Source: Chloroflexota bacterium (GTDB lineage: Bacteria > Chloroflexota > Anaerolineae > Anaerolineales > UBA4823). From it: a DNA stretch of 46,493 bases. A model generated the notes under the pieces. That model was not told the DNA's origin. It searched no databases and saw only the letters and a program-made list of their open reading frames with translations. This document shows positions 1-46,493 of the stretch, one piece after another (within the stretch, counting starts at the first letter, position 1; each line of letters begins with the position of its first letter). Made by a program: the position numbers and the translations under genes. The stretch is from positions 1-46,493 of the forward strand of contig JAJUJL010000029.1 of assembly GCA_029265355.1 (NCBI GenBank), in the 5' to 3' direction.

Positions 1-1247
<1,247 letters not shown>

Positions 1248-1352
1248 AATTTTTCACATCTTGCGATGTGGTTAAGTCTTGCGCTGCTGGAATTGTCAGG
1301 CTGTTTTCTATCACTCTTCAGTTGTTAAGGTTCCTTCAACGAAGCGGGCTGA

Positions 1353-1381
1353 ATTCTATCAGCATCGCTCCGGCCTGTCAA
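1353..1381 (-). promoter_or_regulatory. rRNA promoter P3
   Basis: On the minus strand there is a TTGACA -35 box (1381-1376), a 17-base spacer and a TAGAAT -10 box (1358-1353). Transcription would start near 1346, about 100 nt before the 16S gene. This is the promoter nearest to the rRNA. Its downstream leader contains a CACATC/GATGTG hairpin at 1255-1270. No canonical boxA was found. Confidence 0.75.
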
Positions 1382-1534
1382 GGCTTTGGCAGAGACACAA
1401 TTGCCGATGTCCTGTACTGCTTCGACATCGGCCAGTGGGCGGGGCTGACCCCAATCCCAACGCAGAGGCGTCTCTTCAATTGTTAGTGATCTGCCCTGTC
1501 GGACGAGATCCTTGCTCGTTACTTTGCGCAGTAT

Positions 1535-1562
1535 ATTATACTGATTTTTACGAGCTTGTCAA
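1535..1562 (-). promoter_or_regulatory. rRNA promoter P2
   Basis: A perfect TTGACA (1562-1557) and a perfect TATAAT (1540-1535) are separated by 16 bases on the minus strand. The site lies upstream of P3 and points to the 16S gene. It sits exactly 100 bases from P1, with the same spacer length, in the otherwise gene-free interval 1248-1747. Confidence 0.82.
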
Positions 1563-1634
1563 GTACTTCTGGCACCTTTTTTGGGGGCATCAGCGCTACA
1601 TTCCGCCGCGCCAGCTCTGAGTGCCAGCCGTCAG

Positions 1635-1662
1635 ATTATACGTTCTTTCACAATCCTGTCAA
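1635..1662 (-). promoter_or_regulatory. rRNA promoter P1
   Basis: A perfect TTGACA (1662-1657), a 16-base spacer and a perfect TATAAT (1640-1635) lie on the minus strand. This is the outermost of three tandem promoters between recR and the 16S gene. Stacked strong promoters are usual for rRNA operons. Confidence 0.82.
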
Positions 1663-1747
1663 GGTCTTTTTCTAAATTGGGGGGCGCTAAATCTAACAAC
1701 CTTTGAATGCCTCCGCTGCATCGCTCAGGTCATTCCCCCAAATACGC

Positions 1748-2353
1748 TCACCCCATCTCCTGACGCCCGGCCAGGGCGCGCTGCAAGGTGTTCGGGTCAG
1801 CGTATTCCAGGTCGCCGCCCACCGGCAGGCCGCGCGCCAGGCGCGTCACGCGCACGCCCAACGGCAGCAGCCGTTGGCGCAAGTACATGGCGGTGGCGTC
1901 TCCCTCGGTGCTGGGATTGGTCGCCAGGATGATCTCGCGAATTTCACCCATCTGCACTCGCTTCACCAGCTCCGCAATGCGCAGGTCCTCCGGCCCGGTG
2001 CCTTCGATGGGTGAAAGAACCCCGTGCAGCACGTGATACAAACCATTGAAAGCGCCGGTGCGCTCCAGCGCCACCACATCCAGCGGCTCCTCCACCACGC
2101 ACAGCGTATCGCGCAGCCGCTCCGAGCTGGCGCACACCTCGCACGCCTCCCGCCCGGCGGCGGTGATGTTGAAGCAGATGGGGCAATACGCAATGCCCTG
2201 CTTCAGCGCCAGCAACGCCTCTGCCAGGTTGCGGCTCAACTCCTCCGGCGAGCGTAGCAAAAAAAACGCCAGCCGAGAAGCAGTCTTTGGGCCAATTCCC
2301 GGCAGACGCGACAGCGCCTCGATCAGGTCTTCGACCGGCCCAGGCAGGTTCAT
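1748..2353 (-). CDS. recR: recombination mediator protein RecR
   Basis: This 201-residue protein has the full RecR layout. A helix-hairpin-helix segment lies at residues 10-27 (LSRLPGIGPKTASR). A zinc site has cysteines at 57, 60, 71 and 74. It is followed by a Toprim domain (about 80-175, with TNPSTEGDATA) and the usual C-terminal LPVGGDLEYAD segment. RecR works with RecO/RecF to load RecA on gapped DNA. It is the last gene of a dnaX-ybaB-recR cluster, the commonest context for recR in bacteria, and it lies directly upstream of the rRNA promoters. Length and all key residues are normal. Confidence 0.97.
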   Translation of the reverse strand: MNLPGPVEDLIEALSRLPGIGPKTASRLAFFLLRSPEELSRNLAEALLALKQGIAYCPICFNITAAGREACEVCASSERLRDTLCVVEEPLDVVALERTGAFNGLYHVLHGVLSPIEGTGPEDLRIAELVKRVQMGEIREIILATNPSTEGDATAMYLRQRLLPLGVRVTRLARGLPVGGDLEYADPNTLQRALAGRQEMG

Positions 2354-2390
2354 CCGTTCATCTCACCCAGAGAATTCAAAGTGACTTCTT

Positions 2391-2720
2391 TTAGAACGGC
2401 AGCCCGCCAGCCAGCGGGCCGAGGCGCTCTGCGGCCATCTCGCGCGATTTCTCCAGGGCGGCGTTGACAGCCGTCAACACCAGGTCCTGGATCATATCCA
2501 CATCGCCGTCTTTGATCAACTCCGGATCGATCACAATCGAAGTGACGCGCTGGTCGCCGGTCACGGTCGCCGTCACCGCTCCGCCGCCGGCGCTGGCGCT
2601 GACGGTTTCCTCCGCCAACTGCGCCTGGGTCATCTGAATCTGCTCTTGCAGCTTCTGGAGCTGCTGCATCATTCCCATGTTGCCGACCCCTTTTGGGCCG
2701 CCCTTGAAACCTTTTGCCAT
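2391..2720 (-). CDS. YbaB/EbfC family nucleoid-associated protein
   Basis: The 109-residue product starts MAKGFKGGPKG and carries the family signature: a long coiled-coil helix rich in Q/L/K (about 15-40), a small beta sheet (SASAGGGAVTATVTGDQRV) and the IVIDPEL motif, followed by the C-terminal helix. YbaB/EbfC proteins are small dimeric DNA-binding proteins thought to act in nucleoid organisation. They nearly always sit between dnaX and recR, as here. The start at 2720 is chosen because AAGGAG lies just upstream of this ATG; a longer frame to 2768 adds residues unlike the family. The gap to dnaX is about 140 bases. Confidence 0.95.
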   Translation of the reverse strand: MAKGFKGGPKGVGNMGMMQQLQKLQEQIQMTQAQLAEETVSASAGGGAVTATVTGDQRVTSIVIDPELIKDGDVDMIQDLVLTAVNAALEKSREMAAERLGPLAGGLPF

Positions 2721-2860
2721 GATAAACTCCTTTTCTCGGATTAACCACAAAGTCTCGCAGGACGCCAAAACGCTATGGGCTGGCGTTCTTTGAGCCTTCG
2801 CGGTTCATCATTCTGCTTCGCTCATCGTGCACAAACAGCGTGTTGCACCCGGAGTGTTGC

Positions 2861-4480
2861 TCAGCGAAGATCGACGATTTCTCCGCCCAGGTCGCGCAGC
2901 GCGGCCGCCACCATCCCCTCGCTGTCCACGTCAGCGGGCAGGCTGCCCGACCGCCCAGTGGAAATCACACAACGCAAGCGCAGCTCAGCCTGGAAGACCT
3001 TCTGCAACACTTCTTCCACCAACTTTGTGTTTTCTTCGCGCTCGATGCGCTCTTTGAGCACATTGGACAGGCCGATGTAAACCGCGCCCTCCTTCACACC
3101 CAGCAACTTGCCAGAGCGCAGCAGAGCGGCAGCCTGGGTGCTATTGGCGTTGACCAGCGCCAGCACCTGAGCCCAGCGCTGCTGCACAACCTTGAGCGTC
3201 AAACCGCTTGGAGCGCCTTCAGCATCTTCTGGCGTCTCACCCGGCGCGTCTTGAGCAGGCTGGAGCGGAGGAGCTGGCTGAGCAGCAGCCTTTGCTTCCG
3301 AGGTGGTTGCTGGCGCCTGGCGCCGGGAGCCTGCCTGCGCCGGCGGCGCGCCGCCGCCAGCGACCCCGATCACGCCAGCCTGTGATGCTGTCGCCTCTTC
3401 TGGCTGGCCCTGGATGGCCTCAACCACAGCCATTTCGAGCGGCAGCCCCGGATGCCAGGACGTGCGCGCATCGTTGATCGCCTGGTTGAAAAGGCGCACC
3501 AGACGCAGCAGCTCGGGCGTGCTGAAGGCATTGGCCTGTTGAAACAAAATGGCGCGCTGTTCATTGGTCGCTGCCACCAGCTCACCACCCCCGGCCTTGA
3601 AAAGCAGCAAATTGCGCAGGTGATCGACCACCTGGTGAGCAAACTGGCGCGGGTCGCTGCCGCCATCCAGGGCGCGGTGCACGTGATCCAATCCCGCGGC
3701 AGAATCCTTGCGCTGGATGGCTTCCACCAGCTCCAGCACCACCTGGGCGGTGGCGGTTCCCAAGACTGCCTGGGTCATTTCCAGGGTGATCTTTCCACCG
3801 GTTGAAGCCAGTTGGTCGAGCAACGAAATGGCATCGCGCATCGCCCCGGTAGCCTGCCGCGCCACCAGCTCCAGCGCCTCCTGCTCGACCTGTAAACCCT
3901 CGGCTTCCGCCATCTGCTTCAACTGCGCGACAATCTCGTTGACTGGAATGCGGCGGAACTCATAGCGCTGGCAGCGCGACAGCACCGTCGCCGGTATTTT
4001 GTGGATCTCGGTGGTCGCCAACACGAAGATGGCATGCGGCGGTGGCTCTTCCAGGGTTTTCAGCAGAGCATTGAAGGCCGCCGTGGAGAGCATGTGCACT
4101 TCATCAATGATATAGATTTTATATTTGCCGCGATTGGGGGTAAAGTTGATCTTATCGCGCAGTTCGCGCACATCATCCACGCTGGTGTTGGAAGCAGCGT
4201 CGATTTCGATCAAGTCCAAAAAGCGTCCCTGGTTGACCGCCAGGCAGTGCTCACAGGCGTCGCAGGGGCGCTGCGCCGGGTTTTCGGCCAGGCAGTTGGC
4301 GGCTTTGGCCAGCAAGCGCGCCGTGGTGGTTTTGCCGGTGCCGCGCGGGCCAGCAAACAAGTAGGCATGCGCCAGCCGCTCGGCAGACACAGCGTTGTGC
4401 AGCGTGTGCACAATGTGGTCCTGCCCCACCACCTGCTCCCATTTTTGAGGGCGCCATTTTCGATACAGAGCCTGGGTCAT
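2861..4480 (-). CDS. dnaX: DNA polymerase III subunit gamma/tau
   Basis: The 539-residue protein begins with MTQALYRKWRP, the typical DnaX start. It has Walker A GPRGTGKTT (44-52), a four-cysteine zinc module (C63, C73, C76, C79), a Walker B IIDEVHML segment, the SRC motif of the clamp-loader family (TVLSRCQRYEF) and the collar domain. The last ~170 residues are a Pro/Ala/Glu-rich linker followed by a conserved tau-like block ending in EIVDLR. It loads the sliding clamp as part of the replisome. The ATG at 4480 is preferred to an upstream ATG at 4507, which would add nine residues and overlap the preceding gene; the preceding stop is only 4 bases away, suggesting translational coupling. Confidence 0.96.
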   Translation of the reverse strand: MTQALYRKWRPQKWEQVVGQDHIVHTLHNAVSAERLAHAYLFAGPRGTGKTTTARLLAKAANCLAENPAQRPCDACEHCLAVNQGRFLDLIEIDAASNTSVDDVRELRDKINFTPNRGKYKIYIIDEVHMLSTAAFNALLKTLEEPPPHAIFVLATTEIHKIPATVLSRCQRYEFRRIPVNEIVAQLKQMAEAEGLQVEQEALELVARQATGAMRDAISLLDQLASTGGKITLEMTQAVLGTATAQVVLELVEAIQRKDSAAGLDHVHRALDGGSDPRQFAHQVVDHLRNLLLFKAGGGELVAATNEQRAILFQQANAFSTPELLRLVRLFNQAINDARTSWHPGLPLEMAVVEAIQGQPEEATASQAGVIGVAGGGAPPAQAGSRRQAPATTSEAKAAAQPAPPLQPAQDAPGETPEDAEGAPSGLTLKVVQQRWAQVLALVNANSTQAAALLRSGKLLGVKEGAVYIGLSNVLKERIEREENTKLVEEVLQKVFQAELRLRCVISTGRSGSLPADVDSEGMVAAALRDLGGEIVDLR

Positions 4481-4484
4481 TGGG

Positions 4485-4928
4485 TTATTCCACCGTTTTA
4501 GGTGCACAAAGCCGTTCGATCTCTTGATCAGGGTCGCGCTTCAGCAAAGCAAAGCGTGGTGAAGGGATCTGCAAATTATACGTGAAAATTTGGCCATTCA
4601 CGCTTTCGATGCGCGCTTTGAAGCGCGCCACAGCCCGCAGCCACTCCGCTTCCACCGACCCGGGCGGCGCGCTGCGCTGCAGGGCTTCCTGGCGCCAGTT
4701 CCAGGCGCGAGCTAAATCCTGCGCGGCGGCTTTCGCTTCGGCTTCAATCTCATTGCGCAGCTCGATCCACGGCAAGGTGTAGCCGCTGCTGCGCAGCATG
4801 TGATACGCCATGCGCCACTCGGGATCCTCGAACGGGTTTTCCTCCACCGGCAGAGGTTTACCTTTTCCGGGCAAGTTATCGAACTTGCCCTCCTGCATCG
4901 CTCGGCGGATCTGTTCTTCCACACTCAT
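4485..4928 (-). CDS. DUF1992 family protein (DnaJ-like C28 family domain)
   Basis: The 147-residue protein shows the DUF1992 hallmark near its N-terminus: MSVEEQIRRAMQEGKFDNLPG followed by GKPLPVEENPFEDPEWRMAYHM. This small domain, also found in eukaryotic DNAJC28, has no firmly established biochemical role. The start at 4928 matches the family and has GGGAGG about 12 bases upstream; an earlier ATG at 4997 would run into the upstream gene. The gene lies four bases before dnaX and 28 bases after the LysM-protein stop, so the three are probably co-transcribed. The function in this context is unknown. Confidence 0.88.
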   Translation of the reverse strand: MSVEEQIRRAMQEGKFDNLPGKGKPLPVEENPFEDPEWRMAYHMLRSSGYTLPWIELRNEIEAEAKAAAQDLARAWNWRQEALQRSAPPGSVEAEWLRAVARFKARIESVNGQIFTYNLQIPSPRFALLKRDPDQEIERLCAPKTVE

Positions 4929-4956
4929 GGCGCTGGCTGACCTCCCGTGGCTCCAA

Positions 4957-5733
4957 TCAAGGCACAGTATAGCTGGCGCGCAGGTTGCCTTGCGCATCCA
5001 GAAGCTCGGCTTCCTCCCCAGGTTGCCAGACAGAGGCAGCCAATCCCCAGTACAGGTCCACCACCGTGGTTGTGCCGCTGGTGCTCCACACGTTCACCGC
5101 CCCGCCCTCGAACAGATCCAACTGGGGAAATACGAACTCGTTTCCGTCCTCATCGCGCAGCTTCCAACCCGCCAGTGAAAGCACCCCCTGTCCGCTGCGA
5201 GTGATGAACACCCGCTCAGACTTGATATCGCCCACACCGATGATGCTGCTGATCACCACCCGCGCTTCGCCGGCAGGGCCGGCGGGTGTGCCATCCACCA
5301 GGCGCGGCGTTGGCGTCAGGCTGGCGGTGGGCGTAGGCGCAGGCGTCACCGGAATAAAGATCTGCATGCCGGTGCTGATCTGGTCTCGATTGGGCAGTTG
5401 GTTGAAGCGCACCAGGAAATCCACATCCAACCCATACTCCTGGGCGATCTCTCCCAGCGTCTGGTTAGCCTGCACCGTGATGATCACCACCGGCTGGGTG
5501 GGCTCCGGCGTGGGGGTGGAGGTGGGCAACGCCGCGGCGTTGCGGGTCGCCTGCGCGGCCTGCAGGGCAGTCTCATCCAGCGTGGCGGTGGGCCGCGCCA
5601 GGTTGGCAAGCTCGACGCCGCGCAGCAGCGGACCCTGGGTGCGCTCCCACATCACCAGCACGGCTACCACCGTGCAGGCAGACACAAAGACATTCAACAG
5701 CAGGTAGTAGAACAGGCGCTTTAAGTTTTTCAT
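4957..5733 (-). CDS. membrane-anchored LysM and lamin-tail-domain protein
   Basis: This 258-residue protein has a short basic start, a hydrophobic anchor at residues 8-28 and a Thr/Pro-rich linker (67-82). It then has a LysM domain at about 84-129 (VQANQTLGEIAQEYGLD ... TGMQIFIPV), a second Thr/Pro linker, and a C-terminal lamin-tail (LTD-like) beta domain (about 158-258, with LAGWKLRDEDGNEF and the GEEAELLDAQG end). LysM binds cell-wall glycans, and LTD domains occur on many secreted Chloroflexota proteins. A cell-surface structural or adhesion role is inferred; no catalytic site is seen. It heads the dnaX gene string, probably by position rather than function. Confidence 0.85.
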   Translation of the reverse strand: MKNLKRLFYYLLLNVFVSACTVVAVLVMWERTQGPLLRGVELANLARPTATLDETALQAAQATRNAAALPTSTPTPEPTQPVVIITVQANQTLGEIAQEYGLDVDFLVRFNQLPNRDQISTGMQIFIPVTPAPTPTASLTPTPRLVDGTPAGPAGEARVVISSIIGVGDIKSERVFITRSGQGVLSLAGWKLRDEDGNEFVFPQLDLFEGGAVNVWSTSGTTTVVDLYWGLAASVWQPGEEAELLDAQGNLRASYTVP

Positions 5734-5873
5734 GTTGGCTGGCTCTCCGCAAAATCATATCACAAAGTGTGCGATTGGGGTGTGCGCATGCGTCGCTGCT
5801 GCAGCATCTCCCCTCCCACCTCTTTTTCCCGACAGCCCTGGACGCGCACGCCTTCAGGCCATACAATGTACCC

Positions 5874-6383
5874 ATGCCGTATCTCATTGACGGGCACAAC
5901 CTGGTGCCGCGCATCCCCGGGCTGCGCCTGGACGCCGCCGACGACGAGCAGCAGTTGATTGAGCTGTTGCAAGATTTCTGCCGGGTGAGCCGCAAAGCGG
6001 TGGAAGTGTACTTCGACAACGCCCCACCCGGGCAGGCGCGCAGCCAGAGGTTTGGGCAGGTGCAGGCGCACTTCATCCGCGCCGGGCGCAGCGCCGACGA
6101 CGCGATCCGCGAGCGCCTGCAGCGCCTGGCTGGCGCGGCGCGCGCCTGGATCGTGGTCAGCTCGGACCTGCGTGTGCAGCATTGGGCGCGCCAGGCGCGC
6201 GCCCAGATCCAAAGCTCAGAAGAGTTCGCCCGCCTGCTGCAAGAGACGCTGCGTCGCCCGGAATCCCGGCGCGCCGGGCGACCGGATGCGCCGCTCAGCC
6301 CTGAAGAAGTGGCTGACTGGCTGAAAATATTCCAATCCCAGCACAAACCCCGCAAGCGAGGCAAATCCAGCAAAGCGGAGTAA
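5874..6383 (+). CDS. NYN-domain (YacP-like) RNA-binding/nuclease protein
   Basis: The 169-residue product starts MPYLIDGHNLVPRIPGL, the classic beginning of the NYN/PIN-fold family (YacP/Rae1-like), with the first acidic residue in IDGHN. Further acidic positions (VYFDNAPPG, SADDAIRERLQ, WIVVSSDLRVQ) complete the metal-site pattern, followed by a basic tail. Relatives in Bacillus cleave mRNA on the ribosome; the substrate here is unknown. The start at 5874 lies six bases after a TACAAT box (5862-5867, preceded 17 bases earlier by TGGACG) and lacks a Shine-Dalgarno sequence, so the mRNA may be leaderless. It is transcribed divergently from the LysM protein. Confidence 0.87.
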   Translation: MPYLIDGHNLVPRIPGLRLDAADDEQQLIELLQDFCRVSRKAVEVYFDNAPPGQARSQRFGQVQAHFIRAGRSADDAIRERLQRLAGAARAWIVVSSDLRVQHWARQARAQIQSSEEFARLLQETLRRPESRRAGRPDAPLSPEEVADWLKIFQSQHKPRKRGKSSKAE

Positions 6384-6594
6384 TCAGATAATTCTAATCC
6401 GGTTTTAATGCACAGGTAAGCATTATCGGGTATAGTATGTACAAGACACCTGCCCTCCCAATTACTGGTAATTCCAGGTGTCGGCCTCCGGCCCTTGCCT
6501 CCAGCTTGCCCCCCCCAAGTTGACGGCATCCGGTGGACCTCCTTAGATCGCCGGGCGTGCCCCCCCCACGTCCGGTGGTCTTTTTAACCATGAC

Positions 6595-6634
6595 AGGTGT
6601 GCGGGGGCAGGGCTAAGCCTACCCCCGCACACCT
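6595..6634 (-). terminator. 13-bp GC-rich hairpin after the RIO kinase gene
   Basis: AGGTGTGCGGGGG (6595-6607) and CCCCCGCACACCT (6622-6634) form a perfect 13-bp stem with a 14-base loop. It overlaps the stop codon of the RIO1 gene. There is no clean U-run, so termination is inferred from position. The interval 6384-6594 contains several G/C homopolymer runs but no gene that can be supported. Confidence 0.6.
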
Positions 6635-7670
6635 ATCGATTCTCCGCCGCCAGGCTGGCCCACAGGCGCCGGTCGGCCTCGTCCTCTTCATCCAGCAGGC
6701 GCGGGTGGACATCCGGCAGCAACGAGTAGCCGTGCGAAGTCCACAGCTCGGCTGCCAGGCGGCGCGGCGCAACCTGCGCCCCCTGGCGACCGAAATACTC
6801 GCACACCCGCAGCAGGTCGCGCTCGAAAATGGCGTATGCCAGGCGGTTCTGGCGCGGCTGCATCACCTGGGGGAAATCGATCAGCCAGATTTCGCCTTGC
6901 CAGTACAGGATGTTATAAGCCGACAGATCGCCGTGGATGCGCTCCTTGCTGAGCATCAGCTCCACGTTGCGCACCACGCGTTCGAAGAGCGGCTGAACCT
7001 CGTCGCGCGGCAGGCGGATGGTGTTCAACGTGGGCGCTGGCGTTTGCAAGTCGCCAAAGTAGGTCATCAGGATGGCGTTGCTGCCGCGCCCATACGGGCG
7101 CGGCACATCTGCGCCTGCCGCGTGCAGAATCGCCAATGTCTGGTACTCATACTCGATCCACGACTCGTGCAGCAGCGCCTGCCCGTAATCCGTGCGTTTG
7201 CGCATGGCATGCTTCATGCCCACATTGCGGATTTCATTCCCATCGACATCGAGGTTTGGGCGCCCTTCGCGATACAGGTAATCTTTGCGCAGGTTGCGAA
7301 ACATGCGCGGTCGGTAGACTTTGGCGCACAGCAAGGATTCCCGGCTGACGCTGGGGTCGCCGGCGCACAGGTAGACCGTGGCCTCCTTGCCGCCCCGCAC
7401 CACGCGCAGCACATCTGCGATCATGTGGTCTTCGTAGAACCCGCCCAGCGAGTCGGCAATCCACTGCCGTTCGTGGCGCGAGGCATGATAGGAGAACCGA
7501 AAGCTCTCCTCGCGCTCCTGCTGGGCTGCCAGCGCGGCCAGCTCTGCGACCTCTGGCGGCTTTTCCGTCTTGCGACGGGGTTTACCGGCCTTCTTGCGGT
7601 GAGCGCGCCGGTCAAAAGCCGCCTGCTCGTACTCATCATCGACCCATAAACGGGGATTCAGGCGCGGCAT
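6633..7670 (-). CDS. RIO1-family serine/threonine protein kinase
   Basis: The 345-residue protein has a flexible basic N-terminal region and a RIO kinase core. The nucleotide loop contains GKEATVYLCAG and is followed by the ATP-anchoring CAKVYRPRMFRNL segment. The catalytic loop is HGDLSAYNIL and the metal-binding segment is IDFPQV. RIO1 kinases/ATPases act in late small-subunit maturation in archaea and eukaryotes; bacterial copies are less understood. Its start codon lies one base after the rsgA stop, so the two ribosome-related genes are translationally coupled. This supports a role in 30S maturation, though direct evidence is lacking. Confidence 0.92.
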   Translation of the reverse strand: MPRLNPRLWVDDEYEQAAFDRRAHRKKAGKPRRKTEKPPEVAELAALAAQQEREESFRFSYHASRHERQWIADSLGGFYEDHMIADVLRVVRGGKEATVYLCAGDPSVSRESLLCAKVYRPRMFRNLRKDYLYREGRPNLDVDGNEIRNVGMKHAMRKRTDYGQALLHESWIEYEYQTLAILHAAGADVPRPYGRGSNAILMTYFGDLQTPAPTLNTIRLPRDEVQPLFERVVRNVELMLSKERIHGDLSAYNILYWQGEIWLIDFPQVMQPRQNRLAYAIFERDLLRVCEYFGRQGAQVAPRRLAAELWTSHGYSLLPDVHPRLLDEEDEADRRLWASLAAENR

Positions 7671-7671
7671 C

Positions 7672-8655
7672 TCAAGCCTCCCGCAGCTTCAAGTAGCTTT
7701 CGTAGCGGCGTTCGGAGATGCTGCCAGCTTCAACTGCCTTGACCACCGCGCAGCCAGGCTCGTGCGCGTGGCGACAGTCCAGGCCGAACTTGCATGTTCC
7801 AACCAGGGGCCGCATCTCGGGGAAGTACAGCGCCAGGTCTTCGCCATCCAGCGCCCACGGGCCAAATTCGCGCATGCCGGGCGTGTCCACGATCCAGCCG
7901 CCGAAGTCCAGCGGGAACATCTCCAGGTGCGTGGTGGTGTGGCGCCCCTTGCTGGTCGCCTGGCTGACGGCGTTCACCTTCAAACCCAAGCCTGGCTGCA
8001 GAGCGTTGAGCAGCGAGCTCTTGCCCACGCCCGACTTGCCCACCAGCACAGAGATGCGCCCCTGCAGCAGCGACCTGAGCCTCTCCAGGCCGATGCCATC
8101 CACGGCGCTGGTGAGCAGCACCGGGTAGCCCAGGCGACGGTAGTTGGTCACCTCCGCCAGCAATTCTCGCGAGTCGCCCAGCAGATCGAGCTTGGCAATC
8201 ACAATCAGCGCCTGCAGTCCGAGCGACTCGGCCGAGACCAGGTAGCGATCCAGCAAGTTCCACTTCGGCTCCGGCTGGGCGGCCGCCATGACCGCCGCCA
8301 CCTGGTCGAGGTTGGCAACCATCACCTGCTCGAGCGGCCTGGGACCGGCTGCCAGGCGCGATAGGCGGCTGCGGCGTGGCAGCACCTCCAGGATCAGGCC
8401 GCGCCCGTCGTGCTCGTCGATAAAACGCACCTGGTCGCCCACCGCCACCGGATCGACCGCTTCGATCTCGCGCACCGACTGCACCACCGGGCGCAGCGAG
8501 TGCGGGTCGGCGGTCGGGTAGACCAGCACCTTGCGCAGGCGCGGCGAGATCTCGCACATCACCTGGCGCCCGCCGCTCTCCACAAAATAGTGGCCCTTCG
8601 TTTTCTTGATCACCACGCCCTGCTCATGCGAGCGGACGTCTGTATTGACATTCAT
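7672..8655 (-). CDS. rsgA: ribosome small-subunit-dependent GTPase A
   Basis: The 327-residue protein has the circularly permuted GTPase order of RsgA/YjeQ. An N-terminal OB-fold comes first, then G4 (IVIAKLDLL), G1 (GKSGVGKSSLLNAL), G3 (DTPGMREF) and a C-terminal zinc knuckle with cysteines and histidines (CKFGLDCRHAHEPGC). RsgA checks the decoding centre in late 30S assembly. The start at 8655 is chosen because GTAGGAG lies seven bases upstream and the preceding in-frame residues look like non-coding DNA. It is followed directly by the RIO1 kinase gene. Confidence 0.96.
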   Translation of the reverse strand: MNVNTDVRSHEQGVVIKKTKGHYFVESGGRQVMCEISPRLRKVLVYPTADPHSLRPVVQSVREIEAVDPVAVGDQVRFIDEHDGRGLILEVLPRRSRLSRLAAGPRPLEQVMVANLDQVAAVMAAAQPEPKWNLLDRYLVSAESLGLQALIVIAKLDLLGDSRELLAEVTNYRRLGYPVLLTSAVDGIGLERLRSLLQGRISVLVGKSGVGKSSLLNALQPGLGLKVNAVSQATSKGRHTTTHLEMFPLDFGGWIVDTPGMREFGPWALDGEDLALYFPEMRPLVGTCKFGLDCRHAHEPGCAVVKAVEAGSISERRYESYLKLREA

Positions 8656-8782
8656 CTCTGCACTCCTACGATCATCCATTAACATCCCATTGGGCATTGC
8701 GCTGGCTTGGGCAACATATTTGCCGCCGCCACTGCGGGTATGTCTTGCATGAAGAGGTTCAAAAGGCATTGTTTCCATCCAA

Positions 8783-8815
8783 CTTAAACACAAAACCACG
8801 GTGTGACCCGTGGTT
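8783..8815 (-). terminator. terminator-like hairpin upstream of rsgA
   Basis: AACCACGG (8794-8801) pairs with CCGTGGTT (8808-8815). On the minus strand the stem is followed by TTTTGTGTTT. It lies between the 22-residue mini-gene and rsgA and would stop read-through that escapes the first terminator at 8835-8864. Confidence 0.55.
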
Positions 8816-8834
8816 GCCAGTTGAGAGGCAGGGT

Positions 8835-8864
8835 TAAAAAAACCACGGGCGCAGCGTGCGCCCG
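8835..8864 (-). terminator. Rho-independent terminator of the mini-gene
   Basis: CGGGCGCA (8846-8853) and TGCGCCCG (8857-8864) form an eight-bp stem with a three-base loop. On the minus strand a run of seven T follows after GTGG (8842-8836). It lies 30 bases after the stop of the small reading frame at 8894-8962. Confidence 0.7.
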
Positions 8865-8893
8865 CAGTCTAAAAAACAGCTTAACCGGGCAGC

Positions 8894-8962
8894 TTAGCCG
8901 GCTGCCTCCAGGCGCACACACAGGATACGGTTGATTACACGTTCAACGATGCGGCTATCCAT
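8894..8962 (-). CDS. small peptide gene, 22 residues, unknown function
   Basis: An ATG at 8962 opens a 22-codon frame ending TAA at 8894. The peptide begins MDSRIVERVINRIL and ends VRLEAAG, with one cysteine at position 15. It looks like a short amphipathic helix. A strong ribosome binding site (AAAGGAGG) lies eight bases upstream, a near-consensus promoter starts transcription near 8993, and a terminator follows. These signals make a stand-alone gene plausible despite its size. The stop codon sits in a small GGCAGC/GCTGCC hairpin. I do not recognise the peptide; it could be a toxin-like or regulatory peptide, or a leader peptide. Confidence 0.6.
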   Translation of the reverse strand: MDSRIVERVINRILCVRLEAAG

Positions 8963-8999
8963 TTGTGCGCCTCCTTTCGAAAGATCAAAGTATGGTGGA

Positions 9000-9028
9000 A
9001 TTCTACCACCGGCAGTGACCAGCGTCAA
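9000..9028 (-). promoter_or_regulatory. promoter of the 22-residue peptide gene
   Basis: TTGACG (9028-9023), a 17-base spacer and TAGAAT (9005-9000) lie on the minus strand. The -10 box is embedded in the small palindrome GGTGGAATTCTACCACC (8994-9010), which could serve as an operator. The predicted start is near 8993, giving a 5' leader of about 30 nt. Confidence 0.7.
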
Positions 9029-9053
9029 GCCGCTAATACACCCCCTCCCCGAA

Positions 9054-9142
9054 CCCTCCCCCAAAATCAAAATACGGTTTTGGGGGAGGGAAGATTTAAA
9101 ATTTTCCCTCCCCCATTTTCGTTCTGTGAAAATGGGGGAGGG
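9054..9142. repeat. two CCCTCCCCC palindromic repeat units (REP-like)
   Basis: There are two adjacent hairpins. The first pairs CCCTCCCCCAAAA (9054-9066) with 9078-9090. The second pairs CCCTCCCCCATTTT (9106-9119) with 9129-9142 around the loop CGTTCTGTG. A third copy lies at 11022-11060, and its loop is the reverse complement of the second one. The units flank polX on both sides. They look like a dispersed REP family; no coding content. Confidence 0.7.
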
Positions 9143-9213
9143 TCAGGGCGGGGGTCGCGATCTTCGCCCAAAATGCACTTCGCCCTTGCGGCCAGGCCGG
9201 GGAGGGGGTCAGG

Positions 9214-10947
9214 TCACCCCCTGGCCCGCAGCCACTCCATCAGCCGCTCCACATCCCAGGCGTTGATCACGTGCTCAGGCCCCACCCAGCCGCGCCGCGC
9301 CGTCGCCACGCCAAAGTGGATCAGATCCAGGTCGCTGTCGCTGTGGGCGTCGGTGTTGATGCTCAAGGGGATGCCCAGCTCCACCGCCCGCCGGGCGTAC
9401 GTATCTTCCAGGTCCAGGCGCGCCGGGTGGGCGTTGATCTCCAGCGCCACGCCGCTCTCCGCCGCCGCAAGCAGCACGGCTTCCATATCCAGGTCGGCGC
9501 CTTCGCGGTCGGGCAGCAGGCGCCCGGTGGGATGCCCGATGATGTCCACGTGCGGATTGCGAATAGCGTTGATCAGGCGTTGGGTGACCTTTTCGCGCGG
9601 CTGGCGCAGACTGACGTGCAGCGAGGCGATGACGATATCCAGGCGGGCTAACACCGCGTCGGGGTAATCCAGCTCGCCATCGGCGCGGATCTCGACCTCA
9701 GCGCCCTGCAGCAGGCGGATTTTGCCGCCCAGCTCGCGCTGCACCGCGTCGATCTCCTCTCTCTGCTGGCGCAGCTCGTCCACCGAGAGCCCGCCCGCCA
9801 CGCCCAGGCTGGCGGAGTGATCGGTGATCGCCAGCAGCTTGTAACCGCGCGCCAGCGCCGCCTCCGCCATCTGGCGGATGCTCAGCTTACCGTCGCTCCA
9901 GGTGGAGTGGCTGTGCAGCTCAGCCTGCAGGTCGCCGCGTTCCAGCAGGCGCGGCAGCGCGCCCGCCAGCGCCGCCTGCACCTCGCCGCGGTCCTCGCGC
10001 AGCTCAGGCGGAATCCAGGGCAGCCCCAATGCCTGGTACACCTCTTCCTCGGTGGCGCACAAGATCTCGCTGCCATCCGGGCGTGCCAGGGCGTGCTCGG
10101 AGAGCGACAGCCCCAGCTTGAGCGCCCGCTCGCGCAGGCGCACGTTGTGATCTTTAGAACCGGTGGCGTACTGCAGGGCAGTGCCAAAGCGCTCTGGCGG
10201 GTGCACCCACAACTGGGCGCGCAGCCCGTGGGTGTACTCCACGCTGGCCTTGGTCTCGCCCTTGCCCAGGACGCGCGCCACATCCGGTCGGCTGGTGAAG
10301 GCTTCCATCACCGGCTGCGAGTCGCTGGCGGCCGCCAGCAGGTCCAGGTCGCCCACCGTCGGACGCATGCGCCGCAGGCTGCCGGCGGCCTCCGCCCTCA
10401 CGACGCCCGGCGCCTGGCGCAGCATCGCCAGCAGCTCCTGGGCGAAAGGCCAGGCGCGCCCCAGCGGAATGCGCCCCGAGCGCCTTCCCAGCGCCTCGAT
10501 GCCCGCCAGCACCTTGGCTTCCGACTTCTCGCCCATGCCTGGTAAATTCCGCAGCTTGCCGGCGCGCGCCGCAACTTCCAGCTCCGCCAGCGTGGTGATG
10601 CCCAGCTCTTTCCAGAACAGCGCCACCTTCTTCGGCCCCAGGTCGGGCACCTGTAAAATCTCAGCCAGGCTCTCCGGCACCTCCGCCTTGAGCTTCTCCA
10701 GAAACTCCAGCCTGCCGGTGGTGAGCAGCTCGTCGATCTTCTCGGCGATGGCCTTGCCGACGCCGGGGATCTCGGTCAGCCGCCCCTCGCGGTGGTAATC
10801 CGCTGCCGGGCGCCCCAGCGCCTCCAGGCTCTCGGCAGCCTTGCGGTAAGCGAGGATCTTGTAGATCACCTCGCCCTTGATCTCGAGCAGGTTGGCGATC
10901 AGGGTAAATGTGTCGGCGAGTTGGCGGTTGGTCAGAGAGGTGGTCAT
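9214..10947 (-). CDS. polX: DNA polymerase X / PHP-domain protein, third catalytic Asp replaced
   Basis: The 577-residue protein has the bacterial PolX layout. Helix-hairpin-helix repeats lie at about 55-75, 97-112 and 133-150. The nucleotidyltransferase palm has GSLRR (189-193) and GDLDLL (D200, D202), and the C-terminal PHP phosphoesterase domain begins ELHSHSTWSDG (343-353) and continues with ITDHS, HPTG and NTDAHSD. These enzymes act in gap filling and 3' end processing in base excision repair. The third palm carboxylate expected near residue 245 is Gln (AQLWVHP instead of a VDLRVVP-like motif), so polymerase activity may be impaired while the PHP nuclease looks intact. The start at 10947 has GAGGG upstream. 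Confidence 0.93.
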   Translation of the reverse strand: MTTSLTNRQLADTFTLIANLLEIKGEVIYKILAYRKAAESLEALGRPAADYHREGRLTEIPGVGKAIAEKIDELLTTGRLEFLEKLKAEVPESLAEILQVPDLGPKKVALFWKELGITTLAELEVAARAGKLRNLPGMGEKSEAKVLAGIEALGRRSGRIPLGRAWPFAQELLAMLRQAPGVVRAEAAGSLRRMRPTVGDLDLLAAASDSQPVMEAFTSRPDVARVLGKGETKASVEYTHGLRAQLWVHPPERFGTALQYATGSKDHNVRLRERALKLGLSLSEHALARPDGSEILCATEEEVYQALGLPWIPPELREDRGEVQAALAGALPRLLERGDLQAELHSHSTWSDGKLSIRQMAEAALARGYKLLAITDHSASLGVAGGLSVDELRQQREEIDAVQRELGGKIRLLQGAEVEIRADGELDYPDAVLARLDIVIASLHVSLRQPREKVTQRLINAIRNPHVDIIGHPTGRLLPDREGADLDMEAVLLAAAESGVALEINAHPARLDLEDTYARRAVELGIPLSINTDAHSDSDLDLIHFGVATARRGWVGPEHVINAWDVERLMEWLRARG

Positions 10948-11021
10948 AAGGCGTACCCTCAGAAGCAGGTATTGGGAGGAATTATGAGGCGAGTATATCA
11001 CGCCAGACACCCCCTCCCTGT

Positions 11022-11060
11022 CCCTCCCCCAAAATCCACAGAACGGATTTTGGGGGAGGG
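11022..11060. repeat. third CCCTCCCCC palindromic repeat unit
   Basis: CCCTCCCCCAAAATCC (11022-11037) pairs perfectly with 11045-11060 across the loop ACAGAAC. It is the inverted form of the unit at 9106-9142. It lies between the polX start and the end of the DGR reverse transcriptase gene. Confidence 0.72.
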
Positions 11061-11092
11061 AAAGCCGTCGATGACCATCTTCGATCAGAAAT

Positions 11093-12135
11093 TTAATCGG
11101 GACGCCGGATGGGTCTCCCCAACAGCGCCTTGCGCAGCCCGGTGGTATTGGCATAGCGGGCATGGTTCACCCAGCCCTGCAGGCTGGCAGACAAACGTTC
11201 CAGAGGCGTCGCGCCGGTTGTGTAGCCTATCAGCAGCCGGCGCAGCTTGCGCTGAAAATGGATGCCCTTCGAGCGCTTCAGCCTGCGGCGCTGCGGAAAA
11301 ACGGTGAAGCCCAGGAATGGAAAGCCCTCGCTTACCGGCCGCGGCTGGGCGCCCGGGTGGATCTGCAGACGCAGCCGCGCCAGGCGCTGTTCGATGGCTT
11401 GCTCCCAGCGCCATAATGTCGCTTTGTCATCCGCAAACAGCAGAAAGTCATCCTTGTAGCGCAGGTACGCGCAGCAGCCCAGCTCGCGCTTGACGAAATG
11501 GTCGAAAGGATTCAGATACACATTCGCCCAGAACTGGCTGGTCAGGTTGCCGATCGGCAGGCCGCGCCGGCGCAGGGCGGCAAACAGGTCATCTCCAGGG
11601 AAATAAGCCATCTCATACACTTCGCTCAACACGCCCACGCCGCTGTCCAGGATGCGCTCTGCCAGCCACAGCGCTCCGGGATCGGAGATTTTCCGCGCCA
11701 GCAAGGCGCGCAGGATCTGGTGATCGATGGCAGGGAAGAATTGCTTCACATCGCACTGCAGCACATAGCGATTGCGGCGGGCGAATTGCTGGGCGCGATC
11801 CAGGGCGCAGTGCGTGCCTTTGCCAACGCGGTTGGCGTAGCTGTCGAAGATAAACGAGCGCTCGAAGAGCGGCTCGATCTGCAGGCACAGGGCATGGTGC
11901 ACCACCGGTCGCGGAAGGGCGCAGCCGAGATCAGCCGGCGCTTGGGCTCGTGAATGTAGAAGCTGTGATATGGGCCCGGGCGATAGGTGAACGACAGCAG
12001 CTCATCCTGCAGGCGCAGCAGGTTGTCTTCCAGGCGGTGCTCGAAAGCCGCTACGGCGGGGTGGCCGCGCTTGCCCTTGCTCGCCCGGCGGTAAGCCAGC
12101 AGCAGGTTATCCCAGCAGCAAATCTCGGCATACAT
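11093..12135 (-). CDS. DGR reverse transcriptase, interrupted by a one-base frameshift
   Basis: The protein is encoded in two overlapping frames: residues 1-77 from 12135 to about 11905, then about 270 residues to 11093. Joined, it matches the DGR type of retroron-related reverse transcriptases. [13 protein letters not shown] leads into VVHHALC, then come [25 protein letters not shown], the [10 protein letters not shown] motif (SQ is typical of DGR enzymes) and the catalytic YKDD box. The break sits at CCGGTGGTGC near 11905, where one base, most simply a G, is missing. This can be a real inactivating deletion or an assembly error. The enzyme would copy the template-repeat RNA with adenine-specific errors. 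It is the last gene of the DGR cassette. Confidence 0.88.
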
Positions 12136-12149
12136 AAGCGTGAAACAAG

Positions 12150-12183
12150 GCCCTGCGCCAGGGACGAACCCAGGGCGCAGGGC
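12150..12183 (-). other. 10-bp hairpin upstream of the reverse transcriptase start
   Basis: GCCCTGCGCC (12150-12159) and GGCGCAGGGC (12174-12183) form a perfect stem 15 bases before the start codon of the reverse transcriptase gene. It lies in the transcript between the template repeat and the enzyme gene. It may be part of the structured DGR RNA or influence translation; both are inference. Confidence 0.55.
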
Positions 12184-12312
12184 GGCTGTTATTCGCCTGG
12201 CTCCACCCCTGCCTGTTTTTCAGGAAAAAGGTCCGAGCCAGCCAGGAAGGCGCGCCTCTATTTTTCTTAGCCTCGGCGGCGAACCCGTGGGCGCGCCGCA
12301 CTTCCGGCATGT

Positions 12313-12335
12313 GGGGCAAGCTTACAGCTTGCCCC
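12313..12335 (-). other. 10-bp hairpin just downstream of the template repeat
   Basis: GGGGCAAGCT (12313-12322) and AGCTTGCCCC (12326-12335) form a perfect stem with a three-base loop. In transcript direction it follows the template repeat after 15 bases. DGR RNAs need a structured segment downstream of the template for priming by reverse transcriptase and Avd; this hairpin is a good candidate part. Confidence 0.62.
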
Positions 12336-12350
12336 GGGTAGAAAAGCATG

Positions 12351-12470
12351 GAGACCACCACCCGGAAACCGTTGTTGTCGTTCCTGTTGTCAGGGTTGTT
12401 CCTGTTGCGGTTGGCGCAGCGGGCGTTCCTCTCATTGTTGTTCCACGCGCCGCCGCGCACCACCCGGTGG
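12351..12470 (-). repeat. DGR template repeat (TR)
   Basis: These 120 bases match the 3' end of the target gene (13025-13144) at 100 positions. Of the 20 mismatches, 18 fall on adenines of the template read on the minus strand, the signature of adenine-specific mutagenic retrohoming. The template has 31 adenines in this stretch, many in AAC/AAT codons, so read in the target frame it would encode a run of asparagines ([20 protein letters not shown]). The segment is not itself a protein gene. The 3' part in transcript direction (12351-12374) is identical to the variable repeat, as expected for the initiation-of-homing site. Confidence 0.95.
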
Positions 12471-12543
12471 TCTTTCGCGCACCTCCCCGCAGATGCAGCG
12501 GAGGTTGAACACCGCCGCGGACTGCCTTACCATCATCGCGCCA

Positions 12544-12894
12544 TCAATGCGCCGTGGTGACCTTGATCCAGCCGCCCAGCAGCCTGCCGATCTCGTTGAC
12601 CATCCCGGCGGCGTGGCGGTACTGCCCGGGCGTCAGCCACTGCCACTGGGCTGCCAGGCGCAGGTACAGGCGCACCCGGTCCAGGGCCTCATCGGCGGCG
12701 CGCAGGCGCTCCAGGCGCTCAGCTCCCATGCGCCGGTTGGCCAGCTCGAGCTGCTCGCGCAGCTCGAAAGCCGCCTCCAGCAGGCGCTGGGTGACCGTGT
12801 GGCGCTGAGCGCGCGGGAAGTGGTTGCTAACCGGCACCAGCCAGGTCAGGAAATCATAGCTGCGGGTGAAAATGGGCATCTCGGCGCGGGTCAT
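12544..12894 (-). CDS. Avd-like four-helix DGR accessory protein
   Basis: The 116-residue product (MTRAEMPIFTRSYDFLTWL...) is made of four amphipathic helices with a conserved-looking RLLEAAFELREQLELANR helix and a C-terminal GMVNEIGRLLGGWIK helix. This matches the Avd/four-helix-bundle proteins that sit beside DGR reverse transcriptases. Avd forms a positively charged pentameric barrel, binds the enzyme and the template RNA and is required for cDNA priming. The gene lies between the target gene and the template repeat, a standard position. The start is uncertain; ATGs at 12894 and 12879 are both possible and neither has a strong ribosome binding site. Confidence 0.85.
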   Translation of the reverse strand: MTRAEMPIFTRSYDFLTWLVPVSNHFPRAQRHTVTQRLLEAAFELREQLELANRRMGAERLERLRAADEALDRVRLYLRLAAQWQWLTPGQYRHAAGMVNEIGRLLGGWIKVTTAH

Positions 12895-13017
12895 GCTGCA
12901 ACAGGTGCAAGAGGCATGCCAACTCCAGCGTCGCGCGTTGGGGGCGGGCGCGCCCGCCCCCAAACCCCCACCCCGGAGAATCAGAGCACCAGAGCCCAGA
13001 GTGAACAGAGTACAGAG

Positions 13018-16000
13018 CTATAGGGAGACCACCACCCGGAAACCGTTGCGGCCGTTCCTGTCGTCAGGGGGGTACCAGAAGCGGTAGGCGCAGCAGGTGG
13101 CCCCCTCATCGTCGTCCCACGCGCCGCCGCGCACCACCCGGAGGCCTTCGCCATCCAGCACCTCGCGCCCGTCATCCGCCCGGTAGGGATACTCCTGGTA
13201 CAGGCTGGAGCACCACTCCCAGACGTTGCCGCTCAGCTCTTCCACGCCGTACGGGCTGGCGCTGCCAGGGAAAGCGCCCAGCGCGCTGGTGCTGCGGATG
13301 CCGCTAAAGCCGGTGTTGGCTTTATCCGGTTTAAAAGTTTTCCCCCACGGGTAGACCCGCTGCGCATCATTTTCTCGCCAGGACAGGGTCTTCTCGTCCA
13401 CCTGCCAGCCCAACGCCGGACCGCCGGGAATGGGCTGCAGCGGAACCCGCCAACCGCCGCGGGCAGCCTTCTCCCACTGCGCTTCGGAGGGCAGGCGCAC
13501 CACCCCGCTGGCAGGCAGCAATCCGGCCTCTTTCCAGCGCCGCTCCAGCCAGCAGGTGAAAGCCAGCGCTTCGTACCAGCACACGCCCACCACCGGGTGG
13601 TTGTCCAGGTCGAAGGCGCCGCCGTAGGCATACGGACGATCGGCCTGCTCATCCACGAATTTTTGACCAAGCCATACGCTTCGCCTGATACGCCCGTTTT
13701 CCCAGCGCCCGTGCCGGATGGCAATCTCCCAGTTGCGCTTATCGGCATAGCCGCCATCCTGCACAAACTCGCTGTACTGCGCCTGGGTCACCGGCCAGCG
13801 GGCGATCCAGAAAGAAAGCACGTCCACCGTGTGCACAGGCTTTTCATCCTCAGAAACATCGCTGCCCATCTGGAACTCACCCGACGGCACGTAGCAGAAG
13901 GGCATGCGATCGCAGTGCAGCGCTTCCGGGCGCGGGTCGCCCAGGGCTGCCAGGGCGCGACCGGCCTCGGCGCGCTCCACAGCGGGCAGGCCGCCATCCA
14001 CGACATGCGTCGCCAGCACACCCAGCAATCTCGGTCGCAGCGTTTCAGCCAGCGGCAGGTCGCGCTCCTGCAGCAGTGCAGCGGCTTTGCCCGCCCACAG
14101 CGCCTGGCGGCGCTTTTGCTGGCTGTCCAGGTTGCCTGGGGGCAGCAAGCCGCTCACCATGCGCAGCACATTGCGCCGCGCCGAGGGTCCGCCGTTGTGG
14201 TACAGCTCTTCAGCGCCCAGCTCGACCGCCAGGCTCCAGGCGTCGCCTTCGGCGGCATGGCGGGCGATCTGCTCCTCGGCGTTATCCAGGCTGACCAGGT
14301 AGCAGCCCGCCAGGTATTCCTGGAACGTGCGGTGTGGGAAGCCGTAACTGGTGGGCTTGCCCGGCTCGCCGCCGCGCCCCACCAGCAACCCGGAGCGCTG
14401 GTCGACGTAATCCAGGAAGCGCAGCACCAGGTTGCTGTCGCCGATGTAATCCCTCTCCTCCAGCAGCTCGCGCGCCCGCCAGCGCGGCAGGTCGGCGCTC
14501 TCTTTGGCGCTTTTTCTCGTGAGATGGGCTTCATAAGCCAGCCGCTCCATGATGCGCCGCAGCAAGCGCTCGTTCTTGAGCAGCCTGTTCAGCTCGGAGT
14601 CGTCATCCACCGCCTGCTGACCCTTCTTGAGCTGCTGCCAGCGCACCAGCAAGATCTCGACCGCCTGCTGGTAGAGCTTGACCTTTTCCGGCGGCAGGCG
14701 GAAGTTCTTCTGGTGCACAATGGCCATGATGGTCAGCAGCATAGGGTTGCTGGAAAGCTCCTGCAGCTCCGCATCCAGCGCGGCCTTAGCCAGGTCTTCC
14801 GCCTTATCCTTCCAGGCGTTTTCGGGCCAGTTGCGCCGCAGCGCCTGGGCTTTGTACCACCCCTCAGCGAACAGGCGCACCTGGTCTTCATCAAAACCAG
14901 CCAGCGTGGCGCGCTCGAAGCCGGGCTGCTCGGCTTCCTTCACATAGGAAAGCACCCGGCAGGTGAGCAGCACGCGCTGCAGCGGGAACTCCTCCAGCAG
15001 CGCCTGCACCGCCTGGCGCACCCAGGCGCGCAGCGCCTGCGGCACCTCGTCCAATCCATCCAGCGCCAGCAGGCACTCGCCCGAGCGCAGCGCCTCGTGA
15101 AGCACGGCGCACATACCCGCGTGCAGCTCGGCAGTCGAGGGGCGCTGCAGGTCGTGCTCGATTTGTTCCACAACCGCCTGCAGCAGCGCAAGCTTCTGTT
15201 TGCGCGGCGGCAGCATCTCCAGCTCCTGCGGCTTCAGGCGCGGCGCCAGGTCGCGCAGCGCCAGGAAAACCGGCAACAGGCCCGCCTGGATGCCCGGCGG
15301 GCTGTCTGGGCGCAACCGCAGCTCGGCGGCAGCCAGCCAGGCCAGCAGGTGGCGCGCAAAGGTGCTCTTGCCGCTGCCCGGGTCGCCCAACAAAGCCAAT
15401 TTTTCGCTCTGCGCCGTCGCCTCCAGGGCGCTGAGGGGGCGTTTTTCCCGATTCCCCCGCCCGAGAATGCCCGCTATTCGCCCGCTTGCCACTCCAATAT
15501 CCTGATCTTCATCGCCCTGCGACGCGCTTTCCGTTGTGTTCAGCGCGATATACACATCTTCCAGCGGCACGTTGAAAATTTGCCCGCCTTCGGTCTCCTG
15601 CTCCAGCAGCGGCAGCCACTGGCAATCTTTGTAGAGCTGGCGCAGGTAAGCCTGGCGCGCGGCCGACCTGCCAGCTTTGTGCTCGGCATCGACCAGCGCC
15701 TGAGGATCGAGCTGCAGGATCAATTTCTCGACAAAGTGCTCGATGTACTGCACGCCCACCACGTTGCTACCAGGGGCCATCTCGCCGACGTGCTGATCCA
15801 CCTGGATGTTTTCGATCAGCCTGCGCACCAGCGCCCCTTCACCGGCAGGCAGGTTGCGCGCCTGCAGCGCCTGCTGCACTTCTTTGTCCCGGCGCAGCGC
15901 CTGGTAATGCTCCAGCAGCGGGCGCCAGGTGGGGTCGAAGCCCAGGTAGAATCTCAACGCCAGGAAAAAGTCCAGCAGCCCCTGCTGCTGGTCGGGGTAT

Positions 16001-16326
16001 TTCTCACCCCACTGGCTGACTTGCAGATCGAAGTTGAACGGGTTGGCGGGGTCGAGCAAGGATTCAAGGACCGCTTGCTGGAAGGGCTGGTGGGTCAGAA
16101 GGTCCTTCAATAAGCCTCCAGCCTGGGATCGTTCCACCGCCTGGTCGAAAGCGTACTGGAAGGCTTGGGCTCGTTTTTGCGTCTCCGCGTCTGCCAATCG
16201 CCCGCTCAGCTCCTGGAGTTTTCGCTTGATCGCTTCCTGGGCGGCATCGCCCAGGGCCTTTTTCACCAGCTCTGTACCGGTGAGAAGAGCCGCATTCAAC
16301 AAGGCAAATAATGCAGCAGCGTCCAT
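13018..16326 (-). CDS. DGR target: NACHT NTPase fused to FGE-sulfatase/C-type-lectin domain
   Basis: The 1102-residue protein starts at 16326 behind AGGGG. Residues 1-200 are mostly helical and not assigned to a known effector. A short strand-rich linker (PLEDVYIALN, 254-263) precedes a NACHT-type STAND NTPase with Walker A GDPGSGKST (314-322), Walker B LLALDGLDEVP (419-429) and LLTCR (453-457), followed by a helical arm. From about 811 to the end is a formylglycine-generating-enzyme-like domain (YVPSGEFQMGS, SGNVWEW, RGGAW), a C-type-lectin fold used by DGRs for binding surfaces. The last ~40 residues are the variable repeat. NACHT-FGE proteins act as ligand-sensing switches in predicted conflict systems. 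Here the recognition surface can be diversified. No separate effector gene is seen nearby. Confidence 0.93.
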   Translation of the reverse strand: MDAAALFALLNAALLTGTELVKKALGDAAQEAIKRKLQELSGRLADAETQKRAQAFQYAFDQAVERSQAGGLLKDLLTHQPFQQAVLESLLDPANPFNFDLQVSQWGEKYPDQQQGLLDFFLALRFYLGFDPTWRPLLEHYQALRRDKEVQQALQARNLPAGEGALVRRLIENIQVDQHVGEMAPGSNVVGVQYIEHFVEKLILQLDPQALVDAEHKAGRSAARQAYLRQLYKDCQWLPLLEQETEGGQIFNVPLEDVYIALNTTESASQGDEDQDIGVASGRIAGILGRGNREKRPLSALEATAQSEKLALLGDPGSGKSTFARHLLAWLAAAELRLRPDSPPGIQAGLLPVFLALRDLAPRLKPQELEMLPPRKQKLALLQAVVEQIEHDLQRPSTAELHAGMCAVLHEALRSGECLLALDGLDEVPQALRAWVRQAVQALLEEFPLQRVLLTCRVLSYVKEAEQPGFERATLAGFDEDQVRLFAEGWYKAQALRRNWPENAWKDKAEDLAKAALDAELQELSSNPMLLTIMAIVHQKNFRLPPEKVKLYQQAVEILLVRWQQLKKGQQAVDDDSELNRLLKNERLLRRIMERLAYEAHLTRKSAKESADLPRWRARELLEERDYIGDSNLVLRFLDYVDQRSGLLVGRGGEPGKPTSYGFPHRTFQEYLAGCYLVSLDNAEEQIARHAAEGDAWSLAVELGAEELYHNGGPSARRNVLRMVSGLLPPGNLDSQQKRRQALWAGKAAALLQERDLPLAETLRPRLLGVLATHVVDGGLPAVERAEAGRALAALGDPRPEALHCDRMPFCYVPSGEFQMGSDVSEDEKPVHTVDVLSFWIARWPVTQAQYSEFVQDGGYADKRNWEIAIRHGRWENGRIRRSVWLGQKFVDEQADRPYAYGGAFDLDNHPVVGVCWYEALAFTCWLERRWKEAGLLPASGVVRLPSEAQWEKAARGGWRVPLQPIPGGPALGWQVDEKTLSWRENDAQRVYPWGKTFKPDKANTGFSGIRSTSALGAFPGSASPYGVEELSGNVWEWCSSLYQEYPYRADDGREVLDGEGLRVVRGGAWDDDEGATCCAYRFWYPPDDRNGRNGFRVVVSL
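13025..13144 (-). repeat. DGR variable repeat (VR)
   Basis: This is the 3' end of the target gene, residues 1061-1101, ending one codon before the stop. Relative to the template, 16 residues differ, including 1071-1073 (N to D), 1081 (N to Y), 1083 (N to F), 1084 (R to W), 1085 (N to Y), 1086 (N to P) and 1093 (N to R). The framework RGGAW and NGFRVVVS is untouched. Fourteen of the 16 changes come from adenine substitutions; A to T at 1077 and R to C at 1078 do not. Confidence 0.95.
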
Positions 16327-16383
16327 GGTTCACCCCTGAATCAGAAGAATGGCTTGCTATAAATATACACGAAAAACAAGATC

Positions 16384-17044
16384 ACTGAGGCACTGAAAAA
16401 AAAGAGCACTGAGGCACTGAAAGAAAAAAAGAACACTGAGGCACTGAAACAAAAAGAACACTGAGGCACTGAAAGAAAAGAACACTGAGGCACTGAAAGA
16501 AAAAAAGAACACTGAGGCGCTGAAACAAAAAGAACACTGAGGCACTGAAAAAAAAAGAGCACTGAGGCACTGAAAGAAAATGAAGCACTGAAGTGTTCTT
16601 CAGGGTTCTTTAGTGCCCTCAGTATTCTTCAGTGCCTCAGTGGCCTCAGTGTCTTCAGTGTCTTCAGTGTCTTCAGTGTTCTTCAGTGCCTCAGTGGCCT
16701 CAGTGTCTTCAGTGTCTTCAGTGTTCTTCAGTACCTCAGTGTCTTCAGTGTCTTCAGTGCCTCAGTGGCCTCAGTGTCTTCAGTGTTCTTCAGTGCCTCA
16801 GTGGCCTCAGTGTCTTCAGTGTCTTCAGTGTCTTCAGTGTCTTCAGTGCCTCAGTGGCCTCAGTGTCTTCAGTGTTCTTCAGTGTTCTTCAGTGCCTCAG
16901 TGGCCTCAGTGTCTTCAGTGTCTTCAGTGTTCTTCAGTGCCTCAGTGGCCTCAGTGTCTTCAGTGTTCTTCAGTACCTCAGTGTCTTCAGTGTCTTCAGT
17001 GCCTCAGTGGCCTCAGTGTCTTCAGTGTCTTCAGTGTTCTTCAG
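16384..17044. repeat. inverted array of short ACTGA/TCAGT repeats, upstream of the DGR target
   Basis: The left arm (16384-16587) has eight units of 24-27 bases built on CACTGAGGCACTGAAA plus an A-rich spacer. A CTGAAG-TGTT-CTTCAG hairpin (16588-16603) marks a switch of orientation. The right arm (16604-17044) is made of nine-base-type units such as CTTCAGTGT and CCTCAGTGG. The two arms are inverted relative to each other, so transcripts would fold into a very long imperfect hairpin. There are no unique spacers, so it is not a CRISPR. Reading frames through the array are repeat artefacts. Confidence 0.9.
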
Positions 17045-17427
17045 TTGGCAAAGCGCTTGATCTGCAGGCGAGGGGCGCCGAAATTGAGCAGCAGTCCCAC
17101 TTTATGGCCGGAAGCCTTCAGATAGGATAACGCTTGCACGTAGTGCACGTCCTCCAGCTCGGCGCGCGCCTTCAATTCCACCATCACCCCCTCGATCACG
17201 AAATCCACACGCTTGCTGCCCACTTTTTCGCCCCGGTAATGCACATCCATCCACACTTCCCGAGCGAACATCAAACCCTGAGCCTGCAATTCCAGGGCCA
17301 GGGCTCGTTGGTAAATCACCTCCGGAAAACCCGGTCCCAATTGGCGGTGCACCAGCGTGGCGGCGGCGATAATCTTCGCCGTAACATCGGATTGCGGATA
17401 CTCCGGCTTGACGTGCGCCTCAGTCAT
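17041..17427 (-). CDS. GxxExxY family protein (PD-(D/E)XK-like)
   Basis: The 128-residue product has the defining motif in GPGFPEVIYQ (G33, E36, Y39). It also has a nuclease-like core with D75 (KRVDFVIEG), E84 and K86 (MVELKAR), and a C-terminal HKVGLLLNFG strand. The family resembles PD-(D/E)XK nucleases, but its function is not established. GAGGAGG lies upstream of the ATG at 17427. The start (CACTGATGACTGAGG) and the stop (AACTGA) both fall within ACTGA repeat units, and the gene is enclosed by two repeat arrays. This suggests that gene and arrays form one unit. Confidence 0.9.
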   Translation of the reverse strand: MTEAHVKPEYPQSDVTAKIIAAATLVHRQLGPGFPEVIYQRALALELQAQGLMFAREVWMDVHYRGEKVGSKRVDFVIEGVMVELKARAELEDVHYVQALSYLKASGHKVGLLLNFGAPRLQIKRFAN

Positions 17428-17446
17428 CAGTGCCTATCCTCCTCAT

Positions 17447-17721
17447 CACTGAGGCACTGAGACACTGAGACGCTGAAGTGCTTCAGCATCCCTCAGTAGT
17501 CTCAATGTTCCTCAGTGCCTCAGTGCCCTCAGTGCCTCAGTGCCCTCAGTGCCTCAGTGCCCTCAGTGCCCTCAGTGCCCTCAGTGTTCCTCAGTGCCCT
17601 CAGTGTTCCTCAGTGCCTCAGTGCCCTCAGTGTTCCTCAGTGCATCAGTGTCTTCAGTGTTCCTCAGTGCCTCAGTGCCCTCAGTGTTCCTCAGTGCCCT
17701 CAGTGCCCCAGTGTTCTTCAG
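17447..17721. repeat. second inverted ACTGA/TCAGT repeat array
   Basis: A short left arm (CACTGAGG, CACTGAGA units, 17447-17471) is followed by the perfect hairpin GCTGAAG-TG-CTTCAGC (17472-17487). A long right arm of TCAGTG units with C/T-rich three- to four-base spacers (CCTCAGTGCCCTCAGTGTT type) follows to 17721. The design is the same as that of the array at 16384-17044. The array runs into the stop codon of the GNAT gene. Confidence 0.9.
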
Positions 17722-18191
17722 TACTTCACTCGCTTCTCCATCAGCAAGGCGTCTTCCCCATCCTGGTAATAGGCGGGCCACATACCCGCCTCCTGGTAAC
17801 CCAGGCTGCGGTACAGGTGGATAGCGTTGCGGTTGGAAACGCGCACATTCAGGCGCATGTAAGTCATGCGCGCCTGGCGCTCGCTTTCCAGGAGCAACGC
17901 CGCGCCGATGCCCCGCCCGCGGTGTTCCGGCAGCACGCCCACCGTCGCCACCCAGGCCACGCGCTGCACCCGGCGAATGTCGCAGGCGATGAAGCCCACC
18001 AGCTCGCCGTTCACGCTGGCCTTGAGCCGCACGATATTGGGCAGCGAAAGCACGCCGATGATATCCCACAGGGGCCACATATCGCGGGGGAAGCAAATCT
18101 GCTCCAACCGCCGCACGGCGTTCAAATCACGCCAGGAAGCTGGTTGAATCGAGGCCGGCATGCCAGCGGCGGCAATTCTGTTTCTTTCCAT
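17718..18191 (-). CDS. GNAT-family N-acetyltransferase (RimI-like)
   Basis: The 157-residue protein carries a GNAT fold with the acetyl-CoA loop in VGVLPEHRGRGIGAALL, preceded by a GFIACDIRR strand and followed by LNVRVSNRNAIHLYRSLGY, typical of RimI-like enzymes that acetylate protein N-termini or small amines. The substrate is not predictable. Its last codon and stop (TAC TGA AGA ACA) merge directly into the repeat array. The start at 18191 follows a TAAAAT box by only seven bases and has no clear ribosome binding site; an ATG ten codons later is an alternative. Confidence 0.88.
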   Translation of the reverse strand: MERNRIAAAGMPASIQPASWRDLNAVRRLEQICFPRDMWPLWDIIGVLSLPNIVRLKASVNGELVGFIACDIRRVQRVAWVATVGVLPEHRGRGIGAALLLESERQARMTYMRLNVRVSNRNAIHLYRSLGYQEAGMWPAYYQDGEDALLMEKRVKY

Positions 18192-18226
18192 GCCCTGGAT
18201 TTTACCGCTGCTGGCGAAATGTGTGG

Positions 18227-18263
18227 GGGGGTAGCTGGCCGAATTCTCCTGCCAGCTACCCCC
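18227..18263 (-). terminator. 13-bp hairpin after the slipin gene
   Basis: GGGGGTAGCTGGC (18227-18239) pairs perfectly with GCCAGCTACCCCC (18251-18263), eight bases past the slipin stop. It lacks a U-run, like the hairpin at 6595-6634, and is taken as a termination or mRNA-end structure. Confidence 0.6.
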
Positions 18264-18270
18264 GTAAAGA

Positions 18271-19170
18271 CTACTCTGGCGTGCGCCCCTTCATGAATTC
18301 ACCCAGCAGGCTGGTGAATTCCATGGGGAAGATGTACTTGGTCGCCGGGCTCATGCCCAGGTTTTTGAGCGCCTCGAAATACTGCAGGGTCATCGTCTTC
18401 TGATCGATGTTCTGCGCCACGGAGAAGATCTTGTCCAGGGCGTTGGCGAAGCCCTCGGCGCGCAGCAACTGCGCTTCGCGCTCGCCTTCAGCGCGCAGGA
18501 TAGAGCTCTGTCGCTCGCCCTCGGCGCGCAGGATGGCAGCTTGCTTCTCGCCCTCGGCCACGTTGATCGCCGCTTCGCGCTGGCCGGTCGATTCGGTCAC
18601 CACCGCGCGGCGGTTGCGCTCGGCGGACATCTGGCGGTTCATCGCGTCCTGGATCTCGCGCGGTGGGATGATCTCGCGGATCTCGACGTTGGTCACCTTC
18701 ACACCCCAGCGCTCGGTGACCTCATCCAGGCGCACGCGCAGCAGATTGTTGATCCGTTCGCGCTCGGAAAGCACATCATCCAGCGGGATGCCGCCGATCA
18801 CGGCGCGCAGCGTGGTGGTCGCCATACCCTGGGCAGCCGCTTCGAAGTTGCCCACCTGCAGCACGCTTTGCGTCGGGTCCAAGACTTTGTAGTACCAGAT
18901 GAAGTCCACCGAGATAGCGGCGTTGTCTTTGGTGATCGAGGTCTGGTGTGGGATTTCGCGCACCTGCTCGCGCAGATCGGCTTTCACCCCGCGATCAATC
19001 ACCGGGATCAGGAAGATAATTCCCGGGCCCTTGGCGCCGATACAGCGCCCCAGGCGAAAGACCACCAGGCGCTGGTACTCCGGGATGATGCGGATGGCGC
19101 TGACCACGAACAAGGCCGCGATCAGCAGCACCGCGCCGATCAAACAGGTCAAAAGATTACCGACATTCAT
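18271..19170 (-). CDS. slipin/stomatin-like SPFH membrane protein
   Basis: The 299-residue protein has one N-terminal membrane segment (about 5-25) and an SPFH/band-7 domain (EYQRLVVFRLGRC, PGIIFLIPVIDRG). It continues with VTNVEIREIIPPREIQDAM and a long charged coiled coil with repeated AEGERQ/AEGEREA units (about 205-240). Such proteins oligomerise on the membrane and organise microdomains or control proteases. The start at 19170 has AAAAAAGGAGG upstream. It follows nfeD on the same strand, separated by a dispersed repeat; slipin-NfeD pairs are a conserved bacterial arrangement. Confidence 0.93.
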   Translation of the reverse strand: MNVGNLLTCLIGAVLLIAALFVVSAIRIIPEYQRLVVFRLGRCIGAKGPGIIFLIPVIDRGVKADLREQVREIPHQTSITKDNAAISVDFIWYYKVLDPTQSVLQVGNFEAAAQGMATTTLRAVIGGIPLDDVLSERERINNLLRVRLDEVTERWGVKVTNVEIREIIPPREIQDAMNRQMSAERNRRAVVTESTGQREAAINVAEGEKQAAILRAEGERQSSILRAEGEREAQLLRAEGFANALDKIFSVAQNIDQKTMTLQYFEALKNLGMSPATKYIFPMEFTSLLGEFMKGRTPE

Positions 19171-19188
19171 AGTGCCTCCTTTTTTGAT

Positions 19189-19312
19189 CTTAGCTGACAT
19201 TGCGAGACCAGCGTCGGGTGTTTTTTACCCGCCTGTGCTGGTCGTGGCAATCTCCTATCAGGTCGTTTTGCATGGCCCACATCGTGCGAGCAGCTTTTAT
19301 GATGCCGCCAAG
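19189..19312. repeat. dispersed imperfect palindromic repeat, copy 1
   Basis: The element starts TCTTAGCTGACATTGCGAGA and continues with CTGGTCGTGGCAATCTCCT and a tail through GTGCGAGCAGCTTTTA. TTGCGAGACCAGC and GCTGGTCGTGGCAA form imperfect inverted ends. A longer relative lies at 35142-35340. The CATTGCGAG...GGCAATCTC pattern resembles widespread bacterial REP-like repeats. It sits between nfeD and the slipin gene. Confidence 0.72.
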
Positions 19313-19314
19313 AT

Positions 19315-19926
19315 TTAGCTGCGTTGATCTTCGACTGCTGTCACCTCCAGAATAAACCCTTCTCGCCCGGTGACGCGCACCTGGGCGCCGGCGGCGATGG
19401 GAGTGGAGCTGCGCGCCGACCACAGCTCGCCATGCACCTGGATGGAGCCCTCGCTGTAGATGTCCGTCTTGGCTTCTCCCACCGCGCCGATCAATCCTTC
19501 CAGGTCGTGGGTGGGCCGCGAACGCTCCGTTTCCAGCACCTTAATGGCTGCTACCCACAGGTAGCCTCCGCTCAGCGCGGTGACCAGGATGATCAGCAGC
19601 GGGTTGGCTGCTGGCTGCCACCAGGCCGCACCCCGAAACAGGTAGGCTGCGCCAAGGAACAGCGCCGCCAGGGAGATAGCCAGGTAGATGCGCCCGCCGC
19701 GCCGGCGCACGAGGATGACGAAAGGCGCCGCACCCAGGAGCACCAGCACCACTGCCCACACGTTGACCGGAGAATTGTAGATCCCCCAGCCGGTAAAGAA
19801 CAGCGCGAACAGCGCGCCAACTTCGAGGATTCCTGTGCCGGGCGTCAATATCGCCAGGATGACCAGCAGGAATCCCAACACCAAAAAGATATACAGCACA
19901 TCGGGATTGAGCAAAATTTCTTCCAT
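19315..19926 (-). CDS. NfeD family membrane protein
   Basis: The 203-residue protein has about four hydrophobic membrane segments in residues 10-125 and a C-terminal OB-fold domain (about 140-203: GLIGAVGEAKTDIYSEGSIQ, HGELWSA, GAQVRVTGREGFILEVT). This is the short NfeD form without the protease domain. NfeD proteins pair with stomatin/slipin proteins at the membrane and are suggested to control quality-control proteolysis. The neighbour downstream is the slipin gene, matching this pairing. The start at 19926 is preceded by AAAGGAGG. Confidence 0.92.
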   Translation of the reverse strand: MEEILLNPDVLYIFLVLGFLLVILAILTPGTGILEVGALFALFFTGWGIYNSPVNVWAVVLVLLGAAPFVILVRRRGGRIYLAISLAALFLGAAYLFRGAAWWQPAANPLLIILVTALSGGYLWVAAIKVLETERSRPTHDLEGLIGAVGEAKTDIYSEGSIQVHGELWSARSSTPIAAGAQVRVTGREGFILEVTAVEDQRS

Positions 19927-20147
19927 CGCCCACCTCCTTTAGAACGGGGGCAAGACGATCTGATCGAACGAGATGCGCCATTGAGCGCCTCTAGAAATCC
20001 ACCGCCTGGCAGTGCGGCGCCGGCAGTATCTCATCCATTATACAATCAGTTTTCCCTGGGACATCACCGCGCGATGATGATTCCCAAGAAGGACGACAAT
20101 TTGGTAAGATTAAGCCCAGGAGCGTTGCGCTTCCAAAGCTTCGCCTC

Positions 20148-20948
20148 ATGATCATATACGCAGTCATCATCGGTTTGGGTGCAACAGTGGGCCTGGCCTG
20201 GTCGGCGTGGCAAAGCCCGGCGCGCCTGGCGCGCCCGGTGTTGGATGGCGGCCTGGCGGCTTTGATGGGCAGCCTGCTGGGCGGCAAGATCGCCGAAGTG
20301 CTGCTGAACTGGGCCTATTACCGCCAACACCTGGCCGAAGCGGTCAACCCTGGCAAGGGAGGACTGGAATGGCCAGGCGCCTTGTTGGGCGCGCTGCTGC
20401 TCCTGGCAGGCTATGCCGCCTGGGTGCGGCAGCCGTTTGGCCTGCTGGCAGACCGGCTGCTGCCGCTGCTGGCCTGCTGCACCTGCGCCGCCTGGTTGGG
20501 CTGCTGGGCGACGGGCTGCTTCTACGGGGAGCGGCTGGCTGCCGGGGGTCTTCTGTCGCTCGATGAGAGCGGCGAAGTGGCAGGGCGCCTGCCTTTACAA
20601 ATCCTTGGCGCGCTGCTTTCCCTGTTCACCCTGTGGTTGGTGCAACAAGTCAGCCGCCGCAAATTGCCCCCAGGGAAAGGCCGCCGCCCGGGTGAAAGCG
20701 CCTGGATGGGGTTGGCGCTGTACGCCGCTGGCTGGCTGGCGCTTTCCTTCCTGCGCGCCAGCCCGGCGCCCGTCCTGGCTGGCCTGGCCTGGGACGCCTG
20801 GATGGCTATCGTCTTCATCCTGCTGACGCTGGCTATGCTGCTGGCGCCAGCGCTGGTTGCCAGGCTGCATTCCTCTTCCCTTCATCAACAGCCGCCCCTG
20901 GAAAACCGTTCTGTGGAGCTGCCCGGCTCGAAAGAGAAGGCGCGATGA
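20148..20948 (+). CDS. prolipoprotein diacylglyceryl transferase-like membrane protein
   Basis: The 266-residue protein has about seven hydrophobic segments and Lgt-like landmarks: GGLEWPGALLGALLL, ADRLLPLLA and GCWATGCFYGE in the middle, then a PLQI segment. Canonical Lgt transfers a diacylglyceryl group to lipoprotein cysteines. This copy lacks a fully typical Lgt signature and may be a divergent homologue with another lipid substrate. Its stop overlaps the start of the next gene (ATGA), so it is co-translated with the NAD synthetase pair, for which no functional link is obvious. Confidence 0.65.
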   Translation: MIIYAVIIGLGATVGLAWSAWQSPARLARPVLDGGLAALMGSLLGGKIAEVLLNWAYYRQHLAEAVNPGKGGLEWPGALLGALLLLAGYAAWVRQPFGLLADRLLPLLACCTCAAWLGCWATGCFYGERLAAGGLLSLDESGEVAGRLPLQILGALLSLFTLWLVQQVSRRKLPPGKGRRPGESAWMGLALYAAGWLALSFLRASPAPVLAGLAWDAWMAIVFILLTLAMLLAPALVARLHSSSLHQQPPLENRSVELPGSKEKAR

Positions 20949-21811
20949 AAATCCAAATCTCCCTTGCCCAGATCAACACCCACCTTGGCAATGTCTCCGC
21001 CAACCTGGACAAACATCTCCAGCTTGCCCAGGAGGCACATGCCTCTGGGGCGGATCTACTGATATTTCCCGAGCTCTCGCTGACCGGTTATGTGCTGCAG
21101 GACCTGGCGTCAACCGTGGCGCACTCCGCCAGGCCGGACGATCCGGTTTTCAAACCTCTGCTGGACGCCAGCCGCAAGCTGGACCTGGTGGTTGGTTTTG
21201 TCGACGAGGACCACCGCCACCGCTTTTACATTGCCGCCGCATACCTGTCGCAGGGCCAGGTGGTGCACATCCATCACAAAGTCTACCTGCCCACTTATGG
21301 CTTGTTCGACGAGGGCCGCTTCTTTGCCTGGGGCGACGAAGTGCGCGCCTTCGATACCCGCTTTGGACGCGCGGGCATGCTGATCTGTGAAGATTTCTGG
21401 CACGCCTCGCCGCCCTACCTGCTCTGGTTGGATGGAGCCGAGCTGATGCTGTTTGCCTCAGCCTCCCCCGGCCGGGGACTGGGGAGCGAAGCGCAGCTCG
21501 AATCGGCGCGCTGGGTGGAACATATCAACCGCGCCTACGCCAGCCTGTTTACCACCTTCGTGCTGCACGCCAACCGCGTGGGCTACGAAGATGGGCTGAA
21601 CTTCTGGGGCGGCTGCACCGTTTTCGATCCCAACGGCGAGTTACTGGTGAAAGGTCCTTACCACCAGGAAGGGCTGGTGAGCACGGTCATTGACCTGAAC
21701 CAACTGCACCGCACCCGGGCGCGGCTGCCGCTGCTGCGCGATGAGCGCACCGCCCTGGCGCTGCGTGAGATGAATCGCATTCTCGGCTCGGGCTCACGCA
21801 CCAACCGCTAA
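20945..21811 (+). CDS. nitrilase-superfamily amidase, likely glutaminase partner of NAD synthetase
   Basis: The 288-residue protein has the carbon-nitrogen hydrolase triad: E43 in IFPELSLTGY, K112 in HHKVYLPTYG and C148 in GMLICEDFWH. The LPTYGLFDE segment is typical of the glutaminase domain of glutamine-dependent NAD synthetases. In many bacteria this domain is fused in front of NadE; here it is a separate gene immediately upstream of nadE. It is therefore inferred to release ammonia from glutamine for NAD formation. It overlaps the preceding gene by four bases, and 43 bases separate it from nadE. Confidence 0.86.
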   Translation: MKIQISLAQINTHLGNVSANLDKHLQLAQEAHASGADLLIFPELSLTGYVLQDLASTVAHSARPDDPVFKPLLDASRKLDLVVGFVDEDHRHRFYIAAAYLSQGQVVHIHHKVYLPTYGLFDEGRFFAWGDEVRAFDTRFGRAGMLICEDFWHASPPYLLWLDGAELMLFASASPGRGLGSEAQLESARWVEHINRAYASLFTTFVLHANRVGYEDGLNFWGGCTVFDPNGELLVKGPYHQEGLVSTVIDLNQLHRTRARLPLLRDERTALALREMNRILGSGSRTNR

Positions 21812-21854
21812 CCGGCCTGGCACGCCGCGGCATCAGCGGCGGCGGGAGGAAGAT

Positions 21855-22676
21855 ATGATCGACCTGACCATCAACACCGCGCTGGCGCGCACCATCCTGA
21901 CCGGCTTCATCGCTTCGGAAATCCGCCGCGTGGGATACACGCGCGCCGTGATCGCCCTCTCTGGCGGGCTCGACTCGGCCGTTTCCTGCTACCTGGCCGC
22001 GGAGGCGCTGGGCCACGAGAATGTGCTGGCAGTGTGCATGCCCTACAAGAGCTCATCGCCTGATTCACTGCAGCACGCTCAAATGGTGATCGACGCCCTG
22101 GGGGTAGAATCGCGCACCATCCCCATCACCGCCATGGTGGATGGCCTGTTGGATAATTTTCCGGACGCCGGGAACGTGCGCCGCGGCAATGTCATGGCGC
22201 GAGCGCGCATGATCGTTATCTACGATCAATCCGAGGTCTTCAAAGGACTGGTGGTGGGCACCAGCAACAAAACCGAAATCCTGCTGGGATACAGCACCCT
22301 TTACGGCGACTCTGCCTGCGCTATCAACCCCCTGGGCGACCTGTACAAGACCCAGGTTCGCCAACTGGCGGCGGACCTGGGGGTGCCGCAGGAGATCATC
22401 GATAAACCGCCTTCCGCTGATCTCTGGCAGGGACAAACCGATGAAGGCGAGCTGGGCTTCACCTACGAGCAGGTCGACCGCCTGCTCTACCTGCTCGTGG
22501 ATCAGCGGTACACCCCCCAGGATTGCCTCGAGGCGGGCTTTGCAGAGCCCTTTGTGCGCGGCGTGGTGGAGCGCATACGCCGCAATCACTTCAAGCGCGT
22601 GCCACCGCCAATCGCCAAGCTGAGCAACCGCACCATCGGCTACGACTTTCTCTACCTGCGCGACTGGGGAACATAG
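21855..22676 (+). CDS. nadE: NAD+ synthetase
   Basis: The 273-residue protein has the PP-loop ATP-binding motif SGGLDS (36-41), the GTSNKTEILLGYSTLYGD block that binds deamido-NAD and the PPSADLWQGQTDEGELGFTY-type region. It amidates and adenylates nicotinate adenine dinucleotide to NAD+. It lacks its own glutaminase domain, which is supplied by the upstream gene. GGAGGAAG precedes the ATG at 21855. A 19-bp hairpin follows at 22774-22814. Confidence 0.95.
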   Translation: MIDLTINTALARTILTGFIASEIRRVGYTRAVIALSGGLDSAVSCYLAAEALGHENVLAVCMPYKSSSPDSLQHAQMVIDALGVESRTIPITAMVDGLLDNFPDAGNVRRGNVMARARMIVIYDQSEVFKGLVVGTSNKTEILLGYSTLYGDSACAINPLGDLYKTQVRQLAADLGVPQEIIDKPPSADLWQGQTDEGELGFTYEQVDRLLYLLVDQRYTPQDCLEAGFAEPFVRGVVERIRRNHFKRVPPPIAKLSNRTIGYDFLYLRDWGT

Positions 22677-22773
22677 CTCGAGCGCAGTTTATCCCTGCTT
22701 TACGCAGTCTTCAGTGGCCTTTTATTGTCAACAAAGGCCAGATGCTGTAGATTAATATGGGATCAGGGGTTTT

Positions 22774-22814
22774 GGGGGTTATTTTGGGCGGCTTCGCCGC
22801 CCAAAATAACCCCC
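22774..22814 (+). terminator. 19-bp perfect hairpin downstream of nadE
   Basis: GGGGGTTATTTTGGGCGGC (22774-22792) pairs perfectly with 22796-22814 across a TTC loop. It is very stable, but no U-run follows, only AATAAACC. It separates the nadE operon from the glycosyltransferase genes. The interval 22677-22905 holds nothing else I can identify. Confidence 0.65.
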
Positions 22815-23025
22815 AATAAACCACCCTGCTTGTTATCCCGAACTCACGCTAAGTTACCTGCCTGAGCAGATAAGCGGGCTGGAGAGTTCGATCCACACCG
22901 GGTTCATGATGAGACTGTCAGGAACTTCACGACTTCCTCAAATCAACCTCGGGCAAAGCGCGCTTCCAAAGGTCGAGAGTCTGAGGGGCGGTCCGCTGCC
23001 AGGCTCGCCCGGCGAGGCTTGTGCC

Positions 23026-24048
23026 ATGCCCCGCGTCCTGTGCCTGCTTCCCCAGGAGGAGCCGGGCGCATGGCGCGCCGATCAATTGATTTGCGGGCTT
23101 CGCCAGGCAGGCTTGCTCACCGATCTCACCAGCCAGCCCCGGCGGGTTGACCTGCCAGAGTGGGATGTGATCGTGGCGTACCATCCGCACGTCGATCCGC
23201 AAATCATGCACACACTGCATGAGGCGCACGCGGCCGGGTTGGCGTTGGTCACCGCGCTGGATGGCCGCCTGGAGAATTTACCCCGCAATCACCCCAATTT
23301 TGCCACCCTTGGCTTAACCAACCCGGCCAGGATCCAGGCATACACAACAACCCTGTTGCAATCCGACCTGCTCGTCACCCACAGCCGCCAGTTGGAGACC
23401 GAACTGCGCACACAGGGTTTCACCACCTGCTACATCCCTGAGGCATGGTTCGACTCGGGTGGGCGCTGGCAAAAACCGGTGCGCCCCAGGTGCACCCTCA
23501 ACCTCGGCTGGATCGGCTCTCCCGATGAGCTCGAAGCGGTCACCCAAATCCGGGGAGCGGTGCTGCAGACGATGAGAGACTTTCCTCACCTGCAGCTCAT
23601 CATCGCTGGCGATGACCGCGCCTACAGTTTGTTCGACGCCCTGCCCGCCTCACGGCGCATCTACCTGCCATCGACCGCGCCGGAGGACCTGCCCTTTGTA
23701 TTTGGGATGATGGATCTGCTGCTGATACCGCTGCAGGATACGCCCTATCATCGCGCCTTATCCGACCTGCGCGTCATGCAGGCCGGGTTGCGAGGCGTTC
23801 CCTGGTTGGCATCTCCTGTCCCCGCTTATCGAGAATGGGACGCCGGGGGACTGTGTGTTCCCACGCTCCTGGATTGGCGCCCTATGTTGCGCAGCCTGGT
23901 CATCGACGCCGAGCTGCGCGCTGAGCTGGGTCAGCAGGGGCGGCAGCGAGCGCTCGAGCGCCATGCCGGGCAGGTCGCTCGCGCCTGGCTGGAGGTATTC
24001 AAACAGTCTGTGCAAATCGCCGCCCGCAGAAGGCGTCTCTCACCCTGA
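23026..24048 (+). CDS. glycosyltransferase-like protein (GT-B fold)
   Basis: The 340-residue product has a Rossmann-like N-terminal half (MPRVLCLLPQEE, DVIVAYHPH, LVTALDG). Its C-terminal half has LGWIGSPDELEAV, LQLIIAGDD, a typical GT-B nucleotide-sugar site around LPFVFGMMDLLLIPLQDTPYHRALS and a conserved surface glutamate position less clear than usual. Donor and acceptor are unknown. The start at 23026 has GAGG eight bases upstream; an ATG at 22906 has no binding site. A second related gene follows after 32 bases, and the pair lies next to flagellar genes, so surface or flagellin glycosylation is possible but unproven. Confidence 0.72.
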   Translation: MPRVLCLLPQEEPGAWRADQLICGLRQAGLLTDLTSQPRRVDLPEWDVIVAYHPHVDPQIMHTLHEAHAAGLALVTALDGRLENLPRNHPNFATLGLTNPARIQAYTTTLLQSDLLVTHSRQLETELRTQGFTTCYIPEAWFDSGGRWQKPVRPRCTLNLGWIGSPDELEAVTQIRGAVLQTMRDFPHLQLIIAGDDRAYSLFDALPASRRIYLPSTAPEDLPFVFGMMDLLLIPLQDTPYHRALSDLRVMQAGLRGVPWLASPVPAYREWDAGGLCVPTLLDWRPMLRSLVIDAELRAELGQQGRQRALERHAGQVARAWLEVFKQSVQIAARRRRLSP

Positions 24049-24080
24049 AGCTCACCCGTCTCCACCAGGGAACTCTTGCC

Positions 24081-25145
24081 ATGCACATCGCCTACGTCTG
24101 CGCCGATCCTCCTTCGATAGCCGCCAGAAACAAGCCTACATACCAGGCCCTGGTGGATGCCATCCATCACAACAGTCGCCATTCAGCTTGCCTGGTGACG
24201 GTCAATGAACTGACCGGCGATCAGCCGGGGGTGCAATCACAGTGCGCGGCGGCAGATGTGATTGTCGTTCAGGGAGATTTCAACCTCAACTTGCTGCGTA
24301 GGATGCAGCGTTGGCGAGCAGACGATAAAGTTCTCATCGCCAACCTGGATGATGTCTATCACTTGCTGCCAACAGATGGCGCGCCTCGATCCCCGGTTGA
24401 TCCAGGCGATGAGGCGCGAGATCCATCATTCCCAGCTCCTCTCCTGCTGGGCTGGGGACTGCAGCTTGCACATGCCGCTATCGCCTGCTCGCCGCGCCTG
24501 GCTGATGATTGCAGTCGCTTCACGCGGGCCTACTATGTTCCAGATTTTGTCGACTTGAGCCAATTTGACACCATTGTCACTCAAACGCATAACGGAATTG
24601 TCTTGGGTTGGCGGGGCAGCCGCGCTCAGGCGCACGCTTTCCTGGACAGCGGCTTGCCCGAGGCGCTTCGCGAGATCTGCCGCGCGTTGCCCAGCATGCT
24701 CATCGCGCTTGGCGAACCAGAGCCATATCTATTCTCGCGCCTGTCAGTCCCTGAACAGCAAAAGCAGTTCTATTCCCTTGACCAGCCAGCCAGCGCTGCA
24801 GCCTTCTGGTCATCGGTCGATATCGGCTTGTGGCCCACCTGCGGCGCCTATGGACAGAGATTGGGGCGGCTGGCGCTCTTGGAATATATGGCCATGCGCA
24901 TCCCCTGGCTGGCAAGCGAGACGCAGGCTGCCTATGAATTGCGGAGCTGTGGCAGGCTGGTGAAAAATCAAGCGCAAGATTGGCAAAGAGCAATCCTGCA
25001 AATGGCCGCTACGCTCGAAAATCAGCGCTCACTCGCTGCAGGCAACCCATATATTTTTGCATTGAGTCAGGGATTGGATAGCAATATCGAAAAAGTGCTT
25101 GCGGTGTACGACGAAATCTACTGCAGTGCCAGCATCCTGGCATAA
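24081..25145 (+). CDS. glycosyltransferase-like protein
   Basis: The 354-residue product is distantly like the preceding gene. It has an N-terminal Rossmann start (MHIAYVCADPPS), a DVIVVQGDF strand, VLIANLDDVYHLL, and a C-terminal half with VLGWRGSRAQAHAF, a DIGLWPTCGAYGQRLGRLALLEYMAMRIPWLAS segment resembling the nucleotide-sugar site of GT-B enzymes, and an ending helix. It probably acts with the neighbour on the same polysaccharide or glycoprotein. It converges on csrA, whose stop is 37 bases away. Confidence 0.65.
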   Translation: MHIAYVCADPPSIAARNKPTYQALVDAIHHNSRHSACLVTVNELTGDQPGVQSQCAAADVIVVQGDFNLNLLRRMQRWRADDKVLIANLDDVYHLLPTDGAPRSPVDPGDEARDPSFPAPLLLGWGLQLAHAAIACSPRLADDCSRFTRAYYVPDFVDLSQFDTIVTQTHNGIVLGWRGSRAQAHAFLDSGLPEALREICRALPSMLIALGEPEPYLFSRLSVPEQQKQFYSLDQPASAAAFWSSVDIGLWPTCGAYGQRLGRLALLEYMAMRIPWLASETQAAYELRSCGRLVKNQAQDWQRAILQMAATLENQRSLAAGNPYIFALSQGLDSNIEKVLAVYDEIYCSASILA

Positions 25146-25182
25146 AACCGGCGGCAGCCCGCAACAAGCCGGCGACTCGAGG

Positions 25183-25446
25183 TCACACCGAGGCGGTCGG
25201 CTTGTGGTTATTGCGCGGGTCCAACAACCTGTCTTCGGACTCTCTCTGGTCTATGGAAGGTGAAGCGGGCGGGTTCGCCAGGTGATTTTGCTGAGCGCTC
25301 ACCCACAGCTCCCGCCGCAGGACGGAGATGCGTCGCGGGGCGTCGATCCCAAGCTTGACCTTGTCGCCCTCTACAGCAAGGATTGTCACGATGATCTCAT
25401 CGCCAATCACGATACTTTCATCTTTTCGCCGGGTAAGTACAAGCAT
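25183..25446 (-). CDS. csrA: carbon storage regulator CsrA
   Basis: The 87-residue protein has a complete CsrA core: MLVLTRRKDESIVIGDEII, VTILAVEGDKVKLGIDAPR and ISVLRRELW, including the RNA-binding R residues. CsrA binds GGA motifs in mRNAs; in flagellar clusters it commonly represses flagellin translation until FliW releases it. The C-terminal ~30 residues are an unusual polar tail. The start at 25446 matches the family exactly. It is the last gene of the flgM-flgN cluster; fliW was not found in the window. Confidence 0.95.
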   Translation of the reverse strand: MLVLTRRKDESIVIGDEIIVTILAVEGDKVKLGIDAPRRISVLRRELWVSAQQNHLANPPASPSIDQRESEDRLLDPRNNHKPTASV

Positions 25447-25520
25447 AAGCCACCATATCCGATCACAATATGTGGAAGGGCAACCTATCCCGAGCAGCCA
25501 CTTCCCGTCAACGGCGCCAG

Positions 25521-25739
25521 TTATTGTTGGGTGAATTCGCACCTGCTCAAAACCGCAAGGGTTCGACGGCTGACCTCGATGAGCGACTGGTAGACATTCT
25601 CCTTGAAACGCAGGTCAGCGATCGTTTCCGCCAGCGGGATAGCAAGCACTGGGTTCTCGCCACTGCCTGGGCCAGTGACATGGGTTGTAGCTGTGTGCAT
25701 CGCGGCCAAACTTGCCTGGGTAGTGAATACTTCTTTCAT
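25521..25739 (-). CDS. small protein in the flagellar cluster, unknown
   Basis: The 72-residue product starts MKEVFTTQASLAAMHTATTH behind AAGAGG. A low-complexity first half is followed by LAIPLAETIADLRFKENVYQ and a helical end. The second half faintly resembles the C-terminal VDLAEEIVxLIxAQRAYEAN-type helix of flagellar rod/hook proteins such as FlgC, but the similarity is weak. It occupies the position where flgK and flgL normally lie between flgN and csrA. It may be a conserved small protein of motile Chloroflexota or a remnant; I do not recognise it firmly. Confidence 0.6.
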   Translation of the reverse strand: MKEVFTTQASLAAMHTATTHVTGPGSGENPVLAIPLAETIADLRFKENVYQSLIEVSRRTLAVLSRCEFTQQ

Positions 25740-25760
25740 TTCGCGCCTCTTTTCAGGAAA

Positions 25761-26231
25761 CTACTGCGAAGAACCACGCGGCGCCGCCTTGACCAGGCCA
25801 GACTCTTCTAGCAAGGAGCGCTGCAAGGCAAAAGCGCGCCCTGCGGCCGCCAACGCCAGGCTCTGATTACCAGGGGTGAGGTCCACGATCTCAGCCCTGA
25901 GAGCCGAGATGCCCTGGCACAGGCGCACCCATCGCCTGGCGGTCCTGGGCGGGAGATGAGGGGCAATTGCCCTCAAACAGCTACCCCCCTGTTGCTGGAG
26001 GGCGAATTTTTCAGCCAGCAAGGCAAATCGCATCCGGCTCATTTCGTCAAGCTGGCTGAATTCGTCGAGCAGGGCTTCTTTGCGCTCGACCAACAATGCC
26101 AGGTTGTGAACATCGCCGGTCAGCAGCGCCCGTCGCTCTTCGCGAGTCAATGCCAGCAAATCCTGGGAAATTTGGAACTGCCTTACCAGCAGTCCCTCAA
26201 CTTCGCTGATCAGGGCTGTTTCAGCCTTCAT
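25761..26231 (-). CDS. flgN: FlgN-like flagellar export chaperone
   Basis: The 156-residue protein is mainly alpha-helical with the FlgN pattern of an N-terminal helix ending in LLALTREERRALLTGDVHNLALLVERKEALLDEF (roughly residues 20-56), typical of chaperones for hook-associated proteins FlgK/FlgL. It starts at 26231 inside the end of flgM (11-base overlap), which supports the assignment by operon order flgM-flgN. Its expected clients, flgK and flgL, are absent from this window. Confidence 0.82.
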   Translation of the reverse strand: MKAETALISEVEGLLVRQFQISQDLLALTREERRALLTGDVHNLALLVERKEALLDEFSQLDEMSRMRFALLAEKFALQQQGGSCLRAIAPHLPPRTARRWVRLCQGISALRAEIVDLTPGNQSLALAAAGRAFALQRSLLEESGLVKAAPRGSSQ

Positions 26232-26547
26232 TTTCGATAACCTCAACCACCAACGGCCGGCACACGTGCGGAACGAGTCTCTCCGCCAATGCCTCCAGAT
26301 CAACGTGATACAACCCAACATCAACCTGGATCTGCAGCGCCCGCACCAACTCTGACCGTACACTGGGCGTGTGCCCCAGCACATGGCGCGCCCATTCCAG
26401 CAGGTTACCATCAGGATCCTGGGGCCTCTTCAGGCTAGGGGCAGGCTGAGGCGCAGACAGATACCCGCTTCCAGAGGCGTCTCCGGCGTTGTGATGACTC
26501 AATTTTGAAGGTAAACGTCTTGGTTTCAGAGCAGTATCCTCAACCAT
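26221..26547 (-). CDS. flgM: anti-sigma-28 factor FlgM
   Basis: The 108-residue product ends with a FlgM-like C-terminal domain (VRSELVRALQIQVDVGLYHV, then LEALAERLV), which binds sigma-28 (FliA). The N-terminal half is disordered and basic. Export of FlgM through the finished hook frees FliA. A sigma-28-type promoter lies 52 bases upstream, so flgM is under the control of its own target, as in enterics. The start at 26547 has no strong ribosome binding site. Confidence 0.86.
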   Translation of the reverse strand: MVEDTALKPRRLPSKLSHHNAGDASGSGYLSAPQPAPSLKRPQDPDGNLLEWARHVLGHTPSVRSELVRALQIQVDVGLYHVDLEALAERLVPHVCRPLVVEVIENEG

Positions 26548-26598
26548 CCGTGGCGCTTCTATGCATCCAGCGTGGTCCAGTTTCAGGTTTCTCTCTTG

Positions 26599-26625
26599 TT
26601 AACGGCGCATCAACCAAAACCTTTA
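26599..26625 (-). promoter_or_regulatory. sigma-28 (FliA)-type promoter of flgM-flgN-csrA
   Basis: On the minus strand TAAA (26625-26622), 15 bases, then GCCGTTAA (26606-26599). The FliA consensus is TAAA-N15-GCCGATAA, so only one base differs. Transcription would start near 26592, about 45 nt before the flgM start. fliA lies directly upstream, giving a feedback loop. Confidence 0.8.
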
Positions 26626-26730
26626 TGCCATCGCCTGATTAAAGGTTCTAGATGGAATAATGCGCTTTCTGATGTGTCAATTCAGCCAGGTAAGTGTGGG
26701 AGGTAAAAAGCGTGGGAAAGCGGAACAGGC

Positions 26731-27516
26731 TCATCCGGCGGCGATACCGCCAGATACTCTCGCTGCTTCGCCAAGGCTGGCGCGCAGTTTCATCAGGATG
26801 CGTCCATGAAGCTGGCAGACGCGCGACTCGGAGATCCTGAGCACCAACCCAATTTCTTTGAAGGTCAATTCTTGCAGGTAATACAGAGAAAGAATCAACT
26901 TTTCCCGCTGAGGCAGGGCGCGTATGGTCTCGGTCAGCATCTGCCGCATTTCATGCTCTTCGAGCATTTTGCACGGTTCTTCCAGGCGTTCATCTGCCAG
27001 AAGCTCGTGCAAAGAAACCTCATCATCATCGTTGGCGAAAACCGTTGCGTCCATGGAGAGGATGGCGCGACTCTCATCGATCATCGCCTGGTGAACCGTG
27101 GCCAGGTCGATGTTCAAATAGTCGGCTAATTCCTCATCGCTGGGGAAACGCTGCAATTTTTCCCAAAGATTGGCAATGCCCTCCTGGACAACGCGCACAC
27201 GCCGGCGCGCCCCGCGCGGCAGCCAATCCAGCTCCCGTAAATGGTCAATGACTTTTCCCCGGATGCGCAGGGTGGCATAAGTGGTGAACTGAGCGCCATG
27301 CTGTGGATCAAAACGGTCCAGCGCTTCGATTAAACCCAACAGCCCCTGGCTGGCAGCATCTTCGTAATCCCTGCCCATGGCTTGGGATAAACCCAGGCGA
27401 CCCAGAATATAATGCACCAGGGGAATGTGCTGCAAGATGATCTCTTCGCGCAGCCGAGCATCGCGTGTGGCAAGGTATTGTTCGATCAGCAAGGAATGGT
27501 TCTTTTTGGCATCCAT
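26731..27516 (-). CDS. fliA: sigma-28 family RNA polymerase sigma factor FliA
   Basis: The 261-residue protein has region 2 (LVHYILGRLGLSQAMGRDYEDAASQGLLGLIEALDRFDP) with its 2.4 AQFTTYATLRIRGKVIDHLRELDWLPR segment (residues ~37-105), region 3 with sigma-28-type RRRVRVVQEG, and region 4 (LPQREKLILSLYYLQELTFKEIGLVLRISESRVCQLH at roughly 205-240). The wording and spacing match FliA/WhiG-type sigma factors that read flagellar late genes. The start at 27516 has GAGG upstream. It precedes flgM on the same strand. Confidence 0.93.
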   Translation of the reverse strand: MDAKKNHSLLIEQYLATRDARLREEIILQHIPLVHYILGRLGLSQAMGRDYEDAASQGLLGLIEALDRFDPQHGAQFTTYATLRIRGKVIDHLRELDWLPRGARRRVRVVQEGIANLWEKLQRFPSDEELADYLNIDLATVHQAMIDESRAILSMDATVFANDDDEVSLHELLADERLEEPCKMLEEHEMRQMLTETIRALPQREKLILSLYYLQELTFKEIGLVLRISESRVCQLHGRILMKLRASLGEAARVSGGIAAG

Positions 27517-27690
27517 ACGGGCCTCAAATAATCTTACAGCATAATACATTATGACAATTATTTTGGCAGTAAAGCCCGGATGAAGCCAGACTAAAGAATA
27601 CGTAAATACGCCCCCAAGGCGCTTCAGTCCATCTTCTGTTTGACCGACAATGGTTGCGGGAAAGGTGAGCTAATGCGGGAAGCTGGCAGC

Positions 27691-29283
27691 CTAAGCAGCG
27701 GGCAACACTACGGTGAATTGGGTGCCAACACCGAGCTGGCTTTCGACCAGGATACTGCCGCCATGCTGCTTGACCACCCGATGGCAAACGGAGAGGCCAA
27801 GGCCTGTACCGTGACCGGGGCCCTTGGTAGTAAAGAAAGGCTCAAAAATGTGCGCCAGGTTTTGAGGGGCGATGCCCGTGCCAGTATCCGTGATACTGAC
27901 ATGCACCTCGCTGCCAAGGTGATAAGTGGCGACGCGAATTAATCGGCGCCCTTCTTCCAAAGCATCGATAGCGTTGCTCAACAGGTTGATCCAAACCCCT
28001 TGCAGGTGGTCGGGGCTGGCAACCACCTCGGGCAAATCTTGCTCCGGTTCGAACACCAACTCAATGGCGCGGTTGGTAAATTCGTGCTGCAGAAAGGTCA
28101 AGGCTTTGCGGATATTTTCGTTGATATCCACCGGCGCGAAATCGTAGTGTTCTTTGCGCGCCAGGTCCAACAAGTTGCGCACCACCTGGTTGGCGCGCGC
28201 CCCGGCTCGAGCGATCAAGTCGACCAGTTCCTGTTTGTCATCGCCTGCCGGCAGCTCGCGTTGCAGCAACTGCGCATTGGCGATGATGGCCGTCAGCGGA
28301 TTATTGATCTCATGCGCCAGGCCGGCAGCCAGTTGCCCCACCGCGGCCAGTTTTTCAGACTGCGCCAGCGTGGCTTCAAGGCGACGCTTTTCCGTTACGT
28401 CCTGCTCCAATAAAATGGCCTGGGTGACCTGTTCATTGTCATCCAGGATTGGATAGGTGGAGATCTCCCATTCCTGTGGTTCAAAATCCGTTTCCCAATG
28501 GCGACGTGTGCGCGACGTGCTCTGGCCGCCGAACAACGTATCCAGCACGCGACAATCAGGGCAGGGATCATCCAATTGGAACAAGGCCTGGAAACAGCGC
28601 CGTCCCACCAACTGATTTGGCGGCAAACCGGTGCGCCGGGCACGGTGCATATTGACGGCTGCCAGGTTGAATTTGCGATCAATGATATAGATCGAGGTGG
28701 GTATGCTATCAAACAAGGCGCGCAGGATATTGCGAGAGTTGGTCAACTGCCAGCGGATCACCTCCAACTCGGCATTTGCGACTTGCAAAGAATGGATCGT
28801 CTGCATAGTGTGCAAGCGATGCGCCAGCACGCTCCCCACCGGTTCCAACATTTCCAGATGCTCGCGGTCCAAAGAGCCAGGATCGTGATTTCCCAGGATC
28901 AAAGCTCCCAACTGAATTTTGCCAGAAGTCATAGGCAAACAGATCAGCGATTCAAGCTTTACACCCGTTGCCAGCGCCAGTGGCGCCAGGCGTTCATCCT
29001 GAGAGAGATTGTTCAGCAGCAACGGCTCCGAGCTGGACAGGCAGCCGCGGAACACTTCGATAACGGATGCGTCCAGGTTGTAGATGCGCTGCGGTGAAGA
29101 CTGATCGTGCCTCTGGAAAATGAATTCGCTTGGCTCTTCATCGTTCAGAATCAGCATGCTGCAAAGCTGTGCAGGAAATGCGGCAGACAGCTTACAAACC
29201 ACCCTCTCTAAAAGCCCGCCCGCGCCCAAATCGCTCTCGAGCACCTCTGCAATCAGATCCAGGATAGGCTGATACTTATCCAT
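27691..29283 (-). CDS. GAF/PAS sensor histidine kinase
   Basis: The 530-residue protein has no membrane segment. It contains a GAF domain (about 15-165), a PAS domain (about 183-300) with a CPDC motif near residue 241, and HisKA with H324 in GLAHEINNPLTAI. The ATPase domain has the N box in WINLLSNAIDALEEG, a DTGTGIAP G1 box and GHGTGLGLSV. It is a soluble sensor kinase that probably signals to the OmpR-type regulator 33 bases upstream. The CPDC pair could bind a metal or redox cofactor; this is inference. The input signal is unknown. Confidence 0.92.
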   Translation of the reverse strand: MDKYQPILDLIAEVLESDLGAGGLLERVVCKLSAAFPAQLCSMLILNDEEPSEFIFQRHDQSSPQRIYNLDASVIEVFRGCLSSSEPLLLNNLSQDERLAPLALATGVKLESLICLPMTSGKIQLGALILGNHDPGSLDREHLEMLEPVGSVLAHRLHTMQTIHSLQVANAELEVIRWQLTNSRNILRALFDSIPTSIYIIDRKFNLAAVNMHRARRTGLPPNQLVGRRCFQALFQLDDPCPDCRVLDTLFGGQSTSRTRRHWETDFEPQEWEISTYPILDDNEQVTQAILLEQDVTEKRRLEATLAQSEKLAAVGQLAAGLAHEINNPLTAIIANAQLLQRELPAGDDKQELVDLIARAGARANQVVRNLLDLARKEHYDFAPVDINENIRKALTFLQHEFTNRAIELVFEPEQDLPEVVASPDHLQGVWINLLSNAIDALEEGRRLIRVATYHLGSEVHVSITDTGTGIAPQNLAHIFEPFFTTKGPGHGTGLGLSVCHRVVKQHGGSILVESQLGVGTQFTVVLPAA

Positions 29284-29316
29284 TCGATGCGCCTGTTCTC
29301 GAAGTCCTGACCGTCG

Positions 29317-30126
29317 CTATTCCTGGATATTGGGATTGACCGTGTAACCGTAACCCGGAACAGTGCGTATGAACTGGGGGTGGCTGGGATCTGGCTCGAT
29401 TCTTTCCCTCAGGTTCTTGATGTGAACCCGCACCAGGTCGGGGCTACCGGTGTCCGAAGGATAGTCCCAGACCTCGTCCAGCAGCCGGGCTGGCGAAAAG
29501 ATCTGCCCGGGCCGGCTCATCAAATGATAGAGCAGGTCATACTGCACAGGCGTCAGGCGCAGCTTGCCTTTTTGGGGAGCATACAGCTCGTAGGTCCGCG
29601 TATCCAACACATATTCACCAACCACCAGGCAATGCGCTGCCTCTACCGGGCGAGGCTCCGAGGAGATCTGGCTCAAAATTGTCTGCACGCGCGGCGTCAA
29701 GCCGCTTGAGGCAGCCGTCGCCGCATCGCGCTCGGCGCGCTTATCGGGCTGTTGCGTGCGTCGCAGAATGGCGCGCACCCGCAAGACCAGTTCGTCGATA
29801 TTGAACGGTTTGGTGAGATAATCATCCGCGCCGGCGTTGAAACCGGCGATCTTGTCTTCATCCTTGACCTTGGCGGTCAGGAACAGAATGGGGATCTCCG
29901 AAAGCTTGAGATCGTTGCGCATCTCGCGGCACACGGTGTACCCGTCCATGCCCGGCATAATCACATCCAGGATGACCAGGTCGGGAGGGTAAGCGCGAGC
30001 TGTCTTCAGCCCCTCTACACCGCTGTTGGCCACCGTCACCCGGAATTCCTCGCTGCGCAGGCTGCGCTCGATGGTCCTGGCAACAATTTCATCATCTTCA
30101 ATAATCAGGATATTCGATGTCTTCAC
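29317..30126 (-). CDS. OmpR/PhoB-type response regulator
   Basis: The 269-residue protein has a receiver domain (ILIIEDDEIVARTIE, PDLVILDVIMPGMDG with the phospho-aspartate, LFLTAK and DDYLTKPF). After a long linker (about 125-165) it has a winged-helix DNA-binding domain (LRLTPVQYDLLYHLMSRPGQIFS, DLVRVHIKNLRERIEPDP). It starts with GTG at 30126, overlapping the upstream kinase stop by three bases (GTGA), preceded by GGGAAGG. It sits between two kinases, so it is the probable partner of both. The target genes are unknown. Confidence 0.93.
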   Translation of the reverse strand: MKTSNILIIEDDEIVARTIERSLRSEEFRVTVANSGVEGLKTARAYPPDLVILDVIMPGMDGYTVCREMRNDLKLSEIPILFLTAKVKDEDKIAGFNAGADDYLTKPFNIDELVLRVRAILRRTQQPDKRAERDAATAASSGLTPRVQTILSQISSEPRPVEAAHCLVVGEYVLDTRTYELYAPQKGKLRLTPVQYDLLYHLMSRPGQIFSPARLLDEVWDYPSDTGSPDLVRVHIKNLRERIEPDPSHPQFIRTVPGYGYTVNPNIQE

Positions 30127-31997
30127 TTTAAACCTTCCCTGGGGAAACTCACGCGTATCACTGTGCCATGCCCAGCAATGCTTTGAGCACAGATCTCCCC
30201 GCCATGCTGGCGGACGATTTCTTGACAAATATTCAATTCGACGCCCGTGCCACGACCTCCGGGCGGCCGCAAGAAGTTGGGCTCGAACATGGTTTCCAGC
30301 TCATTAGCTGGAATTGGTTTGCCATCATCCCAAATTTCCACCTGAATGAAACCTCGCCGCGCCTGTTCTGAACGAACTTGTACGCGATGCGATTCACCGT
30401 CGTTTGTCGCATCACGAGCCAACATCAACAAGTTCACCCACAGGTCAACCAATTGGCGAGCATTGCCGCGCATGCTGGGCAAGGATGGCTGCAGGTTGAC
30501 CTCGAGCTGCGTGGCATCCGCCTGGAATTGACCTCCAACCAGGTCCAACGCGGTCTGGATCGTTTCATTGATCGAGAGTTCGGCGATGGTGTTCGTGGCA
30601 GGGCGAGAGAACTCGACGAGTTGGGCGACGGCGCGCTGCACCCGCCAACCAGCAGCCACGATCGCTTCAGCCATTTCCCTGGCGTGTTGATCCGGGGGGA
30701 GCTCTTGCAGCAACAACTGCGATTCTGCAATGATAGTGGTCAGGGGATTGTTAATGTGGTGGGCAACACCGGAAGCCAGCTCACCAATGGCTGCCAGGCG
30801 CGCAGACTGGGTCAAGTGGGCATGGGCTGCCTGGATTTGGGCTTCCATCAGCTTTCTTTGGGTGATATCGGAGGCGGTGCCAACCAGGCGCACCGTTTTT
30901 CCAGCGATGGATCGAATGGCCTTGCCCTTCGCGGCAATCCAACGGGTTGTGCCATCGCGATGCAGCATGCGATGTTCGATGGCAAATTCAGAGCTCAAGC
31001 CGCGTAGGTTATCCTCCGCCTCCTGGATGAAGGCTTTTTGATCTTCAAGCTGGATGTGTGAAACCCAGGCCTCAAATTGGTTGGGTATCTCGCCATCGGT
31101 GTATCCCAGCAAAGCTTTCAAGTTGGGGTCGATATAGTATTCACCGGTTTCCAGATTCCAATCCCAAACCCCGACTCGCCCGGCGGCTGTAGCCAGGGCA
31201 TAGCGTTCTCGACTCAATACCAACGCTTGCTCGGCGCGTTTTCGCTCGGTGATATCGCGGAAAACGTCCAGGTATCCAATCAAACGGTTGCCAGCGCCAA
31301 AGTCGCGCAGCGTGGAGACGCGTGAACTGACCCACAGGACGTTGCCATCCGGTCTGCGGTATTGGCGCTCGATTTCCATGCTGGCTGTTCCGTCTGCAGG
31401 CGGCACGCTCACCTGGGGAGAAAACAGACCCAGGTAGACGTCTTCCACTGGCTTACCCAAGAACTCTTTGCCGTTCAAACCCAGCAAGAGATCTGCGGCA
31501 GGATTCCAATACGTGATGCGCCCTTCCCGGCTCCACACGACCACCGCGTCGCGCACATTATTGAGCAGCAGCGCCTGGTATCGTATTTGCTCCACCGAGC
31601 GCTGAACAGAGCGTTCCAGGTGATGCTCGCGGATCGTCTTTTGAATCAGAGAAGGCAATTTGTGCAGCTCGCTGCTGCCCTTGACCAGGTAATCTTTGGC
31701 GCCAAGCTGCAAGGCTTGCACTGCCAGGCGTTCATCACCCTGGCCGGTGACCATCACCACCGGTGTATCGTAGCCGCGCCGGCGCAAGCCTTCCAGCGCC
31801 TCTAAACCTGTGCCGTCAGGCAGGCGATAATCGAGAAGTATGGCATCGTAGGAACGAAACGGCAACCGTTCCCACAACCCTTGCAGGCTGTCAGCCCATT
31901 CTACGGCAAACGAACCCGACAACCGCAGCAACTCTGTTACCAGTTCTGCCTGAGCCGGGTCGTCATCCACTGCCAGGATATGATACAGCTCATTCAC
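30123..31997 (-). CDS. receiver-PAS-PAS hybrid sensor histidine kinase
   Basis: The protein has an N-terminal receiver domain (AVDDDPAQAELV; phospho-Asp in ILLDYRLPDGTG), then two PAS domains (about 150-270 and 290-400 from the upstream ATG). HisKA follows with VAHHINNPLTT, where the residue after the phospho-His is His rather than Glu, and an ATPase domain whose G1 box is DDGKPIP instead of DNGxGI. The cognate regulator overlaps its stop codon. The altered HisKA and G1 motifs suggest reduced or unusual kinase activity. The start is taken as the GTG at 31997, with AAGAG upstream; an ATG at 32057 is an alternative. Confidence 0.88.
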   Translation of the reverse strand: MNELYHILAVDDDPAQAELVTELLRLSGSFAVEWADSLQGLWERLPFRSYDAILLDYRLPDGTGLEALEGLRRRGYDTPVVMVTGQGDERLAVQALQLGAKDYLVKGSSELHKLPSLIQKTIREHHLERSVQRSVEQIRYQALLLNNVRDAVVVWSREGRITYWNPAADLLLGLNGKEFLGKPVEDVYLGLFSPQVSVPPADGTASMEIERQYRRPDGNVLWVSSRVSTLRDFGAGNRLIGYLDVFRDITERKRAEQALVLSRERYALATAAGRVGVWDWNLETGEYYIDPNLKALLGYTDGEIPNQFEAWVSHIQLEDQKAFIQEAEDNLRGLSSEFAIEHRMLHRDGTTRWIAAKGKAIRSIAGKTVRLVGTASDITQRKLMEAQIQAAHAHLTQSARLAAIGELASGVAHHINNPLTTIIAESQLLLQELPPDQHAREMAEAIVAAGWRVQRAVAQLVEFSRPATNTIAELSINETIQTALDLVGGQFQADATQLEVNLQPSLPSMRGNARQLVDLWVNLLMLARDATNDGESHRVQVRSEQARRGFIQVEIWDDGKPIPANELETMFEPNFLRPPGGRGTGVELNICQEIVRQHGGEICAQSIAGHGTVIRVSFPREGLK

Positions 31998-32141
31998 GAT
32001 CGCTCTTTCTGATGCTCCGATAGGTTTGCCCTGGCGGACTTGAAGTGACCTCATCATACGGGTGGGCCTGTGAATTCACCATAAATTTTACATAAAGGTT
32101 AGCGATTGGGGGTTTACCCTTCTGCAAGGTGGGTCACTTAA

Positions 32142-32178
32142 CAAAAATAAAAGCGGCAGGTTTTTTCAAACCTGCCGC
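32142..32178 (-). terminator. Rho-independent terminator of the tRNA operon
   Basis: On the minus strand GCGGCAGGTTT pairs with AAACCTGCCGC (32153-32178 region) and is followed by TTTTATTTTTG. It lies nine bases past the 3' end of tRNA-Cys. Confidence 0.88.
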
Positions 32179-32186
32179 ATCCTTTG

Positions 32187-32257
32187 AGGCGACGACGGGA
32201 TTTGAACCCGTGATCAGGGTTTTGCAGACCCTTGCCTTGCCACTTGGCCACGTCGCC
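32187..32257 (-). tRNA. tRNA-Cys (GCA)
   Basis: The 71-base cloverleaf has acceptor GGCGACG/CGTCGCC, anticodon loop CTGCAAA (anticodon GCA) on an AGGGT/ACCCT stem, and T-arm CGGGTTCAAATCCCG. All stems pair. No CCA is encoded. It is the last gene of the tRNA operon. Confidence 0.96.
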
Positions 32258-32270
32258 ATGAGCCTTTCAA

Positions 32271-32359
32271 TTGTCAGGCGGGATTTGGACCCGTGATCGT
32301 CGCAGCCACGCTGCGCAAAGGTTTTGCAGGCCCTTGCCTTGCCACCGGGCCACGTCGCC
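32271..32359 (-). pseudogene. degenerate tRNA-Cys copy with inserted hairpin
   Basis: The sequence tracks the neighbouring tRNA-Cys from GGCGACGTGGCC through the CTGCAAA anticodon loop. It has 20 extra bases (containing CGCAGC-GTG-GCTGCG) at the variable loop, a C/A mismatch in the anticodon stem, TTC changed to TCC in the T-loop, and a 3' end (CCTGACA) that no longer pairs with the acceptor. It is probably a decayed tandem duplicate. Confidence 0.75.
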
Positions 32360-32438
32360 GAATGATTGAAAAAATTAGGCTGATGCAAACGGCCTGACTG
32401 AGTGCTGCCATCTGCGATCAGCCATCTGCAATTTTGAG

Positions 32439-32510
<72 letters not shown>

Positions 32511-32537
32511 ATAACCGGCCGCTCGTCTGGCCGAGAA

Positions 32538-32610
32538 TGCCGAGAGCCAGAATCGAACTGGCGACACCGCGATTTTCAGTCGCGTGCTCTACCAACTGAG
32601 CTATCTCGGC
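32538..32610 (-). tRNA. tRNA-Phe (GAA)
   Basis: The acceptor GCCGAGA/TCTCGGC, D-arm TAGCTCAGTTGGTAGAGC, anticodon loop ACTGAAAAT (GAA) and T-arm CCAGTTCGATTCTGG give a full 73-base cloverleaf. It is the first gene of the tRNA operon, 28 bases after the predicted transcription start. Confidence 0.95.
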
Positions 32611-32644
32611 CTAAACGTGCTGCGCTTTCACCAAAGCGCCCATT

Positions 32645-32673
32645 ATTTTACCTGTATGTAGGGGGATTGTCAA
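32645..32673 (-). promoter_or_regulatory. promoter of the tRNA operon
   Basis: TTGACA (32673-32668), a 17-base spacer and TAAAAT (32650-32645) lie on the minus strand. Transcription would start near 32638 and cover tRNA-Phe, tRNA-Gly, the degenerate Cys copy and tRNA-Cys. Confidence 0.85.
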
Positions 32674-32831
32674 GCAAGGCGCGCTCGGCAAGCCAGAAAG
32701 ACGCTGGCATGACCGGTCATGCCAGCAATGATGACCTGCATCGTGACCATCAGCACATCACAGCGGCTGCCCTTTCCGGTATCCTATGGACAAGATAAAC
32801 ACACATATCAGAAACGAAAGGAAAAACCACC

Positions 32832-33350
32832 ATGTCCGCAGAAATCCAAACCTCCCCTTCCACTCGCCGCCAGACCATGATCAGCGGCGTCTCCTTGATC
32901 GCACTCGGGGCGCTCTTGTGGGTAGCCCAGAGCGGGCGTATCGACTCCGGCACGATCTTTATGATCGCCTTGAGCGCCATCTTCCTGGCCTGGGGCTTGC
33001 TGGCGCGTGCTTTCGGCCTGCTCATCCCAGGCGGCTTGTTAGCTGGCATCACGCTGGGCATTCACCTGACTGAGACTGCTTTTCCCGCCTTGGGCGAGCC
33101 GCAGCAGGGAGCATGGGTGCTGCTTTCGATCGCCGCTGGCTGGGCACTGATCAGCCTGCTTTCGCCCCTGACTGGTCGTTTCTATGCCTGGCCTTTGATC
33201 CCCGGCGCCATCATGGCAGCCATCGGTGGCGCCTTGCTGGCAGGTCAACCCGGACTGGATGCTCTGGAGATGGTCGGTCGCACCTGGCCGCTGGGATTGA
33301 TCGCCCTGGGTCTTTACCTGATCCTGTGGCGCTCCAGCCGCAAAGCCTGA
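32832..33350 (+). CDS. small multi-pass membrane protein, unknown
   Basis: The 172-residue protein has five or six hydrophobic segments (for example SGVSLIALGALLWVA, GTIFMIALSAIFLAWGLL, GWALISLLSPLTG) and short loops. It has no recognisable catalytic motif and resembles small DUF-type membrane proteins that accompany envelope or stress functions. AAAGGAA lies upstream of the ATG at 32832. It is a single gene with its own terminator at 33372-33407. The function is unknown. Confidence 0.78.
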   Translation: MSAEIQTSPSTRRQTMISGVSLIALGALLWVAQSGRIDSGTIFMIALSAIFLAWGLLARAFGLLIPGGLLAGITLGIHLTETAFPALGEPQQGAWVLLSIAAGWALISLLSPLTGRFYAWPLIPGAIMAAIGGALLAGQPGLDALEMVGRTWPLGLIALGLYLILWRSSRKA

Positions 33351-33371
33351 GCAACGAACCGGCGAATACTC

Positions 33372-33407
33372 AACCTCAAAGGTCTCCCAGACCTTTGAGG
33401 TTTTTTT
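33372..33407 (+). terminator. Rho-independent terminator
   Basis: AACCTCAAAGGTCT pairs with AGACCTTTGAGGTT and is followed by TTTTTTT. It ends the membrane protein gene at 32832-33350. Confidence 0.9.
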
Positions 33408-33515
33408 ATTTGTTGATCTTTAGCAGTCAGCAAGAAGACGGGGGGTCTGGCGGGCTTCAACTGCCAGTCCCTCCCCAAACTCACCTGAAGTGGACAACGC
33501 CTGAGAAAAGCAGCA

Positions 33516-33543
33516 TTGAATATTTAACTTTTGGCGCGATAAT
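33516..33543 (+). promoter_or_regulatory. promoter of the PA-IL-like lectin gene
   Basis: TTGAAT (33516-33521), a 16-base spacer and GATAAT (33538-33543). The leader carries the palindrome CTCTCCCGGGAGAG (33600-33613), which includes the GGGAGAG ribosome binding site eight bases before the ATG at 33621. The preceding interval 33408-33515 holds nothing else I can identify. Confidence 0.6.
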
Positions 33544-33620
33544 TAAGTCAGGGTTTGGGGGGATTATCAATACCGAAGATCCGCATTTCAAAATGGGTTC
33601 TCTCCCGGGAGAGTAGAGAA

Positions 33621-34109
33621 ATGAAACAAGATGCGTGGGTTTCAAAAATGCGACGAATGATCGTTGCGGTAAGCGTTCTGGCGCTACTGCTGGTCAGCGC
33701 CGCACCGGTTTCGGCCGCCCCCAAGAAGTTGAAGCCGGTGCGCATCAAGGCCAATGCTGGCTGGGTCGAAACAAAGGTTTGGCTGGAGGTAGGTCAGAAG
33801 CTGACCATCCGCGCCACGGGCAGGGCCATCACCGCTCGGTTGAGGGATTACCCGAAATCAAAGAGCGGCCCGGAAGGCCAGACCTGGAACCTGAACTGCG
33901 GCGAATACGCTGTCGCTCCACCTCCTTGCGCCATGGACTATGCTCCTTACGGAGCATTGGTCGGCAAGATCGGCAATGGCGCGCCATTTCTCATTGGCGC
34001 ATCGGAGGTCATCATTGCTTCTCGCTCGGGTTACCTGTGGCTGGCGGTGAACGATAACCTGGCTTACTACAAAGATAATAAGGGTGGCTATGCCGTAAGA
34101 TTCAAGTAA
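33621..34109 (+). CDS. secreted PA-IL (LecA)-like protein
   Basis: The 162-residue product has a signal peptide (basic start, hydrophobic MIVAVSVLALLLVSAAPVSA, cleavage near residue 33). A beta-rich domain follows with the family pattern ANAGWVETKVWLEVGQKLTI, YGALVGKIGNG, FLIGAS and LWLAVNDN...YKDNKGGYAVRF. This fold is related to the galactose-binding lectin LecA (PA-IL) of Pseudomonas. Two cysteines (CGEY, PPCAM) may form a disulfide. It probably binds sugar or another ligand outside the cell. The specificity is unknown. Confidence 0.82.
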   Translation: MKQDAWVSKMRRMIVAVSVLALLLVSAAPVSAAPKKLKPVRIKANAGWVETKVWLEVGQKLTIRATGRAITARLRDYPKSKSGPEGQTWNLNCGEYAVAPPPCAMDYAPYGALVGKIGNGAPFLIGASEVIIASRSGYLWLAVNDNLAYYKDNKGGYAVRFK

Positions 34110-34157
34110 ACCGCCATGAGGGCTGCAGGTCTACCCTGAGTACTTTCGGCGGTTTAC
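34106..34157 (+). terminator. 10-bp inverted repeat after the lectin gene
   Basis: GTAAACCGCC (34106-34115), which includes the stop codon, pairs perfectly with GGCGGTTTAC (34148-34157). There is no U-run. It is probably an mRNA 3' end structure. Confidence 0.5.
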
Positions 34158-34251
34158 TTAGTATCGCTGCAGCTCATCCGGCGTCATAACTATAGCAGCC
34201 TTGCCTGGCTGCGCCGTGACCCAAAAAGGGGGTTAGCGGCAATGACTTAAC

Positions 34252-34275
34252 GTTCTGGAATCTCGTTTCCAGAAC
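34252..34275 (+). promoter_or_regulatory. inverted repeat upstream of the protease gene
   Basis: GTTCTGGAA and TTCCAGAAC (34252-34260 and 34267-34275) form a nine-bp perfect inverted repeat 27 bases before the protease start. It could be an operator or a leader hairpin. Confidence 0.5.
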
Positions 34276-34302
34276 ATCACAATCAGGAGGAGGCGAGAAA
34301 GC

Positions 34303-35097
34303 ATGAAAAAGATCGGCGTTATTCTAAGCCTGGCGCTGCTGTTGGCATTCCTGGCGACGCCCGCCGCCGCTATTACCTGGGGCGAACCGGACACAACCCA
34401 CGCCAACGTGGGCGCAATGGTTGTAGACTACCCTGGCTATGGCCCCTGGCAGGTGTGCTCAGGCACCCTGATCCACCCGCGCGTCTTTCTCACCGCCGGG
34501 CACTGCACCTCGGGTTGGGAGGGAACCGGCGTGGAAACTTTCTGGGTAAACTTCGATCCCTATGCGCTCAACCTAGCGACGCTGCGGGAAGTGGAGCAGG
34601 TGATCACACATCCGGAGTACGGTTGGGGCGGGTCGGACCCGCACGATGTCGGCTTGCTGATCTTGGCTGAACCAGTGCTCGATATCCAACCTGCAGTCCT
34701 GCCATACGCCGGTTTCCTGGACGACCTGAAGAAGACCGGCCTGCTGCACAGTGGACCACAAGGCGCGAAAATCACCGTGGTCGGCTACGGCGGTGTGCTC
34801 GCCTGGCCGCCGCCGGAGATCACTTATGACGACTGGCGCCGGATCGCTTACTCCGAGTATGTTGCCCTGACAAAGCCCTGGCTGCACCTGTCGCAGAACA
34901 CCCTGCAAGGCAACGGCGGCACTTGCGCCGGCGACTCAGGCGGACCGGGATTTTACACTCAACCCAACGGCACGGAGATACTGGTCGGTATCACTTCATG
35001 GGGCGATCCAGTTTGCGTGGCAACCGGATTCGATTACCGGGTAGATACCCCCGCGACCCTGAACTTCATCCGGGATGTGATCGCAGGATTGGAATAG
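34303..35097 (+). CDS. secreted trypsin-like serine protease
   Basis: The 264-residue protein has a signal peptide (MKKIGVILSLALLLAFLATP, cleavage near 23) and a chymotrypsin fold with the complete triad: His in LTAGHC, Asp in DPHDVGLLIL and Ser in CAGDSGGPGF. Pairs of cysteines (QVCSGT/AGHC, GTCAGDS/PVCVA) match disulfides of the family. AGGAGGAGG precedes the ATG. The neighbour upstream is the secreted lectin, so both may act on extracellular polymers. The specificity is not predictable; the S1 region contains GGTCAGDSGG with no clear Asp, so it is not necessarily trypsin-specific. Confidence 0.93.
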   Translation: MKKIGVILSLALLLAFLATPAAAITWGEPDTTHANVGAMVVDYPGYGPWQVCSGTLIHPRVFLTAGHCTSGWEGTGVETFWVNFDPYALNLATLREVEQVITHPEYGWGGSDPHDVGLLILAEPVLDIQPAVLPYAGFLDDLKKTGLLHSGPQGAKITVVGYGGVLAWPPPEITYDDWRRIAYSEYVALTKPWLHLSQNTLQGNGGTCAGDSGGPGFYTQPNGTEILVGITSWGDPVCVATGFDYRVDTPATLNFIRDVIAGLE

Positions 35098-35141
35098 ATC
35101 TAAGCTGCCAGGGCGGCAGCAGCATCTCCTGCTCCCCTATC

Positions 35142-35340
35142 TGGTCTTAGCTGTCATTGCGAGATGTTTCCATGACGCTGGAAGCGTCATCCGGTCTGGG
35201 AATGACAGATATGTCATGAGTAGACCAGCGTACTGTGCTGGTCGTGGCAATCTCCTAATCAGGTCATTTTGCGTGGCCCACTACGAGCGACCAGCTTATC
35301 GGGTCATTTTGCATAGCCCACATTGTGCGAACAGCTTTTA
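35142..35340. repeat. dispersed palindromic repeat, copy 2 (longer, with internal duplication)
   Basis: It shares TCTTAGCTGTCATTGCGAGA and TGTGCTGGTCGTGGCAATCT with copy 1 at 19189-19312. It has an extra palindromic insert (GACGCTGGAAGCGTC) and two tandem ~40-base tail units (TCAGGTCATTTTGCGTGGCC and TCGGGTCATTTTGCATAGCC). It fills the convergent gap between the protease and DUF5666 genes (35098-35419). Confidence 0.72.
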
Positions 35341-35357
35341 GGGTTCGGCGCAAGACA

Positions 35358-35389
35358 AACCTCCCGTGGCAGAACAACCACGGGAGGTT
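35358..35389 (-). terminator. 12-bp hairpin ending the lip-lar operon
   Basis: AACCTCCCGTGG (35358-35369) pairs perfectly with CCACGGGAGGTT (35378-35389). On the minus strand it lies just after the DUF5666 stop. The stem ends in TT but no long U-run follows. Confidence 0.68.
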
Positions 35390-35419
35390 GAAGTTTCCAA
35401 TGAAGATCTCTCTTACAGG

Positions 35420-35950
35420 CTATCCGTCGCGGCCGCTGTCGTCATCATCATCGTCATGGCCGCCTTTGTCATCGTCGTCGCCAGAACCATCGTCATCATC
35501 GCCATTGCTGTCGTCGTCGTAGCTGTCATCGTCGTCGTAGCTGTCATCGTCGTTGTAGCTGTCGTCACCCATATAGTCGGCCGGGTCATCGTCGTTGCTG
35601 TGCTCATCCAAGCCGGTCTGCCCGGGTGCAGCCGGTTCGATCTCGCGTGCCACAAGCGTCCCAGCAGCATTCAGCGAGGCATGCACCTTGACAAAGCTGC
35701 CCACCACCGGAGCGCCTTCGACCTCAGTCTGCGGCAATACAGTGAAGGCGATACCGTTGACCGTCCAGGTAGGGCCTTCGACCGAATCCAGCGTGCCATA
35801 GAATTCTATTTCGCCTGAGAAAGAACGATCTCCAGCCGCCGGGCGTGGATCCTCGCCGGTCAACTCACGGGCAAAAGCCACACCCACCAGGCTCAATGCC
35901 AGGGCAGCGAAAACCAATACGGGAAGCAGAAAACGGGAAATGCGGTTCAA
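35420..35950 (-). CDS. secreted DUF5666-like protein with Asp/Ser-rich tail
   Basis: The 176-residue product has a signal peptide (MNRISRFLLPVLVFAALALS, cleavage near 28) and a small beta domain (FSGEIEFYGTLDSVEGPTWT, FTVLPQTEVEG, VGSFVKVHASLN), as in DUF5666 proteins. The C-terminal ~55-residue tail is almost only Asp, Ser, Gly and Tyr (DDDSYDDDD units). The tail could bind calcium or other cations or be a spacer. The start codon is TTG at 35950, five bases after the amidohydrolase stop, with no clear ribosome binding site, so coupling is likely. It is the last gene of the operon. Confidence 0.78.
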   Translation of the reverse strand: MNRISRFLLPVLVFAALALSLVGVAFARELTGEDPRPAAGDRSFSGEIEFYGTLDSVEGPTWTVNGIAFTVLPQTEVEGAPVVGSFVKVHASLNAAGTLVAREIEPAAPGQTGLDEHSNDDDPADYMGDDSYNDDDSYDDDDSYDDDSNGDDDDGSGDDDDKGGHDDDDDDSGRDG

Positions 35951-35955
35951 AATAT

Positions 35956-36906
35956 TTATATTACCGCATCGATTCCAAACAGGCGGGCTGCATTACGCCC
36001 AAGGATATCCAGCTTCTCGTCTACTTCCAGGTAAGGGCTGTTGCGCACCAGGTCGATCATGTAGCGAACGCTGACCTGGTTGGCAACCGCCGGGTAATCT
36101 GAGGCGAACAGGATGCGTTTGAAACCGATGGTCTCGCGCATGCGCTCCACACGCCACTCCTGCTCCACCAACCACGCCACCGCTGCCAAATCGCCGTACA
36201 CATTGGGATAGTCTTTTCCCAACTGCAGGGCTTCTTCAAACCAGATACCGGGCTCGTCCTTGCTATAAGAGCCGAGGTGGGCCAGTATGATGGGCACCTG
36301 GTGATATTTTTCCAGCGCCGGGCGCAGCCGGTCGGGGTGGGCGTCTTCGGAAAAAGCGCGCGCATCCCAGGGCGGTGCGCCGCAGCCGGTGTGCAGAAGG
36401 ATCACTCGCCCGGTGGCCTCACACCAGGCGCAGGCGCGCAAAAAATTTTCGCTGGTCGCAGGATCGAAAAATTGAGCAAATGGTAAGAGTTTGATACCGC
36501 GCAGCCCCAACCGCTCGATTTCCTGCAAATGATTTTCCACAGAGGCCGGGTCTTTGCCCAGGTTAGCAGAACCCAGGCCGATAAAACGGTCTGGATGGGC
36601 GGCTGCCAGTTCCGCTGCTACCTGGTTGGTCACCTTGGGGGTCAACTTTTGCAGCATGACCGCCTCGATCTCAGACCAGAAGATGCGCCTGGCTTCGGGG
36701 GTCCTGAAGAAGCGGAAGCGCGTCTGGCGCAGGCGCTCAGGATCGCGCAGGTCATTGGGATCGGTTTCCACTGCCAGCAACACGGCGCGCTGCACGCCTG
36801 CGCTGTCCATCTCGGTCAGCAGCGCTTCGGCTCCCATCTTGGGGTGCACGTGCGTGTCAATCACCAGCGGGTTGGCGAGCGGATCGCTGTGAGTTTCTTC
36901 AGCCAT
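35956..36906 (-). CDS. amidohydrolase-family protein (Amidohydro_2/TIM-barrel)
   Basis: The 316-residue protein shows the amidohydrolase metal pattern: IDTHVHPKMG near the start, IILAHLGSY, LLHTGCG and LFASDYPAV near the end. Such TIM-barrel proteins include decarboxylases and lactonases. The start at 36906 has GGAGAGG upstream and lies eight bases inside the end of larC. Its place in a nickel-pincer operon suggests a role in the same pathway or substrate, but this is inference. Confidence 0.82.
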   Translation of the reverse strand: MAEETHSDPLANPLVIDTHVHPKMGAEALLTEMDSAGVQRAVLLAVETDPNDLRDPERLRQTRFRFFRTPEARRIFWSEIEAVMLQKLTPKVTNQVAAELAAAHPDRFIGLGSANLGKDPASVENHLQEIERLGLRGIKLLPFAQFFDPATSENFLRACAWCEATGRVILLHTGCGAPPWDARAFSEDAHPDRLRPALEKYHQVPIILAHLGSYSKDEPGIWFEEALQLGKDYPNVYGDLAAVAWLVEQEWRVERMRETIGFKRILFASDYPAVANQVSVRYMIDLVRNSPYLEVDEKLDILGRNAARLFGIDAVI

Positions 36907-38233
36907 GACCGGTGTCCTCTCCTGCGGGCGCGCCCCGCACTCCAATCATTCCGGCGGCAGCTTGCTCGGCTGCCCGGTAGACTTCAGCCAGCGGGGCGTT
37001 GTGCTGCCTGGCTGCGATGCGGCAGGCTTCATATTCAGGTGTGACGCCAACGATGCGCCCATCCAACCACTTGACTTTGACTTGCAGCAACCCGTAGGGC
37101 GTCTCTACCAGGCGCACTTCTCGCTCCACCTCATATCGCTGGCTGTGATGAACGCGCACCCCCAGTGTGCTGGTCTCGCGCAGCAGCAGCGCTGCCAGGG
37201 CAGCTTCGTCCGCGGGGCGAGCGATCACGCTCAGCAGCGTGCCTGGACGGTTTTTTTTCATGTGGATCGGGGTCAGATACACATCCAGCGCACCAGCTTC
37301 GAACAACAACGCCATGGTATGCCCAATCAGCTCTGGATTCATGTTGTCCAGGTTGGTTTCCAGCACGCTCAGGCTGGTGCGAGGGGACATTTCTGCTTCC
37401 ACCGGTTTGCCCAGCCACAGGCGCAAAACATTGGGCCAGGGCAATGCGCGCCCGCCAGCGCCAACGCCGATTTTTTCCAGGCGCATGGCTGGCTGCTTAA
37501 AAGTAGCCAGGCTGGCCAGGATGGCTGCGCCGGTAGGTGTGACCAGCTCCTTTTCCGTGGGCAGGGGGTAGGTGGGCGCGCCGGCCGAAGCCAGCAAGGC
37601 TAACGTGGCGGGCGCTGGTAAAGGCAGTGTGCCATGGGAGCTCTCGATCGAGCGCCGTCCCTTCGTGCTTTCACCCAATGGGATGGGCGAGGCGTAGACC
37701 TGGGTGATACCCAGGCGTTCAAGCCCCCACACTGCCCCAACGATGTCAACGATAGCATCCACCGCGCCCACTTCATGAAAGTGAACCTGCTCAGCCGGTA
37801 CGCCGTGCACGCTGCCTTCCGCCTCTGCCAGGCGGCGAAAAATCGCCAGGCTTTTCTGCTGTACACTGGCGCTCAGGCCAGAAGTTTGAATCAGGCCGAT
37901 GATCTCTGGCAGGTGGCGATGTTTCCCACCGCTGTGGCTCCCCTGCGAGTGGTGAGGCTCACCGACCTGGGTGCGCTCCTGGTGAGAATGGTTCTCATGC
38001 GGGTGAGGGTGTACCTGGTGAGCTTGTTGCTCGCCCGTGTCCACGTGCACCAGCGTGGCGCTCAGCGCTCCCCGGTTTACCTTCTCAGCGCGCAGGCTGA
38101 ACTCTCCGGCAATCGCCAGCCCTGCCAGCGCCGCGCTCAATTCGTTTATATCCAGCCCGGCGTCAACCAGCGCGCCCAGGATCATGTCCCCGCTGGCCCC
38201 AGAGAAGCAGTCAAAGTAGGCTATTTTTTCCAA
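36899..38233 (-). CDS. larC: nickel pincer cofactor biosynthesis protein LarC
   Basis: The 444-residue protein starts KIAYFDCFSGASGDM, the LarC (DUF111) signature. It has a His-rich stretch at about 72-108 (HQVHPHPHENHSHQ) typical of the nickel-handling part, then the conserved PIPLGEST, SSHGTLPLPAPATL and ETNLDNMNPE segments. LarC inserts nickel into the pyridinium bis-thioacid mononucleotide, making the pincer cofactor of lactate racemase and related enzymes. The start is a TTG at 38233 with AAAAGGATG upstream; an ATG at 38287 is less likely. It lies directly downstream of larE. Confidence 0.95.
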   Translation of the reverse strand: MEKIAYFDCFSGASGDMILGALVDAGLDINELSAALAGLAIAGEFSLRAEKVNRGALSATLVHVDTGEQQAHQVHPHPHENHSHQERTQVGEPHHSQGSHSGGKHRHLPEIIGLIQTSGLSASVQQKSLAIFRRLAEAEGSVHGVPAEQVHFHEVGAVDAIVDIVGAVWGLERLGITQVYASPIPLGESTKGRRSIESSHGTLPLPAPATLALLASAGAPTYPLPTEKELVTPTGAAILASLATFKQPAMRLEKIGVGAGGRALPWPNVLRLWLGKPVEAEMSPRTSLSVLETNLDNMNPELIGHTMALLFEAGALDVYLTPIHMKKNRPGTLLSVIARPADEAALAALLLRETSTLGVRVHHSQRYEVEREVRLVETPYGLLQVKVKWLDGRIVGVTPEYEACRIAARQHNAPLAEVYRAAEQAAAGMIGVRGAPAGEDTGHG

Positions 38234-38255
38234 TCGGTCATCCTTTTTGCTGGGG

Positions 38256-39116
38256 CTATCTTGTATCCCTGAGGGGCAAGACTTCATTCATGCTGCCAGT
38301 GCGATAACCCATCAGGTCGAGGGTAACATAGGGATAGCCCAGTTCGCGCAAGCGCGCCACGATCAGTTCGCGCTGCGCCAGCAGCGCGGGGAAATCCGCG
38401 ATCGGCGCCTCGATGCGCGCCAGCTCGCCGTGCACACGCACGCGCACGGCGGGCAGACCCAGGCTGTGCAAGTAAGCTTCCGCCTGCCCAACCCGCTGGA
38501 TGCCGTCGCGGGTCAGCGGGGTATCATAGGGGAAGCGTGTCGCGAGGCAGGGTGCGGCCGGTTTGTTCCAGTTGGGTAGCCCCAGAAACTGCGCCAGCTT
38601 GCGGATCTCGGCTTTGGCCAGGCCAGCCTCTTTCAATGGGCTGCGCACACCCACCTGCTCCAGGGCGCGCAGACCTGGGCGGTAGTCGCCTGCATCGTCT
38701 GCATTGGTGCCATCCAGGAGAGTCGGGGTCGGCTGCTGGCCTTCCGCCAGGCTTCTCAGCGCCTGGAAACGCCTGAGCTTGCAGTGAAAGCAGCGATCTG
38801 GCGGGTTGGCAACAAAAACCGGGTCGGCCAGGTCGTCCATGTCCACCACCAGGTGGCGAAAACCTGCCAGGTGCGCCAGGTCGATCGCCAGGCGAGTCTC
38901 TTCCGGCGACTCGACCGGTGAACGCACCGTCACCGCCAGGGCGCGCTCGCCCAGCACAGCATGAGCGACCCAGGCCACCAGGCTCGAATCGACACCGCCA
39001 GAATAAGCCACAATGACCGACTGCATGGCGCGCAAGATTTCCTGAAGCCGCGCATACTTCAGCTTCGTTGGCTCATCCAGCGCTTCTCGTGATTGCGCAA
39101 TGGGTTGATCGCTCAT
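38256..39116 (-). CDS. larE: ATP-dependent sacrificial sulfur transferase LarE
   Basis: The 286-residue protein has the PP-loop SGGVDSSLVAW and the LarE motifs. Cysteines lie in PPDRCFHCK and in KPAAPCLATRFPYDTPLT, where the catalytic Cys of the sacrificial type resides. LarE adenylates the pyridinium bis-carboxylate and donates sulfur. The start (39116) overlaps the larB stop by one base (TAATG). Confidence 0.94.
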   Translation of the reverse strand: MSDQPIAQSREALDEPTKLKYARLQEILRAMQSVIVAYSGGVDSSLVAWVAHAVLGERALAVTVRSPVESPEETRLAIDLAHLAGFRHLVVDMDDLADPVFVANPPDRCFHCKLRRFQALRSLAEGQQPTPTLLDGTNADDAGDYRPGLRALEQVGVRSPLKEAGLAKAEIRKLAQFLGLPNWNKPAAPCLATRFPYDTPLTRDGIQRVGQAEAYLHSLGLPAVRVRVHGELARIEAPIADFPALLAQRELIVARLRELGYPYVTLDLMGYRTGSMNEVLPLRDTR

Positions 39117-39925
39117 TATCGGCTCTCCATCGCCTCCAAGGTGTGACCGTCTGGCTGTTCCTGTCGGTGTGTGTGCTTGAGATTGATCAGGCTGGCGAGG
39201 TGTCCAGCCCCGTAGCCATTGTCAATGTTTACCACCGCCACACCCGGAGCGCAGGAATTCAGCATGGTGAGAAGCGCTGCCAGGCCGCCAAAGCTCGCCC
39301 CGTAGCCCACACTGGTGGGCACCGCCACAACCGGAACCGACACCAAGCCAGCGACGACGCTGGCCAGGGCACCCTCCATTCCCGCTACCACGATCACAAC
39401 GTGCGCTTTGCGCAGCGTATCAGCGCGGTCGAGCAGGCGATGCAGCCCGGCAACGCCCACATCGTACAGGCGCTCTACCTGGTTGCCCATCAACTCAGCG
39501 GTGATGGCAGCCTCTTCAGCCACGGGTATATCGGCGGTGCCGCCGGTGGCGACAACGATGCCAGGCGCTCCCGATGGCTGCGGCGAACGATTGACCACGA
39601 TCAGACGTCCCATTTCGTGGTAGATGGCGTCTGGCACGCGCTCAAGCACCGCCTGGTATTTCTCCGGCGAAGCGCGGGTTGCCAGTACGCGGTCATTGTG
39701 CTCTGCCAGTCGCGCCACCAGAGCGCCGACTTGCTCGGGCGTCTTCCCCTGGGCAAAAACCACCTCCGGAAAACCCTGGCGCAAAGCACGGTGGTGATCT
39801 AACCGGGCATAGCCCAGATCTTCGTAAGGCAAAACGCGCAGTTTTTCGAGCGCATCTTGCACCGGCAAAATGCCATCTTTCACCCTCTGCAATAAGTCCG
39901 CCAGCCGCTTCTCCGATGAATTCAT
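39116..39925 (-). CDS. larB: pyridinium-3,5-biscarboxylic acid mononucleotide synthase LarB
   Basis: The 269-residue protein matches LarB/PurE-like synthase. It has ARLDHHRALRQGFPEVVFAQ, the GGTADIPVAEEAAITAEL segment, AGMEGALASVVAGL and PTSVGYGASFGG with CAPGVAVVNIDNGYGAG. It carboxylates nicotinate adenine dinucleotide and hydrolyses it, the first step of nickel-pincer nucleotide synthesis. It is followed by larE and larC in the same operon. Confidence 0.95.
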   Translation of the reverse strand: MNSSEKRLADLLQRVKDGILPVQDALEKLRVLPYEDLGYARLDHHRALRQGFPEVVFAQGKTPEQVGALVARLAEHNDRVLATRASPEKYQAVLERVPDAIYHEMGRLIVVNRSPQPSGAPGIVVATGGTADIPVAEEAAITAELMGNQVERLYDVGVAGLHRLLDRADTLRKAHVVIVVAGMEGALASVVAGLVSVPVVAVPTSVGYGASFGGLAALLTMLNSCAPGVAVVNIDNGYGAGHLASLINLKHTHRQEQPDGHTLEAMESR

Positions 39926-39939
39926 TTAATCTCCATCTC

Positions 39940-40698
39940 TCACTGCATCGTGTAACCGCCGTCAATGGCATACACCTGCCCGGTGATATAGGCGGCGGCA
40001 GGCGAGGCCAGGAAGACGACCATCTCGGTCAGGTCTTCAGGTGTGCCCAAGCGTCCCAGCGGCACCTGGTTGGTGTAAGCTTTCAAAGCGTATTCCGGAA
40101 AATTGTGCTGCGCCTGTTCGGTCAGGATGATACCTGGCGCGATGGCATTCACGGTAATGCCCATCGAAGCGACTTCACGCGCCAGCGATTTTGTGAAACC
40201 GACCACGCCTGCCTTGGATGCCGCGTAATGCGCCATTCCCACCGCGCCCACCAGCCCAGAGACCGAGGCCAGGTTGATGATGCGCCCTGCGCCTGAACGG
40301 CGCAGCGGAGCCAGGGCAGCCTGGCAGCACAAAAAGACGCCTTTTAGATTGACCGCCATCACCCGGTCCCAATCTGCCTCGCTCATCGTGGCAACCACAG
40401 CCACCGGGAAAATACCGGCGTTGTTGACCAGGATGTCTAATCCGCCCAACCCTTCCACGCAGGCAGTCACCATCGCCCGCACGCTGTCGCCCTGGCTGAC
40501 ATCGGCCTGTACCGCCAGCGCTTTGCGGCCCACAGCTTCGATCTCCGCCGCGACCTGCTGCGCTGGCGGAAACAGGATATCGGCCACAGCGATATTCGCC
40601 CCAGCCTGCGCCAGGGCCAGGCTCAACGCCCGGCCAATGCCCTGCCCGCCGCCCGTGACCAGGGCAATCTTTCCTTCCAATGGTTTATCCCTCGACAT
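39940..40698 (-). CDS. short-chain dehydrogenase/reductase (3-oxoacyl-ACP reductase-like)
   Basis: The 252-residue SDR has the TGGGQGIG dinucleotide motif, NNAG, the S-Y-K triad in NLASVSGLVG...YAASKAG and a C-terminal YAIDGGYTMQ. It is an NAD(P)-dependent oxidoreductase of classical type; the substrate may be a hydroxyacid or a ketone. The start at 40698 lies inside the end of the lipoyl gene (14-base overlap), with GAGGTG upstream. It is flanked by lipoyl-domain and lar genes. Confidence 0.9.
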   Translation of the reverse strand: MSRDKPLEGKIALVTGGGQGIGRALSLALAQAGANIAVADILFPPAQQVAAEIEAVGRKALAVQADVSQGDSVRAMVTACVEGLGGLDILVNNAGIFPVAVVATMSEADWDRVMAVNLKGVFLCCQAALAPLRRSGAGRIINLASVSGLVGAVGMAHYAASKAGVVGFTKSLAREVASMGITVNAIAPGIILTEQAQHNFPEYALKAYTNQVPLGRLGTPEDLTEMVVFLASPAAAYITGQVYAIDGGYTMQ

Positions 40699-40921
40699 AG
40701 CCAATCACCTCGCCGACGCTCACCTTTTGGCCAGCGGGCGCCAGGATCTCCACCAGCTTCCCATCAACGGGGACGGTGACATACAGGGTGATCTTTTCGG
40801 TCTTGGCTTCCACCAAATCTTCACCTTTGCGCACATCTTCTCCAACAGCGTTCAGCCATCGTAAGATGGTGACCGCCAGGGCGCCGTCTGCTGTGCGAGG
40901 TACAGTTAGAGGATATCGCAT
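40685..40921 (-). CDS. single lipoyl/biotinyl-domain protein
   Basis: The 78-residue protein is one complete lipoyl-type domain: LTVPRTADGALAVTILRWLN, EAKTEKITLYV with the modification lysine at 43 (the canonical ETDKA is changed to KTEKI), and the second half PVDGKLVEILAPAGQKVSVG. It is not fused to an acyltransferase. AAAGGAG lies upstream. It is directly downstream of lipB, so it is a likely substrate of LipB; which complex it serves is unclear. Confidence 0.9.
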   Translation of the reverse strand: MRYPLTVPRTADGALAVTILRWLNAVGEDVRKGEDLVEAKTEKITLYVTVPVDGKLVEILAPAGQKVSVGEVIGYVEG

Positions 40922-40925
40922 TTCT

Positions 40926-41657
40926 TCACTCCTTTGGGATTGCCGATTGCAGGGTCTGCCAGGTGGTATCCTGCAACGCCAATCCAAATGTTTCTGCCAT
41001 TACTTGTCGCAGATGTGATTTTACAAGATCCAGGGAGATTTCGGCTCCCAGCTTTGCTTGCATGGAGGTTACTCGCATTTGGGGTACGCCGCATGGATTG
41101 ATCAGTTTGAAAGGGCTGAGGTCCAGGTTTACGTTCAACGAGAACCCATGGAAGGTATAGCCGTGCCGCACGGCAATCCCAACCGCGCCGATCTTCTCAT
41201 CACCAAGCCAGACGCCCGGGTGTTCTGCCTGTTTTCCAGCCTGCAAACCAAAGCGAGCCAACACCTCGATCAGTACATCTTCCAGGCGATGCAGGTAGGC
41301 ATTGGCATTGGGGCAATTTGCCGGGCTGCCCTCGATATCTCCCAGGTAAAGCAGTGGCGATGCGATGATCTGTCCCGGGCCATGATAGGTCACGTCGCCG
41401 CCACGGTTGACTTCCAGGACTTCATAACCGCGCTGTGCTAGCTCCTGAGGGGAAAGCAGCAGGTTGGCCGCCAACCCGCCATTGGCGCTCCCGGCGCGCC
41501 CGATGGTGAAGGTGGGCGGATTTTCTTGCAGCAGAACCAGGCTCTGCAGGCGACCCGCCAGGCGAGCCTTGAAGAGCTGTTCCTGGATCGCGAATGCTGG
41601 GGTGTAGGGCAAGTAGCCCAGGTCGAGCCAGTAAGCGTCGAGAATAGTTACCTCCAC
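40926..41657 (-). CDS. lipB: lipoyl(octanoyl) transferase LipB
   Basis: The 243-residue protein has the RGGDVTYHGPGQ motif, the lysine in DEKIGAVGIAV and the catalytic Cys in INPCGVPQMRV. LipB moves octanoyl from ACP to lipoyl domains. The annotated start is GTG at 41657, but a GGAGG lies inside the first codons and the upstream region has no binding site, so the exact start is uncertain. It opens the lip-lar operon. lipA was not seen in the window. Confidence 0.92.
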   Translation of the reverse strand: MEVTILDAYWLDLGYLPYTPAFAIQEQLFKARLAGRLQSLVLLQENPPTFTIGRAGSANGGLAANLLLSPQELAQRGYEVLEVNRGGDVTYHGPGQIIASPLLYLGDIEGSPANCPNANAYLHRLEDVLIEVLARFGLQAGKQAEHPGVWLGDEKIGAVGIAVRHGYTFHGFSLNVNLDLSPFKLINPCGVPQMRVTSMQAKLGAEISLDLVKSHLRQVMAETFGLALQDTTWQTLQSAIPKE

Positions 41658-41696
41658 AAAGAGGGTAATGCACCATTGTCAAGATCGCTGCAGGGT

Positions 41697-41736
41697 AAAA
41701 AAAAACAGGGGTGCGGGTCGGGTAGAGACCCGCACC
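41697..41736 (-). terminator. Rho-independent terminator of the DUF362 gene
   Basis: GGGTGCGGGTC pairs with GACCCGCACCC (41708-41736) and on the minus strand a run of T follows (41705-41697). It lies 44 bases past the DUF362 stop. Confidence 0.9.
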
Positions 41737-41780
41737 CTCGCTTGGTAACGGCGCAGCGGTGCAATCAAATTCAAGCCGGC

Positions 41781-43100
41781 TCAGTCAGCCGCTGTGGCAA
41801 GTTCCTTGTTGTAAAGCGCCTGCAGGTCACCGTTTAGCTGGGCGAAGATGTACACCGGAGCGCAGCCGGGGTACTCGGTAACGCTCTTTGCCAGCGACAT
41901 GGCTTTCTCCACTTTGTCACGGCTGGGGAAGTACTTCCAGCAGTCGCCAGCCACGAAGAGGTGTTTGCCTTCTACCCATTCAGGGATGAGGTCAGGCACG
42001 CCGCCCGCCAGCACATAAACGTCGCCCACTTTTTCGTTGAAGTCCTTTACGTCGATGCCGCTGACATTGAACAGATCAAGACCGCCGCGGATATTGGCAA
42101 AGCAACCCGGGCAGGTTTGCTGCACGACAACATGAATCCCGGGGATTAACCCGGTCGGGTCGATCATCGGGCGCTTGAAGAAATGCCGCACCTCGGCGAT
42201 GGGGGTGCCGACCACCTCGATCTTGTTGATATCGCGCTCTCCCAGGCCCTCTGTGGCGGCAATCCGCACGGCAGCAATCTCGATCGTCTCAAAGCCCATC
42301 ACGTAGGCTGCCACCGCATCCACAGCAACCGTGTCGGTGCCGGCGATGAACAGGTTCATCTCGACCGGCGTACCGACATGCGGCCCCTGACCTTCCATGG
42401 CAATGATACCATCCACGAAGGTCAGGTCGGCTTTGCGCACGCGGTACAGGTCGGCAAATTTCTGGCCCAGGTCGATGCGGTGCACATCCTGCTGCTCTTT
42501 GCTCGGATGCTCGTTGGGGATGATCCCGTTCCAGTTCTTCAACCCCAGGGTGACGGTGCCAGCCAGGTGCGCTTTCATCTTTGGCAGGTTAATCACCCGA
42601 TCCGCATCGAGGAAAGGCTTGAACACTTTAGCCTTGCGGTACAGCTTGGCGTCGGGGATCTCCACTTCGACCAGTTCTTCTTCATCGAAGTAGATCACCC
42701 GATCGGCCCCGCCGCGCTCGGCTGCGGCGCGCATACCAGCAGCATCGAAGGCGGGTCGGGCTCGTCCAACATGCTGGCCCAGGGAAGGGTTGTCGCCAAC
42801 CCAGACCTCTTTCGCCTTCGACTTTTCTTTCAGGAAAGCCACCATGCCCTCGATCACCCGTGGATCCACCACTGAGTAGCTTTCCGGCGGAGCCTGGAAG
42901 GCCAGGTTGGGCTTGATCAAGACGGTTTCACCGGGTTTGACGATGTTGTCAATTCCGCCCACGGCCAGGTTGATGGTTTCCTCGATCTTGGCCTTGACCT
43001 GCTGGATATCTTCCTCGTAGCGCACGAACTTTGCGGTGGGGGGAAGAAACTCGGCATTCCCCTTCAATTTTCCAGTGCGTACTATGGCTACTTTTGGCAT
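41781..43100 (-). CDS. DUF362 domain-containing protein
   Basis: The 439-residue protein carries the DUF362 core: ETVLIKPNLAF, a GDNPSLG motif, VINLPKMKAHLAGTVTLGLKNWNG and TDTVAVDAVAAYVMG. A cysteine pair (QTCPGCFANI) lies in the last third. DUF362 proteins are poorly characterised. AAAGGAG lies upstream of the ATG, within the palindrome TGGAGATCTCCA (43101-43112). It follows the MIP channel on the same strand and is terminated at 41697-41736. The proximity to larB-larE-larC raises the question of whether it needs the pincer cofactor, but LarA proper belongs to a different family. Confidence 0.88.
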   Translation of the reverse strand: MPKVAIVRTGKLKGNAEFLPPTAKFVRYEEDIQQVKAKIEETINLAVGGIDNIVKPGETVLIKPNLAFQAPPESYSVVDPRVIEGMVAFLKEKSKAKEVWVGDNPSLGQHVGRARPAFDAAGMRAAAERGGADRVIYFDEEELVEVEIPDAKLYRKAKVFKPFLDADRVINLPKMKAHLAGTVTLGLKNWNGIIPNEHPSKEQQDVHRIDLGQKFADLYRVRKADLTFVDGIIAMEGQGPHVGTPVEMNLFIAGTDTVAVDAVAAYVMGFETIEIAAVRIAATEGLGERDINKIEVVGTPIAEVRHFFKRPMIDPTGLIPGIHVVVQQTCPGCFANIRGGLDLFNVSGIDVKDFNEKVGDVYVLAGGVPDLIPEWVEGKHLFVAGDCWKYFPSRDKVEKAMSLAKSVTEYPGCAPVYIFAQLNGDLQALYNKELATAAD

Positions 43101-43134
43101 TGGAGATCTCCTTTCACTTCAGTTCGGGTCAATT

Positions 43135-43180
43135 GGGACGGAAGGCAGGCTATCCAACCCGGAAAATGCACTTCCGTCCC
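43135..43180 (-). other. 10-bp inverted repeat between the MIP channel and DUF362 genes
   Basis: GGGACGGAAG (43135-43144) and CTTCCGTCCC (43171-43180) pair perfectly across 26 bases. It lies between two co-directional genes and may stabilise or partly terminate the transcript. Confidence 0.5.
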
Positions 43181-43207
43181 ATTCCACATCACAACGAGTT
43201 GCCAGGA

Positions 43208-44053
43208 TCAGGCCTTCCCCATGTAAGGCTTGACCACCTTATCGAAGACCCAGGCGCCAAACATTGCACCCAAGGCTGGGAAGACCGTCGTTGCTAGGGT
43301 GCTGCCGCCCCCCTGCAAGCCTGGGAAAGCCCACTGGCCATAGCCATTGAGCGCCAGCCAGATGCGTGGGCCCAGGTCACGCGCCGCATTGAGCGAGATC
43401 ATGGTCAGCGGCGCTTCGACAAAGACCAACATGGTGACCAGCACACCGAGCGCCAAGGGGAAGAAGGTGCCCGGCTTGAATGCCTGGTTTTCATCCAGGA
43501 AGTTCAGGATTCCGCCCATCAGAATCGCTGTGAACACGAATTCAGCCAGGCCGCCCAACCACCAGGGCACCAATTGAGCTGCCATCTGCTCTGCCGCGGC
43601 GGCGGTGCCAGCATTGACCAGGCCAAAAATGCCCGGGTGCGGGCCGTAAGGCGCATACATCAAGGCCAGCAACAGGCCATTGGCGTCTGTTTTGACGATG
43701 TTGTTGGCTGCGATAAAGGCATTGATATCGGTCGAGAAGAGAATGCCCAGCGTTGCTGCGCCCAGGAAGCCCCCCGCGATCTGAGCGATGATGTATGGAA
43801 CCACCTGGGACCAGGGGAAACCCCGCCGCCAGGCCAGAGCCAGGGTGACGCCTGGATTAAAGTGGGCGCCGGACATCGCACCCCCCATCCATACTGCAAC
43901 CGCAACTGCAAAACCCCAGCCAATGGAGGCCTGGAACAGCCCCTGCACCTGGTTGTGCAGCACGGCATTGTGCAGCAGCCCACAACCGAACAGCACGATG
44001 AGGAAGACGCCGATTGCTTCCCCGATGTAATTGCCAATCCAGCTCTTTTTCAT
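43208..44053 (-). CDS. MIP family channel (aquaporin/glycerol-facilitator type)
   Basis: The 281-residue protein has six hydrophobic segments and two half-helix motifs. The first is GAHFNPGV with NPG instead of NPA (66-68) and the second is LNAARDLGPR with NAA instead of NPA (222-224). The aspartate after the second motif is that of glycerol facilitators. In Lactobacillus plantarum a related channel (LarD) lies in the lar operon and passes lactic acid, so an organic-acid channel is possible here. The start has GGGAGG upstream. Confidence 0.9.
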   Translation of the reverse strand: MKKSWIGNYIGEAIGVFLIVLFGCGLLHNAVLHNQVQGLFQASIGWGFAVAVAVWMGGAMSGAHFNPGVTLALAWRRGFPWSQVVPYIIAQIAGGFLGAATLGILFSTDINAFIAANNIVKTDANGLLLALMYAPYGPHPGIFGLVNAGTAAAAEQMAAQLVPWWLGGLAEFVFTAILMGGILNFLDENQAFKPGTFFPLALGVLVTMLVFVEAPLTMISLNAARDLGPRIWLALNGYGQWAFPGLQGGGSTLATTVFPALGAMFGAWVFDKVVKPYMGKA

Positions 44054-44371
44054 ACTGTTGCCCTCCCAAAAAATGATCGTTGAGATAGAGATTGATTCTG
44101 CGATGGTATAGAGATTTTCACTATCTTAATGAGCGCTCGAGTGGACACCTCCTTGTTTATATGGGAATCAACAGGCGCGTAAATAACCGCCCTGTGTGCC
44201 CCTGGCCGTGATGAGTTCGAACCAAAACACTACCAACATCTACTGCTGCTCCGTCAGCGAACACGCCTGTCAGGTAGAGCTTTAATTCTATTCGCTTAGT
44301 TGTGAGGATTGCCTGAATCGAAGAAAAAGGGTCTCTGGATTTCCGCTTCGGAAATTTTTCCTAACTTTTAT

Positions 44372-44400
44372 AGTATATAAATAAACATCGACCCTTACAA
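44372..44400 (-). promoter_or_regulatory. possible promoter of the MIP/DUF362 unit
   Basis: TTGTAA (44400-44395), a 17-base spacer and TATACT (44377-44372) lie on the minus strand. The predicted leader to the MIP start is about 310 nt and contains a TTTCCG/CGGAAA hairpin. No known riboswitch was recognised. The interval 44054-44371 holds no gene I can support. Confidence 0.5.
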
Positions 44401-44439
44401 ATGATGAATGTCATATTTTATCCATGATTTTTTTTTTAG

Positions 44440-44808
44440 TTACATTTTTACGTTGAACAGCCTGCCCAGCAGCAGCGCCACCACGGTGAAAATCGCCCCC
44501 AGAAAACCGGTAACTCCCGGCAAGATCCAGCGATTAGCGCCGCCAGCCGTTGCGATGCGCGTCTCCAGTGGTCGCTGTGGATCGTAATGCACCGGAACCG
44601 AATCGCCAGGCTGATAAGCCGCCGGCCAGGAGCCCTGCGGGATCTGCGCTCGTTTCAAATAGCCTGCGACCTCCCGACCATGGGCGCGATTTCGGCGTTG
44701 TTGCTGAGATGCATTCCGCATTCGAAACCGAGCCAACCTCCGAGAGCGGCTTGCTACAATGGTACCAGCGGTAGTTAGAACAGGGACTGCGCCTGTGTGT
44801 ACGATCAC
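44440..44808 (-). CDS. small membrane protein, possibly truncated DUF3592-like
   Basis: The 122-residue product has a DUF3592-like centre (YQPGDSVPVHYDPQRPLETRI) and one C-terminal membrane segment (ILPGVTGFLGAIFTVVALLL). The N-terminal membrane segment of the family is missing and the N-terminal region is basic and of unclear origin. The start is a GTG at 44808, right after a terminator, with no good binding site. It may be a decayed gene. Confidence 0.45.
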   Translation of the reverse strand: MIVHTGAVPVLTTAGTIVASRSRRLARFRMRNASQQQRRNRAHGREVAGYLKRAQIPQGSWPAAYQPGDSVPVHYDPQRPLETRIATAGGANRWILPGVTGFLGAIFTVVALLLGRLFNVKM

Positions 44809-44816
44809 AGTCGCAG

Positions 44817-44844
44817 TATAAAAAGGCGCAGCGTTGTTGCGCCT
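44817..44844 (-). terminator. Rho-independent terminator of the agmatinase gene
   Basis: AGGCGCA (44824-44830) pairs with TGCGCCT (44838-44844). On the minus strand TTTTTAT follows. It lies 46 bases past the agmatinase stop. Confidence 0.8.
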
Positions 44845-44889
44845 GCTCCTGCGACCTTTGAGCCTGGGTAGCGGATTCTATGGGGCGAT

Positions 44890-45801
44890 CTAAGGAATGC
44901 CGCGGGAAACGACGCCGATGAACTCCATGATAATCTTGAGCGCAGCGAAGACGGTCGCCTCGGAGGGATCGAGATTCGGAGCCACCTCGACCACATCCAG
45001 CCCGACCAAAGGCAGTCCAACGAGCGATTTGAGCAAAGTGAGCACCTGGCGGGCGCTCATCCCGCCAGCCTCGGGGATGCCGGTGCCGGGGGCGTAAGCC
45101 GGATCGAGGCAGTCGATATCCAGCGAGATGTGTACTGCATCGCAAACTGCGAGCGCCTTGCACACCTCGGCAGCCACTTGTTGGATGCCGCGTTCTTCCA
45201 CCAGCGGCATGGGGTAAACATGCATGCCGCCGTTCTCGATCAAATCGATCTCCTGCGCTTCCCAGGAGCGCAGCCCCACCAGGCAAACATCTTCCTGGCG
45301 GATACCGACTTCCAGCCCGCGGCGCAGCACGCAGGCATGCGAAAGCGGCGAGCCGCCGAAGCTATCGCACAGATCGGGATGGGCATCCACCCACAGCAAG
45401 CCAAAGCGGCGATCTTTATAGCGCAAGCGCTGCGCCTGGAGAATAGGGATGGTCACGGAGTGATCGCCGCCCAACAGGATGGGGATATTGGGCAGCGTTG
45501 CAATGCGCTGGCGGACCAGCGGGAAATCCCGTTCGGGATCGTGAATGGCGATATTGCCCAGGTCGCAGATGCTGACCGCGGAGAGGGGAGTGCGGTCTTC
45601 GGTGTAAGGCGTGAGGTGGTGCGACCAGCGGCGCAAGCGCTCTGGCGCCAGGCGCGCCCCGCGGCGGATGGTGGCGCCGCCATCGTAGGGCAAGCCAAGC
45701 ACGGTGAAAGTGGTCTCAGCGGGCGTGCTACCAGGGCAGTGCAGGTCAGCCCACAGACCGTGCGTGTCGCCGGGTTCGGGAGAGCCGGGGGTGGCGGGCA
45801 T
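44890..45801 (-). CDS. agmatinase/ureohydrolase-family protein
   Basis: The 303-residue protein has all manganese-site motifs of the arginase/agmatinase superfamily: GGDHSV, VDAHPDLCD with a following SHAC, and SLDIDCLDPAYAPGTGIPE. The family hydrolyses guanidino compounds to urea and an amine; agmatine, guanidinobutyrate and formiminoglutamate are all possible. The ATG at 45801 lies six bases after a perfect TATAAT (45813-45808), with no ribosome binding site, so translation may be leaderless. An ATG five codons earlier exists. Confidence 0.9.
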   Translation of the reverse strand: MPATPGSPEPGDTHGLWADLHCPGSTPAETTFTVLGLPYDGGATIRRGARLAPERLRRWSHHLTPYTEDRTPLSAVSICDLGNIAIHDPERDFPLVRQRIATLPNIPILLGGDHSVTIPILQAQRLRYKDRRFGLLWVDAHPDLCDSFGGSPLSHACVLRRGLEVGIRQEDVCLVGLRSWEAQEIDLIENGGMHVYPMPLVEERGIQQVAAEVCKALAVCDAVHISLDIDCLDPAYAPGTGIPEAGGMSARQVLTLLKSLVGLPLVGLDVVEVAPNLDPSEATVFAALKIIMEFIGVVSRGIP

Positions 45802-45820
45802 AAACAGATTATACATAATT

Positions 45821-45853
45821 TTGAGGTTCAGCCAGGCGCTTGCTGAACCTCAA
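45821..45853. terminator. 12-bp inverted repeat between agmatinase and tRNA-Ser
   Basis: TTGAGGTTCAGC (45821-45832) pairs perfectly with GCTGAACCTCAA (45842-45853). It lies in the divergent interval, overlapping the likely -35 region of the agmatinase promoter, so it could be an operator as well as a structure. Confidence 0.5.
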
Positions 45854-45888
45854 ACGCTGATTCTTTGCTATAATAGCGGTCGCTGATA

Positions 45889-45976
45889 GGAGAGGTGCCA
45901 GAGTGGTTGAATGGGGCGGTCTCGAAAACCGTTGTGGTCCTTGTGTCCACCGTGGGTTCGAATCCCACCCTCTCCG
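45889..45976 (+). tRNA. tRNA-Ser (CGA)
   Basis: A class II cloverleaf of 88 bases has acceptor GGAGAGG/CCTCTCC, anticodon loop TCTCGAAAA (CGA), a long variable arm (GTGGTCCTTGTGTCCAC) and T-arm GTGGGTTCGAATCCCAC. A TATAAT box (45869-45874) lies 14 bases upstream. No CCA is encoded. Confidence 0.95.
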
Positions 45977-46045
45977 CTGAGCGTAAAGTCTCAGAGCCTT
46001 ACCGGCTCTCGATCTGTTGAAAAACGGATGTGAAAGAACGGGATT

Positions 46046-46126
46046 TTACGCTTCGGCGTGATCTTCACGCCCGAGATCGCTCAGTGACAGCTGGGCGATC
46101 TCAACTTTTAAGCGGTACTCCTTCAT
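46046..46126 (-). CDS. small ORF coupled to the recombinase, 26 residues
   Basis: The ATG at 46126 overlaps the recombinase stop (ATGA) and GAGGAG lies nine bases upstream, inside the recombinase end. The peptide starts MKEYRLKVEIAQLSL and ends GREDHAEA. The coupling makes translation plausible. The function is unknown. Confidence 0.45.
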   Translation of the reverse strand: MKEYRLKVEIAQLSLSDLGREDHAEA

Positions 46127-46493
46127 TGTACGTACTCCTCGACACTTGTCAAGGTATTGTGGGACACCGGGAAGGCGATTTTGACTTCCGTTACCTTCTG
46201 TCTCATCTCTACCCCTATGTCAACAATCTTCCCTTCTGCACCTTGTTCGCGAATCCAATAGCGCCGTTCAGTATCAGGACTTAGTCTATCCATCAACCTA
46301 AAGAGAATCTCATAGTCAGGATTGACTTTCACCCACACGATGCGTTTGGTCCCCACGTCGCAACCTGCCTCCTGGATCATGGTCCGCACCAGCATCTTGC
46401 GCTCTTCGCGGGTAGCCCATTCCCAGCTGTCATGCAGATTCAGCAGGGTGAGTGCAGCCCGTTCAATCGCTGATTCAGGAATGCGCGTGAGCA
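46123..46493 (-). CDS. serine site-specific recombinase, C-terminal part (partial)
   Basis: The frame is open to the window edge. The visible ~123 residues include LTLLNLHDSWEWATREERK and MLVRTMIQEAGCDVGTKRIV, which resemble the C-terminal part of large serine recombinases/resolvases that follows the zinc-ribbon and coiled-coil region. The catalytic N-terminal part is outside the window. The gene ends 146 bases from tRNA-Ser, so it may belong to an integrated element using that tRNA end. Confidence 0.7.
   Translation of the reverse strand, partial: LTRIPESAIERAALTLLNLHDSWEWATREERKMLVRTMIQEAGCDVGTKRIVWVKVNPDYEILFRLMDRLSPDTERRYWIREQGAEGKIVDIGVEMRQKVTEVKIAFPVSHNTLTSVEEYVQ

Follow-up and report, generated by a model that had tools for sequence, protein, structure and literature searches.

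What are two long arrays of a short, strictly oriented repeat doing between neighbouring genes of a Chloroflexota bacterium? The window, by which is meant the whole stretch of DNA that was analysed (46,493 nucleotides), is the entire contig C9 of a genome of 5.05 Mb in 64 contigs (G000). The initial annotation described two separate intergenic ACTGA/TCAGT arrays of identical architecture and expected very long imperfect hairpins in their transcripts. The arrays and their common architecture are real (16383-17045 and 17447-17722, each with a short plus-strand arm, a hairpin and a long minus-strand arm), and the three genes that neighbour them are co-directional, as described. The arrays are not separate, however; they flank a single GxxExxY nuclease gene, in a layout that recurs at most loci of the family examined.

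Two arrays and the nuclease between them

The features at and around the arrays are as follows.

13018..16326, minus strand: NACHT NTPase with a C-terminal FGE-sulfatase domain, 1102 aa (profile match)
16383..16600, plus strand: array 1, short arm; period about 25, with 17 units of the CACTGA type (CACTGAGGCACTGAA and A/G-rich filler)
16588..16603, no strand: array 1, central hairpin CTGAAG-TGTT-CTTCAG (read from the sequence)
16601..17045, minus strand: array 1, long arm; 47 CACTGA-type units, period 9
17041..17427, minus strand: GxxExxY / PDDEXK_3 nuclease gene, 128 aa (open reading frame plus profile matches)
17447..17472, plus strand: array 2, short arm; 3 units
17473..17486, no strand: array 2, central hairpin CTGAAG-TG-CTTCAG (read from the sequence)
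17487..17722, minus strand: array 2, long arm; 24 units, counted over 17473-17722
17718..18191, minus strand: GNAT acetyltransferase, rimI-like, below the rimI cut-off (profile match)

The orientation of the units is absolute within each arm. The pattern [CT][AG]CTGA occurs 17 times on the plus strand and never on the minus strand of the short arm of array 1, and 47 times on the minus strand and never on the plus strand of its long arm; in array 2 the counts are 3 plus and 0 minus for 17447-17472, and 0 plus and 24 minus for 17473-17722. CACTGA/TCAGTG is found 60 times in array 1 and 25 times in array 2, compared with at most 2 in any of 472 random 664-bp pieces from the rest of the window, and both arrays were also called by TRF. 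The units are tandem, 8-9 bp long and without unique spacers, and the initial view that these are not CRISPRs stands. The nuclease gene ends within array 1, where an ACTGA supplies its TGA stop (17041-17043), and the GNAT gene likewise takes its TGA stop (17718-17720) from the last TCAGT of array 2. Since the arrays, together with these stop-codon overlaps, flank the nuclease reading frame, we treat array, nuclease and array as one cassette. Copy number in the arrays may be collapsed, because their length is taken from a draft contig. The neighbours of the cassette are protein-coding genes, not rRNA. The NACHT/FGE-sulfatase protein that adjoins it has no PADLOC match, and a defence system was rejected as a candidate after PADLOC returned 0 matches for three proteins. 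TRF called further tandem repeats in the window at 18451-18558, within the Band_7 gene 18271-19200, and at 35258-35344 and 35507-35566.

The protein scores 124.4 bits against TIGR04256 (GxxExxY; cut-off 35) and 122.1 bits against PF13366 (PDDEXK_3; cut-off 22), the latter being its sole Pfam match at 0.001. We know of no function for GxxExxY, which is a family name. The window nuclease carries E36, D75, E84-x-K86 and Q98-xxx-Y102; in 50 sequences E36, D75 and E84 are invariant and K86, Q98 and Y102 nearly so (window numbering). The QxxxY motif is a mark of RecB-like nucleases. A Foldseek search with the AF2 model (pLDDT 92.9) had a best E of 1.1e-3 and none at 1e-3 or below; the top structural match among the VIA entries listed was SSO0001 (4ic1; Z 10.1), which we take to be a Cas4 nuclease. 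The remaining VIA entries listed have Z of 8.0 or less, and include AddAB, MGME1, LHK-Exo and Holliday-junction enzymes, which prove little alone; no solved structure with a sequence relationship to the window nuclease was found. The likeness to Cas4, RecB and lambda-exonuclease consists of the E, D, ExK and QxxxY residues and of SSO0001 as top structural match. Cas4 proper has four cysteines that hold an Fe-S cluster, whereas the 128-residue window protein has 0 cysteines and so no such cluster; it adjoins no CRISPR array, and stands alone between its own repeats.

Fourteen pairs of nuclease genes were tried for dN/dS. Four gave no dS; 9 of the 10 that yielded a value lie at 0.02-0.10, and the other, with a dS of only 0.014, gave 0.79. 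To judge from these substitutions the nuclease gene is maintained. Purifying selection of this strength could also be explained by a role in the host.

Inward-pointing arms and their code in the nuclease family

Within the phylum, 59 of the 301 genomes scanned carry PF13366. A set of 132 loci was assembled from the window genome (2), the phylum scan (29), extra genes at locus L069 (2) and further searches (19 and 80). Loci were chosen by best E-value and not at random, the last 80 being the best of 580. Six loci with flanks below 200 bp were dropped, leaving 126. These do not count as independent cases: L081, L082 and L086 are orthologues of one another, L060 lies at their site, and other pairs are related. 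The 69 loci with long flanks supplied distal controls, taken 2 kb out.

In a motif-free test, the downstream flank was reverse-complemented and the upstream flank aligned to it locally, the threshold being the 95th percentile of the 69 distal controls. An inverted repeat across the gene was found at 91 of 126 GxxExxY loci versus 4 of 69 controls. A repeat common to both flanks in direct orientation was present at 38 of 126, including window-like loci that have full hairpins on both sides. Unit chains were then defined as two or more C[AG]CN[AG]A[AGT] with 8-12 bp spacing that point toward the gene, a pattern derived from the same loci. Two-sided chains flank 91 of 126 GxxExxY genes compared with 0 of 69 distal controls, and a chain on any side was seen at 117 of 126 versus 16 of 69; at PF05635 genes, two-sided CRCNRAG-like chains number 0 of 29. 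Each of the two-sided tests, by alignment and by chains, leaves 35 of the 126 loci negative. The modal arm has three units at spacing 9, and ahead of these come a T-rich stretch and then A/C. The CRCNRAG units are not palindromes and follow one another in direct tandem within an arm. From the end of the upstream arm to where the HMM match begins, the median distance is 40 nt (106 loci). With a slightly wider unit pattern, 55 of 76 named loci are positive, spanning 13 of 17 NCBI phyla and including 3 of 3 archaeal loci, as are 39 of 50 loci from genome searches. The layout is also present in single-contig genomes, such as G134 (L037) and G112 (L080). We regard the association of this nuclease with such arms as practically certain.

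Some GxxExxY genes are flanked by repeats outside CRCNRAG (L050, L062, L333, L334, L340 and L068, with ACAGGAT, CATGATT, CCAGGAA and CGGAATAAA), so that the pattern applied in this analysis captures only part of the code. At L072 (about 2632-2664 of that locus, G061:C77), a flank sequence of about 31 bp is repeated many times in five genomes of the genus.

The two arms of a cassette resemble each other in what they spell. Across 91 loci the similarity between upstream and downstream arm profiles is 0.866, compared with 0.57 when shuffled and a maximum of 0.627 in 2000 shuffles. At 71 loci both arms have three units; here the variable unit letters match in 84% of cases between arms of one cassette versus 55% between loci, and spacer length agrees in 92% versus 36%. 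The letters of spacers of equal length agree in only 45% between arms versus 36% between loci, within a shuffle maximum of 53%. That spacer letters differ while unit letters and spacer length agree suggests a code read by a protein, not a base-paired hairpin: the spacers of a stem would have to complement each other, a demand that does not arise for a protein reading phased units.

The unit letters track the nuclease tree. For 120 loci, position 4 requires 28 changes on the tree versus a minimum of 34 in 1000 shuffles, position 7 requires 7 versus a minimum of 11, and position 5 requires 22 versus 23, while position 2, with 23, equals its shuffle minimum. The window family provides a case in point, from a search of its taxonomic family that lies outside the 126-locus counts. 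A relative of the window protein is present in 26 of 38 genomes of that family, and the four nearest (L329-L332) are 61-65% identical to it. The unit chains of L329, L330 and L331 have mainly T at position 4, as in the window (L331 is mixed T/A in one arm, and L330 has an upstream chain only); L332 has no unit chain. More distant family relatives have A or G at this position, or units outside the pattern (CATGATT in L333). T is the main letter at position 4 in just 7 of the 120 loci, the window included. The simplest reading of this code, predicted from sequence comparison, is that the nuclease binds its own arms.

Gene-less copies and exchange of cassettes

Arrays of this kind also occur apart from the gene. 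The window genome has two PF13366 matches, the second of which (C61:49330-49677) has an inverted repeat of the unit CACGAAT on both flanks. A 15-base pattern of the window unit matches 31 times genome-wide, with 24 of the matches in the window arrays and 0 for the backward control. The genome search proposed at the outset thus did find relatives, as gene-less arrays of the window unit at three places on C36 and on C41 and C46. When position 4 was left free, in a pattern that fixes spacing 8 and GG (backward control 0), all 25 matches in the genome read CACTGAG, with T; 21 are in the cassette and 4 outside, and 3 of these 4 are in a prophage on C36. The C36 arrays are at 111801, 115312 and 125275 (L033), the first two immediately 3' of stop codons, and the stretch is recognised as a prophage by its tail tape-measure, major tail and head-protease matches. 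CACGAAT is found in tandem elsewhere in the genome once, on C60, by eye as a gene-less two-arm copy.

In other genomes the numbers can be far greater, with up to 420 three-unit arrays (G102) and a control of 0. Five or more arrays are present in 35 of 59 genomes with PF13366, compared with 10 of 242 without it (Fisher p 4e-21, a value that ignores genome relatedness); some of these 10 genomes are incomplete. Within the G102 genus, one cassette has a downstream arm that is found again elsewhere as an element of about 66 bp, and a query that includes the element has at least 45-56 matches per genome. The two-arm form and intergenic position of gene-less copies were seen in examples only.

A clean empty site or target-site duplication was not found in about 800 kb compared among four genomes of one genus (about 280, 300, 160 and 60 kb). 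Eight of 99 flank comparisons appeared shorter; the 5 that were inspected are not clean insertions, and show, in four alignments, several stacked repeat families or differences in unit number. At orthologous places, either the arrays differ by units or entire intergenic stretches differ. At one intergenic site shared by G034 and G102, a GxxExxY cassette is present in one genome and stacked gene-less repeats in the other.

Exchange is most readily followed in G072 (L069, G072:C14:54000-70000), where three GxxExxY cassettes with three different units lie within 6 kb. One arm at this locus forms an amplified series of about 12 copies, at a period of 38 bp. The middle address was readable in 11 of 12 relatives fetched, with units and remains judged by eye. 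Four have a cassette, with CGCGGAT-like units in G302, G307 and G324 and CACGAAT, as in G072, in G313. Two have a gene-less two-arm copy (CACAGAT in G334 and CGCTAAT in G322), three have remains (G096, G028 and G248), and two have no recognisable arm (G315, and G314, which was seen in part). The middle-address proteins cluster by repeat unit rather than by host: identity is 94% for G302-G307, 86% for G302-G324 and 80% for G072-G313, compared with 74% for G302-G072, with the caveat that the G072 middle protein is also 80% identical to the protein of its own third cassette, a value equal to that for G313. Between G302 and G072 the flanking DNA is 86-89% identical, and the protein of the neighbouring cassette is 94% identical. 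The simplest account of this address requires that a complete cassette was replaced at least once. It does not involve a recent transfer between G302 and G307, since the DNA of the site (80%) has diverged about as much as its flanks (77-80%). Flanks that are more than 90% identical surround different cassettes in the pairs L047/L072 and L060/L082, and suggest exchange there as well. Taken together, the evidence links the gene and its arms as one unit in inheritance and in replacement, and shows arrays that occur apart from this unit.

Phage origin of the cassette was rejected: the L037 protein has 0 matches in 50,697 phage records. The same query matches 8 of 72,556 plasmid records, and a single-pattern scan of 2.9 million viral contigs gave 3 loci, with arm-like flanks by eye.

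Readings of the cassette and its known relatives

We consider it probable that this is a one-gene selfish cassette, in which a RecB/Cas4-like nuclease lies between its own recognition repeats and has a RAYT/REPIN-like way of working. The nuclease would bind its own arms, with units and spacing as the code, and would cut at or near them; repair of the break would then copy the arms, with or without the gene, to new intergenic places or over other arms. Gene-less copies would be non-autonomous derivatives of the selfish element, and the long window arrays may be arms that grew by slippage or unequal repair after cuts.

Several other readings must be weighed against this one. The units could be operators, bound by the GxxExxY protein (or by some other factor) to control its own gene along with others, with a host role of the nuclease in DNA repair or defence and dispersal as a secondary matter. 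The median of 40 nt between the upstream arm and the HMM match, the strong purifying selection and the fixed spacing within a cassette speak for such sites. Operators would not, however, account readily for the same arm, inverted, 3' of the gene, for gene-less two-arm copies, for genomes that hold hundreds of arrays, for three prophage arrays of which two are directly behind stop codons, or for the exchange of whole cassettes, and no PADLOC model matches; we hold a regulatory role to be unlikely. A slim chance is left to an element that acts as RNA, in which the arrays form long hairpins in the transcript, comparable to the stems of 23S rRNA intervening sequences, that serve in processing by RNase III, in stability or in attenuation, and the reading frame is a passenger. 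Both arrays are predicted to fold better than shuffled sequences (z -13.0 for array 1 in 20 shuffles and -5.5 for array 2 in 100), and intervening sequences, in the available part of their description, likewise pair a reading frame with terminal inverted repeats (PMC4990558). Pairing would nevertheless conserve units, lengths and spacers alike, whereas spacer letters, unlike unit letters and spacer length, are little shared between the arms; in the common form a whole gene separates the two arms, and the unit letters follow the protein tree. A function of two separate arrays as long RNA hairpins processed at the centre is not supported. An Rfam scan gave 0 matches at gathering score and 12 below threshold, mostly to microRNA families and attributable to chance.

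It is also conceivable, if quite improbable, that the repeats spread alone or by another enzyme, and that the GxxExxY gene inserts into them or survives best there. Gene-less copies at an address that elsewhere holds a cassette, the ten genomes with arrays but without a PF13366 match, and the existence of insertion sequences that target REPs (PMC1525189, seen in part) would all agree with a passenger gene. Against a passenger, the unit letters follow the nuclease tree, the three chain-bearing members of the four nearest relatives of the window protein have mainly T at position 4 (the main letter at 7 of 120 loci), albeit mixed in one arm of one of them, and at one address the proteins group by repeat variant and not by host. 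Ordinary minisatellite growth or an assembly artefact deserves hardly any credence. The window arrays are indeed tandem repeats in a draft contig, but relatives elsewhere in the genome and a layout found at 91 of 126 loci in many assemblies, single-contig genomes among them, also answer the concern, raised at the outset, that the arrays might be isolated or artefactual. For the architecture this explanation is already contradicted, and array length alone remains subject to it.

The selfish nuclease cassette has its closest parallel in the RAYT/REPIN system. From the portions of the accounts available (PMC2817692, PMC3116915), both consist of a small single gene between inverted repeats, both have gene-less repeats in up to hundreds of copies (the window genome itself has only a few), and in both the variants of repeat and enzyme are linked. 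By the same partial accounts they differ in that the enzyme of the cassette belongs to the PD-(D/E)XK nucleases and not to the HUH/Y1 tyrosine transposases, and in that the units of the cassette are short non-palindromic iterons at fixed spacing that lack a GTAG-type head, whereas REPs are single palindromes that often have one. Insertion sequences and their MITEs, with DDE transposases, share terminal inverted arms and gene-less derivatives with the cassette; unlike them, it has no DDE transposase domain, no target-site duplication was seen in the stretches compared, and its arms are iteron tracts of variable length. The lifestyle is REPIN-like, and the enzyme and the repeat code may set the cassette apart as a class of its own.

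A second comparison is with 23S rRNA intervening sequences, which, according to the part of PMC4990558 available, have a small ORF (S23p, a four-helix bundle) and terminal inverted repeats and are considered selfish. Their protein is S23p/PF05635, whereas that of the cassette is PF13366; the window cassette is not in an rRNA gene, and GxxExxY arms are not complementary in their spacers. PF05635 (23S_rRNA_IVP) genes were examined at loci L169-L198, among them L170 of the window genome (C41:216-530). Seventeen of 29 lie between inverted arrays above threshold, compared with 0 of 26 one kb out, and their units are TTAGCGG- or ATCAGTT-like and differ from those of GxxExxY. Parts of two other papers describe four-helix-bundle genes near cas4/cas6 (PMC3936711) and rRNA insertions (PMC11270868). 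The TAACTGA repeats of marine Beggiatoaceae, to which the arrays had been loosely likened, are in the available part of PMC4679880 also short, intergenic and present in many copies. They are, however, heptamers, nearly all in direct orientation (one inverted among 170 sets), and by eye resemble the arrays that flank PF05635 more than those of the window, possibly as members of the same class. The word 'nuclease' is absent from the main text of that paper.

It is tempting, at somewhat less than even odds, to see in GxxExxY cassettes a new minimal class of mobile element of bacteria and archaea, in which a stand-alone nuclease would read an iteron code, spread its arms with or without the gene, and compete with differently coded cassettes for intergenic addresses, PF05635 cassettes being a parallel class with another code. 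In the partial coverage of open-licence literature, nothing linked GxxExxY with repeats, and mentions of the family were incidental; open-licence full texts contained no PDDEXK_3 and no match for two literal repeat strings, and no name was found for repeats of the CACAGAG, CACGAAG and CACTGAG types. Should the selfish-cassette reading hold, GxxExxY proteins would be specialised to serve an extensive group of intergenic repeats, these three types and others, and the RAYT/REPIN lifestyle would have been reached with a second kind of enzyme. Nature would then offer a range of nucleases whose variants each go with a DNA code of their own, from which the recognition code could be read, and the function of GxxExxY, and perhaps of S23/four-helix-bundle, cassettes would become a question of binding and cutting. 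The two kinds of gene can be near neighbours: in G120 (C3:821441-822831; L083 and L195) a GxxExxY gene and a PF05635 gene lie less than 1 kb apart.
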